Below, in pieces: positions 1 to 64,000 of a DNA stretch of 64,000 nt. Origin of the DNA: Desulfobulbaceae bacterium (GTDB lineage Bacteria > Desulfobacterota > Desulfobulbia > Desulfobulbales > VMSU01); contig JAQUKQ010000003.1 of NCBI GenBank assembly GCA_028718985.1, positions 1-64,000 of the forward strand, read 5' to 3'. The position numbers and the translations under genes are program-made. Position 1 is the stretch's first letter; every line of letters starts with the position of its first letter. The notes beneath the pieces are model-generated. The model saw only the letters and a program-made list of their open reading frames with translations. It ran no database searches and had not been told where the DNA came from.

Positions 1-783
1 AAGGATGACACCTGGCGGGTGACCCCCTTATCGATGCTCGCCGCCTTTTCACAGCTGACAAATGGCGGCAAGGCCATCTCTCCTCACTTGTTGCAAGGCC
101 TGTGGCGGATAGACAGCAACTCTTTCCAGCCGACTGCTTTCAAGGCAACCGAGGGCGTTGGCGCTGAAGCCAGCGCCAACTTTGTTAGTTTTGTCAAAAC
201 CCTTCTACCGCCCGGACCAGGTGATGATTTAATCATCGAATCGATACGATCGGCAGCGAAGGAAACATCTGTCGAACAGGTGCTCCCACTCGCCGGGGAG
301 ACTTCCAACCTGACCGAAGACACCTTTCGCTTTTCGTCGACGACTCTGGCCAGTGGCAGTCAGCAGAACGAGCACCATCTGGCCCTTCTCCTGGTGGTCG
401 ATGGTGCAAAGATCTCTCTTTCCCTGCCATCTCCGTTCCGGAAAGCGGCAGCGGAAATCATCGTCCAAGCCGATGGGTTGATGGCTAAGCGCTGGGCCAA
501 TGAGATCAAACCACCTAAGCTTGACTCGGATGCACTGCTCCATCAGAAATGGAGTCTCTCTCAATCACTGGACACACCGCGACCAGTCCTTGAAACTCTC
601 GTCGAGCAGGAGATGCCGGAACTTATCGGCTTGAGTCTGCGAAAGGCCATGCAAGCCATGCAAGGTTATACCGTAAAAATAAATGTCCGAGGGACAGGAC
701 GAGTTGTCCGGCAGTCGCCTGCAGCAGGCAGCCCGCTCAAAGGCGTTAGCGAGACAACTCTCGAATTGCAAATGGACAATTGA
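1..783 (+). CDS. ftsI: Penicillin-binding protein / FtsI, C-terminal part (5' end outside window)
   Basis: The reading frame is open from base 1, so the gene begins upstream and only about the last 260 residues are seen. FtsI-type transpeptidases cross-link septal peptidoglycan in the periplasm, held by an N-terminal anchor that lies outside this window. The visible part starts with the end of the transpeptidase domain (TPLSMLAAFSQLTNGGK, a pattern typical of class B PBPs). It ends with a PASTA-like domain (about the last 55 residues, MPELIGLSLRKAMQAM followed by RQSPAAGSPL), a layout of SpoVD/FtsI-type proteins. The catalytic Ser-x-x-Lys is not in the window. Position directly before murE supports ftsI. 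The stop is 10 bases before the proposed murE start. Confidence 0.85.
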   Translation, partial: KDDTWRVTPLSMLAAFSQLTNGGKAISPHLLQGLWRIDSNSFQPTAFKATEGVGAEASANFVSFVKTLLPPGPGDDLIIESIRSAAKETSVEQVLPLAGETSNLTEDTFRFSSTTLASGSQQNEHHLALLLVVDGAKISLSLPSPFRKAAAEIIVQADGLMAKRWANEIKPPKLDSDALLHQKWSLSQSLDTPRPVLETLVEQEMPELIGLSLRKAMQAMQGYTVKINVRGTGRVVRQSPAAGSPLKGVSETTLELQMDN

Positions 784-793
784 CAGGATCGTC

Positions 794-2497
794 GTGCCTA
801 AACTGCTCACTGACATACTGCCAGGGGTCGACTATACCGCCAGCCAACCCCTGGAGGGGATCGCCATTGACTCGGTCTGCACCGACTCACGGCGTGTTAC
901 GGCAGGCAGTCTCTTTGTCTGCATCGAGGGCACGGTGGCCGACGGGCATGCTTTCATTGCCACAACAGCGGCCCAGGGGGCCGTGGCCATCGTCGCCAAT
1001 CGCGCACGGCAAGCAACACTGCCGCAGCAGGCACTGCCCATTGTCTGGGTTGATGATACTCGCAAAGCCGTTGGTGACCTCGCCGCTGCCTTCTATGAGC
1101 ACCCCAGCCGCAGCCTGACCATGATTGGTCTGACCGGCACGAATGGCAAAACGACCACCTCCTTTATCTTGGAGGCAATTATCCGCGAGGCAGGCAGCGT
1201 TCCAGGGGTCATAGGCACGATCAATTATCGGTATGGCGGCCAGGAATTCCCGGCCCACTTCACCACCCCTGAACCCTTGGAACTGCAGTGTCTCCTGCGC
1301 GAAATGGCGGATCATGGGGTGACGCATGTCATTATGGAGGTCTCATCCCATGCCTTGTCCATGCATCGGATTCGCGGCATCTCCTTCGACAGCGTGCTTT
1401 TTACCAATTTAACCCGCGACCACCTGGATTTCCACGTCGACATGGAGACGTACTACCAGGCGAAAAAACTCCTGTTCAGCAAATATCTACGCTCAAATGG
1501 CAACGGTGTCATTTTGGTGGATGATGATAATTCTACATCGCATCCAAGAAAATCCTTCCAGCGCACATTTGAATCGAGACCTAGACAGCAGTCCTCCGAG
1601 GAGCAACGGAGCGAATCGGCCAAAGGGATCGGTTTAAATGCCGCCTGGAATAACGAGACAGAAACAGCGTGGGGAAGAAGACTCTACCATGAGATCAACA
1701 TCCTTGGCTTAGGTCATCACCTGCTCACCTGCGGAATCGAGACGGACTCAGACATCACGGCCAGAGATTGCTCCTTCAGTGTGCAGAAAACAAACGCCAT
1801 CATCATGGCAATGGGCCAACCACTTGCACTCTGCAGCAATCTGGTTGGCGCCTTTAATTTAAAAAATATCCTGGGTGCCATCGGCGTGGCTATCGGCTTG
1901 GGGCTTGAGCCGGCTCTCATTGCCCGCGCTCTAGCAACACCGTTATATGTGCCTGGCCGCCTCGAGGCAATCACAATCGTTGGCAATCAGCCGCATCCTG
2001 CGGTCTTTGTCGATTACGCCCACACCCCGGACGCGCTCCACAACGTCCTCGTGACCCTTCGCCAGTTGCAACCAGCGAAACTGATCGTCGTCTTCGGCTG
2101 TGGCGGTGATCGTGACCCGGGCAAGCGGCAGATGATGGGCGACATTGCCGGGCGCCTGGCCGACACAATCATTATCACGGCAGACAACTCTCGTTCAGAA
2201 TCAACCGAGGCCATCGTGGCGCAAATAGAACAAGGGGTCTTGGCCAGCGGCAAACCGATGATCAATCGCCTTGACCGATCGCCAGCCGGATACGCCATTA
2301 TCTGCAGCAGGAGCGAGGCCATCGCCTTAGCAGTCGCACTGGCCCAAAAATCGGACATTGTCCTCATCAGTGGTAAAGGACACGAAACCTATCAAATCTC
2401 GGCTACCGGAAAAATCTTTTTTGATGATCGCCAAGAGGCCGCCAAATGCCTGAGCCACTGGAGTAAACAAGGAAAAGAGTTGGAGAGAGAAACATGA
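794..2497 (+). CDS. murE: UDP-N-acetylmuramoyl-tripeptide synthetase MurE
   Basis: Mur ligase that adds the third residue (expected meso-diaminopimelate) to UDP-MurNAc-L-Ala-D-Glu in the cytoplasm. The three Mur domains are visible. The ATP loop TGTNGKTTT lies near residue 112, and the substrate motif is near residue 464. That motif reads DNSR instead of the DNPR usual in DAP-adding enzymes; Asn and Arg are kept, Pro is lost. A polar stretch of about 50 residues around 245-298 interrupts the central domain, making the protein (567 aa) longer than the usual ~500. The GTG at 794 is chosen because AGGA lies 5 bases upstream and the homologous N-terminus (PKLLTDILPG) begins there; an in-frame start at 683 would overlap ftsI deeply. 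It overlaps murF by 4 bases. Confidence 0.93.
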   Translation: MPKLLTDILPGVDYTASQPLEGIAIDSVCTDSRRVTAGSLFVCIEGTVADGHAFIATTAAQGAVAIVANRARQATLPQQALPIVWVDDTRKAVGDLAAAFYEHPSRSLTMIGLTGTNGKTTTSFILEAIIREAGSVPGVIGTINYRYGGQEFPAHFTTPEPLELQCLLREMADHGVTHVIMEVSSHALSMHRIRGISFDSVLFTNLTRDHLDFHVDMETYYQAKKLLFSKYLRSNGNGVILVDDDNSTSHPRKSFQRTFESRPRQQSSEEQRSESAKGIGLNAAWNNETETAWGRRLYHEINILGLGHHLLTCGIETDSDITARDCSFSVQKTNAIIMAMGQPLALCSNLVGAFNLKNILGAIGVAIGLGLEPALIARALATPLYVPGRLEAITIVGNQPHPAVFVDYAHTPDALHNVLVTLRQLQPAKLIVVFGCGGDRDPGKRQMMGDIAGRLADTIIITADNSRSESTEAIVAQIEQGVLASGKPMINRLDRSPAGYAIICSRSEAIALAVALAQKSDIVLISGKGHETYQISATGKIFFDDRQEAAKCLSHWSKQGKELERET

Positions 2498-4011
2498 TAA
2501 GAGAGATGGAGCGCCAGACAATTGGCAAGCAGCCCCCCTCGGGGGCCATGGGCTTTGGCTACGGCTTTGCCACCCTGCAGGATCCCTCCTGGACTCTGGA
2601 TCAGGTTTTACTCGCTACCGGTGGCCGTTTGGCGTCTGGAAAAGCGGGCCGCAGTGCCTCTCAGGTCAAGGCAGAGGCGCCTTTTTTCCGTAGCATTTCG
2701 ACCGATAGTCGGACCATCACGCCTGGAGATATCTTTCTTGCCTTAAGTGGAGAAAATTTTGACGGCTTCACCTTTACCTCTCAGGCCATCAAGCTGGGAG
2801 CCTCCGGGCTCATCGTCGATAGGCCTCTCGACCCTGCGCCGCCACTACCTGTCGTCATTGTCGCCGACTGCCTGCGGGCCTTGGGCGACTTGGCCGCTTA
2901 TCGGCGCGGGCTTATCAAAGACATGAAGGTACTTGCCATCACCGGCAGCTCCGGCAAGACCACCGTCAAAGAGATGACCGCCAGCATCCTCAGCCAGTGT
3001 GGCAAAACCATCAAGACGCAAGGCAATTTCAACAATTTGATTGGCCTGCCGCTTTCGCTCTTGCCAGTCAACTACCGCCATGATTTTGCCGTCATGGAGA
3101 TGGGAATGAATGCCCCGGGTGAGATTGCCCGGCTGACTGAAATCGCAGACCCTGATATCGCCTGTATCACCAATGTCCATCCCGCCCATCTGGCGGGCTT
3201 GGGCAGTATCGAAGGTGTTGCCCGTGCCAAGGGCGAACTTTTCGCCGGTTGCCGGGGTTCAGCCACCTTGGTGGTGAATCTGGAAGACCCCCTGATTCGC
3301 AAGATGGTCCGTAAAAGTCGAAAAAAGATGATCTCTTTCGGTTTCCGGCGGGAGGCGACTGTCCGTGCCACCCGCCTTGCGGCACTGCGTCAGGGGGGCC
3401 TAGCTTTCACGCTCAATCTGGGGGGACTGACCACAAGAGTCGCCCTGCGTACCATTGGCAAACACAATGTCTTAAACGCCTTGGCGGCAGCAGCAGGTGC
3501 CTATGCTGCCGGAGCGGACATCGACAAAATTGTCGCCGGCCTTGAGGCCTTTGCCCCGGGAACGAACCGACTTGGAATTTGTCAACTCCCCTGTGGTCTC
3601 CAGGTGATCAACGACTCGTACAACGCCAACCCAGCATCTATGAATGCTGCCCTGGCAACCGTTGCCATGATCAAGGGGAGTGCGCGGACTGTCGCGGTGT
3701 TGGGGGACATGCTTGAGCTTGGAGATTTCAGTGCTGAGGCGCACGCAACGCTTGGCTCGCTGGTCGCACAGCATGGTTTTAACTATCTCTATGCCGTAGG
3801 CGACTATGCCGCCGTCATGGTCGCTGCAGCCCAAAAGGCCGGCATGACAGCTAACAGAACCAAACACTGTGCCGACAAGGCAGAGGCGGCAGCTCATATT
3901 CAAAAACTCCTGAGCGAAGGCAACTTGCAGAAGAACGACATTATCTTGGTGAAAGGCTCCCGCGGCATGCGAATGGAGCAGGTGATCGCCGCCCTTAACC
4001 CTTTACCGTAA
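2494..4011 (+). CDS. murF: UDP-N-acetylmuramoyl-tripeptide:D-Ala-D-Ala ligase MurF
   Basis: Adds D-Ala-D-Ala to the UDP-MurNAc tripeptide, finishing the cytoplasmic pentapeptide precursor. The ATP loop [13 protein letters not shown] is near residue 150, followed by the central-domain signature [14 protein letters not shown] and the C-terminal Mur ligase domain ([11 protein letters not shown] near residue 372). At 505 residues it is longer than most MurF proteins because of about 35 extra N-terminal residues. The ATG lies in an ATGA overlap with the murE stop, which argues for translational coupling, and a purine-rich GGAGAGA precedes it. A shorter start at the internal Met in MGFGYGF (residue 20) cannot be excluded. 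Confidence 0.94.
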
Positions 4012-4019
4012 CGAGACCC

Positions 4020-5099
4020 ATGCTCTATCATTTTCTCTATCCGCTGCACACCCTGTTCGGAGGCTTCAATGTCTTCCGATACATCACCTTTCGCTGTGTG
4101 GGTGCGATAGTGACAGCTTTTTTGATCGTGCTGCTGCTTGGCCCGAAGTTCATCGAATACCTGAAACGGGCCAATATTGGCCAGGTGATTCGAGCCGATG
4201 GCCCGGAGAGTCATTTCAGCAAAAAAGGGGTGCCTACCATGGGGGGGGCCTTGATTCTACTGGCCTTGACCTTAACCACCCTTCTTTGGGTCAACCTCAG
4301 CAATCGTCAGGTCTGGATCGTCCTCTTGGTCACCCTCTGGTTTGGTCTGATTGGCAGTTATGACGACTACCGCAAAATCAAAAAAAACAACAGCAAAGGC
4401 TTAAGTGCCCGCGGGAAGTTACTGCTGCAGATCTTAGGAGGTCTACTTGCCGGCTTAGCGGTCTATTACACGCAAGGCTTCAGTGGCAACCTGTTTTTGC
4501 CCTTTTTCAAACACATAACCATCACTCTCGGCGCGGGCTATATCCTGTTCATCATCCTGGTAATCGTGGGAGCCTCCAATGCCGTCAACCTGACCGATGG
4601 CTTAGACGGCCTGGTCTCCGGGCCTGTCGTGATCACCAGTGCGGTATACCTGGTCTTCTCCTATCTGGCGGGGCACGCTACCTTGTCGGCATACCTGCAG
4701 ATTCCCTTTGTGACCGGCGCCGGTGAAATCGCTATCTTCTGCGGTGCCCTGGCGGGGGCTTCGCTCGGTTTTTTGTGGTTCAACGCCTTCCCGGCCCAGG
4801 TGTTCATGGGCGACACCGGGGCTTTGTCGTTGGGAGCGGCCTTGGGCTGCGTCGCAGTCATGGTCAAACAGGAGATCTTGCTGGTTCTCGTCGGCGGTAT
4901 CTTTGTGATGGAGGCGCTGTCAGTCATTCTGCAGGTGGGCTATTTCAAAGCCAGCGGTGGCAAGAGGATATTTTTAATGGCCCCGTTTCACCACCATTTT
5001 GAAAAAAAGGGCTGGACTGAGCCAAAGGTTGTGGTCCGCTTCTGGATTGTCTCGATCATTTTAGGTCTATCGGCGCTAGCAACCTTAAAGCTCCGTTAA
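4020..5099 (+). CDS. mraY: Phospho-N-acetylmuramoyl-pentapeptide transferase MraY
   Basis: Integral membrane enzyme that transfers phospho-MurNAc-pentapeptide to undecaprenyl phosphate, making lipid I. The protein is 359 aa, the family norm, with about ten hydrophobic segments. Family motifs are present: PTMGGALIL near residue 75, NLTDGLDGL near residue 190, the Mg-binding [10 protein letters not shown] near residue 265, and the C-terminal HHHFEKKGW. It begins 8 bases after the murF stop. Confidence 0.96.
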
Positions 5100-5197
5100 C
5101 TGCCCAGCAGCTCCCGTGCCGCTGAACAATTACGGTGTCTTCCGGTTACACTTGGGTCGCTGCGCAATACGATGAAACAGCAAAGGCAAAAAAAGAC

Positions 5198-6592
5198 GTG
5201 ATCTCATCAAACTCCTTAGAATTGACCGGCCAGCATGTTTTGGTGGTGGGGCTTGGCAAGTCTGGCCGCTCGGCCATCGACTTCTGCCGACGTCAAGGAG
5301 CGACAGTCTCGGTCTCCGATTCCTCCGCCACCAAATCTGCGGATAACGAGTGGTTGACAACGATGGGAGTCGACAGCGAGTTTGGCGGACACAGCCGCGA
5401 ATTTTGTCTTAGAGCCGACCTCATTTTCCTCAGCCCGGGCGTGCCCCACGACCTGCCACTCTTCCAGGAGGCTCAGCAGAAGGGCATCCCGGTCATTGGT
5501 GAGTTGGCCTTGGCTCCGCGCTACTTGAAAACTCCGGTGATTGCGGTTACCGGCACCAACGGCAAGACAACGGTGACAACCCTCATCGGTGAGCTCATGA
5601 AGGCCGCCGGTTTCCAGGTCTTTGTCGGCGGCAATATCGGCACCCCGTTGACGGAATACCTGATGGGCCGGCAAGAGGCGGATTGGCTGGTGCTCGAAGT
5701 AAGCAGCTTCCAATTGGATGCCGCAGGAGGCTTTCGACCTGATATCGGCCTGCTCCTGAACATATCGCCTGATCACCTTGACCGCTATGCCAACCTTGAG
5801 GAGTATGCCCTGGCCAAATTGAATCTCTTTGCACGCCAACACCACTGTGACGTGTCGATCATCAACCAGGACGACCCAGACAGTGTGCGCTTGACCGCTG
5901 GCATGAAAAGTCTCCGCCCGGGATGGACGGCAAGACGCTGCCTCTTCTTCGGCAAACAGATCAACGGCCGAAACGGGGCTGAGATTACCGGCAACACGGT
6001 ACGCTTGAAAGGCGACTGGCTAAGCGATGCAGATGATTCCTACGAACTGAAAGAGACCGCCCTCAGTCAATCGCCCAACCTGGAAAATGCCGCTGCCGCC
6101 ATTGTTGCGGCACGAGCTGCTGGCTGTAAACCGGCCGACATCAAACAGGGCCTGTCTACCTTTCAACCGCTGAACCACCGGATGACACTGGCCGCCGAAA
6201 TCAATGGGGTGCGCTATATCAACGATTCGAAGGCGACCAACATTGGTGCCGTGCAAGCAGCGCTTCAAGGGATAAGCGCACCGGTAGTGCTTATTGCCGG
6301 GGGGCGCGACAAAGGCGGGGACTACCGACTCATGGCAGAAGAAGTCCGTACCAAGGTCAAGGCCATGCTGCTGATTGGCGAGGCAAAGAAACTGATGGCC
6401 TCCGTCTTTTCACCCATGACCCGGGTCGAAGAGTTGACGTCGATGGCAGAGGCCGTACAACGTGCCCACGAGCTAGCCGTCCCGGGTGACGTGGTTTTGC
6501 TTTCTCCTGCCTGTGCTAGTTTCGACATGTTCTCCGGCTACGTGGAGCGAGGCCAAATTTTCACCGAACTTGCCCTCGGCCTGCAAGGCTAG
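5198..6592 (+). CDS. murD: UDP-N-acetylmuramoylalanine--D-glutamate ligase MurD
   Basis: Cytoplasmic ligase adding D-Glu to UDP-MurNAc-L-Ala. The N-terminal Rossmann motif VLVVGLGKSGRSA and the ATP loop VTGTNGKTTVTT (near residue 115) are clear, and the C-terminal domain ends in SPACASFDMFSGYVERG, the usual MurD tail. The frame is open from a GTG at 5135, but family N-termini begin just before the Rossmann strand, so the GTG at 5198 is preferred (464 aa). Neither start has a strong ribosome site; AAAGG lies about 11 bases before 5198. The following gene is murG, with only 3 bases between them; ftsW, which usually sits here, is missing. Confidence 0.92.
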   Translation: MISSNSLELTGQHVLVVGLGKSGRSAIDFCRRQGATVSVSDSSATKSADNEWLTTMGVDSEFGGHSREFCLRADLIFLSPGVPHDLPLFQEAQQKGIPVIGELALAPRYLKTPVIAVTGTNGKTTVTTLIGELMKAAGFQVFVGGNIGTPLTEYLMGRQEADWLVLEVSSFQLDAAGGFRPDIGLLLNISPDHLDRYANLEEYALAKLNLFARQHHCDVSIINQDDPDSVRLTAGMKSLRPGWTARRCLFFGKQINGRNGAEITGNTVRLKGDWLSDADDSYELKETALSQSPNLENAAAAIVAARAAGCKPADIKQGLSTFQPLNHRMTLAAEINGVRYINDSKATNIGAVQAALQGISAPVVLIAGGRDKGGDYRLMAEEVRTKVKAMLLIGEAKKLMASVFSPMTRVEELTSMAEAVQRAHELAVPGDVVLLSPACASFDMFSGYVERGQIFTELALGLQG

Positions 6593-6595
6593 ACC

Positions 6596-7726
6596 ATGGC
6601 CGTCGTGCAAAAAAAGGGCATTACTCTTGTCATCACTGGCGGGGGCACAGGTGGGCATATTTTCCCCGGAGTTGCCGTAGCCCAGGCGCTGATCGCCAAG
6701 ATGCCAGCCGCAAGAGTGATCTTTATCGGCACAGATCGGGCCGTTGACCAGAATGCCATGGCCCAGTATGGCTTTGCGAGTCGGGCTGTGCCATGCGGCG
6801 CCTTGAAGGGTGGCACGCTGTCGGCCAAGCTGAAGACCCTGGCCCGTTTGCCTTGGAGCCTCTATCTCGCCTGGCGCGTGTTGGGCCAGATCAAGCCGGA
6901 TGCGGTCCTGGGGGTTGGTGGCTATGTCACCGGCCCAGTGGTGCTGGCAGCCAAGCTGTCAGGCATCCCGACCTGCATCCACGAACAGAACTCAGTGCCG
7001 GGCCTTGCCAATCGCAAACTGGGTGCCATCGTCGACCGGATCTTTATCTCAATCCCCGGTAGCGAACGCTATTTCAAGGCAGAGAAATGCCGCTTGACCG
7101 GCAACCCTCTGCGCCATGAGATTCTAGCCCTGGCCCAGAACGAGCGGCCCGAAGGTAACAAACCCGTCGTCCTTGTCCTGGGTGGGAGTCAAGGGGCACA
7201 TCGTTTGAACACTTTATTGCCAGAAGCACTTAGCGGATGCAGACGACAATGCGACTTCACCGTGATCCACCAGACCGGACGCACCGATGAAAAAAGCGTC
7301 CGAGCCGCCTACCTTGAGGCGGGCATTGAGGCAGAAGTTGCCGCTTTTTTCACTGATATGACTTCGGTCTATGCCAAGGCAAGCCTTGTCGTCTCAAGGG
7401 CTGGTGCCACAACCCTGGCCGAGCTTACCGCCTTGGGAAAGGCATCGATTTTGATCCCGTTTCCCTTTGCCGCCGACGACCACCAGACAAAAAACGCTGA
7501 AGCCTTGGTGGCAGGCGGGGCGGCTCGAATGTTCATCGAGAAGGATCTGCAGGCAGAAACGCTTGGCAAAGAGATTATAGGCATACTGACTGATCAGGCC
7601 CTGCACCATGCAATGGGTCAGGCCGCCAAACGCCTCGCCAAACCAGAGGCCGTTGATACGATACTGGCAGAGTGCCTGCGTCTCGCAAAATGGCATGACG
7701 CAGATGATAAGGTCGATCATCCATAA
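6596..7726 (+). CDS. murG: UDP-N-acetylglucosamine--MurNAc-(pentapeptide) transferase MurG
   Basis: Membrane-associated GT-B glycosyltransferase that adds GlcNAc to lipid I to give lipid II. Diagnostic motifs are GGGTGGHIFP at the N-terminus, the second glycine loop GGSQGAHRLN near residue 200, and the donor-binding region SRAGATTLAELTALGK followed by PFPFAADDHQTKNA in the C-terminal domain. At 376 aa it is slightly longer than average because of a short C-terminal tail. It starts 3 bases after murD. Confidence 0.96.
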   Translation: MAVVQKKGITLVITGGGTGGHIFPGVAVAQALIAKMPAARVIFIGTDRAVDQNAMAQYGFASRAVPCGALKGGTLSAKLKTLARLPWSLYLAWRVLGQIKPDAVLGVGGYVTGPVVLAAKLSGIPTCIHEQNSVPGLANRKLGAIVDRIFISIPGSERYFKAEKCRLTGNPLRHEILALAQNERPEGNKPVVLVLGGSQGAHRLNTLLPEALSGCRRQCDFTVIHQTGRTDEKSVRAAYLEAGIEAEVAAFFTDMTSVYAKASLVVSRAGATTLAELTALGKASILIPFPFAADDHQTKNAEALVAGGAARMFIEKDLQAETLGKEIIGILTDQALHHAMGQAAKRLAKPEAVDTILAECLRLAKWHDADDKVDHP

Positions 7727-7757
7727 CCAAACATCACACGAGTAAGACGGCACAGTC

Positions 7758-9149
7758 ATGTATAAAAAAAATAAACATATCCACTTCGTCGGCATAGGCG
7801 GTATCGGCATGAGCGGCATTGCCGAACTTCTCTTGAACCTCGGCTACCAGGTCAGCGGCTCCGACCTGCGGGAAAGCGACATCACCCGCCGGTTGACCAG
7901 TTTGGGAGGTCAGATCCACGTCGGACATCGCCCCGAGTGGATCAAAGGCGCCGATGTCGTGGTGACTTCGACGGCGGTCAAAGCCGACAACCCCGAAGTC
8001 CTGGCCGCAACCCAGGCACAGGTGCCGATCATCAGACGGGCCGAGATGCTGGCCGAACTCATGCGCCTCAAGCGCTTTGGCATCGCCGTGGCTGGCAGTC
8101 ATGGCAAAACCACCACCACCTCGATGGTAGGCTGGGTGCTGGCCCAAGCCGGACTGGACCCGACAGTTGTCATTGGTGGCCAGGTCAACAGCCTTGGCAC
8201 CAACGCCAAATTGGGTCAAGGCGAGTTCCTGGTGGCCGAGGCCGACGAAAGTGACGGCTCTTTCCTGCACCTGTCGCCAGTCGTCGAAGTGGTTACCAAC
8301 ATCGACCTGGAACATCTCGATTACTACCGCGATATCGACCACATCAAGGAGGTCTTTCTTGAGTTCATCAACAAGATCCCTTTCTACGGGGCCGCCGTCA
8401 TCTGTCTGGACGACCCCGATGTTGCTGATCTCCTGCCCCTGATCAAAAAACGGCTGATCACCTACGGCATGAGCGCGCAGGCCTACCTTCGGGCCCGGGA
8501 TATCAGCACCGAGGGCCTTTCGACCCGCTTTGAAGTGTGTCGCGCCGGAGAGTCGCTCGGCCACATCGTCCTACCCATGGCGGGCATACACAATGTCTAC
8601 AACACCTTGGCCGCTGTCGGGGTTGGCCTTGAGCTCGATATCCCGTTTTCGGTGATTGCCGAGGCCATGTCCTCTTTTTCCGGGGTACAACGGCGTCTGC
8701 AGATCAAGGGAGAGATCAACAGCATCACGGTAGTCGATGACTATGGCCATCACCCCACCGAGATCAGAGCGACACTTTCCGCCATGCGGGCCGCTTGGCC
8801 AAAACGGCGCCTGGTGGTTCTCTTCCAGCCCCATCGCTACACCAGGACCCAAGGTCTGATGCGGGAGTTCAGCACCGCCTTCTATGAGTCTGACACCCTC
8901 TATGTGGCAGAAATTTACGCGGCTGGCGAAACGCCCATTGAAGGGGTATCAGCCGCCGCCTTAATCGATTCTATCCAGGCGCATGGTCACAAACAGGTCT
9001 ATGCGGCTCCAGAATTACAGAAGATTGCCGCCCTCGTCGCCCCGACACTTGAGCCCGGCGATATCGTTCTCTCGCTTGGCGCGGGCAGCATCTGGCAAGT
9101 TGGCGAGCAGATATTGAAACATCTCGCCGAGATGGAGGCCACGGCCTGA
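7758..9149 (+). CDS. murC: UDP-N-acetylmuramate--L-alanine ligase MurC
   Basis: First Mur ligase, adding L-Ala to UDP-MurNAc in the cytoplasm. The N-terminal nucleotide-fold signature [17 protein letters not shown], the ATP loop [12 protein letters not shown] near residue 115, and the C-terminal [12 protein letters not shown] are all typical of MurC. The length of 463 aa fits the family. A 31-base gap separates it from murG. It is followed directly by murB, whose start lies one base after the stop. Confidence 0.97.
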
Positions 9150-9150
9150 G

Positions 9151-10077
9151 TTGCAGGAGATCAAGGAGCGCATCAAACGGTGTTGGCCTGGCGAGATTCT
9201 CTGGGACTGCCGGCTGGCCAATTTCTCCACCCTCAGGGTCGGTGGCCCGGCAGATGCCCTGATCCAACCAGGCGACAAAGCGTCGATGATTCGCTTAATT
9301 GGACGTCTGCATGAAGAGCGCATCCCATGGCATGTCATTGGTCGTGGCAGCAATATTGTCGTGGCCGATCGAGGCGTTGACGGGGTTGTTATCGTCTTGG
9401 GTCGTGCCTTTTCCGCAATCCATGAGCTCGAGACCTCGGAAGGCCACTGTATTTCGGTCGAAGCCGGGTGCAGTCTCGCTAGATTACTGCATTTTTGCAG
9501 CGTGCACTCCTTGAGCGGCCTGGAATTTGTCACCGGCATCCCAGGGAGTGTCGGCGGGGCAATCATGATGAACGCCGGGGCTTGGGGCGGGGAAATAAGT
9601 CAGGCCTTACTCTCTGTCGAACTGTTGGACAACGTGGGAAATATTGAGAAGCGTTCTCTCCATGCCGATGATTTTTGTTATCGAGGCTGGCAGCGACCGC
9701 ACGGCAAGATTGTGATAAGCGGTCAGTTTCTCTTGCACCACGACCAAGAATCGGCGATTAGGGCCCGCTGCCAGCGCTACGCCCGTTTACGAGCCGCAAA
9801 GCAACCCAAGGGGGTCGCCAACGCCGGTTCGTTTTTCAGGAACCCGCCAGGCGATGCTGCCGGGCGCTTGATCGAGCAGGCAGGACTCAAGGGTCTGCGC
9901 GTTGGTGACGCTGAAGTTTCAAGCGTCCATGCCAACTTCCTGGTCAATCGCGGCAAGGCCAACGCCGAAGACTTACGGAAACTGATGTACTTGGTACAAA
10001 ATCAAGTGGAGAATCAATTCGGGGTGCACCTTCATCCCGAGGTACTTTTCTTAGGACGGTGGGAGGAACAGCAATGA
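9151..10077 (+). CDS. murB: UDP-N-acetylenolpyruvoylglucosamine reductase MurB
   Basis: FAD- and NADPH-dependent reductase making UDP-MurNAc. The FAD-binding motifs STLRVGGPAD, GRGSNIVVADRGV and the SGLEFVTGIPGSVGGAI loop are clear. Near residue 225 the sequence NAGSFFRNP carries the proton-donor Ser region of type I/II MurB, and HPEVLFLG is at the end. The start is a TTG one base beyond the murC stop; a GGAGG lies about 14 bases upstream. Placement of murB between murC and ftsQ, with no ddl gene, is common in Desulfobacterota and Firmicutes. It overlaps ftsQ by 4 bases. Confidence 0.95.
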   Translation: MQEIKERIKRCWPGEILWDCRLANFSTLRVGGPADALIQPGDKASMIRLIGRLHEERIPWHVIGRGSNIVVADRGVDGVVIVLGRAFSAIHELETSEGHCISVEAGCSLARLLHFCSVHSLSGLEFVTGIPGSVGGAIMMNAGAWGGEISQALLSVELLDNVGNIEKRSLHADDFCYRGWQRPHGKIVISGQFLLHHDQESAIRARCQRYARLRAAKQPKGVANAGSFFRNPPGDAAGRLIEQAGLKGLRVGDAEVSSVHANFLVNRGKANAEDLRKLMYLVQNQVENQFGVHLHPEVLFLGRWEEQQ

Positions 10078-10985
10078 TGAATCCCTGGAAGAGAAAAAAC
10101 AGAGGCTGGGCAGAGCATCCCCTGCAACGTAACAGTCTACGCAAACCCGAAGTCATGAAAGGATCTTTGCTGGTTGCCCTGCAGGTCTTTGTTGTTGGCG
10201 GTGCTCTCGTCAGTGGGGTCATTTTCTGTTATCATATGCTTTGCCATTCCGATATTTTTCAAGTCACCGCCGTCGATGTGGTTGGCAATCAGGAGGTTGA
10301 CAGCCAGACTATCATCCAGCTGACCGGCATTGATGCCCATGCAAACCTACTAGACTTGGATCTTGACGCGATTAAACCAAAAATCCAAGGCTATTCCTGG
10401 ATAGAAGAGGTAACCTTGCGCAAGGAGTTACCCAGCCGCCTGCACATTACCGTCCGGGAGCGCCGCCCAGTGGCCCTCTTGAACACCCCGAAAGGGCTGT
10501 TTTACATTGACAGCAAAGGTGAAGCCTTTGCCGGATTGAACGGCCAGACAGAGATTGACTTTCCGGTTATCACTGGCCTTGAGAAAGAACTTACCCTGCG
10601 AGGCAAAGTGCCTGAGGTAAAGTCCCCCGAGAAAGTGCACGCCGCACTGCAATTTATCGGCTACGCCGCCAAAGGGACTTCCTCCCTGCCAGCCCAAAAT
10701 ATCTCCGAAATTCATTGCGATGAAAGCCAGGGGATAATTCTATTTCTGGCCGATCGACCGTTCCCAATTTTTTTAGGCAAAGAATTAGGGAAAAAGGCTT
10801 ACAATCACCTAGCCAAGGTGCTCTACTGGTTGTATAAGAAAAAGGAGTTCCAAAGCGTCGCCTACATCCGTTTAGACTACATGGACAATAAGATTCTTGT
10901 CGGCAAAGAGAGCGACAAAAAAACAGCTGAAACCAAGAGTGACAGCCATGCTGACCGGCAGGATCTGTCCGCTCAACGGAGTTAA
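10074..10985 (+). CDS. ftsQ: Cell division protein FtsQ
   Basis: Bitopic divisome protein linking early and late division proteins. It has a basic cytoplasmic N-terminus, one membrane segment (about residues 29-54, LLVALQVFVVGGALVSG), a periplasmic POTRA domain (FQVTAVDVVGNQEVDSQTI) and the FtsQ/DivIB beta domain (RKELPSRLHITVRERRPVAL). The ATG at 10074 overlaps the murB stop as ATGA, and GGGAGGA sits 6 bases upstream, so it is preferred over the in-frame GTG at 10059. The predicted length is 303 aa. Confidence 0.93.
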   Translation: MMNPWKRKNRGWAEHPLQRNSLRKPEVMKGSLLVALQVFVVGGALVSGVIFCYHMLCHSDIFQVTAVDVVGNQEVDSQTIIQLTGIDAHANLLDLDLDAIKPKIQGYSWIEEVTLRKELPSRLHITVRERRPVALLNTPKGLFYIDSKGEAFAGLNGQTEIDFPVITGLEKELTLRGKVPEVKSPEKVHAALQFIGYAAKGTSSLPAQNISEIHCDESQGIILFLADRPFPIFLGKELGKKAYNHLAKVLYWLYKKKEFQSVAYIRLDYMDNKILVGKESDKKTAETKSDSHADRQDLSAQRS

Positions 10986-11048
10986 CTCTACTGAACATAT
11001 TCAAAACGAGGGAGGCAACCGCCTTGTTGACCGATAGAAGGTGTATTG

Positions 11049-12296
11049 ATGGTACGTGAAGATTCTGAATTGATCGTAGGGCTAGACATTGGTACCACTA
11101 AAATCTGCGTAGTGGTTGGTGATGTCATCGATGGCAAGGTTGATATTATAGGCATGGGGGTTCACCCTTCCGTTGGCCTGCGCAAGGGCGTGGTCGTCAA
11201 TATCGAAAGCACCGTCAACTCGATCAGCCAGGCGATTCAGGAGGCCGAACAGATGGCCGGCTGTTCAATCTCAACGGTCTACGTGGGGATTGCCGGCAGT
11301 CACATCCATGGCTTCAACAGCCATGGGCTGATCGCCATCCAGCACGACGAAATCCATAAAGAGGACATCGAACGGGTTGTGGAGGCTGCCAGCGCCGTGC
11401 CCATCCCCCCTGATCAGAAAATTATTCACGTGCTGAAGCAGGAGTTCACGGTAGACAATCACTCCGGCATCCAAGACCCGCAAGGCATGACGGGTGTCCG
11501 CCTGGAGGCCAATGTCCATATCGTCACCGGTTCGGCCACCTCAATCCACAATATCGTCAAGTGCTGCAACCAAGCGGGATTGGAGGTAGCAGGCGTTGTT
11601 CTAGAGCAACTGGCCTCTGCCGAGGCAATTCTCACCCCGGAGGAGATGGAACTCGGTGTCGCCCTGCTGGACATCGGCGGTGGCACCTCGGACCTGGCGA
11701 TTTTTTCGGATGGTGCCATCAAGCACACCTTTGTCCTTGGGCTTGGCGGTAACAACCTAACTAACGACCTGTCGATAGGCCTGCGCACCCCGATGAAAGA
11801 CGCCGAACGACTGAAAGAGATGCACGGTTGCGCCATGTCATCAATGATCGATAAAGATCAGCACATCGAGGTCTCGAGTGTCGGTGGTCGTTCGCCACGT
11901 AAGCTCTCCCGAAAAGTGATGGGAGAAATCCTGGAACCCAGGGTAGAAGAGATGTTGAGCCTGATCAATCGTGAGATGTGCGACCTCAGGCTCGGTGACG
12001 GCAGGGCGAAAGATCTGGTGAATGTCGGTGTCGTCCTCACCGGCGGCACTGCGCTGCTCGCCAACATCCAGGATCTGGCCGAACAGATCTTCGATCTGCC
12101 GGTGCGCATCGGCATGCCCCGTGGTGTTGGCGGAGTCAACGATATCATTAACACCCCTCAATGCGCCACCGGCGTCGGCCTGCTGCTCTACGGCATCCGA
12201 CATCGTGCCGAGGCCCAAGCCTCGGCTTACAGGAACAGAAAGATGATGGGCAAGATATCGAGCCAGATCAAAGGAATTTTCGGCAGATTTTTTTAA
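11049..12296 (+). CDS. ftsA: Cell division protein FtsA
   Basis: Actin-fold ATPase that tethers FtsZ to the membrane. The phosphate-1 motif GLDIGTTKICVVV is at the start, phosphate-2 LLDIGGGTSDLAIF near residue 206, and the adenosine motif VVLTGGTALL near residue 325. The SHS2-type 1C subdomain lies between the first two motifs. The C-terminus (QIKGIFGRFF) is a short amphipathic, membrane-targeting helix as in other FtsA proteins. The ATG at 11049 has AAGGTG a few bases upstream; a TTG at 11046 is in frame but less likely. A 117-base gap with a promoter separates it from ftsZ. Confidence 0.96.
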   Translation: MVREDSELIVGLDIGTTKICVVVGDVIDGKVDIIGMGVHPSVGLRKGVVVNIESTVNSISQAIQEAEQMAGCSISTVYVGIAGSHIHGFNSHGLIAIQHDEIHKEDIERVVEAASAVPIPPDQKIIHVLKQEFTVDNHSGIQDPQGMTGVRLEANVHIVTGSATSIHNIVKCCNQAGLEVAGVVLEQLASAEAILTPEEMELGVALLDIGGGTSDLAIFSDGAIKHTFVLGLGGNNLTNDLSIGLRTPMKDAERLKEMHGCAMSSMIDKDQHIEVSSVGGRSPRKLSRKVMGEILEPRVEEMLSLINREMCDLRLGDGRAKDLVNVGVVLTGGTALLANIQDLAEQIFDLPVRIGMPRGVGGVNDIINTPQCATGVGLLLYGIRHRAEAQASAYRNRKMMGKISSQIKGIFGRFF

Positions 12297-12361
12297 CGAT
12301 TCAGCCCCTCATGGGTAAATTGGGACTCTCTTCTGAAAGTAATTTATTTGTATTTTTTGGC

Positions 12362-12390
12362 TTGCAAAAAACCTGCGTTCAGGGTGTAAT
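12362..12390 (+). promoter_or_regulatory. Candidate sigma-70 promoter for ftsZ
   Basis: TTGCAA (12362-12367) and TGTAAT (12385-12390) are separated by exactly 17 bases. Each matches the consensus at five of six positions. The site lies in the ftsA-ftsZ gap and predicts a transcript starting near 12397, just before the AAGGAGGA ribosome site of ftsZ. This would let ftsZ be expressed above the level of the rest of the cluster, as seen in other bacteria. Confidence 0.5.
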
Positions 12391-12412
12391 CGGACTGAAG
12401 TAAGGAGGAAAT

Positions 12413-13654
12413 ATGACGTTTGAAATCGCGGAATTAGATACTCGGGCCAAGCTTGCGGTAATCGGGGTAGGTGGTGGTGGCGGCAATGCAGTCAACACCA
12501 TGGTTGAAAGCCAGTTAGGCGGCGTCAATTTTATTGCCGCCAATACGGATGTCCATGCCCTGGAGTCATCCAAGGCCGATATCCGCCTGCAACTGGGTCC
12601 GAAACGAACCAAAGGGCTCGGAGCAGGTGCCAATCCTGAAGTAGGCCGCGAATCCGCCGAGGAGAGCATCCAGGAGCTCCGTGAGGCCTTGACTGGTTCC
12701 GACATGGTCTTTGTCACCGCCGGCATGGGCGGCGGTACCGGCACTGGTGCAGCACCGGTCGTTGCCAGGATTGCCCGCGAGCTTGGTGCCTTAACGGTTG
12801 GCGTCGTCACCAAACCCTTCGTCTTTGAAGGCCGCTCCCGCATGAAAAATGCGGAACTGGGCTGGGCCAAGCTCAAAGAGCATGTCGACACCATCATCAC
12901 CATCCCTAACGACCGTCTGCTTGCCTTGAGCAACAAAGGGACCACCTTTATCAATGGCATGAAAATGGCTGATGACGTCTTGGTACAAGCAGTGAAAGGC
13001 ATCTCCGACCTGATCAACCTGCCAGGTTACATCAATCCAGATTTTGCCGATGTCCGGGCCATCATGAGCGAAATGGGCCAGGCCCTGATGGGAGCCGGTG
13101 AATGCATCGGCGAAAAAAGGGCTGTTGATGCCGTCAACATGGCCATCTCCAGCCCCCTGTTACAGGACATCAGTATCAGCGGGGCCAAAGGTGTTCTGGT
13201 CAATATCTCCGCCACCCAGGCCACACTCACCATGGCCGAAGTCAACGAGGCCACCAGCAGAATCTATGAAGAAGCCGACGATGAGGCAAAAATCATCTTA
13301 GGGGTTATGTTTGACGAGACCTTGGGTGAGGCCATGCGGGTAACCGTCATCGCCACCGGCATCAGAGAAGAGGTCGCGCTCGAATCCTTACCGAGTAATG
13401 TCAAATCGCTGGTCGGCAAAAAAGAGGTGGCACAAGAGGCACTCGTAGCCCAGGCTCCAACCCAAGCTCCACCACAAGCGCAGCATGGGGGCCACAACTC
13501 CCTTCTCTCTCGCCATGGCGGCAGCACCTTCGGCTCTACCAACAACCATTTACAAAACACAAAACCCCGCCCCACCTCCAACGCACCACGCACACATTTT
13601 CTGGACGAGGATGAGCTCGACCGACCAACCTTTATTCGCCGTAATGAAAATTGA
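12413..13654 (+). CDS. ftsZ: Cell division protein FtsZ
   Basis: Tubulin-like GTPase that forms the division ring. The N-terminal GVGGGGGNAVN loop, the tubulin signature GGGTGTGAAP near residue 106 and the synergy-region residues NPDFADVRAIM near residue 205 are present. A Pro/Gln/Ala-rich linker follows (about residues 340-395). The conserved C-terminal peptide DRPTFIRR, which binds FtsA, is near the end. The ribosome site AAGGAGGA is strong. The 413-residue length includes the long linker. The intergenic region after it carries no clear terminator. Confidence 0.98.
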   Translation: MTFEIAELDTRAKLAVIGVGGGGGNAVNTMVESQLGGVNFIAANTDVHALESSKADIRLQLGPKRTKGLGAGANPEVGRESAEESIQELREALTGSDMVFVTAGMGGGTGTGAAPVVARIARELGALTVGVVTKPFVFEGRSRMKNAELGWAKLKEHVDTIITIPNDRLLALSNKGTTFINGMKMADDVLVQAVKGISDLINLPGYINPDFADVRAIMSEMGQALMGAGECIGEKRAVDAVNMAISSPLLQDISISGAKGVLVNISATQATLTMAEVNEATSRIYEEADDEAKIILGVMFDETLGEAMRVTVIATGIREEVALESLPSNVKSLVGKKEVAQEALVAQAPTQAPPQAQHGGHNSLLSRHGGSTFGSTNNHLQNTKPRPTSNAPRTHFLDEDELDRPTFIRRNEN

Positions 13655-13799
13655 TGGCGTCGCAAAACGCAAGCTTCCTGGCCTTGTCTGCCCAAGTTGC
13701 TTTTTCACCTTGTCATAGGGGTGGCGATGCCCTTCGGCCAGCCGCCGTATCACTTACCGGCAGACACACGATGGTTTTTCGCAAAAACACCTAACTTCT

Positions 13800-15572
13800 A
13801 TGAGCGGAGCCCGCCGAGAGCGGTTGGACAACAAAACCCTTTTTGCCAAAGAGACCGGCAGCATCAAGCAGAAATGGAAGGACAAACTGCCCGTCGCCAT
13901 CATCTTTCCCAATTCATACCAGCTCGGTATGTCAAACTTGGGGTTCCAGCTTGTTTTTTCCCTCCTCAATCAACATCCGGACATCGTTTGCGAGCGTTTT
14001 TTCCATTCTCCAGGCCTTAACCCTGTCTCGATAGAATCGAACCGGCCTCTCAAAGATTTCCCGATCCTGCTCTTTTCGATCAGTTTTGAACATGACTTTC
14101 CAACCGTCATCGACATCCTGCTTGGTGGCGGCATTGCCCCTTCAGCCCATAAACGCCGCCAGCAAGGACCAGTCGAGGCAGGAACGCCTCTGGTTATCGG
14201 CGGAGGTGTTGCCACCTTCATCAATCCCGAGCCATTAGCACCCTTCATGGACCTCTTCGTCCTTGGCGAAATCGAGCCGGTTAGCAACCCCCTGCTTGAG
14301 CATCTCTTCTCCATTGCCAACGGCAACAGAACATCCGGTGACCGGCGAGACCCAAAAGCCATTGCCGACAGCCTGCGCTTGATGGCGCAAACGCTGCCGG
14401 GCTGCTATGTGCCATCACTCTATCAACCGCACTATAGTAGCGATGGCCAGCTGGCTTCGGTTACAGTAGAGCCTGGCATCCCAGCCAGAATCAAAAAAAA
14501 CATCCATTCTGGCTCTGCCATTGCTGGACATTCGCAGATCCTGACCGCGGAGACGGAATTCGCCAATATTCACCTGGTCGAACTGGGGCGAGGCTGTAGT
14601 CGCAGTTGCCGCTTCTGCGCGGCGGGTTTTGTCTATCGTCCTGCCCGCCTGTGGCCCTCGGCCGCGATAACTGCAGCGATTGAAGCGCGTCCCAGCGCTA
14701 CCAATCGAGTCGGCCTGCTCGGCATGGAGATGGCAAAGCCTGCCGCTGTCCGCCAGCTCAGTGATTTTCTCCTGAAAGAGTCATGTTCGCTCTCCTTCTC
14801 TTCGCTACGAGCCGATGTCATCCGTGGACCCTTGCTCGAACTCTTAGGCAGGAGTGAATTGAAGACTGCCGTCATCGCGCCAGATGGGGGCTCAGAACGT
14901 CTGCGCCGCGTCATCAACAAAGGCATCACCCATGCCGATTGCCTGCAGGCAGCCGCCGATCTCGCCGAAGCGGGGATTTACACCTTAAAACTCTACTTCA
15001 TGATCGGGCTGCCCACCGAAACTAATGAAGACTTGGAAGAACTGGTGGCACTCGTCGGTGAAATCCAAGAGGTGGTTATGGCCATTGGCCGACCCAAAGG
15101 CCGCATCTGCAAAATCACCTTAAGCGTCAACTGTTTTGTGCCTAAAGCGTGGACCCCATTTCAATTCGCAAGCTTTGGCCCAGTCGATGCGCTAAAGGCC
15201 AAAATTAAGTTCCTGCGCAAGGGGCTAGCCACGCTGCACCATCTGCAGCTGCACTTTGATCAACCGGATAACGCCTATTTCCAAGCCATGCTGGCCCGGG
15301 GCGATCGCCGGGTGGGTGAAATCCTGCTGGCTCTGCAGACACAAGGAGGAAATTGGCGCCAGGTCTATAAAAAAGCCGGCATCGATCCCGACCAGTACGC
15401 CGTCCGTCAGCGAGGCGAGGATGAACTTTTCCCCTGGGAGATAGTCGATCATGGCATCGACCGCTCCTACCTTTGGCATGAGTACCAACTTGCGCTCCGG
15501 GGTCAATCATCACGCCCCTGTGAAATCGGTGAAAATATCAAATGCAGACGTTGTGGGGTGTGCCGTGACTAA
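13800..15572 (+). CDS. Radical SAM protein with N-terminal B12-binding-like domain
   Basis: The radical SAM cluster motif CSRSCRFC (CxxxCxxC, near residue 267, within ELGRGCSRSCRFCAAG) is clear. The SAM-barrel region follows, with FYMIGLPTE-like residues FMIGLPTETNED. The first 230 residues resemble the B12-binding-like fold of the widespread family that usually neighbours a second radical SAM half and ribonuclease E/G (TIGR03960-type); that partner is not seen here. The C-terminus ends in a small Cys knuckle, CRRCGVC. The substrate is unknown. The ATG at 13800 has no strong ribosome site. It overlaps the next gene by 8 bases. Family assignment is from memory of sequence pattern. Confidence 0.75.
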   Translation: MSGARRERLDNKTLFAKETGSIKQKWKDKLPVAIIFPNSYQLGMSNLGFQLVFSLLNQHPDIVCERFFHSPGLNPVSIESNRPLKDFPILLFSISFEHDFPTVIDILLGGGIAPSAHKRRQQGPVEAGTPLVIGGGVATFINPEPLAPFMDLFVLGEIEPVSNPLLEHLFSIANGNRTSGDRRDPKAIADSLRLMAQTLPGCYVPSLYQPHYSSDGQLASVTVEPGIPARIKKNIHSGSAIAGHSQILTAETEFANIHLVELGRGCSRSCRFCAAGFVYRPARLWPSAAITAAIEARPSATNRVGLLGMEMAKPAAVRQLSDFLLKESCSLSFSSLRADVIRGPLLELLGRSELKTAVIAPDGGSERLRRVINKGITHADCLQAAADLAEAGIYTLKLYFMIGLPTETNEDLEELVALVGEIQEVVMAIGRPKGRICKITLSVNCFVPKAWTPFQFASFGPVDALKAKIKFLRKGLATLHHLQLHFDQPDNAYFQAMLARGDRRVGEILLALQTQGGNWRQVYKKAGIDPDQYAVRQRGEDELFPWEIVDHGIDRSYLWHEYQLALRGQSSRPCEIGENIKCRRCGVCRD

Positions 15573-17013
15573 TCGTCCAAAGAGAGTAAAACCGGCGGAA
15601 GAGAGTGAGCAGAAGCCTTTTGAGCTTGTCAAATTCTTCTCTTTTTCGGCGCTGGCCGTCTTTTTAGTCTTTACCTTCGTTCTCGTCTGGTTGATTTCAG
15701 ACAACACCAAAGAGTTGCTCCTGCAACGCAGTGAAGCCTACGCCCTGGTTCTTGCCGAGAACCTCAACCATCAAGTTTACCAACAATTTGTGGTGCCTAC
15801 CTATCTGCGCTACAATGAGATAGCCCTGCGCAAGCCAGAGCAGTTCCAGCGACTTGACACCATCATCAGAAACACCACCCATGGCTTGAACATCAACTCC
15901 GTCACTATCTATGAGAACAAATCACCAAAGGTGGCCTACAGCACCATCGCCGAGAAGGTCGGGCAATTGGAAGAGGAGACAGCTGAATACAAGAAAGCCA
16001 GGGGGGGAGAGAACATCTCAACCTTATCGATTCAGGGCAGCCTACTAAGCTTGTTTCCGGGAAGACAAGGGGTCCATGGCCAACTGCAAACCTTTATCCC
16101 TTTCCGCCTGGAGCAAGGCTTAGGGCAGGATACTGGTCCGATCCTTGGGGTATTTGAGATCGTCCAAGACCTCTCCTCAGACCTTGAAGGCGTGGTACGA
16201 CTGCAGGGTGTGATTCTCGGCACATCGATCATCATGATGTCCGGGCTCTTCATCGCACTGTGGCTGATCGTCTCCCGCGGCGATAAAATTGTCGCCCGTA
16301 GAACGCGAGAACGCCTGAAAATGGAGGAGCAGCTTAATCACGTCGAGCGCCTCGCAGGCCTTGGCAAAATGGTGGCCGCCGTTTCACACGAGATTAAAAA
16401 CCCCCTTGGCATCATCCGTAGCACCGCCGAGGTTCTTGGCAAACGCATGACGAAACTTGCACCGGGCAACGAACATCTCTCCAACATCATCGTTCAAGAG
16501 ACCAGGAGACTGGACCGGATCGTTACCGAATTTTTGGATTTTGCCCGCCCCCAGAAGATGCGGATAGGCGAGGTTGTGCTCGGTGAACTGCTGAACCGCG
16601 CCTTGGCCTTCATGGCTCCAGAATTTACCAAGGGTAACATCACCGTAGTCCAAAAAGTGGACAACACAGCCACGGCCGCCGCCGACAGCGACCACCTCTA
16701 CCAGGCCATCCTCAATATCCTGGTTAATGCCGTCCAAGCGATGCCCGATGGCGGCACCTTGACCGTGCACCTCTTCCAAGAGGTGCGAACACGATCAGTC
16801 TGTCTCGAAATCGCCGATACCGGTATCGGCATGAGCGAAGAGGTTCTAGGGCAAATTTTTACGCCATTTTTCACCAGAAAAAATCGCGGCACAGGTTTGG
16901 GTCTCGCCATTGTTAAAAACATCATCGAATCCCAACTGGGCCAGATTGATGTGGACTCCACTGAAGGGCAAGGCACTCTCTTCACCATCCGCTTGCCGCA
17001 AACCAATGACTGA
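15565..17013 (+). CDS. Membrane sensor histidine kinase
   Basis: Two-component sensor of about 482 aa. Order: a short basic N-terminus, membrane segment 1 (about residues 22-44), a periplasmic sensing domain of about 165 residues, membrane segment 2 ([19 protein letters not shown]), a HisKA domain with H-box [16 protein letters not shown], and a HATPase domain ending in [15 protein letters not shown]. No HAMP or PAS domain is visible and no response regulator lies beside it. The GTG at 15565 is preferred because it overlaps the upstream stop; the frame extends further upstream only by running inside the radical SAM gene. The ligand is unknown. Confidence 0.85.
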
Positions 17014-17133
17014 ACTAGTATTTTCCCTGGCAATCTTTTTTCTGGTACAGCTATAAAATATGTGGTAGCTTTTTTTTCACACAAAGATTCTGCTCTGGTC
17101 GACGAACACACATTCAAGATGGGAGAGACAACG

Positions 17134-17781
17134 ATGATGGCGAGCGATAAACCCTGCTGGGAAATTATGCGCTGTGAAGGCAACAACTGTGTTGCTCGAA
17201 GACACCCCGAAAAGCCTTGCTGGGAGCATGCCGAAGCCTTGAATCATACAGTCTGCGCCCATGGAGTGTGCCCTGACTGCATCGTATTCATCGCCAAAAA
17301 GAAACCCCCCGTGTTCAGCGATCAACAGCTCTCAGCCATCTTCTCCCACCCCAAGGTCTATGGTCGCAATCTCCCCAAGTTTCCTGCCCAAATCAACCGG
17401 CAGCGCCTGTGGCCAATCTCATCAGAAAGACGCCAAGCAACCCGTTTCCGGATACAGGGCACAACTAAAGCTGTAATTTCTAACCGTGACATCTCCGTGG
17501 GACAAGTCCTCGACCTCAGTTGTCACGGTCTCTCCTTCTCCCACACATACCAGGACATGTGGGCCAACCAGTCCATCCACATGGACATCAAGAGCGCCGA
17601 CTTCTCCCTGAGCAATCTGCCAGCCCAAATCATCTCAGACCAGCCACTGTTTGATTCTGCCGAAGAAAGACGCCGTTGCAGCGTCAAGTTCAAGGCCCTG
17701 TCAATCCTGCAAAAAGATATGCTGGAGACGATTCTGAGCCAGTGTCGAGAACCCTCTTACAATGAGGCTTTTTGCTGCTGA
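17134..17781 (+). CDS. Two-CW-type Cys-rich N-terminus fused to PilZ domain
   Basis: The 215-residue protein begins with a Cys-rich module containing two Cys-Trp pairs (CWEIMRC and CWEHAEAL) and further cysteines (CAHGVCPDC), a pattern of the small two-CW domains in Desulfobacterota. The second half is a PilZ domain: RRQATRFR supplies the RxxxR motif and DLSCHGLSF the DxSxxG motif that bind cyclic di-GMP. It may therefore link metal or redox sensing to c-di-GMP signalling; this link is inference. The ATG at 17134 follows GGGAGAGA; an in-frame GTG farther upstream is unlikely. Confidence 0.75.
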
Positions 17782-17855
17782 TCTCTCCCCCCGCACCATT
17801 TTCACCTCTTAACGTCACTCTCTCTTGAGGCCCTTACCCTTCTCCGGGCAAGCAT

Positions 17856-17911
17856 AAAAAAACCATATAAAATCTCGTGCGTAATCGCATGAGGTGTTAT
17901 ATGGTTTTTTT
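17856..17911 (+). terminator. Strong long-hairpin terminator after the PilZ gene
   Basis: The 15-base arm at 17856-17870 (AAAAAAACCATATAA) is perfectly complementary to 17897-17911. Inside lies a second stem, CTCGTGCG paired with CGCATGAG around a TAAT loop, with one mismatch. The run of seven T at the end makes it an intrinsic terminator on plus; the A run allows function on minus too. It separates the PilZ gene from coaX. Confidence 0.75.
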
Positions 17912-18005
17912 AGATGTCTTGGGGCATCTCGTCGGCCTTGTCTCAAGCAGAACCCTTGAACTCCGCTCAGGAACGACAACAATACCGCTCACCCTGGACA
18001 CCCTC

Positions 18006-18776
18006 ATGATTCTCGCCATTGATATCGGCAACAGCCACACCGTCATCGGTATTTTTGACGGCCAACAGATTCTCCATCATTGGCGGATACAGACTGATCG
18101 CCGTCACACCGCCGACGAGATCGCCGCCACCTTGTACAGCCTGCTGGCAATGACGCAATGCCGCCCCGACGCCATAGACGGCGTCATCATCGCCAGTGTT
18201 GTGCCGCAGTTACACGGCAGTTGGCTGAACTTCACCAAAACCCTTGTGAACAAGCCCATCCTGATTGACCATCAAACACCCACCGGCATCCGCATCCTGA
18301 TCGACACCCCAAGCGAGGTCGGAGCAGACCGCATTGTCAATGCCGTTGCCGGCTTCCATCGCTACCAACAGGCCCTGATCATTGTTGATTTCGGCACCGC
18401 CATCACCTTCGACTGTGTCTCAGAGCGAGGCGAATACCTGGGAGGTGCCATTGCCCCAGGCATGGGGATCGCAATCGAGGCCCTCGGCAGCAAAACCGCC
18501 AAGCTGCCGCGCGTTGACATCAACATCCCTCCACCAGCCGCTATCGGCACCAACACCGTGGCCGCGATCCAATCCGGCATCCTCTATGGTTATGGTGCCC
18601 TGGTAGAAGGGTTACTGCAACGACTTAGCGAGCAATTTGCGCCACAGAAACCACTGGTTCTTGCCACCGGTGGCATGGCGCAACTGATTGCACCCTATGC
18701 CCCCTCTCTCAAAAAAATCGAGCCTCATCTTACCCTCGAAGGACTCCGCCTGATTTATGACCGCTGTCACAGCTAA
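18006..18776 (+). CDS. coaX: Type III pantothenate kinase CoaX
   Basis: First step of coenzyme A synthesis, phosphorylating pantothenate. CoaX proteins are ASKHA-fold kinases. The N-terminal phosphate motif LAIDIGNSHTVIGIFDG, the GADRIVNAVAG motif near residue 103, IIVDFGTAITFD near residue 123 and YLGGAIAPG near residue 142 are diagnostic. The ATG at 18006 gives 256 residues, the family norm; the frame is open upstream to 17877, but that would run through the terminator. No clear ribosome site is seen. It overlaps the next gene by 20 bases. Confidence 0.93.
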   Translation: MILAIDIGNSHTVIGIFDGQQILHHWRIQTDRRHTADEIAATLYSLLAMTQCRPDAIDGVIIASVVPQLHGSWLNFTKTLVNKPILIDHQTPTGIRILIDTPSEVGADRIVNAVAGFHRYQQALIIVDFGTAITFDCVSERGEYLGGAIAPGMGIAIEALGSKTAKLPRVDINIPPPAAIGTNTVAAIQSGILYGYGALVEGLLQRLSEQFAPQKPLVLATGGMAQLIAPYAPSLKKIEPHLTLEGLRLIYDRCHS

Positions 18777-19677
18777 ACCCTATCTCCACCCGCCCCTGCT
18801 CAAGAGAGGCGACACCATCGCTCTGGCTGCCCCTGCCGGCCCCATCGGTGAAGATCTCCTGCGCCAAGGCCTGCAACTCTTGCGAGATTGTGGCATAAAA
18901 AAAGTCAAGTACGCCTCAGATATCTGCCGTCGGGATCACTATCTGGCCGGAAGCGATCAGCGGCGGATTGAGGAGTTGCACCAGCTCTGGGACGATGACG
19001 AGGTCAAGGCGATCATCGCGGTACGAGGCGGCTATGGGTGTGCCAGACTCTTACCTCGACTTGATTTCGACCTCATCCGCACGAAACCCAAGATCCTCGT
19101 CGGCTTCTCCGACCTCACCATTCTCCTAAATACCATCAGTAGGCAAACTGGCCTCGTCACCTTCCACGGGCCCATGCTATCGACCTTGGTTCGAGATGGT
19201 CGTGAAACCCTTGAGGCAACCTTAAACGAACTCACCGTCCACGCCCAGCAACGCCTGAAGATCAAAGATCTGGAGATATTGCGCCCAGGAGAGGCACAAG
19301 GCTTGCTCATCGGCGGTAATCTGGCCTGCCTCGCTCAACTCCTGGCTACCCCTTACGAACCTGCTTGGGAGGGCGCCATCCTGCTCCTTGAAGAGGTCAA
19401 CGAGGCCGCCTATCGCATTGACAGGCTCTTAACCCAACTTAGCCTTGCCGGTCGCCTTGACACCTTGGCGGGTATCATTCTCGGAGATTTTTTAGACAGC
19501 GACGGCCACAGCATCAATGAGCGTGACCTAATCTGGCAACGCCTGCTCGACCTGACCCCAGAAACGATCCCCGTCTGGGCCAATTTTCCGGCCGGCCATG
19601 GCCGCCGTAATCTCCTTTTGCCAATTGGCCGCACCGTCCACATAGACAGCAGCTCGGCCGCCTTGGAGTTGCGCTAA
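18757..19677 (+). CDS. ldcA: LD-carboxypeptidase (peptidase S66 family)
   Basis: Cytoplasmic serine peptidase that trims the terminal D-Ala from recycled murein tetrapeptides. The protein is 306 aa. GDTIALAAPAGPI marks the N-terminal domain, LVGFSDLTILLN carries the nucleophile Ser, LLEEVNEAAYRIDRLL the catalytic Glu, and FPAGHG the catalytic His. The ATG at 18757 lies within the end of coaX, indicating co-transcription. Its job fits the cell-wall theme of the region. Confidence 0.9.
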   Translation: MTAVTAKPYLHPPLLKRGDTIALAAPAGPIGEDLLRQGLQLLRDCGIKKVKYASDICRRDHYLAGSDQRRIEELHQLWDDDEVKAIIAVRGGYGCARLLPRLDFDLIRTKPKILVGFSDLTILLNTISRQTGLVTFHGPMLSTLVRDGRETLEATLNELTVHAQQRLKIKDLEILRPGEAQGLLIGGNLACLAQLLATPYEPAWEGAILLLEEVNEAAYRIDRLLTQLSLAGRLDTLAGIILGDFLDSDGHSINERDLIWQRLLDLTPETIPVWANFPAGHGRRNLLLPIGRTVHIDSSSAALELR

Positions 19678-19714
19678 CACGGTTTATCGGCGCACTCAGA
19701 TAAGTCTTGCAGCC

Positions 19715-21235
19715 CTATGGCAACAGTCTCTGCTTGACCTCATTGGGCATCCTCGATCCGCTGATCCATTCCGTCGCTTGCTTGGGGTCAATGGCCAACC
19801 ACTGCTTGCCGAGAACTTCATAATAGGCGCTTTGTTGACTAGCCCCCCTGACACCTTCAACCCAGGAGATGGCCGCCGCCGGATCTTTATTGACCCACAT
19901 GCGCAGCACTGAGCTGGTAGCCATGCCTTGCGCCGCGTCCTGCGGCAAGCCGCTGACAAAGCTCATCGCCGCCTGCGGGTCCTTGGTCGCCCATTGCGCT
20001 GTGGTCGCCGACAAGGCCTGGCTCCGAACCTGAGGATCAGAAAATCCCGCCACCCATTTTGAAGCGGCCAAAGGATCTTGTCTTGCCCAAACCCCTCCGA
20101 TTCCGCTCAAGATACTGTCTCGTGACTCGGGGGCGGCGTTGCGACTGACCCATTCAATCGCCTTGGCGGGGTCGGTTCTCACCCACAGTCTGGAGACCGC
20201 ATTGATATTCTGCTCCCTGGTACTCCCTGCCGGCAATTGATTGACAAAACCAACCGCTGCCGCCATATCCTTTAGCGCCCAAAGTTGTACTGCCGACGAC
20301 AAGATCTCCCCTTGCACCTTTTGGTCCTCGAACTGCACCGCCCATTGCGCTGCTGCCATCGGATCCTTTTGTGCCAAGGCAAGCCCAATACGCCCCATGA
20401 GTTCCCCCTGCATTCTTGGATCGGGGATCTGAGCGGCCCAGTTGTAGGCGCTGTTCAAATCTTTCGCCGCCCAGCTATAGACAATATCCCGATAGGCTTG
20501 ATTCACCATTTTCGGCTGGGCCAAGGTTCCGGCCCACTGCAAGGCAGCAGCAGGATCAAGCCCTCCCCAGGCAGAAGCGATCTGCCTGGAAGTCCCTTGG
20601 ATCAATTTACTGTCTCCAGTTTGCGCCATCAACTGAGCAGCGGCAGCGGGATTTTTCTTTTCGAGCATGGCCCTGACCACCTCATTGGCAAAGGCGGCTC
20701 GATCATCAAATTGAGTTAAAGACGCAAGCGTTTGCAAGGCGAGCTCTGCATTCATCTGCCGGCCCAGGGTTTTGCCAAGTTCTCGCAAGGCCGTCTGCCT
20801 TTCGGTTGCGTCCTCAATCCCTGCCAGATGCTCCAACTCTACCCCAAGTTCTTCCTGGGTCATTAGCCGCTCAGCCTTCTCTTCGCCCGACACTCTCTCT
20901 GCGGCAGAACTCGCCTCAGTCCCGACCATCGCCTCATGCGGGCCGACAGCGCTCTCCTCTTGCGCCGCACTCTCTTCATTCTGGGGTGTCCCCCCCTCAT
21001 GTCCAACCGGCAATGATGATTGCTGCCTTGCCCACTGCTGTAAGACCTGATTTTTTTTCCTTCTGCTGCGCTTTACTGTCGATTTTCCCCGCTTCTCTGA
21101 CATCGATGCCGAAGGAGGTGCCACTTTTTTCGCAGGGAGGTCTTCATCTGCAAATCCCTTAAAGAAGAGGGTGATGAGTCCCACAGCCAACAACGCCAAA
21201 GCAAAGTTCACGAGTCTTGAGGAAGGTAAAGCCAT
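19715..21235 (-). CDS. Membrane-anchored 32-residue-repeat protein of unknown function
   Basis: Not recognised as a named family. It has one N-terminal hydrophobic segment (LVNFALALLAVGLITLFF), a charged, low-complexity linker to about residue 130, and then at least eight tandem repeats of about 32 residues. The repeats share a core like WAxxDPxAAxxWVxxLP (for example WARQDPLAASKWVAGF and WVNKDPAAAISWVEGV). The helical repeat pattern resembles alpha-solenoids seen in planctomycete/verrucomicrobial proteins and suggests a protein-binding scaffold outside the inner membrane; that role is inference. The ATG at 21235 is chosen because AGAGGA lies 8 bases upstream. It follows rsmB in the same direction. 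Confidence 0.7.
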   Translation of the reverse strand: MALPSSRLVNFALALLAVGLITLFFKGFADEDLPAKKVAPPSASMSEKRGKSTVKRSRRKKNQVLQQWARQQSSLPVGHEGGTPQNEESAAQEESAVGPHEAMVGTEASSAAERVSGEEKAERLMTQEELGVELEHLAGIEDATERQTALRELGKTLGRQMNAELALQTLASLTQFDDRAAFANEVVRAMLEKKNPAAAAQLMAQTGDSKLIQGTSRQIASAWGGLDPAAALQWAGTLAQPKMVNQAYRDIVYSWAAKDLNSAYNWAAQIPDPRMQGELMGRIGLALAQKDPMAAAQWAVQFEDQKVQGEILSSAVQLWALKDMAAAVGFVNQLPAGSTREQNINAVSRLWVRTDPAKAIEWVSRNAAPESRDSILSGIGGVWARQDPLAASKWVAGFSDPQVRSQALSATTAQWATKDPQAAMSFVSGLPQDAAQGMATSSVLRMWVNKDPAAAISWVEGVRGASQQSAYYEVLGKQWLAIDPKQATEWISGSRMPNEVKQRLLP

Positions 21236-21261
21236 CAAAAAAATCCTCTTTTGTCTATTTT

Positions 21262-22608
21262 TCAATCAACACGCTGCAAGCGCGCCGCAAAAAAACCGTC
21301 GCTGCCATGGATTCCCGGCACGGTCCGCAGGAACCCGGCTTCGTCAGCCAAGTGCCGAGCGCTGGCAGGCAGGCTCCCGGCCGCGTTTTCGATAGCGAAC
21401 GAGGGGAACTCCTGCAAAAACAGGGAGATCACCTCCTCATTCTCCTCAGGCTCCGTGCTACAGGTGGCGTAGACCAACACGCCGCCATCTGCCAGCAAAG
21501 GGGCCGCCTCCCGTAAAATCGCTACCTGCGTTGTCTGAAAAACCAATAAATCCTCTGCCTGGCGTTGCCAACGAATATCGGGGTGGCGACCCGTCACACC
21601 AAGCCCGGAACAGGGTGCATCAATCAAGACGGCGGCAAATTTTCTGGCAGGTTGGCTCAGGGCATACTCCCGCAGGCTTCCTGCAAAAAACTGCACATCC
21701 TGCAGGCCAAGCCTTGCCATATTCTCCTTGAATAACCCCTGCCGCAAACGCTGCGGCTCGACGGCAACGACTTTAGCAGGCGTTGCGGCAATGGCCGCGA
21801 GAACAGCCGTCTTGCCACCCAACCCGGCACAACCGTCCAGATACTCCCCGGCAGGACAGGGCAGAACCAAGCCACCAATGCATTGGGCGATCTCGTCTTG
21901 GACAAAAAACCAGCCATCGCCATAGCCGGGCAGATCGGCAACTGCCCCAGCCTCATTGACATACACGGCCTCCGGCACAAGGGCTCCCGTTTCAGCCTCA
22001 AGCCCCTGCTCGGCCAGACGCGCCAAAAAATCAGAGACCGTAATTTTGGCCGTATTGACTCGCAGGCAAAGCGTAGCGTTACGGCTATTGCTCGCACAGA
22101 GAGCGGTCATACCGGCAGTACCATAGCGTTCTCGCCAGCGCTTGAGAAGCCAGTCCGGGTGATTGCAGCGTGCCTCGGCCGGCATCTTGCCGGACTCGAT
22201 AATCGCTAACAACTCAACCTTGCGCCGATCGGTATTGCGCAACACACCATTAACAAAACCGGTTAGCCAGCGCGGCTGCCCCATCTGCTTTACGGCCTCA
22301 ACCGTTGAGTGAATAGCCGCCGAAACCGGCACCCGATCCAAAAACAGAATCTGATAGGCACCGACCCGCAAGGCCTGAAGAATCGTGGGATGTAAGCGAG
22401 GTAATGGCGTCGACGAGAGCTTGGCAAGCAGCCAATCAAGGGTAGCGCGCTGCCGCAACACCCCAAAAACCAGCGTCTTCAGCAGATTACGATCTCTGGC
22501 GTCGGCAAACTTCAGCAGCCGGGACTCGAGCAACAGATCAACAGGTTGCTCGTTTTTTTGCCATTGATCAAGAATATCGATAGCGTGATAACGAGAGCAT
22601 TGTGACAT
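21262..22608 (-). CDS. rsmB: 16S rRNA (cytosine-C5) methyltransferase RsmB
   Basis: Methylates a cytosine (C967 in E. coli numbering) of 16S rRNA using SAM. An N-terminal NusB-like RNA-binding domain (residues 1-145) is followed by the SAM-dependent methyltransferase domain. SAM contacts are in YLDGCAGLGGKTAVLA. The two catalytic cysteines lie in DAPCSGLGVTGRHPDIRW and YATCSTEPEENE. The length of 448 aa matches the family. It lies 3 bases from pgeF. Confidence 0.95.
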   Translation of the reverse strand: MSQCSRYHAIDILDQWQKNEQPVDLLLESRLLKFADARDRNLLKTLVFGVLRQRATLDWLLAKLSSTPLPRLHPTILQALRVGAYQILFLDRVPVSAAIHSTVEAVKQMGQPRWLTGFVNGVLRNTDRRKVELLAIIESGKMPAEARCNHPDWLLKRWRERYGTAGMTALCASNSRNATLCLRVNTAKITVSDFLARLAEQGLEAETGALVPEAVYVNEAGAVADLPGYGDGWFFVQDEIAQCIGGLVLPCPAGEYLDGCAGLGGKTAVLAAIAATPAKVVAVEPQRLRQGLFKENMARLGLQDVQFFAGSLREYALSQPARKFAAVLIDAPCSGLGVTGRHPDIRWQRQAEDLLVFQTTQVAILREAAPLLADGGVLVYATCSTEPEENEEVISLFLQEFPSFAIENAAGSLPASARHLADEAGFLRTVPGIHGSDGFFAARLQRVD

Positions 22609-22611
22609 AGG

Positions 22612-23337
22612 CTACCTACGGAGGGCGATAACAGTGGCGGAACGCCCGGTTCTGCCCTCACGGCGGTAAGAGAAATAGTTAGGATCGCAGCGGGTGCAGA
22701 CTGCGGTGGTGTGGATCAGCTCGTAACTCAGCCCAGCTTCTTGCAACTGCCTGCGGCTGATGGCCCAAAAATCAAAATGGGCTGGACGTACCTGATCTTG
22801 ATGAAACTCCCGCGGCAATTCCTCCTGAAAATGGACAAATTCGGCACAGCAGGGACCTAGCGATGGGCTGATCGCAGCCCACATCACGGCGGGGTCAGCA
22901 CCGAAATCAGCTCGCATGCGCTCAACAGTTTTGGCAATGATATTGGCGACACTCCCCCGCCAACCACTATGAACATTGGCCACGACCCGATTGACCGGAT
23001 CGTACAGCACCACGGCCTGACAATCGGCCTGCTGGATTAGGAGGCCAAGGCCTGGTTGATTGGTAATCAGGGCATCATAGCCCGCATACTCGCAATCCCC
23101 GTCACCAGGCTTGGTAATGGAGAGGATGCGGTCATCATGCACCTGCTGGGCCGAAAGCAGCTGCGTCAGACCCAGGCGTTCTTTTAAGCGCCTGCGATTT
23201 TCTGCGACCAGGCAGGGATCATCCCCCACCCCGTAACTGACGTTCAAGGACGCAAAGGGAGGCCCACTCACCCCAGCTCGACGGCCGAAAAAACCGCCGA
23301 CAACACCGTCCCCAAACGCAATTGGCAAAAAATCCAT
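22612..23337 (-). CDS. pgeF: Purine nucleoside phosphorylase / laccase-domain protein (PgeF, YfiH family)
   Basis: Laccase-domain protein of 241 residues. Members have been assigned peptidoglycan editing and purine nucleoside phosphorylase activities. The metal-site pattern is present: QQVHDDRI, QQADCQAVVLYDP with the conserved Cys, and VHSGWRGSVANI. The tail SYRREGRTGRSATVI is typical. The ATG at 23337 is preferred because AGGGAAGG lies 6 bases upstream; an upstream start at 23484 would read through the terminator hairpin and into the porin gene. It probably forms a unit with rsmB. Confidence 0.92.
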   Translation of the reverse strand: MDFLPIAFGDGVVGGFFGRRAGVSGPPFASLNVSYGVGDDPCLVAENRRRLKERLGLTQLLSAQQVHDDRILSITKPGDGDCEYAGYDALITNQPGLGLLIQQADCQAVVLYDPVNRVVANVHSGWRGSVANIIAKTVERMRADFGADPAVMWAAISPSLGPCCAEFVHFQEELPREFHQDQVRPAHFDFWAISRRQLQEAGLSYELIHTTAVCTRCDPNYFSYRREGRTGRSATVIALRR

Positions 23338-23360
23338 CACAGGCCTTCCCTCTGCTCGAA

Positions 23361-23402
23361 AAAAAAGAGCGGACAAGGAGTATTCCCTGTCCGCTCTTTT
23401 GT
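23361..23402 (-). terminator. Intrinsic terminator between porin and pgeF
   Basis: AAAAGAGCGGACA on the left pairs with TGTCCGCTCTTTT on the right around a short loop. The A/T runs at the ends allow termination in either direction. It lies just downstream of the porin stop and upstream of the pgeF start, so it would isolate abundant porin mRNA. Confidence 0.75.
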
Positions 23403-23474
23403 ATACAACTGCCTGACGTCTTGTGCAACCGAGTAATGCCAGGCGACCCAATGGGTCGCCTGTACGAAGTTTGT

Positions 23475-25400
23475 TTAGAACCAAGCCTCGATCGAAACGT
23501 AGACCTGATCCATGGTGTCAACCGGGGTGTAGAACTGGGCATTCAACGGATCATTCTTCAACTCGTCGATATCCAAGGGCTCGCCGAGCCAGAAGCCACT
23601 GCCGGTGTAGTTATACATGTAGTGCTGATAGCCGAGACGCATAAAGGCCTTACCATACTTGGAGATAGCTTCACCGGCCGGAATATCCCATAAGCCATAG
23701 GCCTCGATGACATGACCACGAGTGGCCAGTTTCGAGGCGTAGAGATCGTCGTTACCCGGGGTAAAGGAGATCCAGTTCTTGGTGCCGTAGTTGTACTCCA
23801 AGCCGACCTTAAACGGTGATGCGGGGATATCATAGCGACCACCCAAGTAGACTGAGTAGCCGTCTTTGTCTTCCGGCTGTGCCCACCAGGAGCCCAAGAG
23901 ACTGGTCCCCATCTCATCCATACCGTTAGCCTTGGTCCGGGACCAACCAGCGGCTAAGAAATAGTTAAAGTCTTGAACCTTACTGGTATAAACAGCATCG
24001 GTGTGATAGATGTTGCCGAGGTTAGCACGATCAAGCATCATGTTCTGACTTGGATCCAAGGGATTAACCGCCGCATGATTATTCTCCCAGGCAGCAAACT
24101 CCATCGGATTAACAAAGTTTACGCCATCCGGCACGTTGAACATATTCATCGCGGCAAAAGACTGGATGCTGAAGAAACGATTCCCCTTGTCATAGACATC
24201 CCAACTCAGGCCAGCGAAATCAACGTCATTGACCTCGTTAACATTTCCATCCTGCGGTCCGGACTCAAAACCACGACCGTAGCAGAAGCGCACCCGGCCG
24301 GGGAAGTCCTCAACCCCAAAAAGGGACTTATAGGCGTAGCCCAGAGAGGCTCCATCGAAAGGATAATCCATGAACGCAACCGGTGTGGCCAGCCGATCAT
24401 CAGCCCCCATACGCAGCTGTGATGGAGGGCCATCCGTAGTGGGCCGACGACCGATGGAGAACCAGACAGGCGCCCCACCGATGCTATTCCAGTTCATGAA
24501 GGCGCGATCGACCCGCAGGGCATTATCCTCTGGCTGACGCGTGGAGTTGCCATCAAACGACAGAGAGTTCAACATGAACGGACCGCCACCATTCCCTGCG
24601 TTGTATTGGTAGTCAACCGGGTTATTGCTCATGCCCCAGGACTTATACATAGCCAAACGGGCCTTAAACTCGACATCCTCAGTAGCCTTGGCCCGCAGAT
24701 TGACCCGCAAACGGTTGGTCCACATGGTGTCATTGGTGTAGTCAGCGGCTGGAGTAGGAGTATAACCCATTGCCCCAAAGAGCTGAGCCCGTTGGGCAGG
24801 GGTAAATGTTTTCATGAACGCAACAAGATTTTGCGTCCTCGTTGATGGGTCCAACAAGGTAGGAGTGCCATTATAATTCACAGAATCTACGGTGCCCCCG
24901 GCCCCAAACCCAAAGCTACTGATAGCAGCAGGATCACCATAAAGCATAGATCCAAGTTGGCCTGCGGCCTGACCAGGAGTCAAACCAAAACCCATCAAAA
25001 GCTCTGCGGTAGTTCCCATGGAATTAGCCCCATGAACGGCATCACCCCAAGTTGCACGGCTTATAGCATCTGGATTGGTAAACCACTCAACACCTCTTCC
25101 GATATTTAACGCCGTATAATGGTCAACTGAATCAGCCGACACATAGTCCAAACGAGTTCGGAAATCGCCGGACAGCTGAATCCGGGCGGCATCGTCCCAC
25201 TTTTCAGATTTCTCGCTGATGGATTCGACCGTGCTTTGGGTATCTTCCTTGAGGGCTGCCATATCAGCTTGCAGCGCACTCAGTTGTTTGGTCAGGCTCT
25301 CAATCTGGGCCTCAAGTTCAGCAGGACTAGCCGCTGCGCTTGCTACCGCCGGCAAGGCAATCAATGCCGCCAGAGCCAACGTCGAAAATTTTTTCACCAT
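23475..25400 (-). CDS. Outer-membrane porin-like protein with coiled-coil N-terminus
   Basis: The 641-residue product has a clear signal peptide (MVKKFSTLALAALIALPAVASA). A heptad-like coiled coil follows (residues 30-60, AELEAQIESLTKQLSAL), then many alternating aromatic beta-strand segments and a C-terminal Phe (SIEAWF), the hallmark of outer-membrane barrels. The layout recalls the DUF3373-type porins of Desulfobacterota, an assignment from memory. The ATG at 25400 follows GGAGGGAAGAAG; the frame is open to 25490 but without a ribosome site. A strong terminator and promoter suggest high, monocistronic expression. The substrate is unknown. Confidence 0.85.
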   Translation of the reverse strand: MVKKFSTLALAALIALPAVASAAASPAELEAQIESLTKQLSALQADMAALKEDTQSTVESISEKSEKWDDAARIQLSGDFRTRLDYVSADSVDHYTALNIGRGVEWFTNPDAISRATWGDAVHGANSMGTTAELLMGFGLTPGQAAGQLGSMLYGDPAAISSFGFGAGGTVDSVNYNGTPTLLDPSTRTQNLVAFMKTFTPAQRAQLFGAMGYTPTPAADYTNDTMWTNRLRVNLRAKATEDVEFKARLAMYKSWGMSNNPVDYQYNAGNGGGPFMLNSLSFDGNSTRQPEDNALRVDRAFMNWNSIGGAPVWFSIGRRPTTDGPPSQLRMGADDRLATPVAFMDYPFDGASLGYAYKSLFGVEDFPGRVRFCYGRGFESGPQDGNVNEVNDVDFAGLSWDVYDKGNRFFSIQSFAAMNMFNVPDGVNFVNPMEFAAWENNHAAVNPLDPSQNMMLDRANLGNIYHTDAVYTSKVQDFNYFLAAGWSRTKANGMDEMGTSLLGSWWAQPEDKDGYSVYLGGRYDIPASPFKVGLEYNYGTKNWISFTPGNDDLYASKLATRGHVIEAYGLWDIPAGEAISKYGKAFMRLGYQHYMYNYTGSGFWLGEPLDIDELKNDPLNAQFYTPVDTMDQVYVSIEAWF

Positions 25401-25530
25401 CTTCTTCCCTCCAGTTTTGTGTTTGTCAAATTCCCATTCCCCAAATTGCTTAAACAACACCCCAACAGACCCTACAACACTAGCCAACATCAGAAAAACA
25501 GTATTTAATTTTTTACTTATTCAACTCAAT

Positions 25531-25559
25531 TCCATACCGTACTTTCATTAGCCTGTCAA
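25531..25559 (-). promoter_or_regulatory. Candidate sigma-70 promoter of the porin gene
   Basis: On the minus strand TTGACA (25559-25554) and TATGGA (25536-25531) are 17 bases apart. The -35 is a perfect consensus. A start near 25524 would give a leader of about 124 bases before the porin ATG. Confidence 0.5.
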
Positions 25560-26107
25560 AATAAAAAATGATTGTCAACAAGTTCTGTTCATTCCGTAAA
25601 CGTTTCAAGTATGTCAGAAATCGCCATGGCACTAGCAAAATGCCAACTAACGATATGCATTTACGTAAGAAAATTACTTTTACAATTCGCCGTCCAGGCA
25701 GATCTCAGCAGACACTTCTCGGATAAAAATAATGCCCACATCTTATTTTTTTAGTCCTTGCCCGCAATTCCCACCAGCAAGCCCCCTGGGAGCATCTCCT
25801 TCCCAACCCTTAACACGCCAGAAAATTACATCAGGCCCACGAAAAAATCCTTGCCAGCCCCTGCCCCTGTGGTAGGTTACGAAGTGGGAACCGATTGACT
25901 GCGCCGCGTCTGCGTTGCCGACGGACTGTTCAGGTGCAAAAGAACATTTCGCAGGCCTCTTCCTTAGACTGTATGCGGCACTGCCAAACAGTTCCCCTGT
26001 CGCGATATTTCAGCCGTTTTTGGGCTGAAGCGAAATGAGTTAGAAAATTATGGCGGCCTGGTTGCGCCCAGCCTCCTTTTCGTTTCCCTCTACTTTCTCC
26101 CACTATC
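25560..26107. other. Gene-free divergent region between porin and glyQ
   Basis: About 550 bases with only short, uncharacteristic open frames. The half next to the porin is AT rich and has a second TTGACA on minus near 25577. The half next to glyQ is more GC rich. No tRNA, no clear riboswitch fold and no convincing small gene were recognised. Confidence 0.4.
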
Positions 26108-26977
26108 ATGTACTTCCAAGACATCATTCTCGAACTCTCCCGCTACTGGGCCGACCAAGGCTGCGTCATTCAACAACCCTACGACATGGAGGTCGGTGCC
26201 GGCACCTTTCATCCGGCCACCCTGCTACGAGCGCTGGGGCCTGAACCGTGGCGCGCTGCCTACGTTCAGCCTTCCAGGCGTCCAACCGATGGCCGCTACG
26301 GCGAAAACCCCAACCGCCTGCAGCATTACTACCAGTTTCAGGTGGTGTTGAAGCCCTCACCTAAAGATGTCCAGGAGCTCTACCTGAACAGCCTGCGCCG
26401 TTTCAAGATCGATCCGCTGGAACACGACATCCGTTTTGTCGAAGACGACTGGGAATCGCCGACGCTCGGTGCTTCTGGCCTCGGCTGGGAGATCTGGCTG
26501 GACGGCATGGAGGTCACCCAGTTCACCTATTTCCAGCATGCCGGCAGCATCGAACTCTCACCGATCACCGCCGAAATCACTTACGGCCTCGAACGAATCG
26601 CCATGTACCTGCAGGGGGTGAACAGCGTCTATGACATCATGTGGAACGACAAGGTCAGCTATGGTGCCATTTTTCAGCAGGCCGAGCGTGAGTTCTCCGC
26701 CTTTAATTTTGAGGAGGCCAATGTCGATGAGATGGTGCGTTTTTTCAACACCTTCGAATCAGAAGCACACCGGCTCCTCGAGAAAGACCTCATCCTGCCG
26801 GCCTACGACTACTGCCTGAAATGCTCGCACACCTTTAACCTGCTTGATGCCAGAAAGGCGATCAGCGTCGCCGAACGAACCCGCTATATCGGCAGAATCA
26901 GAAACATCGCCCGCACTGTCGCAGCAAAATACACCGCCCAACGGGAAGCGATGGGACATCCATTATTGGTGAAATGA
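26108..26977 (+). CDS. glyQ: Glycyl-tRNA synthetase alpha subunit GlyQ
   Basis: Catalytic alpha subunit of the tetrameric (alpha2beta2) bacterial glycyl-tRNA synthetase. The 289-residue protein matches the family throughout: the N-terminal [36 protein letters not shown] (class II motif 2 region), [19 protein letters not shown] and the [10 protein letters not shown] motif 3. The beta subunit gene glyS, which normally follows, is not here: a terminator and oppositely oriented genes come next. The ATG at 26108 fits the family start. Confidence 0.95.
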
Positions 26978-27010
26978 TCACTCACCCTCTGGGAGAGGGT
27001 ATGTTGTAAA

Positions 27011-27054
27011 AAAGAAAAGCCCCCATCTCGGCCGAGATAGGGGCTTTTCTTTTT
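27011..27054 (+). terminator. Intrinsic terminator after glyQ (bidirectional)
   Basis: A stem AGAAAAGCCCC-ATCTCG pairs with CGAGAT-GGGGCTTTTCT with one internal mismatch and is followed by a T run. The A run on the left lets it also end the minus-strand sulfur cluster, whose last gene stops at 27072. Confidence 0.8.
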
Positions 27055-27071
27055 ACTCTATGCTCTTTGTC

Positions 27072-27245
27072 TTACCACCAACAAATAGTCTGATCGGCGG
27101 CGAAGATCATATCAACCAAATTGCTGTAATCTGGGGCGTCGACATTGAGGTCGAAGCTTGAGGCCTCACGGCCTTCGCTGACGATCTCAACCAGTTTCTT
27201 GGTCGTGGCGTCAGGCGCTGAACGGTATACGTTTAAGATTTTCAT
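27072..27245 (-). CDS. Small conserved-context protein of the sulfur cluster (57 aa)
   Basis: A 57-codon gene that a length cutoff would miss. The ATG at 27245 has AAGGAG 10 bases upstream and the frame ends in TAA at 27072. The product starts MKILNVYRSAPDATTKKL and ends in a Cys-Trp-Trp (DQTICWW). It is last in the minus-strand run dsrE-like and tusA genes and sits directly before a terminator. It is probably one of the two uncharacterised proteins of the YTD sulfur cluster. No function can be read from the sequence. The charged, soluble composition and a single Cys near the C-terminus suggest a small cytoplasmic partner protein. Confidence 0.7.
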   Translation of the reverse strand: MKILNVYRSAPDATTKKLVEIVSEGREASSFDLNVDAPDYSNLVDMIFAADQTICWW

Positions 27246-27275
27246 CGTGGCATACTCCTTAAATTATGTCAAATA

Positions 27276-27575
27276 TCAAACAATCCCATAAGGGACGATG
27301 ACGTCCATTTCCCGCATCTTCTGGCCTAATTCCTCAATGCTGATCTTGGCCATCTCGTTGGTCTCGACATTGGCGTCCATATCAGAATAGACCTCGCCTT
27401 CCATATCGCGAATCCACTCCAAATTCTCTTTATTGTAATCGTCAAAGGCAGGAACTTCAACCCCGAGAACGGTACAATAGGCGTACATGTTTTCTACGGC
27501 AAGACCGAGGGCCGAGCGCATAGCATCATGGACGTAATCTTTATGTCTGCTGACAAAACATACTTTCTTCGACAT
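27276..27575 (-). CDS. Small cluster protein, possibly DsrE-fold (99 aa)
   Basis: A 99-residue acidic protein beginning SKKVCFVSRHKDYVHDAMRSA. The strand-loop-helix start and the Cys at position 6 recall DsrE/DsrH-type folds, but the match is weak. It lies between the dsrE-like gene and the 57-residue gene on the same strand, with gaps of about 13 and 30 bases. It is taken as the second uncharacterised member of the YTD-type cluster. The start follows AAGAGGAG. Confidence 0.7.
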   Translation of the reverse strand: MSKKVCFVSRHKDYVHDAMRSALGLAVENMYAYCTVLGVEVPAFDDYNKENLEWIRDMEGEVYSDMDANVETNEMAKISIEELGQKMREMDVIVPYGIV

Positions 27576-27588
27576 CGTTATTCTCCTC

Positions 27589-27906
27589 TTATAAGGTCAG
27601 GTAACAGTCATAGTCATCAATGACAGCGCCATGCTGAGCCTGGGTCGCCATCTTCTCCTTGGTCAACCCCTTCGGCACAACGTCAACGTCGAAACCGGAC
27701 TTCTTGTAACTGTCCGCACAGATAGAGACATCAACATTCTCCATTGCGCAGAGCTCTGGAAACTCTGCGGTCGTGGTCAATTTAGTGCCCCACCAGCTGA
27801 AAAAAACCTTTACTTTGGAACCCTTTGCCACTGCGGCCTTGGTCACTCCCATGACGTGCCGCATCTGGTTGGGATTGGTAACAAAAATTCCGAGACTTTT
27901 TGCCAT
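27589..27906 (-). CDS. DsrE family sulfur-relay protein
   Basis: A 105-residue DsrE-like protein. The alternating pattern SLGIFVTNPNQ, KVKVFFSWWGT and NVDVSICADSYKKSG, with the Cys of SICADS, is where DsrE-family proteins hold their sulfane-sulfur-carrying Cys. Such proteins pass sulfur with TusA in the cytoplasm. It follows tusA on minus after a 74-base gap and has GGGAGAGA before the ATG. A direct role in sulfur disproportionation or intracellular sulfur trafficking is inferred from context. Confidence 0.85.
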   Translation of the reverse strand: MAKSLGIFVTNPNQMRHVMGVTKAAVAKGSKVKVFFSWWGTKLTTTAEFPELCAMENVDVSICADSYKKSGFDVDVVPKGLTKEKMATQAQHGAVIDDYDCYLTL

Positions 27907-27980
27907 TTTTTCTCTCCCTTAAATATAAGTGTGGCGCAGCCAAACAAGGATGCGCCAAGTGTATACCGTGAATCGCTCAA

Positions 27981-28235
27981 TCAACCTTTCTTGATGAAGA
28001 AATGGATACAGCCGTCACCCTCTCTCTCACCTAAAAAGGTGTGGCCGCTCTTCTCACACCAACCCGGGAGATCGTTTCTTGAACCGGGGTCGGTCCCCAG
28101 GATCTCAAGAATTTCACCAGACTTCAATTTACCAATTTCCTTCTTGGTGCGGAGGAGTGGCATGGGACAGCTCAACCCTTTCGCATCAAGAGTCAAATTT
28201 CCTTTAACATCAGCGGGTGCAGTTACATTGCTCAT
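27981..28235 (-). CDS. tusA: Sulfur carrier protein, TusA family
   Basis: An 84-residue TusA-like carrier. The sulfur-accepting Cys lies in the family motif GLSCPMPLLRTKKEI. A second Cys (PGWCEKSG) and the final strand CIHFFIKK complete the fold. TusA carries persulfide sulfur between enzymes. It is the first gene of the minus-strand unit and is divergent from a YedE permease, the usual TusA partner. AAGGAGA precedes the ATG. Confidence 0.93.
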   Translation of the reverse strand: MSNVTAPADVKGNLTLDAKGLSCPMPLLRTKKEIGKLKSGEILEILGTDPGSRNDLPGWCEKSGHTFLGEREGDGCIHFFIKKG

Positions 28236-28295
28236 AGTGATCTCCTTATAACAATTTATGTTTAATGGACAGCTGATTGTAAACCAATGACAGTC

Positions 28296-28324
28296 TGTCT
28301 ACCAACGTTTAATTTTGATGTCAA
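28296..28324 (-). promoter_or_regulatory. Candidate promoter for the tusA-dsrE unit
   Basis: On minus, TTGACA (28324-28319) and TAGACA (28301-28296) are 17 bases apart. The -35 is perfect, the -10 moderate. The -35 lies 3 bases from the palindrome at 28327-28352. Confidence 0.45.
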
Positions 28325-28326
28325 GT

Positions 28327-28352
28327 GGTAAATGAATGATAATTCATTCACC
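28327..28352. promoter_or_regulatory. Operator-like palindrome between tusA and the YedE gene
   Basis: GGTAAATGAAT and ATTCATTCACC are inverted repeats with one mismatch in 11 bases, around GATA. The core TGAAT-N4-ATTCA has the 14-base geometry of CRP/FNR-family sites. Centre 28339.5 would be near -50 relative to the predicted tusA start. Confidence 0.45.
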
Positions 28353-28452
28353 TAATGACTTTAGCTGCTTTCCCCTTTGGAACAGGACGTTTATCTTGCT
28401 TGACAAAATTTTATTCGCTGGGTAGAAGAGGGTAATTCTTTAAGGCAATAAC

Positions 28453-28461
28453 TGCTACAAT
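28453..28461 (+). promoter_or_regulatory. Candidate extended -10 promoter of the YedE gene
   Basis: TGC followed by TACAAT fits the extended -10 form (TGnTATAAT, one mismatch). A weak -35 (TAATTC) lies 17 bases upstream. A start near 28468 leaves a leader of about 86 bases. A TTGACA at 28400 with a poor -10 (TAGAAG) is an alternative. Confidence 0.35.
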
Positions 28462-28553
28462 GTAGGCTGCTCGGGCAATTAGGTAGAATTTCGGACACCA
28501 ACATTTGTAGTCCACTGAAAAGAAAGTTTTGTTCAACCGGGGGGAGGAAAGGC

Positions 28554-29876
28554 ATGGCAGAGGATAACGTTTTTCTGGGCAAGGTTCAGGGGTTATACAA
28601 AAAACTGTGTCAAGATGAGTGGAGCGCCAACACGGTCGGCATTATTGTTGGCCTTTTCAGCGTCCTTGCAGCTGCCTGGTGGCGGCCTTGGGGGGCAGTC
28701 GGTGCCGTGCGCAACTGGGGCGAGTGGATTCTCTACGGGGTCGGCGGGATGGAATCAGCCCCGCAAAGCGCCCTGCTCAGCTCCGGCTCGGTAATCGGTT
28801 TGGGCTTTATCGGTGGTGCCTTTATCTCTGCAAACCTGGGCAGTAATTTTGCCATCCGTATCCCGCCGGTCTGGGAGCGGGTCAAAGCAGTCGCCGCCGG
28901 TATCCTGATGGGCATTGGCGCCACCTTGGCCGGTGGTTGTAATGTCGGCGGCTTTTACAACGCTATCGGCAACCTCTCGGCACATGGCTTTGCCATGTGG
29001 TTGGGTTTGATCATTGGTGCCATTGCAGGCTTGAAGTATATTTACTGGGAGATGGAGAATGTCACTTGGGGCAGTGGCGGTGGCAAGACGATTGACCTGC
29101 CGAAAGCCCTGCAGGGCATCCTCGGCTTAGCCGCGATCATACTCCTGATCTGGGGTGCGCGCACTTACAGCGCCAGCGAAGATAGTTACATGGGCTCCCT
29201 CGGCGGCATCATGCTGATCGCGGCGGTTTTGGGATACTCCATGCAGCGTGGCCGCTGGTGCATGATCCAAGGTTTCCGTGAACCGCATATGACCGGCGAC
29301 TGCACCATGGCGAAATCAGTCGCCCTCAGCGTCTGCATCGTAGCGGTTGGCGCCGTCGTTCTGAAATACCCAGTACCGGAGCGCTTGAGTCAGGTCCGCT
29401 CCACCTTTGCAACCGTCGTTGAAGAGGTCACGGACCAAGCCGCAGATCTCGACATGGAGGCACTGCTGGAAAATGTCGATGGCATCAATGAACTACAGGA
29501 GAGCATCCCTGTCTTGGCCCCCAATAACTACGTCCGCGGCACCTTCGGTTGGGGCGGCGTGGTCGGCGGTATGGTCTTTGGCTTTGGCGCTATGCTCGCC
29601 GGCGGCTGCGGCACCGGAACCCTATGGCGGGTGGGTGAAGGCCAGATTAAATTGTGGATCGTCGTCCCCTTCTTTGCCGTCAGCAACGCCCTGATGACCG
29701 CCTGGTTTGAAAAGGCGGGCTTTGAGGCAAGCGGCAAGCTTGGCAAAGCAGTTTTCCTGCCTGACACCTTCCTTGGATATGGCGGCACCTTGGCCCTCAT
29801 CCTGGGTGCCATGGCCATCTGGTATGTGGTGGTCGACTGGAACGAAGAGAGCAACAAGTTTGTCGTTGATATGTAA
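28554..29876 (+). CDS. yedE: YeeE/YedE family sulfur transporter
   Basis: A 440-residue inner-membrane permease with about ten hydrophobic segments. The conserved Cys-containing loops of the YeeE/YedE fold appear in both halves: GATLAGGCNVGGFYNA and GAMLAGGCGTGTLWRVGEG. Additional cysteines lie in RGRWCMIQGF and GDCTMAK. In the family such cysteines relay thiosulfate or sulfur compounds across the membrane, usually together with TusA. A charged segment around residues 280-320 links the halves. GGGGGAGGAAAGG precedes the ATG. The gene is divergent from tusA-dsrE, forming the YedE-TusA-DsrE arrangement. Confidence 0.9.
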   Translation: MAEDNVFLGKVQGLYKKLCQDEWSANTVGIIVGLFSVLAAAWWRPWGAVGAVRNWGEWILYGVGGMESAPQSALLSSGSVIGLGFIGGAFISANLGSNFAIRIPPVWERVKAVAAGILMGIGATLAGGCNVGGFYNAIGNLSAHGFAMWLGLIIGAIAGLKYIYWEMENVTWGSGGGKTIDLPKALQGILGLAAIILLIWGARTYSASEDSYMGSLGGIMLIAAVLGYSMQRGRWCMIQGFREPHMTGDCTMAKSVALSVCIVAVGAVVLKYPVPERLSQVRSTFATVVEEVTDQAADLDMEALLENVDGINELQESIPVLAPNNYVRGTFGWGGVVGGMVFGFGAMLAGGCGTGTLWRVGEGQIKLWIVVPFFAVSNALMTAWFEKAGFEASGKLGKAVFLPDTFLGYGGTLALILGAMAIWYVVVDWNEESNKFVVDM

Positions 29877-29925
29877 TCACTTCGTGTAACACGCCTGGAC
29901 GGGCGTCAAAGCGCCTTCCCATACC

Positions 29926-29973
29926 ACAAAGAGCCATGACTCCCCCTTGAGGGGTTCATGGCTCTTTGTTTTT
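29926..29973 (+). terminator. Intrinsic terminator after the YedE gene
   Basis: ACAAAGAGCCATGA pairs with TCATGGCTCTTTGT, with an inner CCCC/GGGG stem, and is followed by TTTTT. Confidence 0.8.
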
Positions 29974-30058
29974 CTGCTTGACAGATCAACGCTTCCATAG
30001 CCTTATTAGGATAGGTTCCTAAATCTTTTTTCTCCGTAAAAACCGCCCCAGCAGCATT

Positions 30059-31897
30059 ATGGATATAACCTCCTCCGGATTTGAGCATATCGACACCAGC
30101 CTACAGGCAGAGCTTCTGCGTGGTGATGAAGTTATCCTGATTGTCGATGATGACCCGTTTACCCGGGAACCGATCCGTATTTTTTTTGAAGAGACCGGGC
30201 TTGCGGTCATTGAGGCAGAGGACAGCCGGACCTGTCTTGACATTCTGGCCTCCCGCCATGTTGCCCTTCTCCTGCTCGATATCGGCCTGCCGGGTACCAG
30301 CGGCCGCGAGATTCTCTCTCAGATCAGAGAGAAATACCCGTTGCTCGCCGTTATCATGCTGACCGGCAATACCGATCTCAAGACCGCCATGGACTGTATC
30401 CGCCAAGGCGCCGATGATTTTTTGACCAAGCCGATGCGCCTTGACGAGATCATGCGTTCAGTCAAAAAAAATCTTGAAAAACGTCGCCTGATCCTCCAGA
30501 ACCTTCAGTACCAAAGCGATCTCGAAAATGCGAATTTTCAGATCCAACTCATGTACCAACTCTCGCTAAAGATGAACTCTGTCTATCTGAACACGGTGGA
30601 GTTGGATGAAATTCTGCAGGCCATTCTGATCGGCATTACCGCAAACGAAGGGCTACGCTTCAATCGCGCCTTCCTTGCCATGTTCAACGCCGAAAGCCAA
30701 ACCCTGCGCGGTCGCCTTGCCATCGGCCCTGACTGCCGAGAAGAGGCCTATAAGGTTTGGGGGGAGCTCCAGCAGAAACACCTCGATTTTTTCGGCATTG
30801 TCAACGAAGCCAAACAGTGTCGGATCAACAACGAGGACCTAGGACTCAACCGCCTGATCAAGGGGCTGCAAGTCCCGCTAAGCGACCACAACCATATCCT
30901 GATTCGTGCTGCCATGGAGCGCCGGAGCATCAATGTCATCGGTGGCTCGGCCAATGGGTTTGATCTGAACGGCATGGCGGATCTATTAGGCACCGATGAC
31001 TTTGTCGTCGTCCCTCTCTACTCCCCACAACGCCCACTAGGGGTCATCATTGCCGATAATTTCATCACCCACCAAGAGATCAGCGAAGGCCATATCAGCG
31101 CCTTAGAACTTTTCTCGAGCCAGGCCAGCCTGGTCATAGAGCATACCCACTTGTACATGGACATGCAGAACACCATCGGCAAACTGGAGGAGTTGAATCA
31201 CGAACTCGACAAGAACAAAGATATGCTGGTCGAGGCCGAGCGCTACTCTGCCTTAGGGCACATGGCGGCCCAGATGCTGCACACCCTGCGCAACCCGATC
31301 ACCTCTATCGGCGGCGTGGCCAGGCTTATTGCCAAAAAGGCCCAGGATGAAGACTTAGGACATTATGCCGATCTAATCTCCAAAGAGACCGCCAGACTCG
31401 AAACAACCTTGGTCGATCTCTTCGAGTTCGCCAACCAGCCACAATACCAGCCGGAACCAACCCGCGTATACCCCCTACTGCATAAGGTGCTCCTCCTGAT
31501 GGAGGCAGAAACGGCCAAGCGCCAGATTGTGGTGGAACTTATCTTTCCCGACCCGGAACTCACCGTGGTCATTGATCCGGATCAAATCCGACGGATGCTG
31601 GTTCACCTGATCAAAAATGCGGCGGAGGCCTTACCAAACGGCGGGCATTTGACGATCAAGATCGTCAGGGAGCACGAGTGGCTTAAAATCACTGTCTCCG
31701 ATACCGGTCAAGGCATTGGAGAAGAACAATTACGCCGGGCGAGAGAGCCGTTCTACACCACCAAGAGCTTTGGCACAGGCATGGGACTGACGATGGTAGA
31801 TCGAATTGTCACCTCCCATAAAGGGCACTTCGTCATCGACAGAAAGGAAACCGGCACCGAGGTCGTCGTTACCTTACCCTGCTTTGATCCCGCATGA
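30059..31897 (+). CDS. Receiver-GAF-histidine kinase hybrid
   Basis: A soluble, 612-residue signalling protein. Order: receiver domain (about residues 24-145, with the DDDP acidic pair, phospho-acceptor Asp in LLLDIGLPGTSG, and the Lys of FLTKPMRL), a linker, a GAF-like domain (about 185-365), a coiled coil, an atypical H-box (AAQMLHTLRNPITSIGG, near residue 406), and a HATPase domain with DTGQGIGEE and GTGMGLTMVDRIV. It has no membrane segment, so it senses a cytoplasmic signal or is driven through its receiver. The output partner is not encoded nearby. Its stop overlaps the start of the FliK-like gene (ATGA). The start choice at 30059 lacks a strong ribosome site. Confidence 0.87.
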   Translation: MDITSSGFEHIDTSLQAELLRGDEVILIVDDDPFTREPIRIFFEETGLAVIEAEDSRTCLDILASRHVALLLLDIGLPGTSGREILSQIREKYPLLAVIMLTGNTDLKTAMDCIRQGADDFLTKPMRLDEIMRSVKKNLEKRRLILQNLQYQSDLENANFQIQLMYQLSLKMNSVYLNTVELDEILQAILIGITANEGLRFNRAFLAMFNAESQTLRGRLAIGPDCREEAYKVWGELQQKHLDFFGIVNEAKQCRINNEDLGLNRLIKGLQVPLSDHNHILIRAAMERRSINVIGGSANGFDLNGMADLLGTDDFVVVPLYSPQRPLGVIIADNFITHQEISEGHISALELFSSQASLVIEHTHLYMDMQNTIGKLEELNHELDKNKDMLVEAERYSALGHMAAQMLHTLRNPITSIGGVARLIAKKAQDEDLGHYADLISKETARLETTLVDLFEFANQPQYQPEPTRVYPLLHKVLLLMEAETAKRQIVVELIFPDPELTVVIDPDQIRRMLVHLIKNAAEALPNGGHLTIKIVREHEWLKITVSDTGQGIGEEQLRRAREPFYTTKSFGTGMGLTMVDRIVTSHKGHFVIDRKETGTEVVVTLPCFDPA

Positions 31898-32940
31898 AGA
31901 TTAGCGGGCCGCCTGTCATTGACCCCGGTCGCTTCCTTGACCAAACATACAATCGCACCAAAGTACCCTCAGCAACACCGGAGCAACTGGCCCACGCCCT
32001 CGATCCTGGAGTCCTCGTCAAAGGCCGGGTCGTGAGCATCGACCAGTCAGGCACGCTGACCGTTGCCACCGCGCAAGGCTCCTTTACCGCTTCTTCCTCC
32101 CGCCCCCTTGCAGTTGGCCAGGAGTTCTGGTTTCAAGTTGTGCAGACCGGGGCAACTCCGACCTTAGCTGAAGCGGGCAAGGCCAATGCCGTCCTCAATC
32201 TCCTCCGAGTCCTCCTGCCGGAGCTCCTGACCGGAGAACTGACCTTACCCCTGTCGAACCTTGACAATGCCGCAACCGGCAAGACCACTCCTGGGCTGAC
32301 TGCAGACGAGTCGCGTCTTCTCCAGTTCTTGACCGATACCTCCATCGATGGCAAAGCAAACCCGGCAAAACTAATCCAATTGCTCTCCCAGCTTGAACTG
32401 AGCAGCCCCGTCAGCGAAAAACGGCTAGGCACCGATCTCACCAACTCTCTTGCCGCCTTACGCGACCTTGACGCCCCAACACTCCAGAAGGTTGTCCACC
32501 TGCTCGACTCTCATACCGCTATCAACCAACAGCCTGCCTCAATAGCCGGAAGTGATTATTTTTTGTTCCCCATTTTTTTCGCAGAACAGTCTGGCCGCGG
32601 TGAATGGCTTTTTTCCTACGAGAAAAAAGGAGGAGACAGTGGCCAAGACAGCGAAACCGCCATCTCCTTCTACCTCAGCATGACCCAACTTGGCGATATC
32701 CACCTCTCGATCAACGCTCGTGAGAATAGCTTGACCGGCACCTTTACGCTAAACAGCGAAGATGCTACCAGCCACGTCCAGCAGCATCTCCCCCAGCTGA
32801 CCGAAGCCCTCAGCCCCCTGGCGGGAAAAATCGTGTTTAGCTGTCGAACAGCAAAACTGGATTGCCTGAAGACACTGCGAGAGGATTTGATGACAAAGGT
32901 GGGGATGGAGAGATTTGCCTTAGTCGACGTCAAGGCTTAA
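31894..32940 (+). CDS. Protein with FliK-like C-terminal domain
   Basis: A 348-residue protein without signal peptide. The last 110 residues (AISFYLSMTQLGDIHLSI, then HVQQHLPQLTEALSPL) resemble the C-terminal domain of flagellar hook-length control protein FliK. The rest is rich in Ala, Leu, Thr and Pro, as in FliK linkers, and the first part has a short beta-rich module. No flagellar gene lies in the window, so it may be a stray FliK paralogue or serve another secretion-linked role. It is translationally coupled (ATGA) to the hybrid kinase. Confidence 0.55.
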   Translation: MKISGPPVIDPGRFLDQTYNRTKVPSATPEQLAHALDPGVLVKGRVVSIDQSGTLTVATAQGSFTASSSRPLAVGQEFWFQVVQTGATPTLAEAGKANAVLNLLRVLLPELLTGELTLPLSNLDNAATGKTTPGLTADESRLLQFLTDTSIDGKANPAKLIQLLSQLELSSPVSEKRLGTDLTNSLAALRDLDAPTLQKVVHLLDSHTAINQQPASIAGSDYFLFPIFFAEQSGRGEWLFSYEKKGGDSGQDSETAISFYLSMTQLGDIHLSINARENSLTGTFTLNSEDATSHVQQHLPQLTEALSPLAGKIVFSCRTAKLDCLKTLREDLMTKVGMERFALVDVKA

Positions 32941-32989
32941 AGAGGAGGGCTTTTTACACGAGCGGCCGCCCTAGCGGCCAGCCCGTTTC

Positions 32990-34063
32990 CTAACCAAGGA
33001 GTTGCCTCGGCGGGGCATAATCCTCCAGATAGATATCGGCCATGGTTAAGAAGCCGGTAATAATAAGCGGCCCATAGACGATGCCCAAGACACCGAACAT
33101 CTTCAGCCCGCCAAGAATGCCTAAGAATACCAAGACCGGGTGCATGTTCACCTTGAGGCCAACCATTTGCGGCTTGAGCAGGTACTCAACCGACATGGAG
33201 AGTACCAAATAAAAGAGGGTAATGAAAATAGCCTGGCCAACAAAACCGTTCAGCAAAACAATAAAGGCGGCTGGCAAAAGGACCGCCCCAATGCCAAAAA
33301 TCGGCAGAAACGCCGCCACCCCCATAATCATCCCCCACAGGACTGGCGAGTTGAAACCAAAATACACAAAAAGCAACCCACCCAACGTCCCCTGCAATAA
33401 GCCACTGACGCCGTTCACCAAAAGTATCACCCGTGCAATTTCCTGAAATTTCTTGATCAATTGTTGGCTCTGCTTGTCAGGCAAAGGAGAGAGACACAAG
33501 ATAAAATTCAGCAAACGACGGTAGTCTACCAGCAGGAAAAAAATCACCACGATCATCAAGGCGAAGGCCACCATTGACATCAGTATGTTTGCCGCCCAAC
33601 CTCTGGCTTTATCATACAGAAAAAAGGCGATACTACTGGCATACCCCGAAAGATTGGCGCTTACGTCCTCGGCCCGCACCGTAATTCCCATCTCCGCCAG
33701 ATACACCTGAACCCTTGTCCACAAGGCATGGTTTTGGATGAGACCCTTGATCTGCTCGGCAAGATTGAGCTCCTTCATGTATTGGGCATAACTTACCGCC
33801 TCTTTAGAGAGGGCGATCACAAAGCAGATCAAGGGCACAAAGACCAGCATGGTGATCAAGAAACAGGTGATCAAAGAGGCGAAATAGCGTGGCACCCGGT
33901 GCCTGAGGCGATAATAGACCGGCTTAAAAAGATTGACCAAGAGAAACGATAAGATCAAAATGGAGGCAAAAGGCCACAATAATCGTCCCATCAACAAAAT
34001 CGTCAGGATAAACAGAGCTAAAAAATATCGAGCGATTGCCTCGCTCGGAGGGTTATTTGGCAC
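32990..34063 (-). CDS. AI-2E family membrane permease
   Basis: A 357-residue inner-membrane protein with about seven or eight membrane segments. The family pattern is clear: an N-terminal hydrophobic pair (ILILSFLLVNLFKPVYYRL), the long amphipathic loop, the FFLLVDYRRLL segment and the C-terminal signature GLKVNMHPVLVFLGILGG with FGVLGIVYGPLI. The family was named after a proposed AI-2 exporter, but members include ion antiporters, so the substrate is open. It is divergent from the aminotransferase gene. Confidence 0.88.
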   Translation of the reverse strand: MPNNPPSEAIARYFLALFILTILLMGRLLWPFASILILSFLLVNLFKPVYYRLRHRVPRYFASLITCFLITMLVFVPLICFVIALSKEAVSYAQYMKELNLAEQIKGLIQNHALWTRVQVYLAEMGITVRAEDVSANLSGYASSIAFFLYDKARGWAANILMSMVAFALMIVVIFFLLVDYRRLLNFILCLSPLPDKQSQQLIKKFQEIARVILLVNGVSGLLQGTLGGLLFVYFGFNSPVLWGMIMGVAAFLPIFGIGAVLLPAAFIVLLNGFVGQAIFITLFYLVLSMSVEYLLKPQMVGLKVNMHPVLVFLGILGGLKMFGVLGIVYGPLIITGFLTMADIYLEDYAPPRQLLG

Positions 34064-34290
34064 GAAGGACCTCTTCGGAAAAGGGAAAATACGGGGTGTT
34101 ACGTACTATGCTGCGTTACCTGAAAAATTCAACCAATTTTACACAACTGGGAAAATTTATTGGGCTGACAGCGCAAATATGGTAATGGGTTCAATGCTAA
34201 ACGCAAACACGGAGATCTCTTGCCGCAGCGGCAAAGAAGGGGAGAGGCGCGAGGCAGGCACGCTATTTGAACAATGTGGAGGGTGATGTG

Positions 34291-35367
34291 GTGACCAATT
34301 TGACAATTACTCAGGCCCGGCCTGATGAAGTAAAACCCAAACCTGATGAATCCGCCTTGGGGTTCGGCAAGCATTTCAGCGATCACATGTTTACCATGCG
34401 CTATACGCAAGGTGTCGGCTGGCATGACTTGGAGATCAAGAAGTACCAAGATTTCTCGCTTGCACCATCGGCCATGTGTCTCCATTACGGACAGGCCATC
34501 TTCGAAGGGATGAAGGCCTTTCGCGGTGCCAACAACCAGATTTTCCTGTTCCGCCCCAAAGACAACCTGCAACGGATGAATGTTTCCGCCAACCGGATGT
34601 GTATGGCCGAAATCGATGTCAATCAGGTCCTCGAGGCCATGAAGGAGTTGCTTCGTCTCGATCAGGAGTGGGTTCCTCGCGCCCCCGGCGCCACCCTGTA
34701 CATCCGCCCTTTTATGATTGCCACTGAAGATGCCCTCGGGGTGCGCCCCTCCAAAGAGTATCTTTTCTCCATCATCCTAAGCCCAGTAGGTGCTTATTAC
34801 CCGGAGGGTTTCAACCCGGTAAAGATCTATGTTTCCGACACCTACGTTCGTGCCGTCCGCGGCGGGGTCGGTTCGGTGAAGACCGCTGGCAACTACGCCG
34901 CCAGTATCAAAGCAGCGATGGAGGCCCAAGCCTTGGGCTATACGCAAGTCCTTTGGCTTGACGCCATCGAACGACGTTACGTCGAAGAAGTCGGCACCAT
35001 GAATATCTTTTTCAAGATCAATGGCAAACTGGTCACCCCCCCTCTCAATGGCAGCATCCTCCCTGGCATCACGAGGGACTCGGCCATCCAATTAGCCAAG
35101 GATTGGGGTTTGGAGGTCCAGGAGCGGCAAATTGCCATCGACGAGGTCGTCGAGGCCAATACCAGCGGTGCCTTGGAAGAGGTCTTCGGCACCGGCACCG
35201 CAGCCGTTATCTCCCCGGTTGGCTCCCTCTTTTATAAGGGCCACACCATCACCTTGAACCAAGGCCGCACCGGGGCTTTGTCCCAAAAGATGTTCGATGT
35301 CCTGCAAGGGATCCAATATGGACAGCACCCAGACACCCACGGCTGGCTTGAGCCGCTTTGCGAATAA
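34291..35367 (+). CDS. ilvE: Branched-chain amino acid aminotransferase
   Basis: PLP-dependent class IV aminotransferase interconverting Leu/Ile/Val and their 2-oxo acids. The protein is 358 aa. LHYGQAIFEGMKAFRG marks the N-terminal domain, and the Schiff-base Lys lies in GGVGSVKTAGNYAAS. EEVGTMNIFF and LPGITRDSAIQLA are typical of the long (eukaryote-like) branch of the family. The GTG at 34291 is chosen because GGAGGG lies about 8 bases upstream; a GTG 3 bases earlier and a TTG at 34267 are also in frame. Confidence 0.93.
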   Translation: MTNLTITQARPDEVKPKPDESALGFGKHFSDHMFTMRYTQGVGWHDLEIKKYQDFSLAPSAMCLHYGQAIFEGMKAFRGANNQIFLFRPKDNLQRMNVSANRMCMAEIDVNQVLEAMKELLRLDQEWVPRAPGATLYIRPFMIATEDALGVRPSKEYLFSIILSPVGAYYPEGFNPVKIYVSDTYVRAVRGGVGSVKTAGNYAASIKAAMEAQALGYTQVLWLDAIERRYVEEVGTMNIFFKINGKLVTPPLNGSILPGITRDSAIQLAKDWGLEVQERQIAIDEVVEANTSGALEEVFGTGTAAVISPVGSLFYKGHTITLNQGRTGALSQKMFDVLQGIQYGQHPDTHGWLEPLCE

Positions 35368-35454
35368 TCCCTTTCCCTGAGCGAAGTCGAAGGAAACTCG
35401 GCACGAACGACATCCACGGATTTTCCTGCAAATAGTCAATCGCCACGTCGCCGT

Positions 35455-35483
35455 AGCGCTCCCATGTTCCCTGGCGGGAGCGC
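35455..35483 (+). repeat. Perfect 9-base inverted repeat downstream of ilvE
   Basis: AGCGCTCCC and GGGAGCGCT flank an 11-base loop. It may end ilvE transcription, though no long T run follows (GTCGTTTCT), or be an operator for groESL. Confidence 0.4.
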
Positions 35484-35579
35484 TGTCGTTTCTGACAGAC
35501 GGCCATCAACCATATCGCCCCCTCGCTGCACGCCAGCCAAAATTTTTCCACCATCTCCGCAAAAAAAAATCGCCCAGCC

Positions 35580-35605
35580 CTTGATTTCCAAAAAATCGTC
35601 CATAT
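35580..35605 (+). promoter_or_regulatory. Weak candidate heat-shock (sigma-32 type) promoter for groESL
   Basis: CTTGATT is followed 11 bases later by GTCCATAT. These resemble CTTGAAA and CCCCATnT, but the spacing is a little short. Confidence 0.25.
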
Positions 35606-35730
35606 AGTGACGCCATCCCAAGGGAACGAGGGGTGCGAGTTTAAGAGTTGCGGGACGTGGTGCCGTGTGCTGCTTGCGCTCGTCCTGGTAAAACCAAGAA
35701 TATTCAATCAAGAAAAACTGGAGGTAGTGC

Positions 35731-36018
35731 ATGAAGATTCGTCCGTTGAATGACCGTATTTTGGTGAAAAGATTAGAAGGTGTAGAGAAAACTGCCGGCG
35801 GGATCATCATCCCAGACAGCGCCAAAGAGAAACCGGCCGAGGGCAAAGTCATCTCCGTGGGTAACGGCAAAATGAACGAAGCAGGCCAGCGGGTTGCCTT
35901 GGAAGTCAAGGCTGGCGACCGTGTCCTGTTCAGCAAATATGGCGGCACTGATGTCAAGCTCGATGGCGAAGATTTCCTCATCATGCGCGAAGACGACATT
36001 TTAGGGATTGTTGAGTAA
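35731..36018 (+). CDS. groES: Co-chaperonin GroES
   Basis: The 95-residue lid of the GroEL chaperonin. [16 protein letters not shown] at the start, the mobile loop [17 protein letters not shown] and the final [11 protein letters not shown] are family hallmarks. GGAGG lies 7 bases upstream of the ATG. It is followed by groEL after 63 bases. Confidence 0.98.
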
Positions 36019-36066
36019 TCAACCCCCTTAAACGAATTGCCTCAATTATTTTACCATCATTAATGA

Positions 36067-37740
<1,674 letters not shown>

Positions 37741-37762
37741 GCTCGCGTTACACCTTTTTGCT

Positions 37763-37806
37763 AAAAAAGCAGGGTCTCTTCATCAGAAGGGGCTCTGCTT
37801 TTTTTT
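37763..37806 (+). terminator. Intrinsic terminator after groEL
   Basis: AAAAAAGCAG pairs with CTGCTTTTTT. An inner stem GTCTCTTC/GAAGGGGC (with G-T pairs) closes an ATCA loop, and a run of eight T ends it. Confidence 0.85.
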
Positions 37807-37993
37807 ATGGCGCGACAGAGGATTTTCCGCCAAACGCCATAGCAAACAATCTCCATGGGCGAAGGTCAGAGGCCCCGCAAGTGCACGAAATCGCGCTTTA
37901 TCTCAAAAATGACTTGCAGGTTGAACCAGAACCCTGTACATTCGCTGTCATTCTCGGCTCAGAGAAAATTGTGCGTTCTGGAAAATACTACTA

Positions 37994-38086
<93 letters not shown>

Positions 38087-38121
38087 GGTAAAGATTTCGA
38101 AACGTCCGATAACATCCAATC

Positions 38122-38154
38122 AACCCGCACGGCTTATGCCTTGCGGGTTTTTTT
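38122..38154 (+). terminator. Intrinsic terminator after tRNA-Ser
   Basis: ACCCGCA-GGC pairs with GCC-TGCGGGT around TTAT, followed by seven T. Confidence 0.8.
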
Positions 38155-38205
38155 ATGGCCAGCAGATAGCAAGCTGTAATCATGCCGAGGCGGTGCGCCG
38201 CCCGT

Positions 38206-39222
38206 CTACGAAGCTGCGGCATAGGCCGTGGCTAACGCAAAATATTTTTTTGCCTGCTCCAGACAACTGGTTTGGGTGGCAGCATCTACCTCCGGGGCAT
38301 GGGCGGTAAATAAGCCGATCTTGCCTCGCACATAGGCGCGATAACACTTATAGAACTTGAGCATCGCGTCCACACCTGGATCATTGGCCTGGCGGACAAA
38401 GCTGCGGATAAAGTGCTCTGACAAATCGGTTAAGCCGTGAAAATCAAGATCCATGGCCAGAAAAGCGACGTCGCTTGCTACATCGCAATAGCGAAATCGT
38501 TGATTGAACTCTATGCAATCATAGATGTAGGTTTGCTCAGCCAGACAAATATTGGCCGAATAGAGATCTCCATGGCAATCGCGCACCTTCCCCGCCTCAA
38601 TTCGTTGCTGGAAAAGCACCTGGTTGGACAAAAATGTTTTCGCATAGGCGCTGATTTGATCAAACTGGCTCTGGCTCAGGGCTGAGCAACCGATGAATCC
38701 TGCAGTTTGATCAAAATTCTCAAGAACATTAACGCTCACCGCCTGCGCTGTGCCAAAAGACCTAATCTCCTCTCCCCCCTCTGCCTGCTGGTAGAAAGGA
38801 ACCAGCAGATCAACAATGCCATCCAGCATGGCCGGGGTTAACAGCCCCTGCTTGATAATCGCCCCCATCATGCGCTCCTCCGGCATCCTGCTCATCTTGA
38901 CACAGTATTCAACCGCCGGCCCGGTACCGTTCAAAACAACGCGATCCCCTTCTTGCGTGATTGGTAAAACCCCCAGGTAGAGAGATGGACAGAGACGGCG
39001 ATTCAGTCGCAACTCTTCCTCACAAAAGTGCTGTCGCTTGTCAAGGGAGGTAAAATCTAAAAAGCCAAAATTCACCGGCTTCTTGATCTTATAGACAAAA
39101 TCTCCCGCTAAAAAAACATAGGAGATATGGGTCTGAACAAGCTTGATCTCCGAAACCGGATGGGGATACGCCACGGTCTGTTGCAAGGCCTGGATAAAAA
39201 CGGGCAGTTGATTGGCAGTCAT
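38206..39222 (-). CDS. Aminoglycoside phosphotransferase-like kinase, single-domain form
   Basis: A 338-residue protein-kinase-like phosphotransferase. The catalytic loop RDCHGDLYSANICL and the metal-binding segment YIYDCIEFNQRFRYCDVASD are present, and the N-terminal lobe has YKIKKPVNFGFLDF with the ATP-binding Lys. The family commonly carries a C-terminal AAA-type nucleotide kinase domain, and this protein stops before it. The substrate is unknown; housekeeping small-molecule phosphorylation is more likely than drug resistance. The ATG lies in AATAAGACCG context with no strong ribosome site. Confidence 0.75.
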   Translation of the reverse strand: MTANQLPVFIQALQQTVAYPHPVSEIKLVQTHISYVFLAGDFVYKIKKPVNFGFLDFTSLDKRQHFCEEELRLNRRLCPSLYLGVLPITQEGDRVVLNGTGPAVEYCVKMSRMPEERMMGAIIKQGLLTPAMLDGIVDLLVPFYQQAEGGEEIRSFGTAQAVSVNVLENFDQTAGFIGCSALSQSQFDQISAYAKTFLSNQVLFQQRIEAGKVRDCHGDLYSANICLAEQTYIYDCIEFNQRFRYCDVASDVAFLAMDLDFHGLTDLSEHFIRSFVRQANDPGVDAMLKFYKCYRAYVRGKIGLFTAHAPEVDAATQTSCLEQAKKYFALATAYAAAS

Positions 39223-39394
39223 CGGTCTTATTCCTTATTCGAGGTTAACTATCGCACTATTCGCAAGCGACCTTGAGATCAATCCGCATGGCGATAACAA
39301 TTTTCACCCTGATATATAAGCATTCCTGTGGAATGTCAAGAAAGCGGCAGACATGCCGAATGAGGTAAAATGCACGTTCAAAAAAATGAGCGAT

Positions 39395-39436
39395 TTGACC
39401 TAAGTCAACGTTTCGTCCTCCTCTCTGTGCTATGCT
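39395..39436 (+). promoter_or_regulatory. FNR/HcpR-type operator and promoter of the hcp operon
   Basis: The perfect palindrome TTGAC-CTAA-GTCAA is at 39395-39408 (centre 39401.5). A -10-like TATGCT is at 39431-39436, predicting a start near 39443, so the operator sits at -41.5. That is the class II activator position for CRP/FNR-family regulators. HcpR, a member of that family, controls hcp in Desulfobacterota with similar sites, as recalled from the literature. Confidence 0.6.
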
Positions 39437-39501
39437 GATCCTCACAGAACAACAAACCCATGCTTCATTCCAAATATTTTACCCTAAGGAGGAACGCCAA
39501 A

Positions 39502-41133
39502 ATGTTTTGCAACCAATGTGAACAAACTGCCCACGGAACGGCCTGCGCCACCATCGGTGTCTGCGGCAAAAACGCCCAAGTCTCTGACCTGCAGGATCTG
39601 CTGATCCATGCGACCCAGGGCTTAAGCCTGTACGCCCAAGCGGCACGTAACAAGGGCCTGATCGATGCCGAAGTCAACCGCTTCACCTGTGAGGCCGTGT
39701 TTTCGACCCTGACCAACGTCAATTTTGATCCGGACAGACTTGCCACCCTCATCAATAAGGCGGTTGCACTCCGCAAGGGCCTTCAAGAAAAGCTCAAAGC
39801 TGCCGGCAACGACATCTCGTTTACCGAAGCAGCGGCGAACTTCATCCCCGCCACCGATGAACCAGGACTCATGGCGCAAGGGGAAGGTGTAACCCCAGCC
39901 TCGGACAGCACTGAAAACCCGGACATCCTGTCGCTCAAGCAGATCCTGCTCTACGGGCTCAAAGGGGTTGCGGCCTATGCCGATCACGCCCTCATCCTCG
40001 GGCAGGAAGACGATGCCGTCTACGCCTTCATCCATGAGGCCTTGGCCACCATTTTGCGTCACGATCTTCCCCTCGATCAGTGGGTAGGTTTGGTACTGAA
40101 ATGCGGTGAGATCAACCTGCGGGCCATGGAGCTTTTAGACGCCGGTAACACAAGCACCTTTGGTCATCCCGTGCCAACTTCGGTCCCTCGCGGCGCCAAG
40201 AAAGGGAAAGCGATCCTCGTCTCCGGCCATGACTTAAAAGACCTCTCCGACATCCTGAAGCAGACCGAAGGCCGCGGCATCAACGTCTACACCCATGGCG
40301 AAATGCTACCCTGCCACGGCTACCCGGAATTGAAGAAGTACAGCCATTTTTATGGCCATTACGGCACCGCCTGGCAGAATCAGGCCAAAGAGTTTGCCGC
40401 CTTCCCCGGTGCCATCGTTATGAGCACAAACTGTATCCAAAAGCCGAAAGAGAGCTATAATGCCAATATCTTTACCTCAGGCCTGGTGGCCTGGCCCGGC
40501 GTTACTCATATTGCCAACGGCGACTTCAGCCCAGCCATTGATCGGGCGCTCGCCATGGAAGGTTTCACCACAGACACTGACCAGGGCTCCGTTATGGTCG
40601 GTTTTGCCAGAAACACCGTGTTATCTGTCGCCGATAAGGTCATTGCCGCGGTAAAAAATAAAGACATTCGGCACTTCTTCCTGGTAGCCGGTTGCGATGG
40701 CGCCAAGCCAGGCCGCAACTACTACACCGAATTTGTTGAGAAAGTTCCCAAGGACTGCATGGTCCTGACGCTCGCCTGTGGCAAATTCCGCTTCTTCGAT
40801 CAGCAGCTTGGCGATATCGGCGGCATCCCCAGATTGCTCGACATCGGCCAATGTAACGATGCCTACTCCGCGATCCAGATTGCCGGGGCGCTGGCTGGGG
40901 CCTTCAATTGCGGGGTCAATGACCTGCCACTATCCATGGTCCTCTCCTGGTACGAGCAAAAGGCGGTTGCCATCCTCCTGACCCTCTTCCACTTAGGGAT
41001 CACCGATATCCGTCTCGGGCCAACCCTTCCGGCCTTCATCACCCCAAATGTTCTTGACGTATTGGTGAAGACCTTTAAAATTAAACCAATCACCACCCCG
41101 GATGAAGACCTGAAAGCGATCCTGGGCGCCTGA
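39502..41133 (+). CDS. hcp: Hydroxylamine reductase / hybrid cluster protein Hcp
   Basis: A 543-residue Hcp. The N-terminal CNQCEQTAHGTACATIGVC has the C-x2-C-x8-C-x5-C spacing of the strict-anaerobe, 4Fe-4S type. Hybrid-cluster ligands lie downstream (CHGYPELK, STNCIQKPKESY, GCDGAKPGRNYYTEF, CGKFRFFD). Hcp reduces hydroxylamine in vitro and is thought to act on NO in vivo. The ATG at 39502 follows TAAGGAGGA; an upstream in-frame ATG at 39460 is discounted. Downstream are two genes in the same direction, a zinc-ribbon/HD protein and a 4Fe-4S protein, probably one nitrosative-stress operon. Confidence 0.96.
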   Translation: MFCNQCEQTAHGTACATIGVCGKNAQVSDLQDLLIHATQGLSLYAQAARNKGLIDAEVNRFTCEAVFSTLTNVNFDPDRLATLINKAVALRKGLQEKLKAAGNDISFTEAAANFIPATDEPGLMAQGEGVTPASDSTENPDILSLKQILLYGLKGVAAYADHALILGQEDDAVYAFIHEALATILRHDLPLDQWVGLVLKCGEINLRAMELLDAGNTSTFGHPVPTSVPRGAKKGKAILVSGHDLKDLSDILKQTEGRGINVYTHGEMLPCHGYPELKKYSHFYGHYGTAWQNQAKEFAAFPGAIVMSTNCIQKPKESYNANIFTSGLVAWPGVTHIANGDFSPAIDRALAMEGFTTDTDQGSVMVGFARNTVLSVADKVIAAVKNKDIRHFFLVAGCDGAKPGRNYYTEFVEKVPKDCMVLTLACGKFRFFDQQLGDIGGIPRLLDIGQCNDAYSAIQIAGALAGAFNCGVNDLPLSMVLSWYEQKAVAILLTLFHLGITDIRLGPTLPAFITPNVLDVLVKTFKIKPITTPDEDLKAILGA

Positions 41134-41140
41134 TAAAAAA

Positions 41141-41202
41141 GCATCTGCCCCGCACTGTGAATGTCCAGCAGTGCCGCAGATGCGGTACGGCTGGACATTC
41201 AC
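41141..41202 (+). promoter_or_regulatory. Two mutually exclusive long hairpins between hcp and the next gene
   Basis: Structure A: GCATCTGC (41141-41148) pairs with GCAGATGC (41176-41183), and inside it GCACTG (41152-41157) pairs with CAGTGC (41169-41174). Structure B: GTGAATGTCCAGC (41157-41169) pairs perfectly with 41190-41202, and inside it GTGCCGC pairs with GCGGTAC around AGAT. A and B share bases, so only one can form. B ends 2 bases before the AGGAGG of the next gene. There is no T run, so neither is a standard terminator. Confidence 0.65.
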
Positions 41203-41217
41203 ATAGGAGGTGCAACC

Positions 41218-41898
41218 ATGCAATGCCCTGGACAGGACAGTCGATATTGGGATGGAGAGGCCGTTTTTGAGAGCCGCTGCCCAAAATGTGGCAACGTCAT
41301 CGAATTCTTCAAAGACGACAGCAAACGCCGTTGTCGTCAATGCGATCATGAAGTCTTGAACCCACGAATTGACTTTGGTTGTGCCTCTTACTGCCCATTT
41401 GCCGAACAGTGCCTGGGCAGTTTGCCACCCGAGATGCTGGCCCAAAAACAGGATCTGCTCATCGAAAAAGTGGCCCTTGAAATGAAACGGCAGCACGGTG
41501 AAGATTTCCAAAAAATCGGCCACGCCAGCCGTGCGGCTCGTTTTGCCGAAAAACTGGCCAAGGTCGAGGAGGCCAACAAAGCCGTCGTTGTGCTTGCGGC
41601 GTACTTGGCCGAAATCAGCGAGACACCAGAAAGCACCCCGTCCAGGGCCAAAACGATCCTGCACGAACTGAAGGCCAATGAGGCCCTGAGCGATGAGGTT
41701 TGCACCCTGATCGAGCACCTTGCACAAAGGCCAGAGCCGTCGGCCAGCAGCAACAGCCGGGTATTTCATGATGCCTGGAATCTGGCCAGCATCTCTTCTC
41801 TCATGAAAGATGCAAGCACCATCAGCCAAGCCAAGGAACTCGCCAGCACCTTGCTCACCGCCAATGGGCGGCAAGAAGCGGCTACACTCTTGACATGA
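41218..41898 (+). CDS. Zinc-ribbon protein with degenerate HD domain
   Basis: A 226-residue cytoplasmic protein. The N-terminus has a zinc ribbon (CPKC at residues 21-24, CRQC at 39-42) and a further Cys group (C55, C59, C65 in FGCASYCPFAEQC). The C-terminal helices follow the HD phosphohydrolase pattern: HASRAARFAEKLA near residue 102 and a final HDAW near 184. The expected LHDIG is replaced by LAEIS (residues 130-134), so the metal-binding His-Asp pair is lost and catalysis is unlikely. AGGAGGTG precedes the ATG. It lies between hcp and a 4Fe-4S protein, so a sensing or cluster-related role in nitrosative stress is inferred. Confidence 0.7.
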   Translation: MQCPGQDSRYWDGEAVFESRCPKCGNVIEFFKDDSKRRCRQCDHEVLNPRIDFGCASYCPFAEQCLGSLPPEMLAQKQDLLIEKVALEMKRQHGEDFQKIGHASRAARFAEKLAKVEEANKAVVVLAAYLAEISETPESTPSRAKTILHELKANEALSDEVCTLIEHLAQRPEPSASSNSRVFHDAWNLASISSLMKDASTISQAKELASTLLTANGRQEAATLLT

Positions 41899-41945
41899 CG
41901 TCAACACAGTAAGGCCATCCAATATTTGCCTGAAAGGAGAAACAG

Positions 41946-42686
41946 ATGAAGGTACGACGAAAGATTATCGAAATTGACGAGGACTTGTGCACCGGCTGCG
42001 GCCAATGCCTGGTCGATTGTGCGGAAAGCGCCCTGCAACTGGTCGATGGCAAGGCAAAATTAGTGGCGGACAAGTACTGTGACGGGCTGGGCGCTTGCCT
42101 GAAAGGCTGCCCCACCGGCGCACTGCAGATTGTTGAACGAGAGGCGGTGGATTTTGATGAAGAGGCGGTGCAGGAGCTGCTTCGCCAGCAAAAGAAGGCA
42201 GGAGAAAAAACGCCGCACGGATGTCCGTCGGCTGCCCTGCAAAGTTTCAGTGCCCAGACGCCCTGCCAAAAGGCCAATCAGGCAACCAGCCTCGCCAACG
42301 CCGGTGCCTCGGCCTTAAGCCACTGGCCTGTGCAGATCCGCCTGGTCCCGCCAAACGCCCCTTTCCTGAACAACGCCGACCTCTTGATCGCGGCCGACTG
42401 CGCCCCCATTGCCTATGCCGGTTTTCACCAGGATTTGCTCGCTGGTCGGGCAGTGATGATGGGCTGCCCAAAATTCGATGACGGAGAGGCCTACGTCCAG
42501 AAATTCAAAGACATCCTGACCCAGAGCGGCGTCAAGTCCTTGCTGCTCGCCATCATGGAAGTCCCCTGTTGCCAAGGCATGGCCTCCATTGTCAAGAAAG
42601 CAGTGCAGTCGACAGGCTCAACAATTGAGGCCAACGTCGCCGTGATTAGCACAAGAGGCGAGCTTATCAGCCGACGACCGTTGTAG
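41946..42686 (+). CDS. 4Fe-4S ferredoxin-type protein of the hcp operon
   Basis: A 246-residue protein with two ferredoxin 4Fe-4S motifs at the N-terminus: CTGCGQCLVDC near residue 15, followed by CDGLGACLKGC near residue 40, the second lacking the usual second-position Cys (CxxxxxC spacing). The remaining 190 residues contain more cysteines (HGCPSAAL, GCPKFDD, VPCCQG). It probably donates electrons to Hcp or senses redox state. Such proteins commonly neighbour hcp in anaerobes. AAAGGAGA precedes the ATG. It converges on a tautomerase gene 6 bases away. Confidence 0.87.
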   Translation: MKVRRKIIEIDEDLCTGCGQCLVDCAESALQLVDGKAKLVADKYCDGLGACLKGCPTGALQIVEREAVDFDEEAVQELLRQQKKAGEKTPHGCPSAALQSFSAQTPCQKANQATSLANAGASALSHWPVQIRLVPPNAPFLNNADLLIAADCAPIAYAGFHQDLLAGRAVMMGCPKFDDGEAYVQKFKDILTQSGVKSLLLAIMEVPCCQGMASIVKKAVQSTGSTIEANVAVISTRGELISRRPL

Positions 42687-42691
42687 AGGTG

Positions 42692-42922
42692 TCAAGCAAG
42701 GGGCGCGTTCCCCCCCCTGTCACCACCTCCTGGTCCAAACTTATCGCTATGCAAGATGCCGCCCGTAGCCCAATTTTCACGCTCATGCTCATCAATCAGG
42801 ACTGTTACCCATTCAGGCTTGACACCCAACGTTGAGACGATGGCCTTTGTAACCGCGCCAACAAGAAGTCGTTTCTGCTCAACTGTCCGTCCCTGGGCAA
42901 TACTGATGGTTACAATTGGCAC
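42692..42922 (-). CDS. 4-oxalocrotonate tautomerase family protein
   Basis: A 76-residue tautomerase-fold protein. The catalytic N-terminal Pro follows the initiator Met (MPIVTISIAQGRT), and the segment WVTVLIDEHERENWATGG is typical of the family. These small enzymes interconvert keto and enol forms. The last 12 residues are Gly rich and extend past the usual 62-residue length. No aromatic-degradation genes are nearby, so the substrate is unknown. Confidence 0.85.
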   Translation of the reverse strand: MPIVTISIAQGRTVEQKRLLVGAVTKAIVSTLGVKPEWVTVLIDEHERENWATGGILHSDKFGPGGGDRGGNAPLA

Positions 42923-42962
42923 CTTCTCACCTTATCAAAAGAATCCGTAGCACCCGTCAGCC

Positions 42963-42996
42963 ACTTGGGTGATCCTTGATCGGGGATCGCCCAAGT
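42963..42996 (-). terminator. Hairpin downstream of pyrC
   Basis: ACTTGGGTGATCC pairs with GGATCGCCCAAGT (one G-T pair) around an 8-base loop, just after the pyrC stop. No T run follows on minus, so termination strength is doubtful. Confidence 0.35.
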
Positions 42997-43003
42997 AGTT
43001 ATT

Positions 43004-44287
43004 TTATCTCCGCAGCACAATCCGGCCGCCAATAATCGTCATTACCGCTTGACCGATAAATGGCCACTCCAAAAAGGGAGAATTCTTACTTTTTGAGACG
43101 ACCGACTCCTTGCTGTAGATAAATTTCCGTTCAGGGTCAATTACGGTGACATCGGCAACCGCTCCATCCGCCAAACTCCCTCCTGGTACCCCCAAGATCT
43201 TGGCTGGATTGACGGACATCACCTCCACCAGACGGGCGACAGTCAACCGACCCGCCTGCACCAGTCGCAAGGCAAGCGGCACAGAGGTCTCCAGACCGAT
43301 AATGCCATTTGCCGCCTGATCAAACTCCAGCTCCTTCTCCATCTCGCTGTGCGGGGCATGATCCGAGGCGATAGCATCGAGAGTGCCATCCTGTAGACCT
43401 ACGATAATCGCCTCGACATCTGCTGATGTGCGCAGAGGCGGGTTCATTTTTGCACAGGTGTCATAAAGACCGACCGCCTCCTCGGTGAGGGTGAAGTAGT
43501 GAGCCGTCGTCTCGGCAGTGACTCGACAGCCGCGAGCCTTAGCCCTCCGAATGAGGCTGACGGATTCCCCGGTGCTGATGTGAGCCAGATGGATACGATG
43601 ACCAGTAAGTTCGGCCAGTGCCAGATCCCTGTAAACCATGATCTCCTCGGCCGCCCCGGGGATACCGCCAAGGCCAAGTCGAGTGGAGACCGTACCTTCG
43701 TGCATAGACCCATTTCGACTGAGAGTGATCTCTTCACAGTGAGAGATAATTGGCACATCAAAATTACTGGCATACTCCAAGGCTCGCCGCATCATTTGAC
43801 TGCTAATTACCGGTCTTCCGTCATCGGTGAAGGCCACCGCCCCTGCCCTCTGCATCTCGCCGAACTCAGCAAGCTGTTCGCCATGACTCTCCTTGCTGAT
43901 CGCACCCACCGGATAAACCCGAGCGCTTGCACCCTCCGCGCGACTCACCACAAAGCTAACGGTGCTCTCAGAGTCGAGCACCGGCCTCGTGTTCGGCATG
44001 CACGCCACCGCCGTAAAGCCCCCGGCAGCAGCAGCAGCGGTACCCGAGGCAATAGACTCCTTATACTCTTCCCCTGGTTCGCGTAAATGGACATGCATAT
44101 CGATAAGCCCTGGCATGACCCATTTGCTGCTCAGATCGATACGCTCCACCCCCATCGGCAACTGATCCAGAGACCCCACGCTACGGCAAACTCCATCGAC
44201 GAGCAACAGGTTGCCAACTCGGTCAGTACCATTTAGCGGGTCGATTATGCGGCCATTTTCAAGAAGTATAGGGTGTGTGGTGCCCAT
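43004..44287 (-). CDS. pyrC: Dihydroorotase PyrC
   Basis: Zinc enzyme closing carbamoyl aspartate to dihydroorotate in pyrimidine synthesis. The protein is 427 aa, the class I (longer) type. DMHVHLREPGEEYKE holds the HxH metal ligands, ISHCEE and HLAHISTGES further ligands, and IASDHAPHSEMEKE the catalytic Asp. The ATG at 44287 has GGGAGG 6 bases upstream. It overlaps the pyrB stop by one base, a coupled pyrB-pyrC unit. Confidence 0.96.
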   Translation of the reverse strand: MGTTHPILLENGRIIDPLNGTDRVGNLLLVDGVCRSVGSLDQLPMGVERIDLSSKWVMPGLIDMHVHLREPGEEYKESIASGTAAAAAGGFTAVACMPNTRPVLDSESTVSFVVSRAEGASARVYPVGAISKESHGEQLAEFGEMQRAGAVAFTDDGRPVISSQMMRRALEYASNFDVPIISHCEEITLSRNGSMHEGTVSTRLGLGGIPGAAEEIMVYRDLALAELTGHRIHLAHISTGESVSLIRRAKARGCRVTAETTAHYFTLTEEAVGLYDTCAKMNPPLRTSADVEAIIVGLQDGTLDAIASDHAPHSEMEKELEFDQAANGIIGLETSVPLALRLVQAGRLTVARLVEVMSVNPAKILGVPGGSLADGAVADVTVIDPERKFIYSKESVVSKSKNSPFLEWPFIGQAVMTIIGGRIVLRR

Positions 44288-45219
44288 CAATCGCCTCCCA
44301 ACACGAGATACAGCAGCGCCATGCGGACGGCGACACCGTTGGTAACCTGCTCAAGGATGACGGACTGGCTGCCATCCGCCACATCAGGACTCATCTCCAC
44401 GCCACGATTGATAGGGCCTGGGTGCATGATCAAGGCATCAGGCTTGGCAAGATCGGCCATGGCCCGGTTAATGCCAAAGACAGAGGCATATTCCCGCAAC
44501 GAGGGGATAAGCGGATCTCGCTGGCGTTCTTTCTGGATACGGAGAGCCATGATGACATCGGCATCAAAAACGGCCTTTGCGACACTTGTTTGCCTGGTCG
44601 CACCCATGCCTTCCAGACCGGCTGGCAGCATGGTGTTGGGGCCGCAGACATGGACATCCGCCCCCATTTTGCTGAACCCCATGATATTTGAGTGAGCCAC
44701 CCGGCTATGTGCGATGTCACCGATGATTGCAATCTTCAGCCCGTCAAGACGTCCTTTCTTCTCCCTAACGGTCATCATGTCGAGCAGAGCTTGACTGGGG
44801 TGCTGGTGAGTGCCATCACCGGCATTGATAATCGAGGCCTGCACGTGCCGCCGCAAGAGATTGGGCACCCCGGACGACGAGTGCCGGATAATAATGGCGT
44901 CCGGTTGCATGGCCTGCAGATTTTTGGCAGTGTCAATCAGGGTTTCACCCTTGGTGGCAGAACTGGTAGAAGCCGAGATGTTAAAGGTATCGGCGCTCAT
45001 GCGTTTGGCCGCAACCTCAAAGGAGAGGCGCGTCCTGGTGCTGGGCTCGAAAAAGAGATTAATGATGGTTTTGCCGCGCAGAGTTGGGACTTTTTTGATG
45101 GAACGGGTGGAAATTTCTTTTAAAGATTCAGCCGTTTGCAGAATAAAATTGATGTCGGCTACCGAAAAATCATCAATGCTGATGATATGCTTGTGATTGA
45201 AACGATATTCGGCGCTCAT
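44287..45219 (-). CDS. pyrB: Aspartate carbamoyltransferase catalytic subunit PyrB
   Basis: Condenses carbamoyl phosphate and aspartate. The 310-residue chain has the carbamoyl-phosphate motif [13 protein letters not shown], the [10 protein letters not shown] motif, and [12 protein letters not shown] near the C-terminus. No regulatory subunit PyrI is seen next to it; the partner here is pyrC, as in multi-subunit PyrB-PyrC pairs. The ATG at 45219 follows GGGGAG. Confidence 0.96.
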
Positions 45220-45233
45220 CAAGGCTCCCCTGG

Positions 45234-45884
45234 TTAATGGATACGATTGAAAAGACGGGAAAATCGTACAAAAAAATTGTCCAAGGAGAACGAACCCTCA
45301 CTGTTCCATGACCAATAAAGAATAAACGCCTTACCCTTGACACTGCTCAGTTTCACGAACTTCCAGAAACGGCTGTCATAACTGTTGTCCCGATTATCTC
45401 CCATCACAAAGAGTGAGTCCTTAGGAACGGTAATCGGCCCAAAATTGTCCCGTGGCTTCAGCTCGCCCGGGATGATGTTGGGATCTCGATACACGGCCCC
45501 TTCGACCTCAAAAGGTTCGCCATTCACCATAAGCTTCTTATCAACCATCTCAACAACATCACCTTCGATCCCGATTACCCGCTTGATAAAATCCTGGTCC
45601 GGGTTGACCGGATACTTGAAGACAATGATATCGCGACGCTCGGGATGTTTAATCCCGATCCAGTCAGCGCCGGTCAAAGGATTCTTTATCCCGTAAATAA
45701 ATTTATTGACCAGCAGATGGTCACCGATAAGCAGGGTGGGTTCCATCGAACCTGAAGGGATCTTAAACGCTTGAACGATAAATGTTCGGATAAACAGGGC
45801 AAGTATCAAGGCGATCAGAATAGCCTCGACGTACTCTCGGACTACCGACTTCTTCACCTGCATGGATGTGTTTGGATCGACCAA
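45234..45884 (-). CDS. lepB: Signal peptidase I LepB
   Basis: Inner-membrane enzyme that removes signal peptides. One membrane segment ([17 protein letters not shown]) is followed by the catalytic Ser motif [19 protein letters not shown]. The catalytic Lys lies in [12 protein letters not shown], and the [13 protein letters not shown] box is at the end. The TTG at 45884 is chosen because GAGGAG lies 6 bases upstream (216 aa); an ATG at 45863 is the alternative. The frame is open far upstream, but that part is AT rich and not family-like. It lies 15 bases before pyrB in the same direction. Confidence 0.94.
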
Positions 45885-46247
45885 GGGGAACTCCTCGAAG
45901 GATGTGCTTTTGCAAAGAAAGGCGAATTGCCAAAATATGCCGCCGAAATAGCGCTGCGAATCACGATAAAATCGTCCACCGTTTTGTATCCCAATTCGAG
46001 TCAAAATACAAGAAAGTTTCAAATTCCGGATTTTTTTACGAAAAAATATAAAAAACAAGATGTTGTATCCTTTTCCTGGCAAGACTACCATATATATGAT
46101 ATTTGTGAAGCAATTACCCTGAAGATATAAAAATAAGAACAATTTCAAGAAGATTTCTTCTTGACGGTGCTTGACAAACGTTTCCTTTTGTGGATTTAAT
46201 TTCATTAGGATTCTATTTAAGGCCACAGTTGAGCGGGGTTTGCGCTT
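45885..46247. other. AT-rich divergent region between lepB and pilM
   Basis: About 360 bases, clearly more AT rich than the flanking genes. It holds the pilM promoter candidate at 46171-46200. The open frame on minus that runs through it is an extension of lepB without a ribosome site. Nothing else was recognised. Confidence 0.5.
46171..46200 (+). promoter_or_regulatory. Candidate sigma-70 promoter of the pil operon
   Basis: TTGACA at 46171-46176 and TTTAAT at 46195-46200 are 18 bases apart, in an AT-rich stretch. A start near 46207 leaves a short leader to pilM. A further TTGACG lies 10 bases upstream. Confidence 0.45.
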
Positions 46248-47372
46248 ATGGTGGCTATGGGATTAACCGGTTGGCAGTTTTTTTTGGCTCGGATGAAAAA
46301 ATTTACATTTCCCTCCATTCCTGGGTTCGGACGACAGAAACTCGCCGTAGGTCTTGACATCGGATCTTACGCCGTCAAAATTTGCGAACTGACGGAGACC
46401 GGGAAAAATTGTCATAAACTCCTGAAACTTGGCAGCGCTATTTTACCGGAAGGAGCTATGGCCGACGGCATCCTCCAAGACCCAAACGCTGTCAGCCAAG
46501 TCATCGCCAAACTCCTCAATAACCTGCAAATCAAGAACAAGAAGGTAGCCATCTCCATGTCTGGCTACTCCGTCATTGTTAAAAAAATCAATCTGGCCGT
46601 GATGTCAGACAAGGATCTGGCAAACCACATCCAAACCGAGGCGGAGCAATACATCCCTTTCGATATTGACGACGTCTATCTTGATTTTCAAGATCTCAAA
46701 ACCAATAAAGACTCTGACCGCACTGACATCATGCTGGTGGCTGCCAAAAAAGAGGTGGTGGACGGCTACCTCTCCATGCTCGAAGGTCTCGGTCTACAGC
46801 CCGTGCTGGTCGATGTTGACGCCTTTGCCCTGGAAAACTCCTTTGCCTACAGTGGCGGCGGAATGGACGAAAATGTCGCCTTGGTCGATATTGGTGCGAC
46901 CAAGATGAGTATCAACATCTTAGCCCATGGCACCTCTATCTTAGCCAGGGATGTGGTCATGGGCAGCCAACAGATTACCGAACAAATTGCCAAGCAGTGC
47001 GGCTATAACCTAGAAGACGCAGAAGCTGTTAAAACTGGTCGACAAGATCCCGGCGACCAAACGGCCTGCCTTGAAGAGGTCTTCGCCAAAAACTGCACCC
47101 AATGGATTTTAGAGATTAAAAAAGCGCTTGATTTCTATCTGGCCAGCCATGCCGATGAAGGGATCGACCGCTTAGTGTTGAGTGGTGGCGCCTCCAAGAT
47201 CAAAGGTTTCGACCAGTTTCTCCAAGAAGAGACAGGCATCAAAACCGAAATTTTTGACCCCTTTGCCACGGCTACGGCCAATCCGGACAAGATTGACCCC
47301 GCTTACGTCAAACATATCGCCCCTGAGATGGCTATTGCCGTAGGCTTGGCCATCCGCACGGTGGAACTGTAA
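46248..47372 (+). CDS. pilM: Type IV pilus inner-membrane platform protein PilM
   Basis: Actin-like cytoplasmic ATP-binding protein that anchors the PilN-PilO complex. The phosphate motif VGLDIGSYAVKICEL is at about residue 37, ALVDIGATKMSINIL near residue 208, and LVLSGGASKIKGF near residue 310. It is 374 aa, slightly long because of about 15 extra N-terminal residues. An internal ATG at 46293 (MKKFTFPS) may be the true start; neither has a strong ribosome site. Confidence 0.94.
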   Translation: MVAMGLTGWQFFLARMKKFTFPSIPGFGRQKLAVGLDIGSYAVKICELTETGKNCHKLLKLGSAILPEGAMADGILQDPNAVSQVIAKLLNNLQIKNKKVAISMSGYSVIVKKINLAVMSDKDLANHIQTEAEQYIPFDIDDVYLDFQDLKTNKDSDRTDIMLVAAKKEVVDGYLSMLEGLGLQPVLVDVDAFALENSFAYSGGGMDENVALVDIGATKMSINILAHGTSILARDVVMGSQQITEQIAKQCGYNLEDAEAVKTGRQDPGDQTACLEEVFAKNCTQWILEIKKALDFYLASHADEGIDRLVLSGGASKIKGFDQFLQEETGIKTEIFDPFATATANPDKIDPAYVKHIAPEMAIAVGLAIRTVEL

Positions 47373-47387
47373 CCAAGTTAGCCGACG

Positions 47388-47975
47388 ATGATACGGATCA
47401 ATTTACTGCCAGTTCGGCAAATCAAAAAACGAATCAAAGCCCGCCAGGAGATGATAGCCTTGGCAGCTGGCTTTTTGCTCCTGCTTGGGGTGATCTCGCT
47501 TGTTGGCTTGCGTCAGTCAACCCACCTAACCGATTTGCAAAGTGAAATTACTCGCCTGACTCAAGAGAAACAACAGTACCAAAAGATAATTGCCCAAATC
47601 GAAAAAATTAAGAAGGAGCAAGCCGTCATCGAGACAAAGCTTGCGGCAATCAAAAGGCTCAAATTTGCCTCCCAGCTACCGTCTCGCATACTCGATGAAA
47701 TTTCCAACCTGACACCACCTGATCGTATGTGGCTGACCGCCCTCGACTATACTAATAATGTCCTGACCATGGCCGGTACCGCCCTCGACAATGCCACCAT
47801 TGCCGAATACATGAACAAGATTGCCCTCTCGGATCTTTTTCTTGGTGCCGAACTCAAAAATTCTTCACTTTTTCTGATTGGCAACCTGAAATTAAAGTCT
47901 TTTTCAATGACGATCAATGCCTTGGCGCCAGCTAGCCCGGCACCAGTTGCGCCGGCACCAGGCGTGAAAAAATAA
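47388..47975 (+). CDS. pilN: Type IV pilus assembly protein PilN
   Basis: Bitopic inner-membrane protein of 195 aa. It starts with the PilM-binding peptide MIRINLLPVR, the signature of PilN, followed by one membrane segment (MIALAAGFLLLLGVISLVG), a coiled coil rich in Lys/Glu (about residues 50-95) and the ferredoxin-like periplasmic domain. It ends in a Pro/Ala tail. It lies between pilM and pilO. Confidence 0.93.
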   Translation: MIRINLLPVRQIKKRIKARQEMIALAAGFLLLLGVISLVGLRQSTHLTDLQSEITRLTQEKQQYQKIIAQIEKIKKEQAVIETKLAAIKRLKFASQLPSRILDEISNLTPPDRMWLTALDYTNNVLTMAGTALDNATIAEYMNKIALSDLFLGAELKNSSLFLIGNLKLKSFSMTINALAPASPAPVAPAPGVKK

Positions 47976-47987
47976 GCAGACGACTCT

Positions 47988-48620
47988 ATGGATACCAAAG
48001 AGATACGCGCAGCATTCGATTCCTTCCTTGACAGCAAGGTCGTTCCCTTGCCCAACAATATAAAGGCGGCAATCGTTGCGGCAACCATCCTTGTCCCCGC
48101 CGTACTCTTCTATTTTCTCTATTTTTCGCCGAAGAACCAAGAAATCGCAGGGCTTGAGCGAAGTGTCGCAACCATGCAGCAGGAGCTCAACACCATCAAG
48201 GCCAAGGCCGCAAAACTTGACGAGCAGAATGCCTTGATGGCCGAAACAGAGGCGAAGTTCAAAGAGGCCGCCATCGTCATCCCAGACACCAAGGAGATCC
48301 CTTCCTTATTGTCCAACATATCTAGCAAAGGGAGCAATGCCGGCCTTGACATCCTCTCTTTTGTGCCAGGGGCCGAAACAGCTAAGGAGTTTTATGCCGA
48401 GATCCCTGTCTCACTTTCCGTCACCGGCACCTACCATAACGTGGGATATTTTTTGGATACAGTCAGCAAATTGCCCCGCATCGTCAACGTAGGCAAAGTC
48501 AGTTTAAGTGGGCCTAAATTGACCGATGGGGAACTGCTGATCAACGCCAAGCTGGATCTGGTAACCTACAAATTCATCGAACCAAGCAATGCGGCAACCG
48601 GAACACAAGCTAAAAAATAA
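47988..48620 (+). CDS. pilO: Type IV pilus assembly protein PilO
   Basis: Inner-membrane partner of PilN, 210 aa. A short cytoplasmic part is followed by a membrane segment (IVAATILVPAVLFYFLYF), a periplasmic coiled coil (EIAGLERSVATMQQELNTIK) and the PilO core domain (YAEIPVSLSVTGTYHNVGYFLD). Its end overlaps pilP by 32 bases. Confidence 0.92.
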   Translation: MDTKEIRAAFDSFLDSKVVPLPNNIKAAIVAATILVPAVLFYFLYFSPKNQEIAGLERSVATMQQELNTIKAKAAKLDEQNALMAETEAKFKEAAIVIPDTKEIPSLLSNISSKGSNAGLDILSFVPGAETAKEFYAEIPVSLSVTGTYHNVGYFLDTVSKLPRIVNVGKVSLSGPKLTDGELLINAKLDLVTYKFIEPSNAATGTQAKK

Positions 48621-49170
48621 GGGCTCGCACCTCGCTGCCCTCTTGCTGCTGACCTCACTCTGGATCGGCGTGGGAGCAAGCTCTGTTCAGTCCTCGCCCA
48701 ACCCGGCCTCAGGGGCGCAGGGTAATGCAACAACCTCTCCCGCTGCACAGGGAGCTGCCTCCGCGGACAAGCCATTAAAAAAGACCCTGGAGGAGATCCT
48801 GCAAACCCCCTTTGCCTATAACCGGGAGAACCGTTCCGACCCCTTCATGCCATTCATCACTGAGCAGACAGGGCCGAAACAGTTTGCCCCTGAGGAAGAT
48901 GCCCCCCTGACAGGGATGCAACTCTTTGAGCCTAGTCAATTGACGCTGGTCACCATCCTGTTTTCAGGAGAAAAGGCTATCGCCATGGTCGAAGACTCCA
49001 CAGGCATGGGTCATATCATCAAGGTAAAAGACAAAATCGGCCGCCGGGGCGAGATTAAAGCCATCGTCCCCAACGCCGTCATCATTGAAGAGTGGTCACT
49101 GACGACCAGCGGCACGAAACGATTGACCACGAATGAGATGGTTTTACGCAAAGAGGGGGACAACGAGTGA
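48589..49170 (+). CDS. pilP: Type IV pilus assembly protein PilP
   Basis: Periplasmic linker between the PilN-PilO complex and the secretin, 193 aa. The N-terminus has a hydrophobic signal segment (LAALLLLTSLWIGVGASS) but no clear lipobox, unlike the lipoprotein PilP of Pseudomonas. A Ser/Ala/Pro linker follows. The beta-sandwich domain has the motif RSDPFMPF, typical of PilP (NPF/DPF region). The ATG at 48589 lies inside pilO; a later start cannot be excluded. Confidence 0.88.
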   Translation: MRQPEHKLKNKGSHLAALLLLTSLWIGVGASSVQSSPNPASGAQGNATTSPAAQGAASADKPLKKTLEEILQTPFAYNRENRSDPFMPFITEQTGPKQFAPEEDAPLTGMQLFEPSQLTLVTILFSGEKAIAMVEDSTGMGHIIKVKDKIGRRGEIKAIVPNAVIIEEWSLTTSGTKRLTTNEMVLRKEGDNE

Positions 49171-51071
49171 ATATCCTAAGAGTTAAGACACTAATCAGTA
49201 TGATCCTGACTCTGTTCATGGCCGCTGCTTTCTGTTCAAGGTGCTGGGCTGAGGAGAGTTCTTATCAGGCCTCGACAATTGTCTTTGCAAAAGATGGCGG
49301 CGGTCTTGCCCTGACCATTAAGGGCAATATGTCGCCAACCTTCACCACCTATCAACTCTTTGATCCTCTTCGGGTTATTATCGATATCGCTAATGCCAGC
49401 TTCGCAGAGTCTCTCCACTTACCGATCGAGGTGAACCAAGCCCCGGTAGCCAAAATCAGTGGTTCCGTACTAGCCGAAAAGCAGCCGGTTATCGCCAAGC
49501 TAGAGGTCTTGCTGAGCAGTGACAGTCAATACACGGTGAAGCGCAACGGCAATGATATCACCCTCGTCTTCAGTGCTGACAAGACAGAGAAAAACGAGGC
49601 CCCTCCTGCCCCTGCAACTGCTGCCCCTGAGCCTAAAATGGTTCCGGAACTGAAAAATAGCCCTGGACGCCCAGAAATATATGACCTCAAGATCGGCAAA
49701 GAAGCGGGTCAAGTAACTGTGCTATTAGTTGCGGACGGGCCGATTCAAGAGTTCACCAAAGTTGCCCTGGCCAAGGGAGACGGTCGTCCGGACCGGATGT
49801 ACATCGATATCCCGGGTGTCAAGGCCCCCGCACTCGATCGCAAAATGAAGGTAGGGGCCGGTGGTGTCTCACAGATCCGAATATCAGACCGAGCCGAAGG
49901 CGCCCGTTTTGTCTTTGATTCCAGCATGGACAAACTCTTTGCCTTCTCCGTTGCCCCTGCGCCGGAAGGACTGCTGGTAAGTATCGGCGACGGTGATACC
50001 GAAGCAGCTCCTCAGGAAACAGTCAAAGCCCCAGAATCTGACCTGGTGAGCAAAATTTTGGCCTCGTCAAAGGAAGAACCAAGGAAAAAACCCTCCAGCT
50101 CAAAGCCCTCGCCGAAGGCTGGAAACGGCGATGAGTTCGCCGAGGCAGGCTATAATCGGGAAAAAATTTCCGTTGATTTTTATAAGACCAATCTGCACAA
50201 TGTCTTCCGACTGATGGGAGAAGTTGGCGGCTATAATATTGTCATTGATGAGTCAGTCTCTGGCGTCCTGACCCTTTCGTTACGAGAAGTGCCCTGGGAT
50301 TTTCTGCTTGATGTCATCCTGAACCTGAAATCTCTGCAAAAGGTGGAACGATACAATACCATCGTTATTTCAGCCAAAGACAAGGGCTTTGTCTGGCCGG
50401 AGAAGCCAATAAACGAGAAAGAAGATTTCCTGGTTGAAACCCCCAGCCAAGAGATGGGTGTCGAGATCAGTAAACAGCTCAATCAACCTCCGGCAGTGCT
50501 TGAAGCCAAGCGGATCATCCAACAAGGCAACTCCTTGGCCAAAGAGGGCAAATTCAAGGAGGCCCTCGGCCTGTATCAGAGTGCTCTCGACAAATGGCCA
50601 GACAATGCAGACCTTGCCAAACGCATGGCCGGCATGTGTCTCGTTGACCTGGGCTATAATCAGGCGGCCGTCGATTATGCCAAGAAGGCCTTGGCCATCA
50701 ACGGCCATGATCCAGAGGCTGCCCTGCAGGCAGCGGTTGGCCTGGCCAACATGCGGCAGCCGGAAGCACGCCTCTACTTTGAAAAAGCAATTAGCACGAG
50801 TAAGCCATCCAGGTCGGCTCTCCTCAGTTACGCTGGCTTCCAAGAGGAGAATGAGAACTATACCGGCGCCATTGCCACGCTAACGAAATTTACCGAGCTA
50901 TACAGCGCGAGCCTTGAAACCATGATCGCTCGGGCCCGTATTTTTGATAAACAGGGCAATTCAGACTTAGCAGTCAAAGAGTATAAGTCGATTATGTATT
51001 CAGGCTATGATCTAGCGCCTGATTTGGCCCAATACATCAAAGGGCGAATCGCCTTGGCAAATAAGCAGTAA
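49167..51071 (+). CDS. AMIN-STN-TPR protein (PilQ N-terminal-like, without secretin domain)
   Basis: A 634-residue exported protein. After a signal peptide (ILTLFMAAAFCSRCWA) come two AMIN domains (about residues 35-140 and 170-275) that bind peptidoglycan in PilQ. An STN/N0 secretin-type domain follows (KISVDFYKTNLHNVFRLMGE, near residue 335, to about 405). Where PilQ would continue with N1 and the secretin barrel, it instead carries tetratricopeptide repeats (about residues 450-634, EALGLYQSALDKWPDNADLA). It overlaps pilP by 4 bases (ATGA) and precedes the true secretin gene. It may combine the PilQ N-terminus with a PilF/MshN-like helper; this is inference. Confidence 0.8.
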   Translation: MNILRVKTLISMILTLFMAAAFCSRCWAEESSYQASTIVFAKDGGGLALTIKGNMSPTFTTYQLFDPLRVIIDIANASFAESLHLPIEVNQAPVAKISGSVLAEKQPVIAKLEVLLSSDSQYTVKRNGNDITLVFSADKTEKNEAPPAPATAAPEPKMVPELKNSPGRPEIYDLKIGKEAGQVTVLLVADGPIQEFTKVALAKGDGRPDRMYIDIPGVKAPALDRKMKVGAGGVSQIRISDRAEGARFVFDSSMDKLFAFSVAPAPEGLLVSIGDGDTEAAPQETVKAPESDLVSKILASSKEEPRKKPSSSKPSPKAGNGDEFAEAGYNREKISVDFYKTNLHNVFRLMGEVGGYNIVIDESVSGVLTLSLREVPWDFLLDVILNLKSLQKVERYNTIVISAKDKGFVWPEKPINEKEDFLVETPSQEMGVEISKQLNQPPAVLEAKRIIQQGNSLAKEGKFKEALGLYQSALDKWPDNADLAKRMAGMCLVDLGYNQAAVDYAKKALAINGHDPEAALQAAVGLANMRQPEARLYFEKAISTSKPSRSALLSYAGFQEENENYTGAIATLTKFTELYSASLETMIARARIFDKQGNSDLAVKEYKSIMYSGYDLAPDLAQYIKGRIALANKQ

Positions 51072-51095
51072 CCTTCCCCGAGACTGGAGTGACAT

Positions 51096-52799
51096 ATGGC
51101 AGCACAACATCGACATAATCATGGTTTAAGAAAATCGGGCATCATTTCCTGGATATGCGCCCTCGCCATCATCGCCTCTTTCTGTGGCTGTGCCCCACAT
51201 CCAACACCAGAGGACCAGGCCAATGCCTTCATCGCAGAACATACCAAAGATGCGATTGACGGTTCGGCCGTGAAACAAAAAGACGATGTGAGTGCACCGC
51301 AGCAACTCCCCGTCCGCTACCAGAACCCTTCCTATTCTCTAAAATCCCCCTCGGGGGTGGACAGCGGTTTCAACTCAGAGCTCTCTACCCCTGTAGGAGC
51401 TAAAATCGCTCCTGTCGGCCCCAAACCTTTACGAATGGTCATCCAGGAATTGGCTAAACTCAAAGGCATGAATGTCAGTTGGGCCAACGATGTTGACAAA
51501 GACTCCTTAGTGCAAGTCACCATCATGCCGGAAGAGGATTTTTTTGAGGCCATTGACAATGTCCTGCGTCAACTCGATTACTCGCACGAGATGCAAGGCA
51601 ATACCATCGTCATCAAGCATAAGGAGACAAAAAAGTTCCATATTGCCATGCCATTTATGGCTTCCTCCTATTCAACCGGCGTTGGCGGCGATGTGCTCGG
51701 TAACACCGAAGGTTCCAACATGACCGGTAACCTGAACCTGAACAGCAGTGAAAATAAATTTGATATCTGGAAAAATATCGAGGCCAACCTGGACAAAATT
51801 CTCGAAATTTGGTCAGCACCGCCCCCGCCTGTAACCGTTGCGGCAACCGCGCCCACGACTGCAGGTGCAGCAGGCACTACCCCCCCTGCCGAAACCGCCC
51901 CTCCTGCAGCTACAACACCCCCATCTGAAAATAGCGGCCATTCCGGACTCGGCTACTACACCATTGACCGCCCAATCGGCTTAGTGACCGTCACCGCGCC
52001 CCCTTCCCTGCTTGAAAAAGTCGAGAGCTACATCAATAATTTAAAGGGTGAAATCTACCGTCAGGTGTCAATCGAGGCTAAAATTGTTGAGGTCACCTTG
52101 TCCAACGACAACACCAGCGGCTTGGACTGGAGCGCACTTTCCTCTCAAGTCGGACTCAACTTCAATTTCAGCAGCATCAACCTGAGCCAGGGCAGCACCT
52201 TTACCACCGAACAAGACAATAGTATGGTAACATTGGTGCCCCCTGCCTTTAACGTCCTGATCGATGCCATGAAAAAACAGGGTAGCGTTGAGGTACTTTC
52301 CAATCCTAAACTCAGCGTCATGAATGGCCAGCCGGCCATGATCAGCGTCGGTGAAAACGTCACCTATGTCAAATCAGTCGACGCTACCACCGATGGCACA
52401 ACCGGCTCAGTCACCTACACCATCACGCCGGACAGTGTCATGTCAGGGCTGGGAATGGGCGTCATCGCAACCATTTTGGATGATGAACAGATTATCCTCA
52501 ATCTGACCCCTGTCACCTCATCCCTTACCCAACCCATCGAGTATAAGGTCGTTGGCGGAAGCCAAGTAGGGCTACCCAAGGTCAACCTTCGAGAGCTGAG
52601 CACCATGGTCCGCGTCAAAAGCGGTGAAATGCTGGTAGTCGGTGGACTTACCGACACCAGATCGACCTATAATAACGACTCTCTTGTTGGCTTGGGTGAA
52701 ATACCGAGCCCAGTAGGGAAACTCTTCAGAAAAGACGGTACTGACAAGACAAAGAAAGAATTGATCATCTTGCTCCGCCCACAGATTATTTCCCTGTAA
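51096..52799 (+). CDS. mshL: MshL/PilQ-like outer-membrane secretin
   Basis: The 567-residue secretin of the pilus. The N-terminal hydrophobic segment ends in a lipobox-like FCGC, so it is probably a lipoprotein. A secretin N domain ([17 protein letters not shown]) follows, then a Pro/Thr/Ala linker (about residues 245-280). A second N domain and the C-terminal secretin barrel come next: [31 protein letters not shown], and the end [14 protein letters not shown]. Overall it resembles MshL of MSHA pili more than PilQ. It is last in the pil operon and followed by a terminator. Confidence 0.88.
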
Positions 52800-52844
52800 G
52801 CTCCGAGAGGGACTTTCCCCTCGATCGCAGCAGAATTTTCCTTG

Positions 52845-52886
52845 AAAACAGATGTCCCCCGTTGTATGTGGGGACATCTGTTTTTT
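52845..52886 (+). terminator. Intrinsic terminator of the pil operon
   Basis: AAAACAGATGTCCCC pairs perfectly with GGGGACATCTGTTTT around a 10-base loop and is followed by a T run. Confidence 0.88.
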
Positions 52887-52951
52887 ATTTATCACTGTCC
52901 GCTAGCAGCACACACAACACCCCTGATCTCCTCGTATCTATGGTGAATTCT

Positions 52952-53833
52952 ATGAAAACAGCCGTTGAAAAAGCAAAAATTCTAATCGAGTCCCTTCCCT
53001 ACATCAAAAGTTTCGCCAACAAGACGGTGGTGATCAAATACGGGGGCCACGCCATGGTGGACGAAGCCTTGAAAAAAAGCTTCGCTCTCGACATCATCTT
53101 GCTCAAGTATATCGGCATCAATCCGGTAGTGGTGCATGGTGGAGGCCCTCAAATCAATGAATTTCTAAAAAAAATGAATATCCAGTCGAGCTATATCCAG
53201 GGGATGCGAGTCACGGATGGCGAGACCATGGACGTCGTGGAGATGGTACTGGTAGGTAAGGTCAACAAGGAGATCGTCAGTCTCATCAACCTGCATGGCG
53301 GCAAGGCAGTCGGCCTCTCTGGCCGCGACGGCGACTTGGTCAAGGCAAAAAAGATGCAGATCATGAAGAGTCAGCTTACTGATGCGCCACCCGAGATTAT
53401 CGACTTAGGACGTGTGGGTGAGGTGACCGCCGTCAATCCCGACATTCTAGAAACCTTGGACGCCAAGGACTTCATCCCGGTCATCGCCCCGGTTGGCGTC
53501 GGTGCGGACGGCAAGTCCTATAACATCAATGCCGATCTGGTAGCAGGTGCCATCGCTGCCGAACTGAAGGCGGAAAAATTACTCCTGCTGACCGATGTCG
53601 AGGGGATCCTTGACAAGGACAAGACTCTCATTCCTACCATGACCTGCGCTGAGGCAAAAAGACAGATCGAAGCCGGCATCATTGTCGGCGGCATGATCCC
53701 CAAGGTGCGCTGCTGCATGGATGCGGTGCAGGCTGGGGTCAAGAAGGCGCACATCATCGATGGCCGACTGGAACACTCCATCCTCTTGGAGATTTTCACC
53801 CGTCAAGGCATTGGCTCGGAGGTAGTAGCATGA
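52952..53833 (+). CDS. argB: Acetylglutamate kinase ArgB
   Basis: Second step of arginine synthesis. The 293-residue protein has the amino-acid-kinase motifs [21 protein letters not shown] and [14 protein letters not shown], and the end [12 protein letters not shown] is typical of ArgB. The N-terminal helix region [15 protein letters not shown] suggests an arginine-sensitive form, though this is uncertain. The ATG at 52952 is preferred over that at 52940; the frame is open upstream only through the terminator. It overlaps argD by 4 bases. Confidence 0.95.
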
Positions 53834-55026
53834 CCTCAAACCAAGAAATCATCACGAAAAGCACTAACGCCTTCATCGGCACCTACACCAGATTCCCAGT
53901 GGCAATGGTTGAGGGCCGTGGTTGCCTCTTACAAGATGCCAATGGCAGGCAATATCTTGACTTTCTCTCCGGGATTGCAGTCTGCGCCCTCGGGCACTGC
54001 CATCCTGCAGTCACCCGCGCCATCTGCGAGCAAGCCGCAAAATTGGTCCATGTCTCCAATCTCTTCCATACCATCCCGCAGACCGAATTAGCCTCCCTCC
54101 TGGTCGATAACTCTTTTGCCGACCGAGTCTTTTTTGCCAACTCCGGTGCCGAGGCCAATGAAGCGGCGATAAAACTGGCACGTATCGCAAGCGCCCCAGG
54201 AAAGTACGAAATCATCAGTCTTGAAGGCTCGTTCCATGGCCGGACGTTAGCCACAGTGGCGGCAACCGGTCAAAAAAAATTCCATCAGGGCTTTGAACCC
54301 ATGCCCCAGGGCTTTTCCGCCGCACCTTTCGGTGACCTTGCAGCCTTGGAGTCAATGATCACCCCCGCCACCAGTGCCATTCTTTGCGAACCCCTGCAGG
54401 GAGAGAGCGGGGTGCGACCATTACCGAAAGATTACCTGCAGGGAATCCGAGACATCTGCAACCAGCATGGCTTACTTTTGATTTTCGACGAGGTCCAGGT
54501 CGGCATGGGCCGCACCGGCTCCCTGTTTGCCTACGAACAGCTTGGGGTGACGCCAGATATCATGACGCTCGCCAAGGGCATTGGTAACGGTATGCCGCTT
54601 GGTGCCATGCTGACCACCGAGACAATCGCCGCCTCCATGCAGGCTGGCACACACGCCTCGACCTTTGGCGGCAACCCAGTCTCCTGCGCCGCAGGCCTTG
54701 CAGTGATGGCAACCATGCTCGCCCCTGGTTTTATGGATCAAGTCAAGGCACGAGGCCGCTATCTGGCAGGGAAGTTAACAGAGTTGGCCGCCAAATATCC
54801 AAAACTTCTACATGGCGTTCGTGGAATGGGGTTGATTCAGGGTGTGGTGTTGACCGAAATCGGGGTAGCCCACGGCCCAGGAATCATCAAGACCCTCTTT
54901 GAGAAAGGAGTACTCGCTAATTTTGCCGGGAACGTGGCACTGCGCTTCATCCCGCCACTTATTGTCAGCGAAGCAGAGATTGACCAGATGATCGTAACTC
55001 TTGATACAACGCTTGCTGCCTATTAG
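53830..55026 (+). CDS. argD: Acetylornithine aminotransferase ArgD
   Basis: PLP enzyme converting N-acetylglutamate semialdehyde to acetylornithine, 398 aa. [47 protein letters not shown] and the Schiff-base Lys in [14 protein letters not shown] are canonical class III aminotransferase motifs. The ATG lies in an ATGA overlap with argB. It converges with queH, 15 bases away. Confidence 0.95.
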
Positions 55027-55041
55027 CACAAACCGCGATTT

Positions 55042-55593
55042 TCAAACAGCTTTGCCCTTACGCCATCTCTTATCATAGCGCTCCTGCTCGCTGTAGATGC
55101 AACCACAATAGGGTTGCCGGTAAAGTTCCATAGAGATTGACTGGTCAATTCCCGCCTGCCAACCAGCCCGAAAATCCTCATAATAAAAAGGAATGCCTAG
55201 TTCTGCGGCCAAAGCCTCGCCTTGCTCCTTGAGCAAGGTATGATTTTGGTAGCGGCTATAGAGCAGGGTAGTGGAAAAGGCATCGGCACCAAGTGAGATG
55301 GCCTTTTCTGCGGTGGGCCGGAGACGCATAGCATAGCAAAGTCCGCAGCGACTCTCCTCATGAAAGACAACCTGGCGAAGATAGTCCCGCAAGCCATACT
55401 GCCGCTCATACTCGACCTGAAAATCAGTGAGCCGGCTCATGCTCTCCAGTGCCTCTAAACGTCTTTGAAACTCTTTGAAGGGGTGGATATTCGGATTGAA
55501 GAAGAAGCCCTGGGCCTCATGCCCCGCGGCGCGAATACTGGCCAAAGGGGTGATGGCACACGGGCCACAACAAACATGCAGAAGGATATTCAC
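55042..55593 (-). CDS. queH: Epoxyqueuosine reductase QueH
   Basis: Last step of queuosine synthesis on tRNA, reducing epoxyqueuosine. The 183-residue protein has the QueH cysteine pairs: HVCCGPCAI near the N-terminus, [10 protein letters not shown] near residue 84, and YCGC near residue 163, which together hold a 4Fe-4S cluster. It replaces the unrelated QueG in many anaerobes. It overlaps the upstream activator gene by 4 bases (ATGA). Confidence 0.93.
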
Positions 55594-57143
55594 GATTTAG
55601 TGACCTTAAATTGACCGGCATCAATCGCGTACTTGTGGATCTTATAGTTGATAATTCTGAGGCTGGTATCGAGATATTCAGCCGCCTTACTTTGGTTGCC
55701 ATTGAACCGTTTTAAGGCATCGAAAATCAGCTCCCGTTCAAAATTCTCGACCGAAGCCGCAAACGAGAGCGGGTTCGCCTCACTGACCGAGGCCGAACTC
55801 TGTAGCGTAGGCGGCAGGTGATAACTTTTGATGGTATCCTCATCACAGATCAAAAGCGCACGCTCAATGCAGTTCTGCAACTCCCTGACGTTGCCTGGCC
55901 AATGGTACTGTATCAGCAGGTCGATCGCCGAAGTCGAGATACGCTGCACCTTCTTGCTGTTTTCCTCGTTATACTTCTGCAGGAAATATTCGGCTAGCAG
56001 CAAGATGTCGGTACGGCGTTCACGAAGCGGTGGGATATAGATAGGAAAGACATTGAGGCGATAGTAAAAATCTTCCCGAAAACTGCCTTGAGCGACGGCT
56101 TTCTCGAGATCCTTATTGGTCGCGGTGATCAGCCTGACATTGCACTTCCTCAATGTGGAACTGCCAAGCCGCTGAATTTCACGATCCTGCACCACGTTCA
56201 GGAGCTTGACCTGAATGGCCATGGACAACTCGCCGATTTCGTCAAGAAAGAGAGTCCCTCCTTCCGCCAACTCGAATCGCCCCTTCTTCATGCTGGTGGC
56301 ACCAGTAAAGGCCCCCTTTTCATATCCAAACAGCTCACTTTCGAGCAAGGTTTCCGGTAGGGCAGAGCAGTTTACCGCGATAAATGGTTGCTTAGCCCGT
56401 TTACTGTTAAAGTGAATGGCCTTCGCCACCAGCGTCTTCCCGGTGCCCGACTCACCCCGTAAAAGAACCGTAGCATTGGAGTCCGCCACGCGACTGGTCA
56501 TCTCCAACACCTCTTGCATACGGCTGCTACTCGAAATAATAGTCTCTATCCGATACTTATCCGAAAGCTGCTGTTTGAGCTGAATATTTTCATGCAAGAG
56601 CTGCTCTTTTTCCTGGTTCGAGATCTGGATCCGGGTCGCCGTTTGCGCAAAAAGGCCACTGACAATTGTGAGGAATCGAATCTCCTCCTCATAATTAGCC
56701 CCCTCTTGATAGTCGCAATCGGCGCTCAAGGAACCAATCGTGTTCTTGCCATGTTTGATCGGCACGCAGAGAAAAGAGATAGCCTTACCGCTCAGATTGC
56801 CACGAGTCCGTGTGCGGTTGAGAAAAAGCGGCTCCTTACTCACCTGCGGGACAATGATCGGGGTACCGGTCGCGACAACTCTCCCGGTAATCCCTTCACC
56901 AACCTCATAGACCCCACGCTTCCTGGCCTCGGCACTCATGCCGTGGGCGACCTCGATTTCCAGTTGGTCGGTCTTCGGATTGATGAGCGTCACCGTACCA
57001 TTTTGCAAACCGGCGTAGGCGGCAAGAATGGTCAATGATCGTTTCAGACAATCATGAAGATCGGTAGACGAGGCCAAGACCTTGGTAATCTCATAGAGAC
57101 AGGTAAGTGTAGCAAGCTCCTTATTGTGTTGTTTCATGGTCAT
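55590..57143 (-). CDS. NifA-like sigma-54-dependent activator
   Basis: A 517-residue enhancer-binding protein. An N-terminal GAF domain (about residues 20-180, [18 protein letters not shown]) is followed by the AAA+ domain with the Walker [19 protein letters not shown], the sigma-54 contact loop [16 protein letters not shown] and Walker [14 protein letters not shown] Fis-type helix-turn-helix is at the end ([23 protein letters not shown]). The domain order is that of NifA, but no nitrogen-fixation genes are in the window, so the target is unknown. It is coupled to queH and follows the SGNH gene by 48 bases. Confidence 0.9.
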
Positions 57144-57191
57144 GGCAGAAAAATTGTAAATGATTGCAGGGCCAAACGTAAGAACTGCGCT

Positions 57192-57719
57192 CTATCCATT
57201 ACCTGTAACGAGATAGTTTTCGATAGCCGCACTCCACAACTTGTAGCCGTACTGACTTAAATGTACCCCATCGTCAAGGAAACAAGGGCTGCTGGCGGCA
57301 GAACCTGACAAAAATCGACACCCGTCGAGATACCCTATTTTGTAGCGCAGGGCAAGTTCTTCCACTCTTGCGTTGGTCTGAACAATTAAATTCGGTGCAA
57401 GCCACGGCAAGGTCATGGGCATGATTGCGTTGACCAGACAATCGGCTTCAGGCAACACCTGCTGCAACCTGACGATAATGCGCTCATAACTGGCAAGAAA
57501 ATCGACCCCCATCAAGAGGTCGTTCGTGCCGGTCATAAGTATCACAGCATCTGCGTTGAATGATTTAGGGCCAAAAGATGACAGTCTGACCAAAAGCTCA
57601 GAAGCTGTTTCACCCGCCACCCCAAGGTTCAGCACAAAGGCCTCGGCAAAGCGCTCCTGCCAATCGAAATACTCGATCAGGGAGTCCCCAAGAAAGCAGA
57701 GTTTTGTTCTTTTCTTCAC
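57192..57719 (-). CDS. SGNH/GDSL-family hydrolase
   Basis: A 175-residue esterase-like protein without signal peptide. Block I CFLGDSLIE carries the catalytic Ser, block III MTGTNDLLMG the Asn, and block V LDDGVHLSQYGYKLW the Asp-His pair. Block II Gly is in LGVAGETASE. The substrate is unknown. The GTG start at 57719 overlaps the glgX stop (GTGA), so it is coupled to glgX. Confidence 0.85.
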   Translation of the reverse strand: MKKRTKLCFLGDSLIEYFDWQERFAEAFVLNLGVAGETASELLVRLSSFGPKSFNADAVILMTGTNDLLMGVDFLASYERIIVRLQQVLPEADCLVNAIMPMTLPWLAPNLIVQTNARVEELALRYKIGYLDGCRFLSGSAASSPCFLDDGVHLSQYGYKLWSAAIENYLVTGNG

Positions 57720-59803
57720 GACGCTTCTGGCTTAGCAAACAATACTACCACGGCCATACTGGCAACCGTGATGCTTGCAGAAGGCAATAAAACTGCGTCA
57801 CACTCCTCTACAATATCATCGGGCGATTGTTGCGCGGTATTGATAAGCTGCAACCATTGGCGGCCATGAACCGGCGGAGGGACATCAACAAGTTGAGGCG
57901 CGTGATGGCTATTGACGATAACGAAAAAATCCGGTTCAGCCAACGTCGGTGAGCCGACCAGGGTGAAGCAGAGAACTTTACACTCCAAAGACCAATTTTC
58001 CTGCCCAAGCGCTTCCCCCTGCCAGATAATTTCAGGGGGATGATTGCTGTGCGGCGCGCTAAAAAATTCTGTCCTCCGAAAGAGGCTGTAGCGCTTGCGT
58101 AGTGCAATCAGCATCCGAAAAAAGCGAAGCATATCAGCATGTTCTTCTACCAGTCGCCAATTGAGCCAACTGATCTCGTTATCCTGTCAATAGGCATTAT
58201 TATTGCCATTCTGACTCCGGCAGAACTCGTCTCCGGCCAACAGCATCGGGGTCCCCTGCGATAGCAAGAGCACCACAGCCATGGAGCGCACACGCCGGGC
58301 GCGGATGGCAAGAATTTTTTTTGAACGGCTGACCCCTTCTTTGCCACTGTTCCAGCTCAGATTATTGTTGTCCCCATCACGGCCGTACTCGCCATTCGCC
58401 TCGTTATGCTTATGGTTGTAGCTGACCAAGTCCCAGAGGGTAAACCCATCATGGCTGGTCAGAAAGTTAATGCTATTGGTTGGATTGCGCTGGTTGTGCT
58501 GATAAAGATCGGAGCTGCCGGCGATACGGGTAGCAAATTTCGCCGTCATGCCACTATGGCCGGCCATAAAAGAACGGCAATCATCCCGGAAACGACCATT
58601 CCACTCAGCCCAGCGCGGGTGAGGAGAAAAGCGCCCGACCTGATAGAGGCCGCCAGCGTCCCAGGCCTCGGCAATAATCTTGCTACGCGCCAAGATCGGG
58701 TCTTCGGCAATCTGCTCAACAAGTGGTGGCTGGCTGAGCACCTCGCCCTTGTATCCCCGACTCATGATAGAAGCCAAATCGAAACGAAAACCATCAACGT
58801 GCATCTCCATCACCCAGTACCGCAGGCAATCCAGGATAAACTCCCGCACGACCGGATGATTGCCGTTCACGGTGTTGCCACACCCAGAATAATTCAGATA
58901 CTCTCCCGTTTCGGCATCCAGCATATAATAGACACTGTTTCCCAGGGCCCGAAAACTGATGGTTGGGCCCAAACCATTGCCTTCAGCGGTATGGTTGAAC
59001 ACCACATCCAGAATAACCTCAATGCCAGCCCGGTGCAGCTCCCGCACCATCTCCTTAAACTCATTGCCCTGCTGCCCCTTTATGGCGGCATAGGAGGCCT
59101 TCGGCGCAAAATAGGCAAAAGGGCTGTAGCCCCAGAAATTCTTAAGGGGTTTCCCCGACACCGGATCGAGAGTCTTGTTCTCATTCTCATCAAAATCCGC
59201 AATAGGCAAAAGCTCAACGGCTGTTACCCCAAGTTCCTGCAGATAAGGAATTTTTGCGATGAGTCCACGAAAGGTGCCAGGATGCTTGACCTTGGAACTT
59301 GCGTGACACGTAAAGCCCCGGACATGTAATTCGTAAATGATCGTCTCACTGAGTGGCCGGTGCAACGGCTGGTCACCTTGCCAATCGAAATCATCCTTGA
59401 TGAGACCGCACCGCCACTGGCCACTGACAACCCTGCCCCAACACTCTCCCCCAACAATTTTTTTGGCGTACGGATCAAGCAGTAACTGGCTCTGTTCTGA
59501 ATTGGAGTTTGTATCCTGCCGTGTAATTTGGTATGCGTAAGTATAATCGAGAGGCAGACCTTGCACCTCGACATGCCAGATGTCTCCGGTTCTGTGGCCC
59601 GATGGATTCAAAAGAATGCAGATGCGTTCTGTTTTCGCCTTAGGCCTGAAAAGAACAAGAGTAACACCCTCCGCCTCCCGGCAAAACAGGGAAAAATTGA
59701 CCGAAGATGCCATGACCTTTGCCCCTAGAGGCAAAGGACGACCAGGCAGAGTGCTAATCTCTTCCTGGCGTGGCGTTATGGTTGCATGGTGTTGCGTCGG
59801 CAT
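57716..59803 (-). CDS. glgX: Glycogen debranching enzyme GlgX, probable selenoprotein (in-frame TGA at codon 539)
   Basis: A GH13 debranching enzyme of 695 residues if the TGA at 58189-58187 is read through. Order: CBM48-like N-terminal domain, catalytic barrel with the nucleophile Asp in VDGFRFDLAS (near residue 339), acid Glu in IAEAWDAGG (near 381) and transition-state Asp in TSHDGFTLWDL (near 453), and a C-terminal beta domain. Both sides of the TGA match GlgX without a gap: GNNNAY, then the TGA, then QDNEISWLNW; the family has Cys at that place. A hairpin 12 bases after the TGA (8-base stem, 10-base loop starting with G) fits a bacterial SECIS. Alternatives are a nonsense mutation or sequencing error. 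It hydrolyses alpha-1,6 branches of glycogen. Confidence 0.85.
58150..58189 (-). promoter_or_regulatory. Candidate bacterial SECIS element and Sec codon in glgX
   Basis: After the TGA (58189-58187) come 12 bases. Then ATCAGTTG (58174-58167) pairs with CGACTGGT (58156-58149) with two G-T pairs, around the 10-base loop GCTCAATTGG. The loop begins 20 bases after the TGA and its first base is G. Both agree with the published general bacterial SECIS model (a G in the first two loop bases, 16-37 bases spacing). Confidence 0.6.
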
Positions 59804-59878
59804 AGCAGTAGACTTTCTGTAAGATTCTCGGAGCGTGGAACTGACACGTGATTTTCAAAAAAGACTTGAGGAAAGCCA

Positions 59879-61045
59879 ATGAAAAGATATCTGATTATCG
59901 GCAACGGCGTTGCCGGAACTACCGCCGCAGAATCGATCCGCAAACACGATGCGAGCGGGAGCATCACTCTCCTTTCACAGGAGGATCTCCCCTTCTACTT
60001 TCGCATCAGACTGCCAGAATTCATCGCCGGTACGATCAGCGAAGATCAGCTGCTTGCCAAAAAGAAAGAGTGGTATGCCAAACAAAATATTACCTTGTTA
60101 TCAGGCAGAAAGGCAATATCGATCGATCCACACAGCAAAACAGTGAGCACCGATCCAGAAGAGAAGATCCCCTATGACCGCCTGTTACTGGCAACCGGCA
60201 GCCACTCCTTTGTGCCCCCCATAGCAGGGGCCGACCGCCAAGGGGTATTTACCCTGAGGGAGATCAGCGATGCGCGAGCCATCCGCCTCTTCGCAGCCAA
60301 TACACAGCGCGTGGTCATCATCGGCGGTGGCCTTCTTGGTCTTGAAACCGGCCAGTCACTGCGGGCGCTTGGTAAAGAGGTAACTGTTGTTGAATTTTTT
60401 CCACGACTCCTGCCCCGGCAACTTGATAATGAGGGTGCCTTCAGACTCAAAGAGATCATGGAGACAAGGCATGCCTTTTCTTTCAGGCTCGCGGCCCGCA
60501 CCACGGCAATCAACGGCGACAAGAGCGTCACCGGAGTGACGCTTGAAGATGGTGAGACCCTGCCCTGCGAGATGGTCATCATCTCAGCTGGCGTGCGGGC
60601 CAACCTCGATCTGGCCATCGCACTCGGTCTTGAACTCGACAAAGGGATCAAGGTAAATGAGCGTATGGAGAGCAGTCATCCCGGCATCTTTGCGGCAGGT
60701 GACGCTGCAGAATTCGGTGGTCAGCCACCCTCCGGTATCTGGCCAGCAGCCATGCAGCAGGGAGAAGTTGCCGGGAGCAACATGGCAGGTGGCTCGGCTA
60801 CCTATTCTGGCACCACCATGGCCAACAAATTAAAGGTTGTCGGGATCGACCTGGCAGCAGTTGGTGAAATCGACGCCGACAACCGGTATGAAGCCCAAAT
60901 CACCTCCACCGATAGCACCTACAAAAAAATCGTCCTCGACAAGAAGGTCATCATCGGCTGCATCCTCTTAGGCGACACCAGCGATTATGGCAAATTGACC
61001 AAGGCCATTAGCGAGAAACAGGAGCTGCCGGCAGCCCTCCAGTAA
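59879..61045 (+). CDS. FAD/NAD(P)-dependent oxidoreductase
   Basis: A 388-residue class I pyridine-nucleotide disulfide-type flavoprotein. The FAD-binding motif YLIIGNGVAGTTAAESI is at the N-terminus, the NAD-binding motif VVIIGGGLLGLETG near residue 145, and the second FAD contact GIFAAGDAAEF near residue 265. It lacks a redox-active Cys pair. It resembles the N-terminal part of NirB and rubredoxin/NADH reductases common in sulfate reducers. The ATG follows TTGAGGAAA. It is divergent from glgX and convergent with a dehydrogenase gene. The electron acceptor is unknown. Confidence 0.85.
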   Translation: MKRYLIIGNGVAGTTAAESIRKHDASGSITLLSQEDLPFYFRIRLPEFIAGTISEDQLLAKKKEWYAKQNITLLSGRKAISIDPHSKTVSTDPEEKIPYDRLLLATGSHSFVPPIAGADRQGVFTLREISDARAIRLFAANTQRVVIIGGGLLGLETGQSLRALGKEVTVVEFFPRLLPRQLDNEGAFRLKEIMETRHAFSFRLAARTTAINGDKSVTGVTLEDGETLPCEMVIISAGVRANLDLAIALGLELDKGIKVNERMESSHPGIFAAGDAAEFGGQPPSGIWPAAMQQGEVAGSNMAGGSATYSGTTMANKLKVVGIDLAAVGEIDADNRYEAQITSTDSTYKKIVLDKKVIIGCILLGDTSDYGKLTKAISEKQELPAALQ

Positions 61046-61062
61046 CATGACCTTGTAAGCCC

Positions 61063-61938
61063 CTACAGAAGTCGCCCTTCTCGGCCGTGATGTATTGACT
61101 GAGAAATTTTCCTGACCTCGATATCCTCTTGGCTCGGCGGCATCGGAGGCACACGGTCGTGCCCCAAGGTATACCCTCCATCCAGACATAAGGTACTGCC
61201 GGTCATAAACGTGGCTTCATTGATCAAGAAAAAAACCGCCTTAACGATTTCATCCAAGGTGCCGGATCGTTCGAGCAGGGTTCGCTCATGAATCGCCCGC
61301 CGCTCAGCCTCGCTGAGCAGGCTCCAGCCACGGGTCCCTTCGGCGTGCCTGGTCTCAACGAACCCAAGCCGCAGCTCATTGACCCGAATTTTTGGCGCAG
61401 CCATCCTGGCCCACGTCCGGGTAAAAACCGTAACGGCCTGATTGGCCGCAGCATAGGCATCATTAAAAATCAAGCCGGCCGGCCCAGCCCGTCCCACTTC
61501 TCCGGCAATAGAGGAGATGTTCACCACCGCACCCTGCTCCGCCCTTTGCAGCAAGGGCAAGGCCCCATTAAACACCAACCATTTCGCCTTAACAGTCGTG
61601 TCCATCTCACGATCCCACTGCTCTGGCGTATAAGGCCCGTGCACAATGGGCATACCACCCCGATCGATATTGTTAATCAGGATATGAAGTGCTCCGCAGG
61701 TCTTGTCTATCTCGTCAATCATCCCCTTGACCTGGGCAGGATCCCGCAAATCAACTGGCCGGGCAAGGTGACCGCCCGGCAAAGCGGCGAGGTGGGCGAT
61801 GAGCGAGCGACAATCCTCCGGCCAATCGAAGTAAGGGGCGATCACTCGGACCCCTGATGCGGCCAAGGCAAAAGCAATGGCGCGCCCTATGCCCCTGGTT
61901 GCTCCAAGGACTAAGGCATTACGGACAGGACTGGCCAT
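61063..61938 (-). CDS. Short-chain dehydrogenase-like protein lacking the catalytic Lys
   Basis: A 291-residue Rossmann-fold protein. The NAD(P)-binding motif GATRGIGRA is near residue 12, LINN near residue 88 (where most have NNAG, here NNID), and the catalytic Ser in NISSIAGEVG near residue 142. The active-site YxxxK is Y162-AAA-N166, so Lys is replaced by Asn. GSTLCLDGGYTLGHD near the end is typical of the family. It may be inactive or use another mechanism. A 30-residue C-terminal tail is unusual. Confidence 0.85.
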   Translation of the reverse strand: MASPVRNALVLGATRGIGRAIAFALAASGVRVIAPYFDWPEDCRSLIAHLAALPGGHLARPVDLRDPAQVKGMIDEIDKTCGALHILINNIDRGGMPIVHGPYTPEQWDREMDTTVKAKWLVFNGALPLLQRAEQGAVVNISSIAGEVGRAGPAGLIFNDAYAAANQAVTVFTRTWARMAAPKIRVNELRLGFVETRHAEGTRGWSLLSEAERRAIHERTLLERSGTLDEIVKAVFFLINEATFMTGSTLCLDGGYTLGHDRVPPMPPSQEDIEVRKISQSIHHGREGRLL

Positions 61939-61992
61939 GATTGGGGCTCTACAGGAAGGGGTGCGAAAGAGTTGACAGCCCGCAACTGGCCA

Positions 61993-63747
61993 TCAACTCT
62001 TTGATTTGATGATGAGCTTGAGTCCGGGGTTAATCTCATTGCTCTCGAGATTATTCCACTTCTTGAGGTCGGATGGGGTCAGATCAAAACGCTGGGCAAT
62101 GGTCCACAAGTTATCGCCAGATTTTACCTGATAATGAGTCGTCGCCTCTTTTTTCGCTGGAATCTTACTTCGAGAGGAGGCAACAACGTTGGCTTTTTTA
62201 GTCTTTGAAGGTGCTACGTTAGCGACTCGCTCACGATCAGACGTGCGATTTGTTGCCGCCTTTTCTTCATCGGAATAGAGGGTAAGCTGTTGGCCAACCC
62301 GCAATTGGTGCTGGCTCTTCAAGTCATTCCAATAGACGATATCCTTGGCTGAAAGATTATAGCGGAGAGCTATTTGCGAGAGAGTTTCTCCCGATTTAAC
62401 CTTGTGCAAAATCACATCATCTGGCTTTTTAGACGATTTGGCCAGTTGGATAAACTCTTTTTCAGAGAGCAGGGCATATTGTGTTGTCTGATAGGGGATA
62501 CGCAAAATATTTCCAGGAACAAGCTTGGCTTTACGCAGATTGTTTGCCTTGAGCAAGGTAAATTTACTGATCCCGTATTTCGAACAGATCCGGTTGATGC
62601 TGTCCCTTTTGCCAATGACATGATCCTTGAATTGTGTCGATTCGGTACTATGGACTCGTGGCAAGTTTGCGGTCACCAAGTTGGCCTTGCCAAGAGGCAC
62701 TTTCAACTCATAAGAGCCAAAAACCGACGGCACCTCTTTTTTGCTAAGCTGGCGATTCAGATCATAGACGACGTCAAGTTCAGTGCCAGCCGCCACCGCC
62801 ACCGCCGCCAAAGCCGTTCGCCCCGGCACCTTAGCGATCTCGTACTGCAAGGGTTGCTCGTATTGTATGTCATCGAAACCAAACTCTTTCGGCGATTTGG
62901 CGATAATGATTGCGGCAATCAACTGCGGGACATATCGCTTTGTCTCCAGGGCCAGATAGTCCTCTTCGGCAAGATCCCAGAAATTCTTACAGTCGTACTT
63001 CTGTAAGCCCTTACTGATTTTACCCTCGCCAGCATTGTAGGCCGCGATGGCCATGTTCCAGGAGCCAAACTGACTGTACAACGCACTCAAATACTCGATC
63101 GCGGCCTTGGTCGAAAGAACAGGGTCTCGCCGCTCATCAATGTAGGGACTGACCTCAAGGCCAAAGCGTTTTGCCGTAGGTTGCATGAACTGCCACAAAC
63201 CAACCGCGCTGGCGGTAGAGTAAGCGTTTGGCTTAAAGCCGCTCTCAATCATCGATAGGTAGACAAGATCCTGGGGCAGACCCGCCTCGGCCAACTGCTG
63301 ACGCATCATCGGCACATAACGACCCGATCGTGCCAACCAATTGCTAAACACCTTTCTCTGCTGATTCTGGAAAAGGTCGAGATAGTATTCAACCTGCCGA
63401 TTGATGACAATTGGGAAATCAGAGTTGATTTTACTGGCATCAAGGGGTTTATCGGCCTTCCCCTCCCATGACCCCAGTTTTTCAAGATCCTTAATTTCCT
63501 GCCTGGCCGTCGCCTCAGACTCCGTCAAAGAGAGATCTTCACCTTGATTTTCACCTGACAGAGCCTGTTCCGAGTCCTCGGCTGCCTGTGAATCGGGCTG
63601 CTGAAGGCCGGAGTCCTGTTGAGACGCACTGTTTTTTGTCGATGTGAGCTGAGCGTTTGAAGTGTCTGCTTGGTGTGTGGCGCACGACCAGACAAGCGGC
63701 AGACACAAGATCAGCAGAAGGCGGGAGAGGTATGGGGTTTGGCGCAT
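61993..63747 (-). CDS. mltD: LysM-containing membrane-bound lytic transglycosylase (MltD-like)
   Basis: A 584-residue lipoprotein that cleaves peptidoglycan glycan strands. The signal peptide ends in a lipobox (PLVWSC). After a Ser/Gln/Glu-rich linker comes the SLT domain, with the catalytic Glu in MIESGFKPNAYSTASAVG and IAAYNAGEGKI. Three LysM domains follow (about residues 375-420, 445-490 and 540-583, each like VKSGETLSQIALRYNL). The layout matches MltD, usually with two LysM domains; a third is present here. The ATG lies after GCGAGGACCG. Confidence 0.93.
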   Translation of the reverse strand: MRQTPYLSRLLLILCLPLVWSCATHQADTSNAQLTSTKNSASQQDSGLQQPDSQAAEDSEQALSGENQGEDLSLTESEATARQEIKDLEKLGSWEGKADKPLDASKINSDFPIVINRQVEYYLDLFQNQQRKVFSNWLARSGRYVPMMRQQLAEAGLPQDLVYLSMIESGFKPNAYSTASAVGLWQFMQPTAKRFGLEVSPYIDERRDPVLSTKAAIEYLSALYSQFGSWNMAIAAYNAGEGKISKGLQKYDCKNFWDLAEEDYLALETKRYVPQLIAAIIIAKSPKEFGFDDIQYEQPLQYEIAKVPGRTALAAVAVAAGTELDVVYDLNRQLSKKEVPSVFGSYELKVPLGKANLVTANLPRVHSTESTQFKDHVIGKRDSINRICSKYGISKFTLLKANNLRKAKLVPGNILRIPYQTTQYALLSEKEFIQLAKSSKKPDDVILHKVKSGETLSQIALRYNLSAKDIVYWNDLKSQHQLRVGQQLTLYSDEEKAATNRTSDRERVANVAPSKTKKANVVASSRSKIPAKKEATTHYQVKSGDNLWTIAQRFDLTPSDLKKWNNLESNEINPGLKLIIKSKS

Positions 63748-63814
63748 CGGTCCTCGCTATGTATACAAAATAAGGTGGTGTACGCTGTGATGACAAACAA
63801 CTTAGCCATCATGC

Positions 63815-63926
63815 GCCATCCAAGCGGGATGGCTGAAAGCAAAAAGGATTTGACGGCCTTTTTGCGAAGAAAACCTATTGGATCCGGCATAGTTACGAGA
63901 TTCTCCTCCTCAACCTTACCAATAGG
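63815..63926. repeat. Three consecutive inverted repeats upstream of mltD
   Basis: GCCATCC/GGATGGC with a 5-base loop (63815-63833), GCAAAAAGG/CCTTTTTGC with a 9-base loop (63839-63865), and CCTATTGG/CCAATAGG with a 37-base loop (63874-63926). A T run follows on plus near 63932. They could be terminators of something beyond the window or a structured leader of mltD. Confidence 0.45.
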
Positions 63927-64000
63927 AGCTTGTTTTTTTTACATGACAAAAAAACTATGTGCAATTAAAAAGCGTCTTACTGTGCATTTTTGTGTATTTT

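Follow-up and report, generated by a model that had tools for sequence, protein, structure and literature searches.

The window, the whole stretch of 64,000 nucleotides that was analysed, contains a five-gene locus in which a YeeE/YedE-family transporter gene faces away from tusA and three small genes. The genes and features are as follows:

27008..27062, no strand assigned: bidirectional terminator hairpin between glyQ and dsrH, identified by folding energy
27072..27245, minus strand: dsrH type II (Chp), 57 aa, ends ICWW; assigned as DsrH from PMC13293266 and PMC13047784
27276..27575, minus strand: dsrF type II (Chp), 99 aa; its structural model has DsrE/DsrF-like PDB matches
27589..27906, minus strand: dsrE type II (dsrE-like), 105 aa, with Cys63 in V-S-I-C-A-D-S
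27981..28235, minus strand: tusA, sulfur-carrier protein, 84 aa, with a C23-P-M-P motif
28236..28553, no strand assigned: divergent intergenic region, 318 bp, with TTGACA-like -35 elements towards both sides
28331..28348, no strand assigned: dyad AATGAAT-GATA-ATTCATT, candidate regulator site adjoining the tusA-side -35 element
28554..29876, plus strand: yedE, YeeE/YedE-family membrane transporter, 440 aa, internally duplicated
29920..29978, plus strand: terminator hairpin after yedE, folding at -30.2 (z -6.6)

An ORF check of the window placed the five reading frames exactly where a first-pass annotation had put them, with tusA and the genes for the 105-, 99- and 57-aa proteins in one direction and yedE divergent from them. 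This layout was borne out by the reading frames, by Pfam and by its recurrence elsewhere; since the same gene order recurs at loci in other genomes, it is not due to chance. The yedE product is composed of two Sulf_transp halves (Pfam, E 1e-39), and its Cys19, Cys129, Cys236 and Cys352 are invariant among 12 homologues. TusA matches the Pfam TusA family (E 1.2e-24) and has Cys23 and Cys60 invariant among 18 homologues. Family profile searches gave the 105-, 99- and 57-aa proteins no family match of their own; Pfam DsrE/DsrF matches 13 of 17 homologues of the 105-aa protein, with a best E of 3.7e-5. A second, weaker Sulf_transp (YeeE/YedE-family) match, at the family cut-off, was observed outside the cluster on another contig of the genome (C8:28776-29123; L003, L031).

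The locus is closed on both sides by terminators, as had been claimed from the letters. The segment between glyQ and dsrH folds at -33.2 kcal/mol (z -7.8) on the minus strand and at -29.4 (z -7.1) on the plus strand, and is one hairpin common to glyQ and the cluster. A simple consensus terminator scan listed neither this hairpin nor the one after yedE. The spacer between yedE and tusA contains the perfect dyad AATGAAT-N4-ATTCATT, which occurs nowhere else in the window (0 expected). Two congeners retain a dyad with identical arms shortly before a TTGACA that reads towards tusA; the same region of a further relative (L007) lacks it. A sigma-70 scan of the region returned 3 promoter-like sites versus 2.9 expected, which is not significant. 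A regulated divergent promoter pair in this spacer is plausible; the first-pass annotation had gone further and proposed a shared operator, but the unique dyad does not by itself demonstrate that one operator serves both genes. Elsewhere in the window, at 5135-7726, the reading frames place murD directly before a murG-like gene; ftsW, which usually lies between murD and murG in the cell-wall cluster, is not between them.

The cluster is already known and widespread, and the locus is a complete copy of the published five-gene set. PMC8780430 and PMC12998232 describe the YTD cluster (Umezawa 2020) as the combination of a yedE-related gene, tusA, a dsrE-related gene and two or three conserved hypothetical genes, in which YedE and TusA belong to orthologous group 1 in published phylogenies. 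The locus holds this gene set. As in the YTD clusters of Desulfolithobacter dissulfuricans and Dissulfurimicrobium hydrothermale (PMC9751629, PMC8780430), yedE, tusA and a dsrE-like gene are accompanied by two conserved hypothetical genes. For D. dissulfuricans, expression during disproportionation is known. Several of the features given for DsrEFH type II (PMC13293266) were also found: three consecutive small genes syntenic with tusA and yedE, a conserved DsrE cysteine, and reductive dsrAB in the genome. A close match in these respects is yeeE-tusA-dsrEFH of the cable bacterium Electronema aureum GS (PMC13293266): its genes are the same, with tusA-dsrE-F-H read in a single direction next to a yedE-family gene, and it has the active DsrE cysteine and reductive dsrAB; in that different organism the active cysteine is numbered 67, while here it is Cys63.

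Two other systems were compared. Canonical DsrEFH (type I; Allochromatium vinosum, PDB 2HY5) and E. coli TusBCD share with the locus the three small proteins in a row, the sulfur-transfer context and the active DsrE cysteine, but our F and H proteins have no significant sequence similarity to TusC and TusB. The H protein has 57 aa compared with 95–102 aa in canonical DsrH/TusB, and its only cysteine is the third-last residue, while Cys20 of canonical DsrH (PMC13047784) is missing. The TsuA/TsuB (YeeE/YeeD) thiosulfate uptake system likewise combines a YeeE-family transporter with a TusA-family protein; however, our YedE scored 69.9 and 77.4 bits against TsuA models with NCBIfam equivalog cut-offs of 400 and 645, and our TusA scored 16.7 against a TsuB model with a cut-off of 147.5.

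The first-pass annotation had described the last two genes as encoding small unknown proteins. This description is outdated, since two 2026 papers (PMC13293266, PMC13047784) treat them as DsrF-like and DsrH-like; our searches agree for F through a fold match, and gave no sequence or fold match for H. The AlphaFold model of the 99-aa F protein is confident (pLDDT 94). Its top match in a Foldseek search of the PDB is the DsrE sulfurtransferase 3pnx (E 9e-3), and the DsrE-like structures 2qs7 and 2fb6 are also among the best matches (probabilities 0.98–1.00, modest E-values of about 0.01–0.02). As judged from this model, and with Foldseek E-values that are modest, DsrF type II is predicted to have a DsrE/DsrF-like fold. 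The 57-aa H protein is modelled as beta-alpha-beta-alpha-beta (pLDDT 97), and the fold search with this model returned no DsrE/F/H-fold protein among its matches. When H and F were compared by hhalign with E. coli TusB and TusC, no match was significant, and the same was true of a PDB sequence-profile search with the E, F and H alignments. We also considered whether the 57-aa protein could be a DsrH that lacks its central part, retaining a TusB-like start and the Trp end, and rejected this because hhalign gave it no support. Its length is about 57–60 aa in all intact homologues examined across the phylum; thus shortness is normal for DsrEFH type II. The assignment of the 57-aa type as DsrH comes from the published complex models (PMC13293266; PMC13047784, DALI Z 4.7), the second of which considers the complex analogous in structure to DsrEFH rather than orthologous to it.

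DsrE Cys63 is conserved in 56 of 56 homologues. Judged from this invariance and from its place rather than from an alignment to the published proteins, Cys63 would be the equivalent of the published Cys67/78. At the cluster loci compared, the DsrH cysteine (ICWW) is replaced by serine in many members, and the cysteines of DsrF are not invariant in the homologue alignment. Of the three proteins, DsrE is therefore the only one with a plausible relay cysteine.

The genome that carries the locus (225 contigs, 93.7% complete) was searched family by family, including for the dsrAB, aprAB and sat genes whose presence the first-pass annotation had proposed to check. Contig C29 carries dsrAB with a dsrD-like gene, and the nearest structures are Desulfovibrio-type reductive. 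A single DsrC/TusE-family protein was found; it ends CKMAGLPKPTGCV, with both C-terminal cysteines present and of the dissimilatory type. There were two sat hits. The family search of this 93.7% complete assembly did not find aprA, and a weak aprA-like match on contig C7 was discarded, as its ORF reads as NadB. In the same assembly, the start of contig C187 (C187:1, L118) truncates qmoB at residue 233. In a congener, aprB-aprA-qmoABC lie intact in a row, and aprA is present in all three congeners. Because qmoB is truncated at a contig edge and the congeners carry aprA, the missing aprBA-qmoA most likely reflects a gap in the assembly rather than a loss by the organism; the same two observations ruled out reading the absence of aprA as a lack of sulfate activation. 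For the TorD-family chaperone (PF02613) no match was found in the 93.7% complete genome, which speaks against a MOLY cluster.

Next, the conservation of the cluster was followed in relatives. A scan of genome contigs yielded 17 loci, titled as Desulfobulbaceae, Desulfurivibrionaceae, Desulfobacteraceae or Deltaproteobacteria MAGs, in which the cluster genes lie together; yedE was not recovered in five of them, and F and H are cut by the contig end in one. In whole genomes we compared 56 loci, our own included. All five genes are present in 51 of these, tusA-dsrE-F-H without an adjacent yedE in 4, and one locus is cut by a contig end, so that at least four of the five genes adjoin in 56/56. The yedE gene is divergent in 36 loci and codirectional in 16; outside the order it is codirectional wherever present. 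Given this mixed orientation, the divergent layout is a trait of the lineage, and the cluster is not defined by it. The loci without yedE within 1.5 kb on each side of tusA-dsrE-F-H are L084, L087 and L088 (genomes G026, G013 and G035, family f5) and L103 (G121), which may rely on a different importer of sulfur or on a yedE located elsewhere. On plasmids and viral contigs, no relative of DsrE was found.

The DsrE gene is present in 56 of the 58 genomes of the order, our own counted, and in 73 of 395 genomes of the phylum, leaving 322 without it. A dsrA above the family cut-off was found in 71 of the 73 genomes with DsrE type II, versus 117 of the 322 without; the two exceptions (G133, G356) were read by eye. 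The association has a Fisher p of 5e-24, a value that ignores kinship and is descriptive only. The DsrE type II gene thus accompanies the Dsr pathway and, within the order, is nearly fixed.

We consider it probable that the cluster encodes a cytoplasmic relay from YedE to TusA, to DsrEFH type II, to DsrC and to DsrAB, whose substrate, direction, regulation and H role we infer. YedE would carry a sulfane-sulfur species, presumably thiosulfate or polysulfide sulfur, across the membrane, and TusA would accept the sulfur on Cys23. DsrEFH type II would then take it on DsrE Cys63 and pass it to DsrC, which would deliver it to DsrAB. Together with the reductive DsrABD, Sat and a presumed AprBA-Qmo, such a relay could let the Dsr pathway run oxidatively, or serve the oxidative half of disproportionation; on the best reading, it is usable for either. 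For E. aureum, sulfur was moved in vitro between TusA and DsrE-Cys67 in both directions, and from there to DsrC, and the proteins did not react with thiosulfate (PMC13293266).

Whether the YTD cluster marks disproportionation or a hidden ability of sulfate reducers to oxidise sulfur is currently in dispute. Its use as a marker for sulfur disproportionation has been proposed (PMC12998232, PMC9751629), and the first-pass annotation was right about both the YTD type and this proposal. According to PMC12998232, all elemental-sulfur disproportionators studied have YTD, but so do strains for which the evidence speaks against any form of disproportionation, and it is unusable as a marker alone. The dsrE-like gene and the two hypothetical genes are named DsrEFH type II in PMC13293266 and argued to be a marker of sulfur oxidation; in PMC13047784 this complex is modelled as DsrEFH-like, with a preference for disproportionation as its role.

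A stronger version of the marker proposal holds that the cluster is a disproportionation module, in which thiosulfate or sulfur enters through YedE and is split by TusA in the manner of YeeD, and the DsrEFH-like complex accepts the products, so that its presence predicts disproportionation. Its occurrence in every elemental-sulfur disproportionator studied (PMC12998232) and the model in PMC13047784 argue for this version, but we regard it as unlikely. The cluster occurs in strains for which there is evidence against disproportionation in any form (PMC12998232), and in only 40% of cultured disproportionators (PMC13293266). The MOLY cluster is reported from 90% of elemental-sulfur disproportionators (PMC12998232), but no TorD/MolyC-type MOLY chaperone was found here, and TusA and YedE fall far below the TsuB and TsuA thiosulfate model cut-offs. 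With DsrE in 56 of 58 genomes, the cluster is nearly universal in the order; it does not discriminate within the order, and this argues against its use alone as a marker. The suggestion that the organism may disproportionate sulfur thus stands as a possibility, of which the cluster alone gives no indication. The copy described here adds one more uncultured Desulfobulbales-type lineage and is ordinary in itself.

TusA and DsrE-family proteins of E. coli serve tRNA thiolation, and an assimilatory or housekeeping relay, in which YedE-TusA-DsrEFH feeds tRNA or cofactor thiolation like E. coli TusABCDE, would fit that role; this is highly improbable given the co-occurrence of dsrA (71/73 genomes), the single DsrC/TusE-family protein found, with both dissimilatory-type cysteines, and the absence of the DsrE gene from 322 of 395 genomes of the phylum.

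Apart from the dsrABD of contig C29, a second dsrAB set was observed on contig C130 (L030:930-6305, minus strand), together with a gene for a DsrL-like NAD(P)H oxidoreductase and a flavorubredoxin-type gene. The oxidoreductase has a YRR motif, a feature given for DsrL-2 (PMC7596348). Congener G001 carries a DsrA with 88% identity on a 65.7-kb contig (C28; L110:7923-14929) that also holds this oxidoreductase and a multihaem cytochrome-like gene. Contamination is therefore an unlikely explanation for the second dsrAB. The set was found in 2 of the 4 genomes of the genus and in 0 of 54 others searched; DsrA copies in the other 56 genomes reach at most 47% identity over the full length. It is conceivable, though we think it quite doubtful, that the genus runs Dsr both ways, with dsrABD reducing and the dsrAB-dsrL-like set of C130 oxidising, fed by the DsrEFH type II relay.
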